This document shows positions 1 through 33,521 of a stretch of DNA of 33,521 bases, piece after piece. Positions within the stretch are counted from its first letter, which is position 1. Each line of letters begins with the position of its first letter. Below the pieces are notes generated by a model that saw only the letters and a list, made by a program, of their open reading frames with translations, ran no database searches and was not told the origin of the DNA. Source of the stretch: Chloroflexaceae bacterium (lineage in GTDB: Bacteria > Chloroflexota > Chloroflexia > Chloroflexales > Chloroflexaceae); NCBI GenBank assembly GCA_025057155.1, contig JANWYD010000031.1, positions 1 to 33,521 on the forward strand. The letters run 5' to 3'. A program made the position numbers and the translations under genes.

Positions 1-1
1 G

Positions 2-712
2 CCGGCTGCGCCGGCGCCCACGCTCCCCGGCGTCGAAGCGATGGGACGCATGCGTCGGGCCATTGCCCGGACAATGAGCGAATCCAAGCCCGGCGTGCCG
101 CACATCTACGTGACGATGGACATAGAGATGGACGCCGCCCTGGCCCTGCGCGAGCAGCTTGCCGCCAGCGGCGTCAGAATCTCGGTGAACGACCTGGTGA
201 TCAAGGCGGCGGCGCAGGCGCTCCTCAAAGTGCCCGCTGTGAACAGCAGTTACAGCCTCACCCCTGAGGGACAGCCGGGGGTCGTCCGCCATCAGCAGGT
301 CAACGTCAGCGTTGCCGTGGCCCTCGACGACGGCCTGGTGGCGCCGGTGGTGAAGGACGCCGACAGGAAAAGCCTGAGCGCGATCAGCGCCGAGATCCGC
401 GACATGGCCCTGCGGGCGCGCGAGGGCAAGATTAAGCAGCACGAACTCGAAGGCGCGACCTTCCAGGTCTCCAACATGGGCATGTACGGGGTGAGCGACT
501 TTGTCTCAATCATCACCCCGCCGCAGGCCGGCTCGCTTGCCGTGGGCGCGGTGCGCAAGACGCCGATGGTGAAGGACGACCAGATCGTCATCGGGCATGT
601 AATGACGGTGACGTTAAGCGCCGACCATCGGGTGGTGGATGGCGCGGTGGCGGCGCGTTACTTGCAGGAACTGAAGGCGCTGATCGAGAACCCGTTGCGC
701 GTGCTGGCCTGA
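2..712 (+). CDS. 2-oxoacid dehydrogenase E2 (dihydrolipoamide acyltransferase), C-terminal part, truncated by window edge
   Basis: This is the catalytic acyltransferase core of an E2 subunit of a pyruvate or branched-chain 2-oxoacid dehydrogenase complex, which moves the acyl group from lipoyl-lysine to CoA. The frame is open to the left edge, so the lipoyl and E3-binding domains lie outside the window; the Ala/Pro-rich first residues look like the interdomain linker. The visible core starts at a typical RRAIARTMSES segment. It ends with the family active-site motif SADHRVVDGAVAARYL, whose His and Asp are the catalytic pair. The core is about 225 residues, the usual size. The substrate class (pyruvate, branched-chain or 2-oxoglutarate) cannot be set from this part. 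The lipoate genes lipB/lipA at 14.7-16.4 kb would make its cofactor but are not adjacent. A hairpin follows the stop codon. Confidence 0.93.
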   Translation, partial: PAAPAPTLPGVEAMGRMRRAIARTMSESKPGVPHIYVTMDIEMDAALALREQLAASGVRISVNDLVIKAAAQALLKVPAVNSSYSLTPEGQPGVVRHQQVNVSVAVALDDGLVAPVVKDADRKSLSAISAEIRDMALRAREGKIKQHELEGATFQVSNMGMYGVSDFVSIITPPQAGSLAVGAVRKTPMVKDDQIVIGHVMTVTLSADHRVVDGAVAARYLQELKALIENPLRVLA

Positions 713-719
713 AGCGATT

Positions 720-742
720 GCGGGGAGGCGATGCCTCCCCGC
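720..742. terminator. GC hairpin between convergent genes (E2 and PHP-AlbA)
   Basis: A perfect 10-bp stem (GCGGGGAGGC / GCCTCCCCGC) with a 3-nt loop lies 8 bp after the E2 stop and before the end of the convergent PHP gene. There is no T-tract, so it may be a weak bidirectional terminator or an mRNA 3'-end stabiliser. Confidence 0.5.
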
Positions 743-776
743 GCCCCTCCGAATGGCGGCATGAGGTCTGAGGAGC

Positions 777-3125
777 TTACATCTCGCCGTAGAGTTCGAG
801 CAGCTCGCGCCACTCCCCGGTGAGTTCTTCGCGGCGGGCGGCATAGTAGAAGTGCGGCTCGCCGGACTCGTCTATGTAGACCAGATCGACCTGGCTGCGC
901 ATGGGCCGCAGGTAGCCCAGGTTGCCCCACCAGCGCACTTTGTCCTCATCGAGGGGGATGTCCTGCTGGTACATGCGGGCGGCGTACTCGCGCACGGTGC
1001 CTGGCTCGATATCCTGGAGGCGCCAGGGAACGCCGCTGACATCACCGGTGCGCAGGTTGCGGAAGACGTACTGCCACTCGCCGTCCTCGCCGCGGGTCGC
1101 GCTGACCACTTCGATGCCGGTGCGCGGGCGCGGCACGCGGATAAGGCTCAACCAGGCCTCGGTGAGCTTCTCGGCGGGAACGCCAGGATAGGACTGTTGG
1201 CCGCTGCCGTCCTTATCCTTCATCACCAGATCGAAGCGCACCTTGCCCGCTGCGTCGCGGGTCACCGCCACCAGGCCGCCACGGCCCCGCCAGCGGATGC
1301 GCCGCTCGCCCCAGGTTGCCGGCTCGGGCAGCGCGGCTTCGGTGGGCGCGTCGTCGGCGAGGGCGGGCATCACCGCTTCATCGCCCTGTTCAAAGGCCTG
1401 CGGCTCCTGTTCAACCACGTCGCCGCTGCGTTCGTTGAGCAGGGCCGCCCACGAGTCGCTGAGGCCCCAGTCGCTCACGCCAAAGAAGATGTGGTCAATC
1501 ACCCCGTTGGCATCACGATGGACCAGATCGTACTTGGTGCGATTGCCCTGGCGATAGGCGCGCCAGAGGCCCAGGCGCCCTTTCCAGCGCACCTGGCTGT
1601 GCAGGTCAATCCGGCCATCGCGGAGATCCTCATGGCGGCTGATGGCGTAGGCCCACAGGCCCTGGGCGCGATCGCGAGTAACCCCGGCGGTGGTGCGCAG
1701 GTCGCGCACCTCGTAGAGCCAGACGCCGCCCCGTTTGACGGCGCCGACGATCTCGACGCCTGAGCGAGGCAGATCCAGTTCCTCGCCATTATCCAACGGC
1801 GAGGATGCGCCTTCGGCGAGGGCGCGGCGGCAGAGTTGAATGATCTCGCCACGGTCGGCCAGGGCGGTCTCGCCATCGCGGCGGACATAGATCGTGCCAT
1901 TGGCGCCCACATACGGAGGGGTATCGGGGGCCTTGACCTCGACGCGCATGACATCCTGGCCTTCGTAGCTCATCAATTCGAAGGAGAGGTATGGCTGGGG
2001 AGTAATCTGCTCGGCGACGCTCCTGCGCAACGTCTCGCTGACCTGGTCGGGCCGCGTGACGCCGACGACCTTGCCGCCAGGCTCGCAGCCGATCACCAGC
2101 ACCCCGCCGCCAGCATTGGCCAGAGCGGCCACATCCTTCCACAGCTCAACGACCTGCGCGTCGTCGCCGGGGGCGCGCAGCACCTGCCGGTCAGAAGAAG
2201 CGCCAAAACGAACCGCGTCCACGGCCCACTGCTTCTGGTCGCGCTTGGGTACCCGCACCCGGTCGAAGTCCTGACTGGCAAAGAGCGCCTTAAGGGACTC
2301 GAAGCTAGGATCGGGCAGGAGCACCTCGAAGTAGCGATCGCCGATGCCGTGGCGGTGCAGAGCCTGCATATCGTCGTCGGGAAGGCGCCGCAGACGGTGG
2401 GCGTCGGAGCCCTGGATGCAAAACATGCGCCGTTCGTAGTGTTCGGTCTTTCCGTTGTAAAAGCCTGGCGAGGTGAACTTCTCGTGGTCGGTGTAGAAGT
2501 TCACAAACTCCAGGGCGTGCAGGTAGGGACTCTGGGTGACGGCGATGCGCGCCTGGCCGCTGGTCCCCATGCGCAGCGTTTCGGTGATCACCCCGTTGGG
2601 GCCATTAACGTGGGGGGCGATCACCAGGCCGCCCGCGCGGGCGATGATCTCGTAGGCTTCGGTCACATGGCGCGTATTGGCGATGCCGCAGATGCCCGAC
2701 TTGAGATGTTCAGCGGGAACGCCCAGTTGCAGCAGCGTCGTCTCAATCAGACTGATCGGACGGTTAGGCGGGAAGATGCCGAGGATGTGGGCGCCGAAGT
2801 GCGAGGTAAACTCAAACCCCGGCAGCACCGTGATGCGCGCCAGCAGGCGCCGGTATTCGATGAGGCGGGCCTGTTCCTCGGCCGTCAGCCGGCCAGCCTG
2901 CTCGAGAGCGCGCAAAAAGTCCAACTCACGCTGAAACTGTTCGTAGCCGTGAACCGTGTTATGGTCAGTAAAGGCAATGATGTCAAGCTCGCGTCGTTCC
3001 GCTTCCTGGAGAATATCGAGATAGGTGATTTCCGGTTCGGCGTAATCCTCAGAAGCCGGCGTATGAATGTGCAGATCGGCGCGAAACCAGCGCATTCCGT
3101 TGCGCACCTCACCAGGCGTGCTCAT
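777..3125 (-). CDS. PHP-domain phosphoesterase fused to AlbA_2 (Schlafen-like) domain with repeated C-terminal modules
   Basis: A 782-residue fusion protein. Residues 13-285 form a PHP metal-dependent phosphoesterase domain. Likely metal ligands are H19 and H21 (LHIHT), D54-H55 (FTDHN), E105 (GFEFTS), H113, H172 (APHVNG) and D241/H243 (GSDAH), so the site looks complete. Residues about 325-437 form an AlbA_2 domain, with the typical ALANAGGGVLVIG and GTIYVRRDGET segments. The rest holds a Trp-rich module found twice in full (about 457-562 and 670-779) and once as its second half (about 607-661). Each copy contains a VRWxGxLG-like strand, an FDLV/VDLVY segment and a WxxL end. No signal peptide is visible, so it is probably cytoplasmic. 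PHP domains cleave phosphoesters, and AlbA_2 domains are often linked to nucleic acids or defence, but the substrate here is unknown. It is a single gene without obvious operon partners. The start at 3125 begins just before the PHP motif; GTGGAG lies about 12-15 nt upstream. Confidence 0.85.
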   Translation of the reverse strand: MSTPGEVRNGMRWFRADLHIHTPASEDYAEPEITYLDILQEAERRELDIIAFTDHNTVHGYEQFQRELDFLRALEQAGRLTAEEQARLIEYRRLLARITVLPGFEFTSHFGAHILGIFPPNRPISLIETTLLQLGVPAEHLKSGICGIANTRHVTEAYEIIARAGGLVIAPHVNGPNGVITETLRMGTSGQARIAVTQSPYLHALEFVNFYTDHEKFTSPGFYNGKTEHYERRMFCIQGSDAHRLRRLPDDDMQALHRHGIGDRYFEVLLPDPSFESLKALFASQDFDRVRVPKRDQKQWAVDAVRFGASSDRQVLRAPGDDAQVVELWKDVAALANAGGGVLVIGCEPGGKVVGVTRPDQVSETLRRSVAEQITPQPYLSFELMSYEGQDVMRVEVKAPDTPPYVGANGTIYVRRDGETALADRGEIIQLCRRALAEGASSPLDNGEELDLPRSGVEIVGAVKRGGVWLYEVRDLRTTAGVTRDRAQGLWAYAISRHEDLRDGRIDLHSQVRWKGRLGLWRAYRQGNRTKYDLVHRDANGVIDHIFFGVSDWGLSDSWAALLNERSGDVVEQEPQAFEQGDEAVMPALADDAPTEAALPEPATWGERRIRWRGRGGLVAVTRDAAGKVRFDLVMKDKDGSGQQSYPGVPAEKLTEAWLSLIRVPRPRTGIEVVSATRGEDGEWQYVFRNLRTGDVSGVPWRLQDIEPGTVREYAARMYQQDIPLDEDKVRWWGNLGYLRPMRSQVDLVYIDESGEPHFYYAARREELTGEWRELLELYGEM

Positions 3126-3402
3126 AGCTTTTCAACTCCACAATTGCTTTCGCTCTTTACTCTCACGCTTTTTTTCTTCTCGCCGCAACCCGGTTTAGCG
3201 GCGGGGACGAAGCCTCCCTTCTATGGCTCACATACGGCGCGATGAAACGGCCAGGGGTATCAAGGAGATCAACAATCCACAAGCGCGCCGGGTGGGCGAT
3301 GCCCTTATGATACCCGAAACGCGAGTAAACGACAACTAACCGGAGGCGGATACACCTGCTATGGGGGCGACCTGGTGCAACCCGGAGGGTTGCGTACTTA
3401 CA
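3126..3402. other. Intergenic stretch between selD and the PHP-AlbA gene
   Basis: This 277-bp stretch must hold the promoter of the PHP-AlbA gene, but no clear -35/-10 pair was found. It includes a pyrimidine-rich run near 3165-3182 and, at its left end, the GCAACCC hairpin behind selD. No gene is supported. Confidence 0.4.
3377..3393. repeat. Dispersed hairpin GCAACCC-GGA-GGGTTGC, copy 1 (3' of selD)
   Basis: A 7-bp perfect inverted repeat with a GGA loop, 10 bp beyond the selD stop. The same core recurs at 15693-15707 (after lipB) and 16431-16461 (after the 16468 gene), each time just downstream of a minus-strand stop codon. There is no T-tract at this copy. Confidence 0.6.
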
Positions 3403-4446
3403 TCAGCCTATCTCGATGCCTGTGCCGGGGATCACCTCGCCGATGCGCCAGCAGGGCTCGCTGGCGTCGGCGAAGCGCCGCAGCGCCTCGCTGGCGCGCT
3501 CGGGGGGCATGGCCAGCAGCAGGCCGCCGGAGGTCTGCGGATCGAAGAGCAGCAGGCGCAGAGCCTCGTCAATCGCATCAGCATAGCGCACGACGCCGCG
3601 CTCCTCCAGGTAGCGCCGGTTGCGACCCAGACCGCCGGGCGCGATCCCGGCCCGGGCGTACTCCAGGGCGCCGGGCAGGAGCGGCAGCGCATCAGCGACG
3701 ATGCGCAGGCCCACCTCGCCCACGCGGAGCATCTCAGCGGCATGGCCCAGCAGTCCGTAGCCGGTGACGTCTGTAGCCGCGCGGACGCCCGTCTCTGCCG
3801 CCAGTTCGGCGGCGCGGCGGTTCAGGCGCAGCATGCTTGCGACGGCCGCCTCCAGGTGGGCTGCCTCGACCAGGCCCCGTTTGGCCGCCGTGGTGATCAC
3901 CCCGGTACCAAGGGCCTTGGTGAGCAACAACACGTCGCCGGGCCGCGCCCCGACCGTGGGCGTGACCCGTGCCGGAGCGACCAGCCCGGTCACGCAAAGA
4001 CCATACTTCGGCTCACGGTCCACCACGGTATGCCCGCCGGCCAGCACCGCGCCAGCCTCGGCCACTTTGTCGGCCCCGCCCTGGAGGATCGCCGCCGCAA
4101 TCGCCGCGTCAAGATCCTCGGGAAAGGCGGCGATGGCCAGGGCCAGCACAGGCCGCCCACCCATGGCATACACATCGCTGAGGGCATTGGCCGCGGCAAT
4201 GGCGCCGAAGGTGTAGGGATCGTCCACGATTGGCGGAAAAAAGTCCACCGTCTGGACCAGCGCTGTATGCGCGTCCAGTTGATAGACGGCCGCGTCATCG
4301 CTGATCTCCAGGCCGATCAGCAGGTGTGGACTGGCAGGCAGCCGCAGCGCGGCCAGCAGGTTGGCAAGGGCCTCCGGCCCCAGTTTCGAGGCTCAGCCGG
4401 CGCAATCGGCCATGCGCGTCAGCCGCACCCGCTCACGCTCGTCCAT
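3403..4446 (-). CDS. selD: Selenide, water dikinase SelD, predicted selenoprotein (in-frame UGA = Sec18)
   Basis: SelD makes selenophosphate from selenide and ATP, the selenium donor for selenocysteine and selenouridine. Codons below 4392 give a clear SelD body: VDFFPPIVDDPYTFG, NALSDVYAMGG, AGGHTVVD, TDVTGYGLLGH and FDPQTSGGLL. Upstream the frame runs through a TGA at 4393-4395 and continues as SelD to an ATG at 4444-4446: MDERERVRLTRMADCAG-U-ASKLGPEAL, then LLIGLEISDDAAVYQLDA. The UGA falls exactly where E. coli SelD has catalytic Cys17 (AGCGCK versus AGUASK), and the essential Lys follows as K21. With readthrough the protein is 347 residues, the E. coli SelD length. A hairpin fitting the bacterial SECIS pattern begins 12 nt after the UGA. 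An internal GTG at 4248 would yield only 281 residues without the catalytic residues. An alternative upstream ATG at 4494 is possible. The real stop is also TGA (3403-3405). Sec at this position is known in other SelD proteins; that the UGA is decoded here is inferred. Confidence 0.9.
4367..4381 (-). promoter_or_regulatory. Candidate bacterial SECIS hairpin within selD
   Basis: On the selD mRNA, a 6-bp stem GGGGCC/GGCCCU (one G-U closing pair) has a GGA loop. The loop begins 18 nt after the UGA. This fits the published bacterial SECIS pattern as I recall it: a small loop with G in its first two positions, about 16-37 nt downstream of UGA. Only the fold was checked, by eye. Confidence 0.6.
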
Positions 4447-4500
4447 ACGATCCCCGCGATCATTGCCGCGGCCAGCCTGCCCGGCCGCGAGCATGTATAC

Positions 4501-4506
4501 ATTGTA
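4501..4506 (-). promoter_or_regulatory. Possible -10 box TACAAT upstream of selD
   Basis: TACAAT (minus strand) lies 55 bp upstream of the chosen selD ATG and 6 bp upstream of the alternative ATG at 4494. No good -35 box was seen, so support is limited to the -10 match. Confidence 0.35.
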
Positions 4507-4599
4507 CCGCACCTGTAGTTGGCGGGGGAGATATCCTCTCAGATGGAGAGTTTTTCGCGGGAGAAGAGGAGAAGGGGTGATATGAATGAAGCCCCTTGA

Positions 4600-5499
4600 C
4601 TACCCGATTGTACATTGATTTCCGCCTCGTGCCTTGCTCATGTACATCAACGAATCGGCTCGTTCTATAACGCTTTCCATCGTATCCTCTTTACGGATCA
4701 GCGTCGCGCCAAGCGATACGCTGACTGACAATCTCATGCCGCCCAGAGTAATAAAACTACTTTGCACCATTTTTCTGATGCGCTCGGCAAATGCCCATAA
4801 ATCTTCTCTTGCATTGACGTCTGATAGATAGATGAGAAATTCATCCCCGCTCCATCGAATAAACGTATCAAAGTGGCGCAGGAAATTGGCTACTGTATGG
4901 CTTACCATGAGCAGAACCTTATCGCCTACAGAATGACCGTACACATCGTTAATGGACTTGAAATTATCCACATCCATAAAAATAACGCCAAATAATTTGC
5001 CGGTTATGTTAAATTCTAATTGGCGGACTTGAAACATGGCTTCCGCATACCGGCGATTGCCAATTTCCAGCAGGGGGTCTAACATGCTTTCCCTTTTGTG
5101 CCGCTCCAACTCTTTAATAATGTACAGCTCCTTGGAGCGGTCGGAAAATATCTCGACAGCGCCAATGATCTCATCGGTTTCATTTCGTATGGGCGAAATA
5201 CGAATATGAACAGGCACTCGATGCCCTTCCTTGTGGTGAAGAAAAACAATAGCTTCTCTTTTCCGACCATCGCAGATGGTTTCATGCAATGGACAGCCGT
5301 TTTTGCATAACTCGATTCCTGCCAGATCAACGTGACACAAAATATTGTCGGAACACTTTGTTCCAACTACTTCCGATTCTGAATATCCTGTTACTTCTTC
5401 TGCGGCTTTGTTCCAGTAGACAATTCTCCTGTCCTTATCTACTACATAAACGGCGTCAAAAAGGTTATCCAACCACGCCTTGTACAAACCCAGGATCAT
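4600..5499 (-). CDS. PAS-GGDEF protein, probable sensory diguanylate cyclase
   Basis: A 299-residue protein expected to make cyclic di-GMP from GTP in response to a signal. Residues about 5-125 form a PAS domain (FDAVYVVDKDRRIVYWNKAAEEVTGYS). This PAS carries five cysteines within 28 residues (C49, C55, C65, C69, C76), in a pattern like CxxxxxC..LCKNGCP, which could bind a metal, Fe-S cluster or haem, or sense redox. Residues about 137-299 form the GGDEF domain: DPLLEIGNRR, FMDVDNFKSIND with metal-binding D176, the signature as SGDEF (217-221), and an RxxD product-inhibition site (R208-D211) five residues before it. SGDEF replaces GGDEF, a variant reported to be active in some enzymes. No membrane segment is seen. 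The ATG at 5497-5499 has AGGAAA 5-10 nt upstream. The gene is much more AT-rich than its neighbours, suggesting horizontal acquisition. Confidence 0.92.
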   Translation of the reverse strand: MILGLYKAWLDNLFDAVYVVDKDRRIVYWNKAAEEVTGYSESEVVGTKCSDNILCHVDLAGIELCKNGCPLHETICDGRKREAIVFLHHKEGHRVPVHIRISPIRNETDEIIGAVEIFSDRSKELYIIKELERHKRESMLDPLLEIGNRRYAEAMFQVRQLEFNITGKLFGVIFMDVDNFKSINDVYGHSVGDKVLLMVSHTVANFLRHFDTFIRWSGDEFLIYLSDVNAREDLWAFAERIRKMVQSSFITLGGMRLSVSVSLGATLIRKEDTMESVIERADSLMYMSKARGGNQCTIG

Positions 5500-5606
5500 G
5501 GTTTGTTTCCTGTTTACACAATCTGAATTGTCAACAGCTTGAGCTTCAGCCGAGTTATGAAGCGCATCGCTGGATTGCAGGCTGCCAGCACCGCCAGGTT
5601 ATGGGG
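5500..5606. other. Upstream region of the PAS-GGDEF gene
   Basis: This stretch holds the ribosome-binding site (AGGAAA, 5505-5510 on the minus strand) and a TTGACA-like -35 box at 5529-5534 (minus strand). No convincing -10 box was found at 16-18 bp from it. Confidence 0.4.
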
Positions 5607-5873
5607 TCATGATCTCCAGCAGGTGCACTCTTCACGCCGGCCGCGCCCCTCCTCCGCGCTGACGCAGCAGGCGTTCCGGTGCTTGGGGGCGAGGGTGCGG
5701 AACTTACTGGTGTGAGCGGCGGCAAACGCCTCGCGGATCGAGCGGTGCAGCGTCCCCGGGTTGCCCTTGACGATGATGACGTAGTCAGCCTCCTGCGCGC
5801 CGATCGCGTCAACGGTCTCGGTCTAACCGTGCATCGCGTCCAGGGTGACGATACCGCAGTTCGCTGGTTGCTG
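5607..5873 (-). pseudogene. ISAs1-family (DDE) transposase remnant
   Basis: Read on the minus strand, one frame gives IVTLDAMHG-stop-TETVDAI, then ADYVIIVKGNPGTLHRSI, then EEGRGRREE. These match the ISAs1-family DDE motifs (VTLDAM, GADYVLALKGNQxxLH, GHGRxE). A TAG at 5823-5825 interrupts the frame straight after the catalytic-Asp region, and a TGA at 5607-5609 ends it. The N-terminal half and the rest of the C-terminus are missing, and no terminal inverted repeats were found. It is a dead fragment of about 270 bp between two AT-rich genes, consistent with past mobile-element activity here. Confidence 0.75.
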
Positions 5874-5958
5874 CCGCCATTCTGCCCGACCTCCCCTCTT
5901 TCTCGCTACGCTGCATCAGACCACGGTGATCGCACTGAAAAATATGTCAAGGCCCCGG

Positions 5959-6714
5959 CTAGATCATTCCAAAAACGATTAAGAGCGTGCGCATACTGAT
6001 GACTATTACCAGTACACCAACAACGATCATAAACGGTTTGACAGGCATATGTTTGGAGACCCAGGCGCCGAGTGGAGCGGCCAGTATGCCGCCGATGGCC
6101 AGCCCCAGGATGATTTGCCAATTAGTAAGACCAAGTGTAAACAGAAACGTAACTGAGGCCGCTAGAGTAACGAAAAACTCAACGGCATTGACACTCCCTA
6201 TGGTCTTTCTAATATCGTTTCCTCGGACCAGAAGGTTTGAGGTCACAATTGGCCCCCACCCTCCGCCGCCAACGGCATCAACGAGCGCGCCAATGAAGCC
6301 TAGCAACCTCAGGTGACTGGTCACCCGGCGTGGCGGAAATTCTCGGAACGCCTTGTAAACAATCACAGCACCCATGACCAGCAAATAACCGGCGATATAA
6401 GGTCGAACGGCATCGCCCGGAAAACTGGCCAGGACATAAGCGCCTGTAACGGCTCCCAATACCCCCGGGATCAACAGCCTGCGGAAAAGATGACCGTCTA
6501 CGTTGCCGAAGGTGCGGTGTGAGATTGCAGAAGCACCTGTAGTGAAGCATTCCGCGGCATGCACCGTAGCGCTTGAAGCCGCTGGCGGCACGCCAAAGGT
6601 GATCAGGAGCGAAGAAGCGGTCACTCCATATGCCATGCCGAGCGCCCCATCAATAATCTGAGCGATAAATCCTACAAGGATATAGAACGCAAACTCCGGT
6701 GTGAAAATTGACAT
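5959..6714 (-). CDS. TauE/SafE-family membrane permease (probable sulfite/organosulfonate exporter)
   Basis: A 251-residue integral membrane protein of the TauE/SafE (DUF81) family, which exports sulfur-containing anions such as sulfite or sulfoacetate. The family pattern is clear: a first helix ending in FIAQIIDGALGMAYGVTASSLLI, the second half with LLGFIGALVDAVGGGGWGPIVTSNLLVRG, a GSVNAVEFFVT helix, and a C-terminal IVVGVLVIVISMRTL helix. I count seven or eight hydrophobic segments. The frame can extend to 6807, but the ATG at 6712-6714 (MSIFTPEFAFYILVGF) begins right before the first helix and is preceded by GGAA, so it is preferred. Base composition is closer to the PAS-GGDEF gene than to the GC-rich flanks. 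No sulfur-metabolism gene is adjacent, so the substrate is unknown. Confidence 0.88.
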   Translation of the reverse strand: MSIFTPEFAFYILVGFIAQIIDGALGMAYGVTASSLLITFGVPPAASSATVHAAECFTTGASAISHRTFGNVDGHLFRRLLIPGVLGAVTGAYVLASFPGDAVRPYIAGYLLVMGAVIVYKAFREFPPRRVTSHLRLLGFIGALVDAVGGGGWGPIVTSNLLVRGNDIRKTIGSVNAVEFFVTLAASVTFLFTLGLTNWQIILGLAIGGILAAPLGAWVSKHMPVKPFMIVVGVLVIVISMRTLLIVFGMI

Positions 6715-7079
6715 CGTTCCGTCATTGATCAGATTCGGGGGATGCCGCCCAGATGCGAGAGCGATCACATTCCGTGATCCAATCGCCCTGCCTATGCTGA
6801 CCGCCATGCCCCTTACTTCCCCGGCGGAGGCGGTTTCCCCTGCTCCGGCACGGTCAGGGATCGCCAGACGGGGAGCGACCGCGCTGGCGGGCGTATTCTA
6901 GCATACGCCAGCATCCCGTTTCGGAAGTAACACAAAACCTGCCAGGCGCGGCAATGTTGTCACGCCTGACAGGAGCCTGCGCCGGCGCGCCCACGCGGAT
7001 CGCGGGGCGGCCCTTTCATAGCTCAGGCCAGAATGGGCTGAACTGGACGACGCCTCGTAGCGACCATCACCGCGCCGGT
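6715..7079. other. Intergenic region with two imperfect inverted repeats
   Basis: No gene is supported here. An imperfect palindrome lies at 6883-6912 (GCTGGCG .. CGCCAGC, containing GGCGTAT/ATACGCC). A second inverted repeat, CCTGCCAGGCG (6938-6948) with CGCCTGACAGG (6963-6973), has one mismatch. They sit at the right border of the AT-rich patch and could be terminators or relics of element ends. Confidence 0.5.
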
Positions 7080-7559
7080 TTACGCTTCCGGCTCGCGCGG
7101 CTCGAGCTGCTGGACCAGGATCTCGAACAGGTCGCTCTCGGTGATGATGCCCACGACGTGCTTGTGTTCATCCACCACCGGCAACCCGCCGATCTTGTTC
7201 TCAATCATCAGCAGCGCCGCTTCGCGCAGACCCGTCTCTGGCGTGATGCTGATCGGATGTTCGGTCATCACTTCGTAGACCTTGACGTTCCGCAGGGCTT
7301 CGGCGATATCGAGGGGGTCAAGGCCGGCGAGACGCATTACGTCGGCCCCGCGGATATCGCCCTGGGTGATGATGCCACGCAGTTCGCCGGTATCAATCAC
7401 GCAGGGCAGACGGCGAATGTCGTGCTCGCGCATCAAGGCGAGGGCATCGCTCAGGGGCGCCGCGATGTTGATCGTCACCGCCGGCGTTCGCATGTAGTAG
7501 CGCACCTCTTGCTCGGCGGGTACGCGCGCATGATGGGGGGTGGCATTGGTGACGTTCAT
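7080..7559 (-). CDS. Two-CBS-domain protein
   Basis: A 159-residue stand-alone tandem CBS (Bateman) protein. CBS1 covers about residues 22-80 (VRYYMRTPAVTINIAAPLSDALALMREHDIRRLPCV..GIITQGDI). CBS2 covers about 93-152 (VYEVMTEHPISITPETGLREAALLMIENKIGGLPVVDE..VGIITESDLF). Such modules bind adenine nucleotides or similar ligands and regulate partner proteins; no catalytic domain is present. A strong ribosome-binding site, AAAGGAGG, lies about 6 nt before the ATG at 7557-7559. It seems to be a single-gene unit, and its partner cannot be told from context. Confidence 0.93.
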   Translation of the reverse strand: MNVTNATPHHARVPAEQEVRYYMRTPAVTINIAAPLSDALALMREHDIRRLPCVIDTGELRGIITQGDIRGADVMRLAGLDPLDIAEALRNVKVYEVMTEHPISITPETGLREAALLMIENKIGGLPVVDEHKHVVGIITESDLFEILVQQLEPREPEA

Positions 7560-7715
7560 GGCAGCCTCCTTTGGCTACACTGCGGCCCTATTTCATCATG
7601 GTACCGCCCCGGCCGGGCGGCTGGGGCATATTCCGCTCACCAGAGGTAATAGTTTGTTAACCTGCGGATCTATGATGCAGTCCTGCGAAACGTGGGTTCG
7701 CTACGTTCAGGCCTG

Positions 7716-7776
7716 CCGCAGAGCGTGCGGAGGGCGCGGAGGACGGGCGTTCAGAAACCCTCCGCACCCTCTCCGG
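7716..7776. repeat. Dispersed imperfect palindrome, CCGCAGAG family, copy 1
   Basis: A left arm CCGCAGAGCGTGCGGAGGG faces a right arm CCCTCCGCACCCTCTCCGG, so the element can fold into a long interrupted hairpin. Related copies are at 12291-12345 and 24631-24694. Confidence 0.6.
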
Positions 7777-7808
7777 ACGGAGGTGAACCCTGCCCGCCCG
7801 CCTTCGTG

Positions 7809-7837
7809 TTGCCCCCGGCGGCGGACTGGGGTAGAAT
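7809..7837 (+). promoter_or_regulatory. Sigma-70-like promoter for the glutamine cyclotransferase gene
   Basis: TTGCCC (7809-7814), a 17-bp spacer, and TAGAAT (7832-7837), about 33 bp before the start codon. Confidence 0.55.
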
Positions 7838-7870
7838 GCCCGCACGTGAAGTACATGAGGACCTACGTTG

Positions 7871-8908
7871 ATGCAACCGACTGCCCTCCCGCGCCTGCTG
7901 GCGATGGTAGCCGCCATTGCCTTCGCCGCCGGCTGCGCGCCGCCCCGCACCGCCACGCCTGCACCCTCCCCCCCGCCCGTCGGGGGAGAGGCATCCGCCG
8001 CGCCTTCGCCGACGCCGCCACGCGCCTACCCGGGCTCCGAGGAGACGCGGGTCTCCCCCGTCCCTACCGGCGTTCCCGCGCTGCTCGCTTCGCCGAACCC
8101 CGTCGCTGAAGCCGCGCTGCTCCTCTCTGCCCGCGTTGTGCGGAGTTACCCGCACGACCCCCAGGCCTTCACCCAGGGCCTGGTCTACCTCGACGACGCC
8201 AGTTTCTACGAGGGCACTGGCCTGAACGGGGCCTCGTCGCTGCGCAAGGTTGATCTCGCCAGCGGGCAGGTTACGGCGATCTTCAACCTGGAGCGCGAGT
8301 ACTTTGGCGAGGGCATCGCCGTTGTTGGCGAGCGCGTCTTCCAGTTGACCTGGCGCAGCGGGGTGGGGTTCATCTATACCTACGCCAGCGGGGCCTTCAA
8401 CCGCGTGGGAACCTTCACCTACCCGCCAGCGGGCCGCTCCCTGCCCGTCGAGGGGTGGGGGCTGACCTTCGATGGCGCGCGGCTGATCATGAGCGATGGC
8501 ACGGCCAGCCTCTACTTTGTTGACCCCGAAGCCACCGCCCGCACCGGTACGCTCGCCGTCACCGGCCAGGTGGAGGTGCGCGACGATCGCGGTCCGGTGA
8601 CCTGGCTGAATGAACTGGAGTACGTGAACGGCGAGGTCCTCGCCAATATCTGGCAGTCGGATCGCATCGCCAGGATTGACCCGGCGACGGGGCGGGTGCT
8701 GGCTTACGTGGATCTGAGCGAGTTGCGCTCGCTGCTGCCGCCTGCCGAGTATGGCCCCTCGCCGCCTGAAGTGCTCAATGGCATCGCCTACGATGCCGCC
8801 AGCGGGCGGCTCTTTGTAACTGGCAAGCTCTGGCCCCGCGTGTTCGAGATTGAACTGGTCGAGACGGCCTGGCGCATCCATCTGCCGCTGGCCCGGACCA
8901 TTCTGTGA
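7871..8908 (+). CDS. Glutamine cyclotransferase-family lipoprotein
   Basis: A 345-residue protein related to plant-type glutaminyl-peptide cyclotransferase, which forms N-terminal pyroglutamate with loss of ammonia. It has a lipoprotein signal peptide (LLAMVAAIAFAAGC, acylated Cys22), then a Pro/Ala-rich linker to about residue 75. A beta-propeller-like domain follows, with the family motifs YPHDPQAFTQGLVY, YEGTGLNGASSLRKVDL, WLNELEYVNGEVLANIWQSDRIARIDP and LNGIAYDAASGRLFVTGKLWP. It should act outside the membrane. The ATG at 7871 is preferred over the TTG one codon earlier; GAGGA lies about 16 nt upstream. The next gene is another lipoprotein on the same strand, 82 bp on. Confidence 0.92.
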   Translation: MQPTALPRLLAMVAAIAFAAGCAPPRTATPAPSPPPVGGEASAAPSPTPPRAYPGSEETRVSPVPTGVPALLASPNPVAEAALLLSARVVRSYPHDPQAFTQGLVYLDDASFYEGTGLNGASSLRKVDLASGQVTAIFNLEREYFGEGIAVVGERVFQLTWRSGVGFIYTYASGAFNRVGTFTYPPAGRSLPVEGWGLTFDGARLIMSDGTASLYFVDPEATARTGTLAVTGQVEVRDDRGPVTWLNELEYVNGEVLANIWQSDRIARIDPATGRVLAYVDLSELRSLLPPAEYGPSPPEVLNGIAYDAASGRLFVTGKLWPRVFEIELVETAWRIHLPLARTIL

Positions 8909-8990
8909 GCAAGACGAAGCCAGGCTACAATTTTATGTCAAGCAAAAGGCCCTGTCAAGCCTTAATGCCCGCGTTCCCGGTGGTATGCTG

Positions 8991-9869
8991 ATGAAGCTCT
9001 TTCGCCTTCCCCCGCTTCACCCGTTTACGGCTTCCGTCGTCCTTCTGGCCCTGGCGCTGCTGGCGGCCTGCGGCGCGCAGATCCCGGCGGCGGCGCCCAC
9101 ACCCGCTGCCGCGCCCCGCCTCGCCGCTCCCCCGACGATCACCCCCAGCGGGCTGACCTTCATTGAGCTGGAACCCGGCGTTGGCCCCCATCCTCGCCCC
9201 GGCGATGTGGTTGACGTACACTACCGTGGCGCCCTGGCCGACGGGACGGAGTTCGACAATTCCTACCTGCGCGACGATCCGCTGCAATTCGTCCTTGGCG
9301 CGGGCACAGTCATACCCGGCTGGGACGAAGGCGTCGCGCTGATGCGCCGGGGGGGCAAGGCGCGCCTGATCATCCCCCCGGAACTGGCCTACGGCGCGCA
9401 GGGCGCCGGGGGGGTCATTCCGCCCAATGCCACGCTGACCTTCGAGGTTGAACTGGTGGACATTCGCCGCAATCCGCCTGCCGCCCCGCAGGCGCTGGAG
9501 TCCTCGGCCTACGTAACCACTCCGAGCGGCCTGAAGTACGCCGACCTGGAGACGGGCACGGGCGCCGAAGCGCGGCCCGGGGCAATGGTGGTGGTGCACT
9601 ACACCGGCTGGCTCGACGATGGCACGCGCTTCGAGACCTCCCTGCTCCCTACCCGGCCTATGGGACGCCAGGAGCCGTATGAGTTTCGCCTGGGCGACGG
9701 CGAGGCGATCCCGGGCTGGGAGGAGGGCATTGCCGGGATGCGCGTAGGCGGGCTGCGCCAGCTCATCGTGCCGCCGGAGCTGGCCTACGGCGAGCGGGGC
9801 GCCGGCGGGGGAAAGGTGCCCCCCGGCGCGACGCTGGTGTTTGAAATTGAGTTGCTGGAGGTCAGGTGA
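8991..9869 (+). CDS. Lipoprotein with two tandem FKBP-type peptidyl-prolyl isomerase domains
   Basis: A 292-residue lipoprotein carrying two FKBP folds, which catalyse cis-trans isomerisation of prolyl bonds in extracytoplasmic proteins. The signal peptide ends in a lipobox LLAAC (Cys27). FKBP-1 spans about residues 45-152 (GDVVDVHYRGALADGTEFDNSY, VIPGWDEGVALMRRGGKARLIIPPELAYG, PPNATLTFEVEL). FKBP-2 spans about 170-291 (VVVHYTGWLDDGTRFETS, IPGWEEGIAGMRVGGLRQLIVPPELAYGERGAGG, PPGATLVFEIELLEV). The second has an insertion after its FETS motif (PTRPMGRQEPYEF). ATG at 8985 (two codons earlier) is an equally possible start; a GGTGG precedes it. Tandem FKBPs in one short lipoprotein are less common than single ones. 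Confidence 0.93.
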   Translation: MKLFRLPPLHPFTASVVLLALALLAACGAQIPAAAPTPAAAPRLAAPPTITPSGLTFIELEPGVGPHPRPGDVVDVHYRGALADGTEFDNSYLRDDPLQFVLGAGTVIPGWDEGVALMRRGGKARLIIPPELAYGAQGAGGVIPPNATLTFEVELVDIRRNPPAAPQALESSAYVTTPSGLKYADLETGTGAEARPGAMVVVHYTGWLDDGTRFETSLLPTRPMGRQEPYEFRLGDGEAIPGWEEGIAGMRVGGLRQLIVPPELAYGERGAGGGKVPPGATLVFEIELLEVR

Positions 9870-10201
9870 GACCGCCCCTGTCGGATTGTAGATAGTGGAT
9901 TGCCGTATATCGCGTCCCAGTGAGACGCAACGATAATGCGCCAGCAATCTGTTCGACGGGAACTGGCGCCATGCCCTCTTCTCAGGGGTAGGGTTTTTCG
10001 AGCGAGCAGGGGTTTTCGGCATTCCAATGCGCTTACAGTCCTCACCCCCCCGCCCCCCCTCTCCCGCTCGCGGGAGAGGGAGGAGCTGGGCATCCCGATA
10101 CCCCGGATGGCGCATGCTCGCGTCGCATGCGCCGGAAAATCCTACCTCTGAGAAGCCGTGCCTCCTTCCTGTCTCTCCAAATGGTGACACAGGTGTGAAC
10201 C
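9870..10201. other. Intergenic region with a strong CCCTCTCCC hairpin
   Basis: No gene is supported in these 332 bp. The main feature is an 11-bp perfect hairpin at 10057-10080. The region also carries the upstream DNA of menC, where no clear promoter was identified. Confidence 0.6.
10057..10080. repeat. Perfect hairpin, CCCTCTCCCGC / GCGGGAGAGGG
   Basis: An 11-bp perfect inverted repeat around a 2-nt loop (or 10 bp around CTCG), preceded by a C-run. Similar pyrimidine/purine hairpins occur at 23329-23359 and 23373-23391. Such elements are often dispersed intergenic repeats. It could also end transcription from the FKBP gene, but there is no T-tract. Confidence 0.6.
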
Positions 10202-11308
10202 ATGCGCATCGAACGGATCGAACTCAGACGGATCGAACTGCCCTATGTCACGCCCTTCGAGACCAGCGGCTGGCGCGAGCTGGCCAATCACTCGGTGATC
10301 GCGCGCGTAGAGGCCGAAGGAGCGGCTGGCTGGGGTGAGGCCCCCGTCGGCGTTGGCCCGTGGTATAACGAAGAGACCCAGAGCACCGCCTGGGTCATTG
10401 GGCGCGAGATCCTGGGGCCGCTGCTCCTCAAGGCCGAGGTGCGCCGCCCCGAGGACGTGGACGCCCTCTTCGCCCGCGTGCGCGGCAACCGTATGGCCCG
10501 CTCGGCCTTTGAGTTCGCCGTCTGGGACCTGATGGGGCGCCTGGAGAGGCGTAGCCTGAGCGCCATGCTCGGCGGTACACGCAACCGCGTGGACGTTGGC
10601 GTGAGCGTGGGCGTGCAGCCCGACATTGACACCCTGCTCAGCGTCGTCGGCGGCTACATTGAGGCCGGCTACCGGCGCGTCAAGCTCAAGATCAAGCCCG
10701 GCTGGGACGTGGAACCGACCCGCGCCGTCCGCGAATGCTGGCCTGACCTGCGCCTCCAGGTAGACGCCAACAGCGTGTACACTCTCGACGACGCCGGCCA
10801 CCTGGCGCAACTCGACGCCTTCGATCTGCTGCTCATTGAACAGCCCCTGGCTCACGACGACATCATTGACCACGCAAAGCTCCAGCGTCGCCTGCGCACC
10901 CCTATCTGCCTGGACGAGAGCATCGTCTCGCCGGAGCATGCGCGCTGGGCGATCGAGCTGCGGGCCTGCGGCGTGATCAACATCAAACCCAGCCGTGTCG
11001 GCGGCTTGACCGCGGCCCGGCGCATTCACGATCTGGCCGCCGAAGCAGGGCTGCCGGTGTGGTGCGGGGGAATGCTGGAGACCGGCATCGGGCGCGCCGT
11101 CAATGTGGCCCTGGCGAGCCTCCCCAACTTTGCGCTGCCCGGCGACATCAGCGCCAGCGCGCGCTACTTCCGGCGCGATGTCGTGCGCAACCCCTTCGCG
11201 CTCAACCCCGACAGCACCCTGAGCGTGCCCGAAGGGCCAGGCAGCGGCGCCGAGGTGGACGAGGAGTTTCTCGACAGTGTTACGCTCGAACGGATCGTGC
11301 TGAGGTAA
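10202..11308 (+). CDS. menC: o-Succinylbenzoate synthase (MenC type 2 / N-acylamino-acid racemase family)
   Basis: A 368-residue enolase-superfamily enzyme that dehydrates SHCHC to o-succinylbenzoate in menaquinone synthesis. Catalytic residues are all visible: KLKIK with K163 and K165, metal ligands D188 (VDAN), E213 (LIEQP) and D238 (LDES), and K262 (NIKPSR). These match the numbering of the Amycolatopsis OSBS/NAAAR enzyme almost exactly. The end carries GGMLETGIGRA. Some relatives also racemise N-acylamino acids, so dual activity cannot be excluded, but a menaquinone role suits a phototrophic Chloroflexota member. The ATG at 10202 is preceded by AGGTG. It converges with puhE; no other men gene is nearby. 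Confidence 0.93.
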   Translation: MRIERIELRRIELPYVTPFETSGWRELANHSVIARVEAEGAAGWGEAPVGVGPWYNEETQSTAWVIGREILGPLLLKAEVRRPEDVDALFARVRGNRMARSAFEFAVWDLMGRLERRSLSAMLGGTRNRVDVGVSVGVQPDIDTLLSVVGGYIEAGYRRVKLKIKPGWDVEPTRAVRECWPDLRLQVDANSVYTLDDAGHLAQLDAFDLLLIEQPLAHDDIIDHAKLQRRLRTPICLDESIVSPEHARWAIELRACGVINIKPSRVGGLTAARRIHDLAAEAGLPVWCGGMLETGIGRAVNVALASLPNFALPGDISASARYFRRDVVRNPFALNPDSTLSVPEGPGSGAEVDEEFLDSVTLERIVLR

Positions 11309-11353
11309 AGAGGGAGGCCAGCGATCGCATTCGATTGGGCGCCTGCACCCGGC

Positions 11354-11381
11354 AATCCAAAATCCAAAATCCAAAATCCAG
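11354..11381. repeat. Short AATCCAAA tandem run between convergent genes, copy 1
   Basis: About four units of a 7-bp repeat (ATCCAAA) lie in the gap between menC and puhE. A second run lies at 18118-18142, also between convergent genes. Confidence 0.65.
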
Positions 11382-11388
11382 AATGGCA

Positions 11389-12168
11389 TTACTCCACGGG
11401 CTGCCGCACAGGGATGGTTGCGGGGCGGCGCGCGGGCAGGCCGAGCAGCCAGTGCTCCAGCGCGCCCAGCGCCACCAGCGAGGCGATCAGCGCCAGGCGC
11501 GGCCCCGCCGCTTCGAAGCGGTGCGCGTGCGCCGCCAGCCAGAGCATGACCGCCAGCAGGGTCACCACCGACACCGAGGGCACAAAGAACCAGTTGGTCG
11601 GGCGTTGGGCCCAGTAGCTGCCGAGGTAGCGCAGGTGCGGCGGGAAGAACTCGACGTTCAGCGAACGAACGCCAAGCAGTACATTCAGCTTGGCGCTGTG
11701 CTGCAACCCCCAGCTCAGAATGAAGACCAGCGGGCCGATAACGTTGACCGCATCGTTGAGCAACCAGGCCATCAGCGCCAGTTCGGCGACGACGGCCAGT
11801 TCGTGGTAGAGATGGGTGCCCAGGGCGTAGCCAAAACGCGTGAAACCGCGCGCGGCAGGCGGGCATGGCTTGCGCCATGGCCCGGTGATCGCCCCGGAGT
11901 AGAATGCGAGTTCATGCCATGCCCAGATCAGCGAGCCGGCGATGAACCCGCGGTAGGCCGCCATAAGCCCCACGTCGGCCCGCACTGCCCACAGTTCATG
12001 GTGCGCCAGCGCCAGCAGCGGCAGCGTCACCACCAGAGCGATACGCCCCGCCAGCGGGCCGCGCCGGTTCAACCCAGCCACGACCAGCGTCAACCCCACC
12101 CAGAGCGCGATGGCCGCCAGCGGGGGGTACAGGTACAGATGCGGCCATAGCGGCAGCGGGTAGTCCAT
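11389..12168 (-). CDS. puhE: PuhE / DUF3623 photosynthetic-complex assembly protein
   Basis: A 259-residue polytopic membrane protein recognised as the DUF3623 family, 'putative photosynthetic complex assembly protein 2' (PuhE), found in phototrophic bacteria with type II reaction centres. The diagnostic run is present: HELAFYSGAITGPWRKPCP, HLYHELAVVAELALMAWLL, SAKLNVLLGVRSLNVEFFPPHLRYLGSYW and a final membrane segment VTLLAVMLWLAA. I count six or seven hydrophobic segments. It is thought to help assemble or stabilise the reaction-centre/antenna complex; the exact role is unknown. The ATG at 12166-12168 with GGAAGG upstream is preferred over a TTG start 33 bp earlier. No other photosynthesis gene is adjacent, so it is unlinked from a puf/puh cluster here. 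Confidence 0.9.
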   Translation of the reverse strand: MDYPLPLWPHLYLYPPLAAIALWVGLTLVVAGLNRRGPLAGRIALVVTLPLLALAHHELWAVRADVGLMAAYRGFIAGSLIWAWHELAFYSGAITGPWRKPCPPAARGFTRFGYALGTHLYHELAVVAELALMAWLLNDAVNVIGPLVFILSWGLQHSAKLNVLLGVRSLNVEFFPPHLRYLGSYWAQRPTNWFFVPSVSVVTLLAVMLWLAAHAHRFEAAGPRLALIASLVALGALEHWLLGLPARRPATIPVRQPVE

Positions 12169-12290
12169 CGGCGACGCCTTCCGCCCATTACATTTAGGCA
12201 AGACACTTACGCGGATGGTAACACGACGACAGGGCGGCTGTCAATCAGGCGCGCAACGGATAGCGTCCGCCATCTACCGGGCCCGTTCGC

Positions 12291-12345
12291 GACGCAGAGG
12301 CACGCAAAGGGCTTCGAAAGGTCCACCCTCTGCATGCTCTGCGGT
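12291..12345. repeat. Dispersed imperfect palindrome, CCGCAGAG family, copy 2
   Basis: GACGCAGAGGCACGCAAAGGG faces CCCTCTGCATGCTCTGCGGT around a short centre. It lies in the 215-bp gap between the puhE start and the end of the subtilase gene. Confidence 0.55.
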
Positions 12346-12383
12346 ACATTTGAACGCGGGCGCGTAACGAAGGCGCGCCGCGC

Positions 12384-14498
12384 CTACCACCGCACCAGCG
12401 GCAGCGCGACGCGGGCCTCGGACCCTATACCCCGGAGCGCGAGGTTGCCGCCCTCGCCTTCGGTGGTTACGAATACCGCGCGCCCGGCGTGGGTTCCCAC
12501 AGTGGTCGGTGTAAAGGCGATCAACAACGTACAGCTCGCCCCCGGCGCCAGGTCGAACGGAAACGCGGCGGGGCAAGTACCGCCACGGCGAGCGAAGCTC
12601 CCCTCGAGGTCGAGCCGCGTCACGGCGATTGGCGCACCGCCCCCATTCGCCACCATGACCGGCAGCGTGGCGGCGGTTCCCAGCCGGTGCGCGCCAAAGT
12701 CCAGCGTGGAGGCATCCAGCGCCAGCCGGCCCGAGGCCGTAGTATCCTGAATGATCAACGTCAGGCTGGACGGTCCGGCGAGGGTCGCGCGCTCAGGGTC
12801 GCCGAGGGTGATCGTGATCGTCTCGCCGGGATCGCGTTCGGCGTCAGACTCGACCCTGAATCTCAAGGTTGCTGAACGCTGCCCTGGCGGGAAAACGATG
12901 CTGCCCTGGCGCAGGGTGTGATCGGCCTGGCTCGCCGTGCCCCCCACGGTGTAGGGCGCGGACACCTCTCGATTGCTGGCGAGGTTCAGGGTCAGGGTGA
13001 TGGTTACCTCGTCGCCCTCGGACACCACTCGCGGATTGTCAGTGAAGCTAAGCTGGCGCACGCGACGGGCGGCCTCTTCGACCGCCGCGCCAGCGTTGAG
13101 GATGCCCGTACCACAGCGGCCAATACACCCGCTGCCGCCGGGAAAGGGCGTAACCGTGTCGCGCAGGATTTGCAGCACCTCGGCCCGGCTCAAGCCGGGG
13201 TTGGCCGAGAGCATCAGGCTGATCGCCCCGGCCACGTGGGGCGTGGCCATGCTCGTACCCCGGTAGCCGGCGTAGGTGTCGCCGGTCGGCGATGGCGCAG
13301 TGGTGCTGCTGTTGACCGTCGAGACCACAGTGGCGCCGGTGTCGCCGCCCGGCGCGGCGAGGGTGACCAGCGATCCATAGTTGCTGTACGAGGCCCGGTT
13401 GCCGGAGAGCGTTGAAGCGGCCACAACCACCACGCCCGAGCAATTGGCGGGGATCATGCTCGACGCCGATGTGTTGGAGTTTCCGGCGGCGACCACGACA
13501 ATCGCGCCGGCCTGGTTTGCGGCGTTGATGGCGTTCTGCATCGTAGCCGGGCACGTGCTGCCCCCGCCGCCAAGGCTTAGATTAAGCACCCGGGCCGGGG
13601 TAGGATTGTCCGGCACGCCGGGCACGGGTAGACCGGCCGCCCAGCGCAGGGCGTCGGCGATGTCGCTCAGAGTGCCGCCGCACTTGCCCAGTACGCGCAC
13701 GATGAGCATCGGCGCGTCCCAGACGGCCCCGGCAATGCCGCGGTCGTTATTGGCGCGAGCGCCGAAAATGCCCGCCACGTGCGAGCCGTGCCAGCTACTC
13801 GGAGATACCGGGCAATTCCCTGTCGCCTCGGCTGAGGTTACCCAATCACCCGGATCGCTCGGGTCAGGGTCGCGCCCATTGCCATCATTGGCATTGAACA
13901 GGGTTGAAATAAAGTCGTAGCCGGGATTGCCCGCCGGGGTGCGCCCGGCGAGATCCTCGTGGGTAAGGAGGCCGCCCGTGTCGAGGATCGCGCTGACGAT
14001 GGCCGGGCTGCCGGTAGTGATCATCCAGGCGTCGGGGAAGTTGGCCCCGTACCTGGCGCTGGTGACGGACTGAAGGTTCCACTGAGCGGCGGCATACAGC
14101 GTGTCGTCTGGAACCACGGTTGGGAAGAAGATCAGGTCCGGTTCGACATACTCGGCGCCCGATACGGCCGCCAGGCGCTGCGCCAGGCGCCAGGCCTCCT
14201 CGGGCGGGAGCGGCTCAGGCAGGCGCAGCACGTGCGCGCCATCGGCCAGCGTCCGCACATACTCCAGCGGCGTTGCGGCCTGGGCGCTCAACTGCGCGGC
14301 GGCCTGCGAGGGGCTGGCAAGGGTCTCCCGGCCAGTGTCGTCGGACGAAGGAAAGCGCACAATGATCTGCTCGACCGGCGCAACCGGCGGGGGTTCGTTC
14401 GCTTCATCGGCGCGGGCCGGTCTAACCAGGACGAGCAAGAGCAGGGCCAGAGCAATGAGGGTAAATGCTCTGAGCGAACGGGGGATGGGTAGGCGCAT
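12384..14498 (-). CDS. Secreted subtilisin-like serine protease (S8) with Calx-beta-like and Ig-like C-terminal domains
   Basis: A 704-residue exported protease. Residues 1-30 form a signal peptide (AFTLIALALLLLVLV, cleavage near ARA-DE). Residues about 40-128 are a propeptide-like inhibitor region (IIVRFP .. GAEYVEPD). The S8 catalytic domain spans about 140-475, with D173 (ILDTGG), H237 (HGSHVAG), oxyanion N340 (AAGNSN) and S416 (GTSMATPHVAG). Residues about 485-585 resemble a Calx-beta domain (VVSEGDEVTITLTLN, DPGETITITL). Residues about 590-695 resemble a choice-of-anchor/ASPM-type Ig fold (LDFGAHRLGTAATLPVMVANGG, TCPAAFPFDLAPGASCTLLIAFTPT). It probably degrades external protein for nutrition or turns over surface proteins. 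No sortase or anchor motif is seen. Single gene, no operon partner. Confidence 0.94.
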   Translation of the reverse strand: MRLPIPRSLRAFTLIALALLLLVLVRPARADEANEPPPVAPVEQIIVRFPSSDDTGRETLASPSQAAAQLSAQAATPLEYVRTLADGAHVLRLPEPLPPEEAWRLAQRLAAVSGAEYVEPDLIFFPTVVPDDTLYAAAQWNLQSVTSARYGANFPDAWMITTGSPAIVSAILDTGGLLTHEDLAGRTPAGNPGYDFISTLFNANDGNGRDPDPSDPGDWVTSAEATGNCPVSPSSWHGSHVAGIFGARANNDRGIAGAVWDAPMLIVRVLGKCGGTLSDIADALRWAAGLPVPGVPDNPTPARVLNLSLGGGGSTCPATMQNAINAANQAGAIVVVAAGNSNTSASSMIPANCSGVVVVAASTLSGNRASYSNYGSLVTLAAPGGDTGATVVSTVNSSTTAPSPTGDTYAGYRGTSMATPHVAGAISLMLSANPGLSRAEVLQILRDTVTPFPGGSGCIGRCGTGILNAGAAVEEAARRVRQLSFTDNPRVVSEGDEVTITLTLNLASNREVSAPYTVGGTASQADHTLRQGSIVFPPGQRSATLRFRVESDAERDPGETITITLGDPERATLAGPSSLTLIIQDTTASGRLALDASTLDFGAHRLGTAATLPVMVANGGGAPIAVTRLDLEGSFARRGGTCPAAFPFDLAPGASCTLLIAFTPTTVGTHAGRAVFVTTEGEGGNLALRGIGSEARVALPLVRW

Positions 14499-14636
14499 AT
14501 ATGTTTCCTGTCAGGTATCCTTGCGGCTTCGCCGCCCAGAACAGGTGTGAAAGCGACCGTTTCCGTGAGATCGCGGTCCTTCCCGGACTTCGCCTGCGTG
14601 ATCCATTTTCGCATCGGTGCATTACGAATAGTTAAA

Positions 14637-14665
14637 CGAAAAATTGGGAGGGCTTTGCCCTCCCA
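14637..14665 (-). terminator. Rho-independent terminator of lipA
   Basis: On the minus strand a 9-bp stem (TGGGAGGGC / GCCCTCCCA) with an AAA loop is followed by TTTTTCG. It lies about 35 bp after the lipA stop and has the classic intrinsic-terminator form. Confidence 0.85.
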
Positions 14666-14698
14666 GACAGAATGATACGCCGGCAACGTATCCGAGGC

Positions 14699-15616
14699 TC
14701 AGTGCTGCGGGGCCCCGACGTGAAGATGGGCATGGTAGCTCGAACGCACCAGGGGGCCGCTCTCCACGTGGCGAAAGCCGCGGCGCAGCCCCTCGGCCCG
14801 AAAGTGGGCGAACTCCTCTGGCGTCACGTAGCGATCCACGGGCCAGTAGCTCGAGTCGGGAGCCAGATACTGCCCGATGGTCACCACGTTGACATCAACG
14901 GCGCGCAGGGCGTCAAGCACCTCGAGCACCTCGGCATTGGTCTCGCCGGCCCCGACCATCATCCCACTCTTGGTCACCAGGTGGGGATCGAAGGCGCGAG
15001 CGCGGGCCAGCAGTTCCAGACTCTGCTCGAAGCGGGCGCGGGGGCGGAAGCGCCGGAAGAGCCGCGGCACGGTCTCGATATTGTGGTTGAGCACATCAGG
15101 ACGGGCGTCCAGCACCATCTGGAGGGCGTCCCAGTTGCCGTCGAAGTCAGGGATGAGCACTTCGACCTTACATTCGGGCACGCGCTCGCGGATCAGGGTA
15201 ATGGTGCGGGCAAAAATATGCGCGCCCCCGTCGGGCACATCGTCGCGGTTGACCGAGGTGAGCACGGCAAAGCGCAGCCGCAGGTGGGCCACCGACTCCG
15301 CGACCCGTTCCGGCTCGCTCTCGTCAATTGGCTGCGGCTTGCCTTTGCCGATGGCGCAGTAGCGGCAGCCGCGCGTGCAGATGTCCCCCAGGAGCAGGAA
15401 CGTCGCGGTCCGGTGGTTCCAGCACTCGCCGATGTTGGGGCAACGGGCCTCCTCGCACACAGTATGCAGGCCCTTTTCGCGCATCAGGCGGTGCACATCG
15501 GCGTAATTCGCGCCGGAGGGCGCGCGGGCCTTCAGCCATTCCGGGCGCCGCGGGCGCGGCGCGGGCGCGGGGTCGCCGGCCACGCCAATCGCAGAGAGGG
15601 GGATCAGTTCAGCCAT
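14699..15616 (-). CDS. lipA: Lipoyl synthase LipA
   Basis: A 305-residue radical-SAM enzyme that inserts two sulfur atoms into protein-bound octanoyl groups. It shows both cluster motifs: the auxiliary-cluster CX4CX5C (C54, C59, C65; CEEARCPNIGEC) and the radical-SAM CX3CX2C (C80, C84, C87; CTRGCRYC). The C-terminal RSSYHA supplies the Ser that ligates the auxiliary cluster. Length is normal. It lies 93 bp downstream of lipB on the same strand, the usual pairing for lipoate synthesis on 2-oxoacid dehydrogenase E2 subunits and glycine-cleavage H protein. A clear terminator follows it. Confidence 0.97.
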   Translation of the reverse strand: MAELIPLSAIGVAGDPAPAPRPRRPEWLKARAPSGANYADVHRLMREKGLHTVCEEARCPNIGECWNHRTATFLLLGDICTRGCRYCAIGKGKPQPIDESEPERVAESVAHLRLRFAVLTSVNRDDVPDGGAHIFARTITLIRERVPECKVEVLIPDFDGNWDALQMVLDARPDVLNHNIETVPRLFRRFRPRARFEQSLELLARARAFDPHLVTKSGMMVGAGETNAEVLEVLDALRAVDVNVVTIGQYLAPDSSYWPVDRYVTPEEFAHFRAEGLRRGFRHVESGPLVRSSYHAHLHVGAPQH

Positions 15617-15692
15617 AGCACCTGTTTCTAGCCAGAAGGGGAAAGCCGGTTCTTCCCCGGGTCTGTCTGAGGCGGAACCCTCGGGGTAGCCA

Positions 15693-15707
15693 CAACCCGG
15701 AGGGTTG
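15693..15707. repeat. Dispersed hairpin CAACCC-GGA-GGGTTG, copy 2 (3' of lipB)
   Basis: A 6-bp inverted repeat with a GGA loop, 2 bp after the lipB stop and inside the lipB-lipA gap. It matches the copy after selD. Confidence 0.6.
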
Positions 15708-15709
15708 CG

Positions 15710-16399
15710 CTACAATTGTACCCCATCTTCGGGGTAAAGCTCGACGCCAAAGACCGCCGCGAAGTGCCTGAGCAGGGTTGAGGCCACGGCATCAAGGGGC
15801 GGGGCATGGCCGAGCAGGCGCTCCAGCGAGGTAACGGCGCGATCGGCGATCCCGCAGGGCACAATCTGGGCGAAGCCACTCAGGTCGGTGCTGACGTTGA
15901 GCGCAAAGCCGTGCGAGGTGACGCCGGAGGCGCTGAGCCGGACGCCGACGGCGCAGATCTTGGCCCGTCCCCCGGCGACCCACACCCCGGTCAGCCCCGG
16001 AACCCGCTCGCCTGTTACGCCGTAGTCCGCCAGGGTGCGGATGATCGTCTCTTCCAGCGCCCGCAGGTAGCGGCCAAGGTCGCCGCCGTGCTGGGAGAGC
16101 TTGAGGATCGGGTACCCGACCAGTTGCCCGGGGCCGTGATAGGTCACGTCACCGCCGCGGTCGCTGGCAACCACAGTCACGCCGCGGCGGTGCAGCTCGT
16201 CGGGAGACAGGAGCACGTGGGCGGGGTTGGCGCGCGCGCCAAGGGTGATGGTGGGGGGATGTTCCAGCAGCAGCAGCGTGTCGGGGATGCGCCCGGCCGA
16301 GCGCGCGGCGACCAAGTCACGCTGCAAGGCGAGAGCCGTCGCGTAGGGCAGCATACCGGGCCGGACGAGACGGATGGTGCGCTGGACGGTGGCGGTCAT
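15710..16399 (-). CDS. lipB: Lipoyl(octanoyl) transferase LipB
   Basis: A 229-residue enzyme that moves octanoyl groups from acyl carrier protein to lipoyl domains. The signature RGGDVTYHGPGQLVGYP is at residues 81-97, and the acyl-thioester Cys182 (VPCGI) and Lys147 (GRAKICAVGV) form the catalytic pair. The frame is open to 16441, but homology begins near the ATG at 16397-16399 (MTATVQRTIRLVRPGM), so that start is chosen. It precedes lipA and is probably co-transcribed with it. Confidence 0.96.
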   Translation of the reverse strand: MTATVQRTIRLVRPGMLPYATALALQRDLVAARSAGRIPDTLLLLEHPPTITLGARANPAHVLLSPDELHRRGVTVVASDRGGDVTYHGPGQLVGYPILKLSQHGGDLGRYLRALEETIIRTLADYGVTGERVPGLTGVWVAGGRAKICAVGVRLSASGVTSHGFALNVSTDLSGFAQIVPCGIADRAVTSLERLLGHAPPLDAVASTLLRHFAAVFGVELYPEDGVQL

Positions 16400-16430
16400 G
16401 CTTCCAGTATACCACCGCCCGGGGTAAAAG

Positions 16431-16461
16431 CTGTAGCGCAACCCTCGGGGTTGCGCTACAG
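16431..16461 (-). terminator. Strong hairpin after the 16468 gene (GCAACC family, copy 3)
   Basis: A 13-bp perfect stem (CTGTAGCGCAACC / GGTTGCGCTACAG) with a 5-nt loop, followed on the minus strand by CTTTTA. It lies 6 bp past the stop of the upstream minus-strand gene and 32 bp before the lipB start, so it could terminate or attenuate transcription between them. The core is shared with the hairpins after selD and lipB. Confidence 0.65.
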
Positions 16462-16467
16462 GTCATT

Positions 16468-17094
16468 CTAGATTTCCTCGAAACCCCCACCGAAACCGCC
16501 GAAATCGCCGAAATCAGCTTCGGCCATCGGCAATTCGGAGGCCATATCCCCGGCGGCGGCGAAGGGGTCGCCGACGGCGTCAAAGAACGCCGCCGCGACC
16601 ATGCTGCCGGCGAAACCGGCGGCGAAGCTCATCAGCAGCGTGCCCGCCAGCGACCCCGCGCCGCCGAGCATGCCCTGTCCAGCGGGAGCGGCGCCGAGCG
16701 CGCGCTCGACCGTGCCGGGGTTGCGCAGTTCGGCCCGCGTTGCCACGCGCGCCAGGGGCTGCGGCTCGCTGTCAGCCGGGGTGAGTCTGGCGCGCTCAGC
16801 CTCGGGCAGTTCGGCAGAGAGAGCCTGCAAGACGTAGGCCCGCTGCTCCGGGGTCATCTGCGCAAAGGCCTCGGCGTGGGCCTGCTCGATCGTCTCGGGG
16901 GGCGCGGTGCGGAGCATGTAGCGATAGCGTTGCAGGGCCAGTTCGTACTCGTCCGGAGTCGCGCCAGGAAGGCTCTGCGCAGGCGCCGAGCCATTGAAGC
17001 GAATCGGTCCCTCGCCAAATGAGACACGCCCACCGGCCGGCTGCGGGGCGAGCTGTTCCTTCCTGCGACCGAAGAGAAAGTCAAACCAACCCAT
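16468..17094 (-). CDS. Hypothetical protein with a hydrophobic segment and a Gly/Phe/Asp-rich tail
   Basis: 208 residues; family not recognised. The N-terminus MGWFDFLFGRRKEQLAPQPAGG has an amphipathic, membrane-surface look. A helical region (about 47-110) with YRYMLRTAPPETIEQAHAEAFAQMTPEQRAYVLQALSAELP resembles short motifs of proteins that count or oligomerise. A Gly/Ala-rich hydrophobic stretch at about 150-180 (GSLAGTLLMSFAAGFAGSMVAAAFF) could be a membrane hairpin. The tail is acidic and Gly/Phe-rich (FGDFGGFGGGFEEI). The ATG at 17092-17094 has GGAGG about 9 nt upstream, so it is favoured over the start 90 bp earlier. It is upstream of lipB on the same strand but separated by a strong hairpin. 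Confidence 0.75.
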   Translation of the reverse strand: MGWFDFLFGRRKEQLAPQPAGGRVSFGEGPIRFNGSAPAQSLPGATPDEYELALQRYRYMLRTAPPETIEQAHAEAFAQMTPEQRAYVLQALSAELPEAERARLTPADSEPQPLARVATRAELRNPGTVERALGAAPAGQGMLGGAGSLAGTLLMSFAAGFAGSMVAAAFFDAVGDPFAAAGDMASELPMAEADFGDFGGFGGGFEEI

Positions 17095-17296
17095 TGGTTC
17101 ATCCTCCACGTGTATACACTTCACACGACGCTGACCAGAGCATTCCTCACCTGTAACCGTACCAGCCGCCGCCGCGAGGTGCAAGGGGGCCTGATCCCCT
17201 CTTCAGGAGGGAGAAGCTCTTACCGGAACATTGTCACCTTTCCCCGCTGAAGGGCCTGGGAGGCCGCATCCTCCCAAATCGTTGTCGCCACAGGGG

Positions 17297-17325
17297 TTAT
17301 CGAACCACAGGACCTATGGTACAAT
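17297..17325 (+). promoter_or_regulatory. Putative promoter upstream of the HD-domain gene
   Basis: TTATCG (17297-17302), a 17-bp spacer and TACAAT (17320-17325). It would give a leader of about 140 nt. Confidence 0.4.
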
Positions 17326-17334
17326 TGCGCTGCA

Positions 17335-17466
17335 ACTTCCGTAGGAAGTATAACGTCTGAGAGCCTGGCGCCAGCAGGCTCATCCGCGATCAACGGCGAT
17401 TGGAACAACTCTCGGCGCCGAGAGGGCCACATGCTACGCAAAACCGGAGGCTACTGGAGGGTTGTT
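17335..17466 (+). promoter_or_regulatory. Candidate structured 5' leader of the HD-domain gene
   Basis: Three clean hairpins lie in a row: ACTTCC/GGAAGT (17335-17349), GAGCCTG/CAGGCTC (17361-17381) and CTCTCGGC/GCCGAGAG (17409-17424). AACAAC at 17404-17409 can pair with GTTGTT at 17461-17466, just before the GAGGA ribosome-binding site, so the fold could control translation. It was not matched to a known riboswitch class. Confidence 0.4.
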
Positions 17467-17471
17467 GAGGA

Positions 17472-18005
17472 ATGGATCAGTCTATCATCGCCGATCTGCT
17501 TGCCCACCCCCGTGTAAGAGAAACGCGCCAGCATATTCATCATAGTGTTCCGAAGTTCGATCATCTGCTCCGCGTCGCCCGCTACTCCTACATGCTCGCC
17601 CCCTGGATGGGCGCCGACCGGCGCACCGCCGTGCGCGCGGCCGTGCTGCATGACCTGGACTCGCGTCTCGGCACCCTGACGACCCACGGGGCGATCGCCG
17701 CCCGCGTCGCCGCCGAGATGGGCGAACCGGAGGAGGTGTCCCAGGCCATTGTGAGCCACATGTACCCGTTTGGCCCCCGCCCGACCACCCGCGAGGGCTG
17801 GGTGCTGGTGGTGGCCGACAAGATGGCCTCGCTGAGCGACCTCTCGGTGTTTGTGGGCGGGTTGTTCACCGGGCGCAGCCTGCGCATTCGGAACGAACTG
17901 CGCGCCAGCGATCCGTTTTACCGGAGCCGGACGGCCCGCCGCCGGCGCCGCCGCCTGATCGCGCGTCTCTGGCGCAGCCGTGGTCGCACCGCGCTAACGC
18001 CCTGA
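17472..18005 (+). CDS. HD-domain phosphohydrolase
   Basis: A 177-residue HD-superfamily metal-dependent phosphohydrolase. Likely ligands are H31 (KFDHLLRVA), H60-D61 (AVLHDLD), H96 (IVSHMYPF) and D116 (VVADKMAS). This resembles HDIG/YqeK-like small HD proteins that act on nucleotides or phosphate esters; the substrate is unknown. The C-terminus is highly basic (RTARRRRRRLIARLWRSRGRT), which may bind nucleic acid or membrane phospholipid. The ATG at 17472 has a TTGAGGA ribosome-binding site 3-9 nt upstream. It is preceded by a candidate structured leader and followed by a hairpin. Confidence 0.9.
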   Translation: MDQSIIADLLAHPRVRETRQHIHHSVPKFDHLLRVARYSYMLAPWMGADRRTAVRAAVLHDLDSRLGTLTTHGAIAARVAAEMGEPEEVSQAIVSHMYPFGPRPTTREGWVLVVADKMASLSDLSVFVGGLFTGRSLRIRNELRASDPFYRSRTARRRRRRLIARLWRSRGRTALTP

Positions 18006-18039
18006 CCGGCCTGACAGACTATGTAGCCCGATCGTTTCC

Positions 18040-18075
18040 GCAGCGCGGGCCGGGAAACGCCGGAGGCCGCGCTGC
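18040..18075 (+). terminator. Hairpin downstream of the HD-domain gene
   Basis: A 9-bp inverted repeat GCAGCGCGG (18040-18048) / CCGCGCTGC (18067-18075), about 35 bp after the stop. A short ATTTT follows 8 nt later. It is possibly a weak terminator. Confidence 0.45.
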
Positions 18076-18117
18076 ATGACCATTTTCCCCGGCTCCCACA
18101 GAAATACCACAGACAGC

Positions 18118-18142
18118 AATCCAAAATCCCAAATCCAAAATC
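18118..18142. repeat. AATCCAAA tandem run between convergent genes, copy 2
   Basis: About three and a half units of the same 7-bp motif as at 11354-11381, just past the end of the minus-strand amidase gene. Confidence 0.65.
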
Positions 18143-18146
18143 CCCC

Positions 18147-20126
18147 TCACCCCTCGCGCTGCTCAAGCGCCTCCCGCAGCGCAGCCATCGGCAACCCATC
18201 GAGCACGTTCTCGTTGCTCCCGGCCAGGGCGCCCCAGCGCAGCAGCGCCTCACCAGGCAGGCGATAGCGTCGCCCCAGGTCGCCGAGCAGCCAGCGCAGG
18301 GCCTGCACCTGCATGTCGGTGCTCCCGGCGGGCTGCGCCGGCCACCCTGCCGGACGCTCCAGGGTGATAGCAATGCTGATCGCGTCCACGTTCACCTGCC
18401 GGCTGTTCAGGCGCACGACGCCCACGTGCCGCGCGGCCCGGCTCTCTTCCACGAGCCGGTAGACGCCCCCGGCGATACCGACGACATAGTGGGTCGCGAA
18501 CCGCGCGCGGGGGTCGCTCATCTGCGCCAGGATGTGGGCGATCGCCCCGGCTACCGCGTGCAGCACGATCAACTGCACCCGCTGCCCGCCCCGCGGTTCC
18601 TGCGCCGGTGAGGGCGGCGTGAACGGAACGATGTGAAAGCCGTCGGTCAGCGGTGGAGCATAATCGCCAGGGATCACCATCGGCTCGGTGATGGGGTCGC
18701 CGGCGTCAGAGGTTGGAGCGCCGCCCAGCGGATCCGCCACAGTCTCGTCCACGCTTCCCAGCGGGGCTATCCCCTGGAGGGCCGCCAGATCGCGCAGGCG
18801 CCGCACGCGGCTCCAGTTTGGCACCAGGTTGAAGAGAGTGTCGAGGGCGTAGACTTGCAGCGCGAACGTCGCCCCTTCGATCTGGAGCTGGTATGAACCA
18901 CACAGCGGCGAACCGATGCCAAAGGTGCGGGCAAGCTGGTGGAAGGCCCAGTCGGGGCGATAGCTCGTGCCCGCCTTACGGTAAGTCGCCGCAAGCAAGG
19001 CTTCGCGCAGCCGCAGCGTCGGCGGGTCGGCGGCCTGCGCCAGGTGGCTGAGCAGCCGCACGTCGGCGTAGTTCGAGGTGGGACTGTACAGCGTATCAAC
19101 GGCGAAGACCTGGTAGGCCCAGGTCCGTCCGTCCACAGTGATAATCTCGCTCGCGCCGATCGGCGGCCCCAGGCGGTTGATAACGGCGAACTGGTGGAAG
19201 GCCCAGTCAGGACGGAAGGGCGAGCCGCCCGCCTGGTAGATGCGTTCGAGCAACTCGCGTCCGAGGCCGGCGGGCGGAATGCTGCCCCCCAGGAGGGCGG
19301 AGAGGGTCCGCACATCGCCCCAGTTCGGCACTTCGACGAAGAGCGTATCGCGGGCAAAGGGCTGGTAATTGATGCGCCTGCCAGCGATGGTCGCCGTCAC
19401 ACTTGGCCCCAGGGGCATGCCCAGCCCCTGCTGCACAGCGTACTGATGAAAGGCCCAGGCCGGATTGTAGCCCTGCGCGCCGGCCCGGCAGCGGTAACTC
19501 TGGTCGAGGAGGGCTTCGAGCAGGCGTTCATCAGCGGGGAGGTTACCGGTCGGAGGAGGGGGTGGCGGAGGAGGAGGGGTTCCCTCCAGGTAGGCTTCGA
19601 CCTGACTCCAGACCCATTCTTTGGAGATGGCCCAACCGGGGCAACTCTTGAGGCTGGTATAATCGCGATGGAACGAGATCAGCGCGCGCGGCGGGATGCG
19701 CAGCCGGCGCGAGAGTTCGCCCATCACCGTCAGAGCGTGCCGCCACGTCGCTCCGGCAGGCAGGCGGGTGTCGAAGTAGCCCACCATTTCCAGGCCGATA
19801 GAGTACCAGCCCTGGGCGAGCGAGCCATTGCCCGCGCCGGCGTGCACCCCGATGTCACGCATGGGGGTGGCCAGCCAGATCCCGTCCTCGGCCACAAAGA
19901 TGTGGGGGCCTGCGGGCCAGCCCTGGCTGGCGTAGAAGCGCTGCATCGCGCGCATGGTAGCCAGGCCGTTCCAGGTGGACTCATCGGGGCGAAAGGTGTG
20001 GTGCAGCACCAGCCGGCTGGGGGCCAGGGAACCGAAGTTGTAGGCTGCGACGTAGCGTTTCCACTCCTCGATGGTGAGGCGCCGGTTGATGAACGGCGGG
20101 CTGCCTTCGGTGGGGAAATCCGTCAT
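18147..20126 (-). CDS. Peptidoglycan amidase-like protein: active-type Amidase_2 domain, three novel repeats, degenerate second Amidase_2 domain
   Basis: 659 residues. Residues about 30-182 form an N-acetylmuramoyl-L-alanine amidase/PGRP domain of T7-lysozyme type. Zinc ligands are H42 (VLHHTF), H153 and C162 in FHRDYTSLKSCPG, with catalytic-type K160. After a nine-Pro linker (184-192) come three repeats of 70-80 residues, at about 201-278, 290-361 and 372-445. Each has the pattern RPDWAFHQxA..G.GxPxG, then QxFAxDTL and an NWxxVRxL end. A second amidase-like domain covers about 515-645 (VQLIVLHAVAG, THYVVGIAGGVYRLVEES, NVDAISIAITLE). It keeps H523 but lacks the C-terminal His/Cys ligands, so it is probably non-catalytic. 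No signal peptide is visible, which is odd for a wall enzyme. It begins 15 bp after the histidine-kinase stop and is probably co-transcribed with it. Confidence 0.88.
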   Translation of the reverse strand: MTDFPTEGSPPFINRRLTIEEWKRYVAAYNFGSLAPSRLVLHHTFRPDESTWNGLATMRAMQRFYASQGWPAGPHIFVAEDGIWLATPMRDIGVHAGAGNGSLAQGWYSIGLEMVGYFDTRLPAGATWRHALTVMGELSRRLRIPPRALISFHRDYTSLKSCPGWAISKEWVWSQVEAYLEGTPPPPPPPPPTGNLPADERLLEALLDQSYRCRAGAQGYNPAWAFHQYAVQQGLGMPLGPSVTATIAGRRINYQPFARDTLFVEVPNWGDVRTLSALLGGSIPPAGLGRELLERIYQAGGSPFRPDWAFHQFAVINRLGPPIGASEIITVDGRTWAYQVFAVDTLYSPTSNYADVRLLSHLAQAADPPTLRLREALLAATYRKAGTSYRPDWAFHQLARTFGIGSPLCGSYQLQIEGATFALQVYALDTLFNLVPNWSRVRRLRDLAALQGIAPLGSVDETVADPLGGAPTSDAGDPITEPMVIPGDYAPPLTDGFHIVPFTPPSPAQEPRGGQRVQLIVLHAVAGAIAHILAQMSDPRARFATHYVVGIAGGVYRLVEESRAARHVGVVRLNSRQVNVDAISIAITLERPAGWPAQPAGSTDMQVQALRWLLGDLGRRYRLPGEALLRWGALAGSNENVLDGLPMAALREALEQREG

Positions 20127-20141
20127 TCGTGATCCCGGGAT

Positions 20142-22172
20142 TCACGGCGCGTCGCCGCCCTCGCCAATGGCGCGCTGGGGGAAACGCACGCGAGCGCGGG
20201 TCCAGCCGTTTTGCTCGTCGCGTTCAAGGCGAAACTCGCCGTGCAGGTCCTCGTGAACCAGCGTCTCGATAATCTGGAGGCCCAGGCCGCTGCTGTGGGC
20301 CGGGCGGGGCGGCGGGGGGTGGCGGGGGCCGTCGTCACGTACTTCGACCGTGACCATGCCGTCCTGGAGGGTGGCTTCAACCTCGACGCAGCCACCTTCG
20401 ACGGCCAGGCCGTGGGAGAGAGCGTTGCTGATCAACTCATTGATAACCAGGGCCAGCACCGTGGCGTCGCGTGAGCCGACACGCACCTCATCGCCCATGA
20501 CCGCGAAGCGCACCGGGGCCTCCGTATTGACGAGAGTGGCCTGGGCGCTCTCGACCACCTGGCGAGCGACGGCATTGACCGTGGTGACGCCGACGTCTTC
20601 GCGGGAGAGCAAGTTGTGGATGGCGGCAATGGACTGGATGCGGGCGGCGCTCTCGCGGAGGGCCTTAGCCCCCTGGCTCCCCGGCTCCAGGCGGCGCAGT
20701 TGCATGGCCAGCAGGGCAGAAATTGTCTGAAGATTGTTGCGCACGCGGTGGTGCATCTCCTGGAGCAGGGCCGACTTGATCGCCAGGGCGCGCTGGCTCT
20801 CATCGTAGAGCCGGGCGTTCTCAATGGCGATGGCGGCTTCGTCGGCGAAGGTGCTCAGAAGGCGCACCTGCTCGTAGTCGAACAAGTGCGGCTGGCGCTT
20901 GTAGAGACAGATCCCGCCGATGGTGCGCTCGCGGGCGCGCAGCGGCATGCAGAAGAGCGAGTGGAAGCCCTCGCGGGCGGCGACGCTGGCCATCTCGGGG
21001 AAACGGGCGTCTTGATAGGCATTCATCACCGCCAGGGGCCGGCTGTCGCGCACCGTCTGAATGATAAACTCCCGCACACCGTCGCCCTCGCCGCCGTGAC
21101 TGGCTACCAGTTGCAACTGGCCATCATCGTTCATCTGGAAGATCGCCGCCCGGTCAGCCTGGGCAAGTTCGACCGCCTTCTCGACGATCAGCGAGAGCAC
21201 TCCTGAGAGGCCGATCTGCTCGGCAATACTCTTTGAAACCTGTTGCAGCGTGGTCAACTCGCGCAGCTTTTGATGCAGGCGCTCATCGGTCTGCTGGTAG
21301 AGCTGGGCGTTGGCGATGAAGAAGGCCAGTTCGCCGGCGGCCACCTCAACGAAGGAGATCTCCTCAGCGGTAAACTCGCGGGGGCCAATCGTCTGCACAG
21401 TGATCACCCCCTGGAGCTTGTCGGCGCTAAACTGGAAGCGCTCGGCATTGAAGAGCACGATGGGCACGGCGAGCATCGAGCGGAACGGCTCCTCGCCCAG
21501 TTGCGGCTCGGCCTTGAAGCGCGGCTCCTGCCACACATCGCGCACGCTGACCGGGTGGCCCAGTTGCGCGGCCCAGCCGGTCACTCCCTGCCCCAGGCGC
21601 GAGACCACCTGGCCGATCGCGGCGCGGTTGAGGCCCCGTGCGGCCCGCAGCACCAGTTCGTCACGGTGCTTATCGTACAGATACACCGAACAGGCCTCGA
21701 CTCCCACCACCTGAGCCACGGTTTCCACAACGGTTTGCAGCGAGGTGTCGAGATCCAGGGTCGAATTAGCGGCCGAGATGATGCGGTGCAGGCCATTCAG
21801 TTCGGTGGCGCGCGCGAGCAGGCGCGTTTCCCACTCACGAGTGCGCTGCTCTTCCTGGGCCGCGCCGTAGGCCAGCAGCAATTCGCTAACCACCAGGCCC
21901 TGGGAGAGCTTAAGGCGGGCCGCGATGTTGAGACCCACCTCGGTCAGCACCTCGGCGGCGCCGCCCTGGGCGTACCAGAGCGCGCCGATATGACGCAAAC
22001 CGCTAACGCGGGCGTCCTGGCTGCTCTCGCGTTCCAGTTGTTCGATCAGTTCGGCAATCCCCGGCGACGTTTCGCGCAGGGTCGCCAGCAGATCCGGCGG
22101 CTGCGAAGTGACAACGTCGTACATACCGGGTTGGACAGCGGTGGCCAATGGTTGGTTGCTCATATCGTGCAT
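20142..22172 (-). CDS. GAF-GAF sensor histidine kinase (HisKA_2/HWE-type)
   Basis: 676 residues, predicted soluble. Residues 20-125 form an unassigned helical region. GAF1 spans about 128-290 and GAF2 about 305-455. The HisKA_2 phosphoacceptor region is LLQEMHHRVRNNLQTISALL (H474 or H475), as in light- or stress-sensing kinases common in Chloroflexales. The ATPase domain (about 560-665) has the N-box VINELISNALSHG, a G1 motif DDGPRHPPPP and a G2 motif SGLGLQI. GAF domains may bind a small ligand or chromophore; no conserved bilin Cys was established. No receiver domain or regulator gene is adjacent. The open frame extends to 22841, but only from the ATG at 22170-22172 (or 22163) does the sequence look like protein, and the promoter abuts that ATG. 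The next gene is the amidase-like protein. Confidence 0.93.
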   Translation of the reverse strand: MHDMSNQPLATAVQPGMYDVVTSQPPDLLATLRETSPGIAELIEQLERESSQDARVSGLRHIGALWYAQGGAAEVLTEVGLNIAARLKLSQGLVVSELLLAYGAAQEEQRTREWETRLLARATELNGLHRIISAANSTLDLDTSLQTVVETVAQVVGVEACSVYLYDKHRDELVLRAARGLNRAAIGQVVSRLGQGVTGWAAQLGHPVSVRDVWQEPRFKAEPQLGEEPFRSMLAVPIVLFNAERFQFSADKLQGVITVQTIGPREFTAEEISFVEVAAGELAFFIANAQLYQQTDERLHQKLRELTTLQQVSKSIAEQIGLSGVLSLIVEKAVELAQADRAAIFQMNDDGQLQLVASHGGEGDGVREFIIQTVRDSRPLAVMNAYQDARFPEMASVAAREGFHSLFCMPLRARERTIGGICLYKRQPHLFDYEQVRLLSTFADEAAIAIENARLYDESQRALAIKSALLQEMHHRVRNNLQTISALLAMQLRRLEPGSQGAKALRESAARIQSIAAIHNLLSREDVGVTTVNAVARQVVESAQATLVNTEAPVRFAVMGDEVRVGSRDATVLALVINELISNALSHGLAVEGGCVEVEATLQDGMVTVEVRDDGPRHPPPPRPAHSSGLGLQIIETLVHEDLHGEFRLERDEQNGWTRARVRFPQRAIGEGGDAP

Positions 22173-22175
22173 ATC

Positions 22176-22204
22176 ATTATACGAATGATGAGAAACCGGC
22201 GCAA
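22176..22204 (-). promoter_or_regulatory. Promoter of the histidine kinase gene, giving a nearly leaderless mRNA
   Basis: On the minus strand TTGCGC, a 17-bp spacer and a consensus TATAAT. The -10 box ends 3 bp before the ATG at 22172 and 12 bp before the ATG at 22163. Transcription would begin at or between these codons, and no Shine-Dalgarno sequence precedes either. Confidence 0.6.
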
Positions 22205-22241
22205 CTGCAGGGAAACCTGCAGGGCAAACCCAGGTTTGCCC
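22205..22241. repeat. Two adjacent hairpins in the divergent kinase/dehydrogenase gap
   Basis: CTGCAGG-GAAA-CCTGCAG (22205-22222) abuts GGGCAAACC-CA-GGTTTGCCC (22222-22241). The second resembles the GGGGAAACCnGGTTTCCCC elements near 30.0 and 31.7 kb. Confidence 0.6.
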
Positions 22242-22274
22242 TATGCGTGGTTCTGCCGGGGAATGGGCTAAACA

Positions 22275-22304
22275 TTGACGGCCAGACGGGGAGGCGCGTA
22301 CAAT
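22275..22304 (+). promoter_or_regulatory. Promoter of the beta-hydroxyacid dehydrogenase gene
   Basis: TTGACG (22275-22280), an 18-bp spacer and TACAAT (22299-22304), 42 bp before the start codon. The alaS promoter has the same two boxes and spacing. Confidence 0.7.
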
Positions 22305-22346
22305 AGCGGCGTTCCGCGGCGGGGCCAGTAGCAGGGAGAAACTCCT

Positions 22347-23246
22347 ATGACCGAACGGGTCGGATTCATTGGTCTGGGCATCATGGGCAGCGGCATGGCC
22401 GCCAATCTGCTCAAGGCCGGCTTTGATCTCACCGTCTGGAACCGCACCCCCGAGCGCGCCGACGCGCTGGTGGCCGCCGGGGCCAGGCGCGCCGCCAGTC
22501 CGGCGGATCTGGGCGCGCAGTGTTCGATCATTTTTTCCTGCGTCAGCGACACGCCCGACGTCATCGAGGTCATTCTGGGCGAGCAGGGGGTGATTGAGGG
22601 CGCGGCGCCCGGCGCCCTGGTGGTGGATATGAGCACGATCAGCCCGCGAGGCGCCCAGACCATCGCCGCCGCCCTGGCCGAACGGGGGGTGCATTTCCTC
22701 GACGCGCCGGTGAGCGGCGGCAGCGAAGGCGCGGCCCGCGGCACGCTGAGCATCATGGTCGGCGGCCCCGCCGACCAGGTGGCCCGCGCCATGCCCTGTT
22801 TTCAGGCCATGGGGACCACTATCACCCACGTCGGCGGTCACGGCGACGGGCAGACGGTCAAGCTGGTCAACCAGATTCTGGTGGTCGGCACGATGCTGGC
22901 GATCAGCGAGGCGCTGGTCTTTGCCCAGGCCAGCGGGGTGGACCTGGAGAAGACCCTGCAGGCGGTAAGCGGGGGCGCCGCCGGGAGCTGGATGCTCTCC
23001 AACCGCGCCCCGCAGTGCCTGCGCCGCGACTGGCGTCCCGGCTTCACCATTGACCTGCAGCAGAAGGATCTGCGCCTGGTGTTGCAGGCCGCCGATGAAG
23101 TGGGCGCGCCGATGCTGGCGACGGCCCAGGTCTTCCAGTTATACCGCACGTTGCAGGCCGCCGGCCTGGGGCATGAAGGCAACCATGCCCTGGTCAAGGC
23201 CCTGGAGCGCCTGGCGGGCGTCGAGGTGGGCGCGAGGCAGGAGTAG
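22347..23246 (+). CDS. NAD(P)-dependent beta-hydroxyacid dehydrogenase (3-hydroxyisobutyrate dehydrogenase family)
   Basis: A 299-residue member of the family that oxidises beta-hydroxyacids such as 3-hydroxyisobutyrate, or reduces tartronate semialdehyde or succinic semialdehyde. The Rossmann fold starts at VGFIGLGIMGSGMAANLLKAG, followed by VWNRTPERAD, which suits NADP (Arg after the second strand). The substrate-binding motif DAPVSGG is at 119-125, and catalytic Lys172 lies in GQTVKLVNQ. The C-terminal helical domain is complete. The exact substrate is not settled by sequence. It is a single-gene unit divergent from the kinase. Confidence 0.9.
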   Translation: MTERVGFIGLGIMGSGMAANLLKAGFDLTVWNRTPERADALVAAGARRAASPADLGAQCSIIFSCVSDTPDVIEVILGEQGVIEGAAPGALVVDMSTISPRGAQTIAAALAERGVHFLDAPVSGGSEGAARGTLSIMVGGPADQVARAMPCFQAMGTTITHVGGHGDGQTVKLVNQILVVGTMLAISEALVFAQASGVDLEKTLQAVSGGAAGSWMLSNRAPQCLRRDWRPGFTIDLQQKDLRLVLQAADEVGAPMLATAQVFQLYRTLQAAGLGHEGNHALVKALERLAGVEVGARQE

Positions 23247-23555
23247 GGAGATCGCCATAAACATTGTGAAGGCCAACGCCTCTGCGAGGGAAACCGCGAG
23301 GATCGCGAAGTCTTTCGGCAACCCCGCCCCCTCCCCAACCCTCCTCCGCTAGGGGAGGGAGTCTGGCGCCCGCCTCCCCCAACGGGGGAGGTTGCGAGGG
23401 GGGCGGCAATGCAAGGAGACTTCGTTCCCAGGCTACTCGTCCCGCACCTTAACTTCACCCGCGCCGCCGGACACCCAGGATGCTCGCGTCCCCGGCATAG
23501 ATCGTCAGGCGCCGGCGGTTACGAATACTATACCAGGACACGCGAGGCGCGCCAA
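23247..23555. other. Convergent intergenic region with two pyrimidine/purine hairpins
   Basis: No gene is supported. CCCTCCCC / GGGGAGGG (23329-23359, 15-nt loop) is followed by CCTCCCCC-AAC-GGGGGAGG (23373-23391). Both resemble the hairpin at 10057-10080. The first 80 bp show no recognised feature. Confidence 0.6.
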
Positions 23556-24281
23556 TCAGCTCACCACCACGGCAATGGAGGGATCGCTGATCAGGTAGCG
23601 GATCGCGATCACGTCGCCTACCCGGTAACGCTCGTACAGCTTTTGATTTTTCTCGGCGCGCGTCACGATCACCGGCGACTGGCCCGCTCCTTCGGCCTGA
23701 AACGCGTAGGCGACAAAGTAGGTCGTATCGCCTTCGTAGTCTTTATCCGTCCAGCGGTCGAAGATCACCCCCGAGGTCTGGCGCCCATATTGATGCATCC
23801 GCTCCCAGAGTTTTGCCGCGTACATCCTGCCGGGCACTACTACAAGCGCCATCAGGAACAGCATACTACCTACGATACTGCCTAGTCCATGCGCGGCCTG
23901 CCGGGCGTCTGGTAGTATCACGACCAACAGGATTAATCCTGCCGTCATTGCTCCAGGTAAGACGATGAACCACATCGCCAGCTCAGAAAGCACCGAGCGC
24001 CAGGGGGCCATCTCCAGCGTCTCGGAGATCGCCGGACGCTCCAGCGTGGTGTAGTCGAAGGACAGGCTAGCAGGTGAGCCGGGCGCCGGATCGGGCGGCG
24101 CGACCGGCGCTTGCCGGTCAACGCTGGCGATAGCGGGGGACGGCGGGGCCAGAACGCTGGCGGTGTTCGCTCCGGAACGGGCCAGGTACGGAACGAGATC
24201 GGCGCCGCAGGCGTCGCAGCGCGTGCTCGGCCCTTTGAGCCGCGCGCCGCAACGGGGGCAGGTGGTGAGGCGGGATGACAT
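23556..24281 (-). CDS. Zinc-ribbon membrane protein with DUF3592-like domain
   Basis: A 241-residue protein. An N-terminal zinc ribbon has C8-x2-C11 and C22-x2-C25 (TCPRCGARLKG, RCDACGADLVPY). A Pro-rich linker follows (about 45-72), then two membrane helices (about 100-123 and 132-152). A C-terminal soluble domain (about 165-241), FVAYAFQAEG..PVIVTRAEKNQKLYERYRVGDVIAIRYLISDPSIA, resembles DUF3592. Function is unknown; the layout suggests a membrane-bound sensor or scaffold. The ATG at 24279-24281 with GGAGA upstream is used; the frame stays open for a further 255 bp without protein-like content. Confidence 0.8.
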   Translation of the reverse strand: MSSRLTTCPRCGARLKGPSTRCDACGADLVPYLARSGANTASVLAPPSPAIASVDRQAPVAPPDPAPGSPASLSFDYTTLERPAISETLEMAPWRSVLSELAMWFIVLPGAMTAGLILLVVILPDARQAAHGLGSIVGSMLFLMALVVVPGRMYAAKLWERMHQYGRQTSGVIFDRWTDKDYEGDTTYFVAYAFQAEGAGQSPVIVTRAEKNQKLYERYRVGDVIAIRYLISDPSIAVVVS

Positions 24282-24492
24282 GGCGGGATCTCCTTCGCTG
24301 CTCTCCAGTATGTCTCTCAGAGCTTGCCGCATACGCGGTGCACGGTGACGCAATGGCGCGGAGGCCCAGAGCATCACAGGCATTAATTGCCAGCCCCTTG
24401 CGTCTTCGCGTCTGTGCGTCAACCTTGTCCGAGCATGCCGCCGGCGGGAACGGCGCCGGACGCGCCGCAGCCGACCCCGGCAGCCCCAGCAT

Positions 24493-24569
24493 ACCCCTGG
24501 CGCGCTACGGACCCGTAACTGCCGGGCCGACCTCACAAGTCTGTCAGGTCCGGGTCGAGCGCCAGGGGT
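24493..24569. repeat. Long interrupted palindrome upstream of alaS
   Basis: The outer stem ACCCCTGGCGC/GCGCCAGGGGT (11 bp) is followed inward by ACCCG/CGGGT and then GACCT/AGGTC (24529-24550), separated by internal loops. It can form one three-tiered hairpin of about 77 nt. It lies upstream of the alaS promoter, so it is not in the alaS mRNA unless an earlier promoter exists. Confidence 0.55.
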
Positions 24570-24630
24570 CGCGCAGCCGCCTTACGGCCCAGCGCGGGGG
24601 CGGATGTTGCGCCGGTACATGTTCAGATTT

Positions 24631-24694
24631 ACCGCAGAGCACGCGGAGGAACGGAGAGGCTGCGCTTTTTGAAGCCCTCTGCACCCTCTGCGGT
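24631..24694. repeat. Dispersed imperfect palindrome, CCGCAGAG family, copy 3
   Basis: ACCGCAGAG at the left end and CTCTGCGGT at the right end are exact complements; the interior is GGAGG/CCCTCTGC-rich. It ends 18 bp before the alaS -35 box. Confidence 0.6.
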
Positions 24695-24712
24695 GAGGGC
24701 GGATGCATAAGG

Positions 24713-24742
24713 TTGACGCTTCCCGACGCCATGCGCTACAAT
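24713..24742 (+). promoter_or_regulatory. alaS promoter
   Basis: TTGACG (24713-24718), an 18-bp spacer and TACAAT (24737-24742), giving a leader of about 68 nt. Confidence 0.75.
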
Positions 24743-24816
24743 GTTCGACTGTACGCCCCCGGCGCGCCATCATCCGATGGGGCGGCCTTCCGGGTTGACC
24801 AGGGCAAAGATAGTGT

Positions 24817-27501
<2,685 letters not shown>

Positions 27502-27508
27502 GCGCGGC

Positions 27509-29254
27509 ATGACGACGGAACCTGTGGCCGTGGTGCCGGTGCTGCCCGAAGACAGCGCCGATGATGTTCTGGAGAAGTTGCGCGGCGTCGAGGCCGGGCA
27601 TGTGCAACTGCTGGTCACCGAGGGCGCCGTGGTGATGCGCCGCGCCGAGGTCGCCGAGGCCATCCGCAAGTTCGGCGCGAAGGCGGGCATGGCGCTGACG
27701 GTGATCAGCTCGGATCCGAAGGTCATCCAGGCGGCCCGACGGGCGGGCCTGGAGACCCTGACCGTGCAGCACGCCCGCGTCCTGCCCCCCGGTCTCGACA
27801 ACCGTCCGCCGCGTTCCGCCAGTCCTTACGCCACCCGCCCCGTGCCGCGCGCCGCGCCGCCCGGTCCCGACGCCAGCGACGAGGAGGTGCTGCGAGCGGC
27901 GCTGGAGGGTGACGTGGCCGCCGCGCCGCCTCCCCCAACCGTTGAGCCCGCGCCGCGCCGCCCTGAGCCTGCGCCGCGCCGCCCTGAGCCTGCGCCGGCT
28001 GCGCGGCGTCGCGCCTGGCCGATCTACGCCCTCAGCGCGCTGCTGTTGCTGTTGCTGGCGGCGATTGGCGCCGTGCTCTTCCTCGGCGGCCGCGTGAGCG
28101 TGACGGTAGCGCCGCCTGCCCGCGCCACCACCTCGGCGCCGTTCACCGGCCTGCCCGTGCCTCTGCTCGGCCCCGGGGCCGGGGTCTCCAGCACAGCGGT
28201 GCTCGCCGAGCCGATTGTCAGCACGGTTGCAGTGACCACCACCGGCACGGTGACCGAGGGGACGCTTACGCCCGTGGGCAGCGCCGAGGGGCCGGTGACC
28301 ATCCTCAACTCCAGCGGGCAGGCCATTTTGCTGCCTGCGGGCACCGAGTTCGTGGCCATCCGCTCCGACGGGCAGGAGGCGCCTTTCATCAGCGCCGCCG
28401 ATGTGCTCGTGCCCGCCGCCACCACCGCCGACCAGGGCGCGCAGATCGTGACCACCCGCGGCCAGGCCCAGGTGACAGTCACCGCCCGCTCGCCGGGGAG
28501 CGCCTCCAATGTGGAGGCCAACACCATCCGCCGCATTACGCCACCCGGCGGCCCCACCTTTAACGTCTCTGCGGGCAGTCTGTTGGTGCAGCACCCGCCC
28601 CTGACCGGGGGCAGCGAGGAACTGGTGTACATCGTCAAAGAAAGTGATGTGCAACCACTCCTCGCTCCGGCCCTCGAGCAACTGGACGCCGAGGCGCGCC
28701 GGCAGCTCAGCGGCCTGGCCCAGGCCCGCGGCCTGGCACTTGATGTCAGCACGATCAACCCCCGCCGCAGCGATCTGGAACAACTCCAGGGCTTCACCCA
28801 GTTCGTCAACCCGCCGCTGGGCGCCCCGGCTGACCCGGCCAATCGGCGCTTTGAACTCATCCTGCAGGCGAGCTACAGCGCCCTTGCCACCCCGCCGGAG
28901 CAGCCCCTGAACGTCCAGTTCGGTCCGGTGGTGACCGAGCAACTGCGCCAGGCGGGCCTGATCCAGCCGGGCGAGTGTCGCGCGCCGGTCATCACCGATT
29001 GGCGATGGGATGGACAGACCCTCTTCGTTGACGGCAGCATTGAACCCGATACGGTCAGCCCGCGCTGCCAGGGAGGGATCGAACCTGCCGTTCTGGAGCA
29101 GGTGCGCGAGGCGGTGCGGGGCAAATCGTATCAGGAGGCCGATGCTGCGCTGCGCGAACTGGCCGCGCGGGGGCTGATCGGCGACTACCGCCTGCCCGAT
29201 GTGGCGCGCATGCCCCGCTTCGGCTGGCAGATCGGGGTGGAGGTCGGCAAGTAA
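27509..29254 (+). CDS. Single-pass membrane protein with baseplate-J-like extracytoplasmic domain
   Basis: 581 residues. Residues 1-90 form a cytoplasmic alpha/beta domain (DVLEKLRGVEAGHVQLLVTEGAVVMRRAEVAEAIRKFG..ALTVISSDPKVIQAARRAG). A Pro/Arg-rich linker (about 95-165) includes a duplicated APRRPEP. One membrane helix follows (about 171-192, IYALSALLLLLLAAIGAVLFL), then an external region. Residues about 235-345 resemble a baseplate J/gp47 fold: GTVTEGTLTPVGSAEGPVTILNSSGQAILLPAGTEFVAI, then QVTVTARSPGSASNVEANTIRRI. The remainder (345-581) is unassigned. Such anchored baseplate-J-like proteins recur in Chloroflexota but have no known function. It starts 7 bp after alaS, so it is probably co-transcribed; the partnership seems positional rather than functional. 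Confidence 0.75.
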   Translation: MTTEPVAVVPVLPEDSADDVLEKLRGVEAGHVQLLVTEGAVVMRRAEVAEAIRKFGAKAGMALTVISSDPKVIQAARRAGLETLTVQHARVLPPGLDNRPPRSASPYATRPVPRAAPPGPDASDEEVLRAALEGDVAAAPPPPTVEPAPRRPEPAPRRPEPAPAARRRAWPIYALSALLLLLLAAIGAVLFLGGRVSVTVAPPARATTSAPFTGLPVPLLGPGAGVSSTAVLAEPIVSTVAVTTTGTVTEGTLTPVGSAEGPVTILNSSGQAILLPAGTEFVAIRSDGQEAPFISAADVLVPAATTADQGAQIVTTRGQAQVTVTARSPGSASNVEANTIRRITPPGGPTFNVSAGSLLVQHPPLTGGSEELVYIVKESDVQPLLAPALEQLDAEARRQLSGLAQARGLALDVSTINPRRSDLEQLQGFTQFVNPPLGAPADPANRRFELILQASYSALATPPEQPLNVQFGPVVTEQLRQAGLIQPGECRAPVITDWRWDGQTLFVDGSIEPDTVSPRCQGGIEPAVLEQVREAVRGKSYQEADAALRELAARGLIGDYRLPDVARMPRFGWQIGVEVGK

Positions 29255-29538
29255 GGTCTGCTTCGGACCTGAACGTATTAGCCTGGCCGTTGTTGCCTCT
29301 TTGCACATAACCAGTCTGTGGAGGTGTGGAGGTGTGGGGGTGTGGGGGTGCAGATCATACAGTCAACTGGTTCGATGCACGCAAGCACATGTGACCTCGG
29401 CTGATAATGTGGTCCACAGCTCTACATCTCTACACCTCCACAGCTCTACATCTCCACAGCTCTACATACCTCCACGGCTCTACACGATCAACGCGAATCA
29501 CAAGCGCCTGACGGTCTCGTCGTGGACAGGGAGGCGTC
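29255..29538. repeat. Low-complexity tandem repeats, partly complementary
   Basis: A GTGGAGGTGTGGGGGTG run (about 29316-29352) is followed by about four units of a 16-bp repeat like CTCTACATCTCCACAG (about 29414-29482). CTGTGGAGGTGT (29316-29327) and ACACCTCCACAG (29432-29443) are exact complements, so the two runs can pair. No gene is supported in this gap before ruvX. Confidence 0.6.
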
Positions 29539-29976
29539 ATGGCCCGGGACGAACGGCGCATTATGGGGCTTGACGTGGGCGAGCGGCGCATCGGCGTGGC
29601 CCTGAGCGACGCGGAAGGACGCCTGGCCTCTCCGCTCACCACCATCAACGCGCACCCCGTGGCCCAATGCGTGGAGCGCATCGCCCGTCTGGCCGCTGAA
29701 TACGCCGTCAGCGAACTGGTGGTGGGCCTGCCGCTGACCCTGCGGGGCGAGATTGGCCCGCAAGCCCGTGCGGTGCAACAGTTCGCCCGGCAGCTCGAGG
29801 AGCGCCTGGGGCTGCCGGTGCACCTCTTCGACGAACGCCTGACCACCGCCGCCGCCGACCAGTTGCTCCGCGAGACGGGCCTCAAGCCCGAGAAGCGCAA
29901 ACAGCAGGTAGACCAGGTCGCCGCGGCGATTATTTTGCAGGACTTTCTCGATCAGCGGCGCGGGGCGGAGGGGTAA
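29539..29976 (+). CDS. ruvX: RuvX/YqgF, putative pre-16S rRNA nuclease
   Basis: A 145-residue RNase-H-fold nuclease of the YqgF/RuvX family, which matures the 16S rRNA 5' end. The fold and active site are clear: MGLDVGERRIGVALSD with D12, LVVGLPLTLRGEIGPQA, LFDERLTT with E99, and D125 in QVDQVAAAIILQDFL. It lies downstream of alaS and the baseplate-J-like gene, a frequent alaS-ruvX neighbourhood. The start at 29539 has GGGAGG upstream. Confidence 0.96.
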   Translation: MARDERRIMGLDVGERRIGVALSDAEGRLASPLTTINAHPVAQCVERIARLAAEYAVSELVVGLPLTLRGEIGPQARAVQQFARQLEERLGLPVHLFDERLTTAAADQLLRETGLKPEKRKQQVDQVAAAIILQDFLDQRRGAEG

Positions 29977-29993
29977 ACGCTTTTCCACAGCTA

Positions 29994-30228
29994 GGGGTAT
30001 GGGGAAACCGGGTTTCCCCACACCCCTTCAACGGGCGGTGGGGCTACCGATCCTTACCCCACCAGGTAGGGGGTATGGGGAAACCTGGTTTCCGCACACC
30101 CCGTCAACCGGCAGCGGGACTACCGGTCCTTACCCTCCGCCGCCAGGCAGGGGGTATGGGGAAACCTGGTTTCTCCATACTCCTTCAACCGGCAGTGGGA
30201 TTATCGATACCTTACCCTCCCCCACCGA
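29994..30228. repeat. Three tandem copies of a 76-81 bp hairpin unit
   Basis: Units begin at 29994, 30070 and 30151. Each has GGGGTATGGGGAAACC, then GGTTTCC, then CACCCC..TCAACNGGCNG and a CTTACCC end. The hairpin core in the first is GGGGAAACCGGGTTTCCCC (30001-30019). A lone copy of the core lies at 31747-31765. An open frame runs through the units into the next gene, but the encoded peptide is just the repeat translated, so it is not taken as coding. Confidence 0.8.
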
Positions 30229-30265
30229 GCGTAGCGCGGCGGGGGAAGGTGAAGACAAGACGCCT

Positions 30266-31732
30266 ATGGACGCCACCGAACTCGAACAACTGCTCAGCGC
30301 GGGCGAGGGGCCGGGAGTGGCCTTCGCCCGCGAGCGGGCGCGGCCCGACGAGCTTGCTGAAACCCTCGCTGCTTTCGCCAACGGGCGTGGCGGCACGCTG
30401 CTGCTGGGGGTGAGCGGGCGCGCGCGGGGCCGGGTGGAGGGCATCGGCGATGTCGCCGCTGCGCGCGATCTGGTGCTCGAGGCGGCCCTCTCCTGCACCC
30501 CGCCCCTGATCCTGCCCCTGCCGCAGCCGGCGACCCACGAGGAGCGCACCCTGCTCGTCGTCAGCGTGCCGGCGGGCCTCTCGCAGGTCTACGCCGTGCG
30601 GGGCAAGTACCTGCGGCGCGAAGGGAGCGCCAACCAGCCCCTGCCCCCCGAGGCCCTGCGGCGCCTGCTCCTCGAACGGGGCGAGGTAAGCTGGGAACGG
30701 GAGACGCCCCCCGGCGCGACCCTCGACGAACTCGATCCGCTCAAAGTGAGCGCCTACGCGCGGCGCATCGGCCCCGAGGCCGAAGCCGACCCCCTGAGCC
30801 TGCTCCAGCGCCGGGGCTGCATCGTCCGGCGCGATGGCGCGGGAACCCCTGTGGTCGCGCCGCGCGCCGAGGGGGAGGGCGGCGCCGGCGCGCTCTCCGA
30901 GGCGGAGGCGCGGGCCGCGTTTGCGCCCACCAATGCCGGGCTGCTGCTCTTCGCCCGCCAGGTGGAGGCCCGCTACCCCCAGGCCGAGATCACCCTGGTG
31001 CGCTACCGCGGGCGCGACATGGCCGACGCCTTCGAGCGCGAAGACGTGCGCGACACCCTGGTTGAGGCGCTGCGCCGGGCCGAACGCTGGCTGATGGAGC
31101 ACATGCGCAAGGGCAGCCGCATGGTCGGCCTCGAACGTCAGGACTGGACCCAGTTCCCCCCCGGCGCGGTGCGCGAGGCGCTGGTCAACGCTGTGGCCCA
31201 CCGCGACTACAGCGTGCGCGGCGAGGGCATCCGCGTCTCGCTCTTCAGCGACCGCCTGGAGGTCTACTCACCGGGCCGCCTGCCCGGCCACGTAACGGTG
31301 GAGAACATCGTCGAGGAGCGTTTCTCGCGCAACGAAACCCTGGTGCAGGTGCTGGCCGACCATGGCCTGATCGAGCGACTGGGCTACGGCATTGACCGCA
31401 TGCTGCGCCAGATGGCCGAGGCCGGCCTGCCCCCGCCGATCTTCCGCGAAACCGCCGCTGGCTTCCTCGTCACCCTGATCGGCCAGCCCGTGGAGGACCT
31501 GAGCGTCGAGGGGCTGGACACGCGCGAATGGGCGCGCATGGGCCTCAACGAGCGGCAGATCGCCGCCCTGCTCTTCGTGATGGACCAGCGGCGCATCACC
31601 AACCGCGACCTGCAGGAGCAGTTCCCCGAGGTCAGCGCCGAGAGCATCCGCCGCGACCTTGCCGACCTGGTCGAGCGGGGGATGCTGTTGAAGATCGGCG
31701 ACAAACGGGCGACGTACTATATTTTGAAGTGA
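30266..31732 (+). CDS. AlbA_2 / GHKL-ATPase / winged-helix protein (COG2865-type predicted regulator)
   Basis: 488 residues. Residues about 5-120 form an AlbA_2 (Schlafen-like) domain: LAETLAAFANGRGGTLLLGVS and YAVRGKYLRREGSANQPL. Residues about 290-400 form an ATP-binding domain of the RecG-like/HATPase_c_4 type (PPGAVREALVNAVAHRDYSVRGEGIRVSLFSDRLEVYSPGRLPG, RNETLVQVLADHGLIERLGYGIDRML). Residues about 425-485 are a DNA-binding winged helix (LNERQIAALLFVMDQRRITNRDLQEQFPEVSAESIRRDLADLVERGML). It is annotated elsewhere as a predicted transcriptional regulator or 'ATP-dependent DNA helicase RecG-related'; the function is unproven. The start at 30266 begins the conserved region. It has weak ribosome-binding support (GGAAGG about 17 nt upstream). 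A second AlbA_2 protein lies at 777-3125. Confidence 0.9.
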   Translation: MDATELEQLLSAGEGPGVAFARERARPDELAETLAAFANGRGGTLLLGVSGRARGRVEGIGDVAAARDLVLEAALSCTPPLILPLPQPATHEERTLLVVSVPAGLSQVYAVRGKYLRREGSANQPLPPEALRRLLLERGEVSWERETPPGATLDELDPLKVSAYARRIGPEAEADPLSLLQRRGCIVRRDGAGTPVVAPRAEGEGGAGALSEAEARAAFAPTNAGLLLFARQVEARYPQAEITLVRYRGRDMADAFEREDVRDTLVEALRRAERWLMEHMRKGSRMVGLERQDWTQFPPGAVREALVNAVAHRDYSVRGEGIRVSLFSDRLEVYSPGRLPGHVTVENIVEERFSRNETLVQVLADHGLIERLGYGIDRMLRQMAEAGLPPPIFRETAAGFLVTLIGQPVEDLSVEGLDTREWARMGLNERQIAALLFVMDQRRITNRDLQEQFPEVSAESIRRDLADLVERGMLLKIGDKRATYYILK

Positions 31733-31744
31733 TGCGTGGCGGGG

Positions 31745-31767
31745 GCGGGGAAACCGGGTTTCCCCGC
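31745..31767. repeat. GGGGAAACC hairpin, single copy after the AlbA_2/ATPase gene
   Basis: A 23-nt near-perfect palindrome with central GGGGAAACCGGGTTTCCCC, 12 bp after the stop codon and before the end of the convergent DUF4058 gene. There is no T-tract. Confidence 0.7.
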
Positions 31768-31780
31768 TCTTGTAGCACAT

Positions 31781-32560
31781 TTAGCGCAGCCCGGCCGCGC
31801 GCAGCAGCGCGTCGGCCCAGGCTGCGTCGTCGTCTTCGAGCGGAGGGTCAGGGGTGGCGCGGTAGTCTATGCGCGCATCATACCCGGCGCGATCATACAG
31901 ATCGTGCAGGATACGGTTAAGCTCAAGCTCCGGCTCCTTATCGCCCGGACGCAGCGGCACGCGAATAGCGGGCAGGGGCTGGCGAAGCGTACCGATCAGC
32001 AACTCGGCCCGGGGCCGCTGGTCGGCGCGGCTGACCAGGATGCGGTAGTCGCCGCGTTCGGGCGCGCCGCGGAGCGGCATAGCCTGACCGCCGCGCAGCA
32101 GGTCAATCTCAACCAGGTGGGTCATCGAAGCCAGCACCGCCCGCCGTTTACGCAGGTAAAGCTCGCGTCCCTCGCCGGGGCGCTTATTCGTGGGCGAGAG
32201 GATCTCGATCAACGTCACGACCTGGTGATTGGCGACCGAGCGCACCTCCAGGTAGGTTTCGCGAATCTGGTCAGGCAGATCCAGCTCGACGATAATTGCG
32301 CCCATCTCACCGGCGCGCTGCGGCTGGCTCGCTGGCGCCTCGCCGCTGGAGGACCGGATCACCGCCGCGTGGGCTCGCCCTGCCAGCACAAGCTCGCCCG
32401 GCTCGACGATGTAGGTGCGCTCCTCAATCGCAACGTAGTAATCAGGGCGCACCTGGGGCTGGAGTTCATCACGCAGGGCGACGATCAGGCTCTTGTGCAG
32501 ATCCGGCCAGAGGGCCGGACGTTCGAGGAACGGATCCATTCCAGGAAAGGGTGATCCCAT
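31781..32560 (-). CDS. DUF4058 family protein
   Basis: A 259-residue protein of the DUF4058 family, recognised by the start MGSPFPGMDPFLERPALWPDLHKSLI and by VTLIEILSPTNKRPGEGRELYLRKRRAVLASMTHLVEIDLLR. The acidic/Lys pattern EILSPxNK..Y..KR resembles PD-(D/E)XK or Uma2-type nuclease folds, an inference not tested here. Function is unknown; the family is abundant in Chloroflexota, Cyanobacteria and Planctomycetes, often in many copies. The ATG at 32558-32560 has GGAG upstream. It converges with the AlbA_2/ATPase gene. Confidence 0.9.
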   Translation of the reverse strand: MGSPFPGMDPFLERPALWPDLHKSLIVALRDELQPQVRPDYYVAIEERTYIVEPGELVLAGRAHAAVIRSSSGEAPASQPQRAGEMGAIIVELDLPDQIRETYLEVRSVANHQVVTLIEILSPTNKRPGEGRELYLRKRRAVLASMTHLVEIDLLRGGQAMPLRGAPERGDYRILVSRADQRPRAELLIGTLRQPLPAIRVPLRPGDKEPELELNRILHDLYDRAGYDARIDYRATPDPPLEDDDAAWADALLRAAGLR

Positions 32561-33090
32561 CGCTCCTGCTCTCGCGTGATGCGCCGCCGGGTGAAGGGTA
32601 CTGGTGGCTTAGAATCACCAGTCCGTTCTTGCCTAACGTGAGCAATGACAGTAACTCTGCGGTAAGAGCAGGTGTGTACGATGAGACTGATGCAACGGTC
32701 ATTCTTGATCCTTTCGCAGCAGTTTACTGTAACCGGCGACTACTTCGCTGAGCCTGTAATAAAAGTGAACAACAGCTGGGGCGGGATGCAAGGAGCTAAC
32801 CGCGTAACTTTCAGTGTTCGGAGGTAGGGCGCTAAGCTCGCTTTGTCGCTGGTTCAGGCGGGAACAGGCGGACGCATAGCCGTCGAAAACTATAGGAAGC
32901 CATAGCAGGCGAACGCCTATCCGTCTAACCACGCGCATGCAGCAATCAGGCGGACACGTCGCGGCCGAACAGCGCGTGGAGCGGTGTTAGACGGACATTT
33001 ATCCCTCTAAAACCGCACAGGCGGGGATAAGCGGACGTGGTCAGTCCACTTCATGTTGGGCGGCGCCAGGTCGCGTGTGAGTTTCGGACC
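32561..33090. other. Long non-coding stretch with a repeat-dense segment
   Basis: No protein gene is supported. From about 32860 to 33040 the DNA holds four CAGGCGGA-like motifs and four copies (three direct, one inverted) of a TATCCGTCTAAC-like motif, described separately. An 11-bp direct repeat AGTGTTCGGAG lies at 32813-32823 and again at 33495-33505. Confidence 0.55.
32920..32995. repeat. Large interrupted inverted repeat with attC-like end boxes
   Basis: TCCGTCTAAC (32920-32929) faces GTTAGACGGA (32986-32995), and CCACGCGC (32929-32936) faces GCGCGTGG (32972-32979). A 7-nt asymmetric bulge separates the two blocks on the right side. The end boxes GTCTAAC and GTTAGAC fit the integron attC consensus RYYYAAC/GTTRRRY, but the internal L-box spacing is not canonical. 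Confidence 0.5.
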
Positions 33091-33495
33091 ATGATCACTC
33101 GTCAGTCAGAAGACAGCTTTGGGTGTGGACACTGTTGGCCCTCATCGGCCAATGCCGCATGGCAGGCTCGAGCTCGCCTGAGCTGCGAAGTTGAGTTGAT
33201 TAATGAATCGCACTTTCACGTCATGATTCTCGTCTGTCCCAAATGCTCGCAACGTTTTGTCTCGGTGTTCACGGAGCAGATCGATTGGGTGGAAGGCGAA
33301 GATCCCCAGTCCTGGACGCTTCTGCCCATCACGCCACCGGAAGCCGCGTCTCTCAGTCAATTAGGAAGCGCGCTGACAGAGCCAGGTCTGCATGCCCTCG
33401 GCCAGGGGCGGCGCAGCCTGCGCTGTGACTACCCGAAGGAGGCGGGGCCGCGCTGCTTTTGGAGCACTGGCATCCACGTATTGCTCCATGACTGA
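33091..33495 (+). CDS. Hypothetical small protein with two CxxC motifs
   Basis: 134 residues from the ATG at 33091; the frame also allows a GTG at 33037. CGHC (C12-C15) and CPKC (C49-C52) could together form a zinc ribbon. The rest is strongly protein-like and ordered: LVCPKCSQRFVSVFTEQIDWVEGEDPQSWTLLPITPPEAASL and a C-terminal CFWSTGIHVLLHD. It resembles short uncharacterised proteins in other environmental bacteria, but I cannot name a family. It starts 30 bp after a GTTGGGC box (33055-33061), which would suit a gene cassette, but no complete attC precedes it. No strong ribosome-binding site is seen. Confidence 0.6.
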   Translation: MITRQSEDSFGCGHCWPSSANAAWQARARLSCEVELINESHFHVMILVCPKCSQRFVSVFTEQIDWVEGEDPQSWTLLPITPPEAASLSQLGSALTEPGLHALGQGRRSLRCDYPKEAGPRCFWSTGIHVLLHD

Positions 33496-33521
33496 GTGTT
33501 CGGAGTCGTGCATGTTGCCGC

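Follow-up and report, generated by a model that had tools for sequence, protein, structure and literature searches.

FdhA and SelD are named as the most widespread bacterial selenoproteins in an excerpt of PMC1794560, and excerpts of PMC13188914 rank SelD as the second most expansive selenoprotein family and list Prx-like UxxC proteins as another such family. For a reference set of 223 genomes, a passage of PMC4561486 gives Sec in 19% of SelD and Cys in the rest. No survey of SelD across Chloroflexota was found in the literature searched, with supplementary files lying outside that search.

Here we describe the selD gene in a stretch of 33,521 nucleotides of Chloroflexaceae DNA (the window). 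To judge from the sequence comparisons given below, it is very probably (about 97%) a selenoprotein gene, with an in-frame UGA read as selenocysteine (Sec) at the active site. It is a well-supported Sec-containing SelD, and as such a gene of an already known kind.

The selD frame and its in-frame TGA

The following features were assigned in the window:

3403..4446, minus strand: selD, selenide water dikinase (selenophosphate synthetase), 347 residues with the predicted Sec18; TIGR00476; PDB 3u0o, 2yye
4393..4395, minus strand: in-frame TGA, predicted to be read as selenocysteine, residue 18; aligned with Cys17 of 3u0o
4384..4386, minus strand: Lys21 codon; aligned with Lys20 of 3u0o; K in 80/80 loci (best 80 of 444)
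4367..4381, minus strand: candidate bacterial SECIS hairpin, GGGGCC-GGA-GGCCCU

According to the original prediction a SelD frame is interrupted by the TGA at 4393-4395 alone, the UGA sits at the Cys17 position of E. coli SelD with the essential Lys three residues further on, and the total becomes 347 residues. All of this agrees with what we found. The frame begins with ATG at 4446-4444, runs through 16 further codons to the TGA at 4395-4393 and ends with the terminator TGA at 3405-3403, no other in-frame stop being present before the terminator, and readthrough of 4446-3403 gives the 347 residues. The readthrough product was then aligned to SelD proteins, as had been suggested. With C in place of U it reached 377.3 bits against the TIGR00476 selD profile (cut-off 125) over profile positions 1-310 of 311, and its residues 5-343 aligned at 265.3 bits with PDB 3u0o, which we take to be E. 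coli SelD. In the latter alignment residue 18 falls on Cys17, Ser20 on Cys19 and Lys21 on Lys20, and the N-terminal loop carries the catalytic Cys/Sec with a Lys after it, a feature of membership in the family. The product also aligns with the solved structure 2yye.

The GC content by codon position is 0.76/0.53/0.88 in the 17 codons before the TGA and 0.78/0.51/0.83 after it, and this similarity on both sides is the pattern expected of one continuous frame. Under the standard code an ORF of only 281 aa remains, starting at GTG 4248 and leaving out the catalytic loop.

Elsewhere in the window, 777-3125 (minus strand) encodes a protein of 782 residues that has a Schlafen AlbA_2 domain and whose N-terminus matches PHP below the threshold. 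The palindromic repeat GGGGAAACCNGGTTTCCCC occurs at 30001, 30077, 30158 and 31747 with at most 1 mismatch (29990-30184 and 31736-31765), and when up to 3 mismatches are allowed on both strands its pattern gives 17 matches against 1.2 expected. Three 74-nt copies of the repeat, spaced by 76 and 81 nt, lie within an apparent N-terminal extension of the ORF 29999-31732, the true start of which probably lies later.

Residue 18 and the downstream hairpin among relatives

A search of the phylum found SelD in 314 of 400 genomes. At residue 18, 29 of the 30 loci taken from this search have a stop and one, L025 from the same genus, has Cys; after addition of 11 loci from a search of the class the codon is TGA in 40/41 and TGC in 1/41 (L025). 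A second collection, for which one of the six search peptides had Cys at residue 18, overlaps with these 41 loci; the contig of L078, for instance, and contig C22 of G222 are both 122,914 long. Of the 444 loci in this collection the best 80 were used, and the codon is TGA in 73 of them, including the locus L093 of the cultured relative Herpetosiphon aurantiacus, and TGC in the other 7, with no other stop in any best match. This conservation at residue 18 excludes an in-frame TGA that arose by chance. The closest named SelD among these best 80 loci belongs to Chloroflexaceae bacterium (L077, 91%), which puts the window within this family of the Chloroflexota or close to it. All of the best 80 have Gly17 and Lys21, and at residue 20, which corresponds to Cys19, they have Ser, Ala or Gly. 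Residue 15 is Cys in 68/80, and this Cys three residues before site 18 forms CxxU in 62 loci and CxxC in 6.

Of 150 genomes of the class, 109 gave a SelD match. The match contains a TGA in 102, covers the site without a stop in five (G222, G415, G447, G246 and G435) and is partial, not extending to residue 18, in two (G424 and G448). The 102 are counted by a TGA within the SelD match, the exact position having been read for the fetched loci only, and they include G483, whose match is split in two, one part having 3 TGA, probably owing to a frameshift. For the class as sampled, SelD with Sec is the rule. Among the close relatives, where Cys or Sec had been proposed as a check on residue 18, G094 and G370 have TGA and G222 has Cys; all three belong to the genus of the window.

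In the bacterial SECIS model, as described in an excerpt of PMC13188914, the apical loop lies 16-37 nt after the UGA and has a G within its first two positions. The hairpin of the window selD fits this model with 17 nt from UGA to loop, the loop GGA and G as its first base. The best hairpin under the model has a mean of -8.6 kcal/mol in 40 genes with TGA; the corresponding means are -3.9 in synonymous shuffles and -3.5 elsewhere in these genes. A position within the best 5% of synonymous shuffles is reached by only 7/40 of them, and for the window selD the shuffle fraction is 0.137 and 0.208 of other gene places do equally well. Pairing of the helix amounts to 80.3% of cells, against 44-58% for slid helices and 76.6% for shuffles, none of 500 being as high, and the covariation score, 0.151 compared to 0.115, is equalled by 1/500 shuffles, in rows that are related to each other. 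Changes on both sides are found in only 2/8 helix pairs, and 110/500 shuffles reach as many. The conserved peptide GPGA fixes part of the hairpin. In L025, the gene with Cys, a stable hairpin persists (-14.0; 0.053) and might be a remnant. Shuffles and pair counts support the hairpin moderately. A SECIS hairpin after the selD UGA is probable, and because of the weak support from single-gene shuffles it was set aside as the main proof.

Selenocysteine machinery and a second predicted selenoprotein

The source genome, 5.13 Mb in 189 contigs with a stated completeness of 100, contains selA (566.9 bits, cut-off 267.9), selB (323.9 bits, cut-off 242.25) and a tRNA-Sec with the anticodon TCA (70.1 bits), whereas the next-best four matches of the tRNA-Sec search that were scanned (L017-L020) are Ser and Leu tRNAs. 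In the 33,521-nt window itself ARAGORN found no tRNA gene, and the tRNA-Trp seen in the genome has the anticodon CCA. The three components, whose absence had been named in advance as the finding that would speak against Sec decoding, are all there, and they support the claim of the original prediction that the organism decodes UGA as Sec.

An independent second Sec site in the source genome is predicted from its sequence in a peroxiredoxin-like protein (C7:278732-279148) with TGA in a UxxC motif, which passes PF00578 with 86.1 bits when C is written for U. When 17 genomes were searched with PF00578, 10 of them, the source genome and G222 among these, gave a single TGA-bearing match apiece. Nine of these ten form a family that shares the motif RIVSDRFF-U-P[NH]C, the TGA being common to the source genome and 8 relatives, and the tenth, from G415, is another kind of peroxiredoxin. 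Downstream of the TGA of this family, a hairpin with arms CCGCA/UGCGG appears in the predicted fold of 6/9 TGA rows, while in L187, L188 and L189 the fold picks another 5' arm; as the arms are invariant in the 8 aligned rows there is no covariation to test. Among the matches listed, G230, G353, G206, G166, G302, G110 and G246 have no TGA peroxiredoxin, and since G110 and G246 do have the machinery, the UxxC protein is not required for it.

In G086 two tandem peroxiredoxin-like genes were observed on the reverse strand of L190 (C29:80800-84300, near 1229 and 1877), one of Cys type with RIFSERVFCPNC and one with TGA and the motif RIVSDRFFUPHC. G230 has a Cys-type copy and, among the matches listed, no TGA copy. 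A Sec-to-Cys change was considered for G230 and rejected, as its protein resembles the Cys copy RIFSERVFCPNC of G086 (motifs judged by eye) and G086 carries Cys and Sec copies side by side.

Two other candidates for a role in this selenium metabolism were discarded. Formate dehydrogenase as the selenoprotein maintaining the Sec trait was dismissed because none of the 11 FDH-like matches of the source genome has an internal stop; two loci show Cys before His (ARLCHAPST in L054 and ARLCHSSTV in L057), presumably the Sec site of formate dehydrogenase, and the other FDH-like loci have no clear motif. Selenouridine synthesis, which would be a further outlet for selenophosphate, was rejected as SelU (TIGR03167) was not found: there was no match in the source genome, where 14 of the 45 first-look candidates were scored, and no match over the cut-off of 219.75 in any of 150 class genomes, 44 of which show weak matches of at most 26.5 bits. 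A control of the SelU search with 14 genomes gave matches in 7 and one over the cut-off. With no SelU over the cut-off, selenophosphate in the source genome is probably used for selenocysteine alone.

If the TGA at 4393-4395 were a true stop, translation would restart at GTG 4248 and give a truncated SelD, or the gene would be a pseudogene. The standard code does yield an ORF of exactly the 281 residues expected from such a restart, but its product would be devoid of the catalytic loop, which the relatives retain with either TGA or Cys at one residue, the codon-position composition is similar across the TGA, and selA, selB and tRNA-Sec are encoded in the same genome, all of which makes a true stop very unlikely. 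An error in sequencing or assembly that turned TGC or TGT into TGA might be suspected from the TGC at codon 18 of L025 in the same genus, yet TGA is present in 40/41 loci of separate genomes and in 73/80 of the best 80 of 444, sets that overlap, and an identical TGA in so many assemblies excludes an error for all practical purposes. Equally negligible is the chance that the whole genome reads UGA as one of the standard amino acids, for example Trp. A TGA within an otherwise open frame would be in line with it, but selD itself terminates at TGA and has its sole internal TGA at the Cys site, and a tRNA-Sec with anticodon TCA exists next to a tRNA-Trp seen with CCA.

With the UGA of selD read as Sec, what is known of the pathway suggests the following course. 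SelB would bring Sec-tRNA-Sec to the selD UGA, helped by the hairpin just downstream, and Sec18, located in the mobile N-terminal loop, would handle selenide. SelD would convert selenide, ATP and water to selenophosphate, which SelA would use for the conversion of Ser-tRNA-Sec to Sec-tRNA-Sec. By these steps the product of SelD would feed its own translation and also the synthesis of at least one further predicted selenoprotein, the peroxiredoxin-like UxxC protein.

Sister genomes and comparison with known systems

In the class, selA over the cut-off is found in 100/109 genomes with SelD compared to 16/41 without it (Fisher p 8e-11, a value that ignores kinship). It is missing in 6/102 genomes with TGA in SelD, with completeness of 51-90%; among the matches listed two of these six have a selA fragment, two weak matches only and two none. 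From 20 chosen genomes, tRNA-Sec was confirmed by ARAGORN in 14, namely the source genome and 13 others, and in the other six the best match falls on a Ser or Leu tRNA. SelB over the cut-off was found in 13 of the 20, mostly in agreement with the 14 tRNA-Sec genomes. The mismatches are G230 and G353, with tRNA-Sec and no selB over the cut-off, and G469, in which selA and selB are present, and tRNA-Sec and SelD were not found.

G230, of the same family and assembled as a single contig of 4.7 Mb, carries the tRNA-Sec L158 at C1:4496440-4496532 (70.9 bits, anticodon TCA), and showed no selA among the matches listed, no selB over the cut-off and no SelD at 1e-20. Its tRNA-Sec is an orphan. G353, in 320 contigs, resembles it with the tRNA-Sec L169 (55.1 bits). 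In G086, which is 99% complete, selA, selB, tRNA-Sec and the TGA peroxiredoxin are present and no SelD was found at 1e-20, with 14 of 17 candidates scored. Presence of selA without a SelD being found was also observed in G465, G469 and G481.

G222 encodes a Cys-SelD, yet has retained selA, selB and tRNA-Sec, pointing to another need for Sec in this genome or to a recent change. The three remaining genomes of its genus, which is that of the window, have TGA in SelD, and the SelD of G370 is less like that of the window (81%) than the one of G222 (89%). From this we infer an apparent change from Sec to Cys in SelD within the genus, as far as the sequences can tell.

It is also conceivable, though doubtful, that SelD of this lineage acts as a self-dependent selenium switch: it would make the precursor of its own Sec, no selenouridine outlet was found, CxxU replaces the pair Cys17/Cys19, and loss of selenium would shut the pathway abruptly. 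If true, this would help to explain complete or partial losses in close relatives, such as the orphan tRNA-Sec of G230 and the machinery without a detected SelD in G086.

For the window, recognition of selD as the gene of a predicted Sec-containing SelD mends how one gene is read, and it points to decoding of UGA as Sec at no fewer than two sites of the source genome. The interest lies in the relatives with Sec-SelD as the rule, the apparent Sec-to-Cys change, the orphan tRNA-Sec and machinery without SelD being found. With this rule in the sampled class, and with the apparent change and the loss of machinery among sister species, the group is suited for the study of how Sec is retained or lost.

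Compared to known systems, the gene shares with bacterial Sec-SelD (TIGR00476) Sec at the Cys17 site of 3u0o, Lys three residues on and the full length. E. coli SelD (3u0o) is the same enzyme, with Cys17 and Cys19 in place of the predicted Sec18 and of Ser20. The second TGA protein of the source genome has its UxxC in a PF00578 domain, like the Prx-like thiol:disulfide oxidoreductase selenoproteins. In contrast to the set described in the passage of PMC4561486, the ratio of Sec to Cys is reversed in the class sample, where 102 of 109 genomes with SelD have the TGA, 5 are without it and in 2 the site is uncovered.
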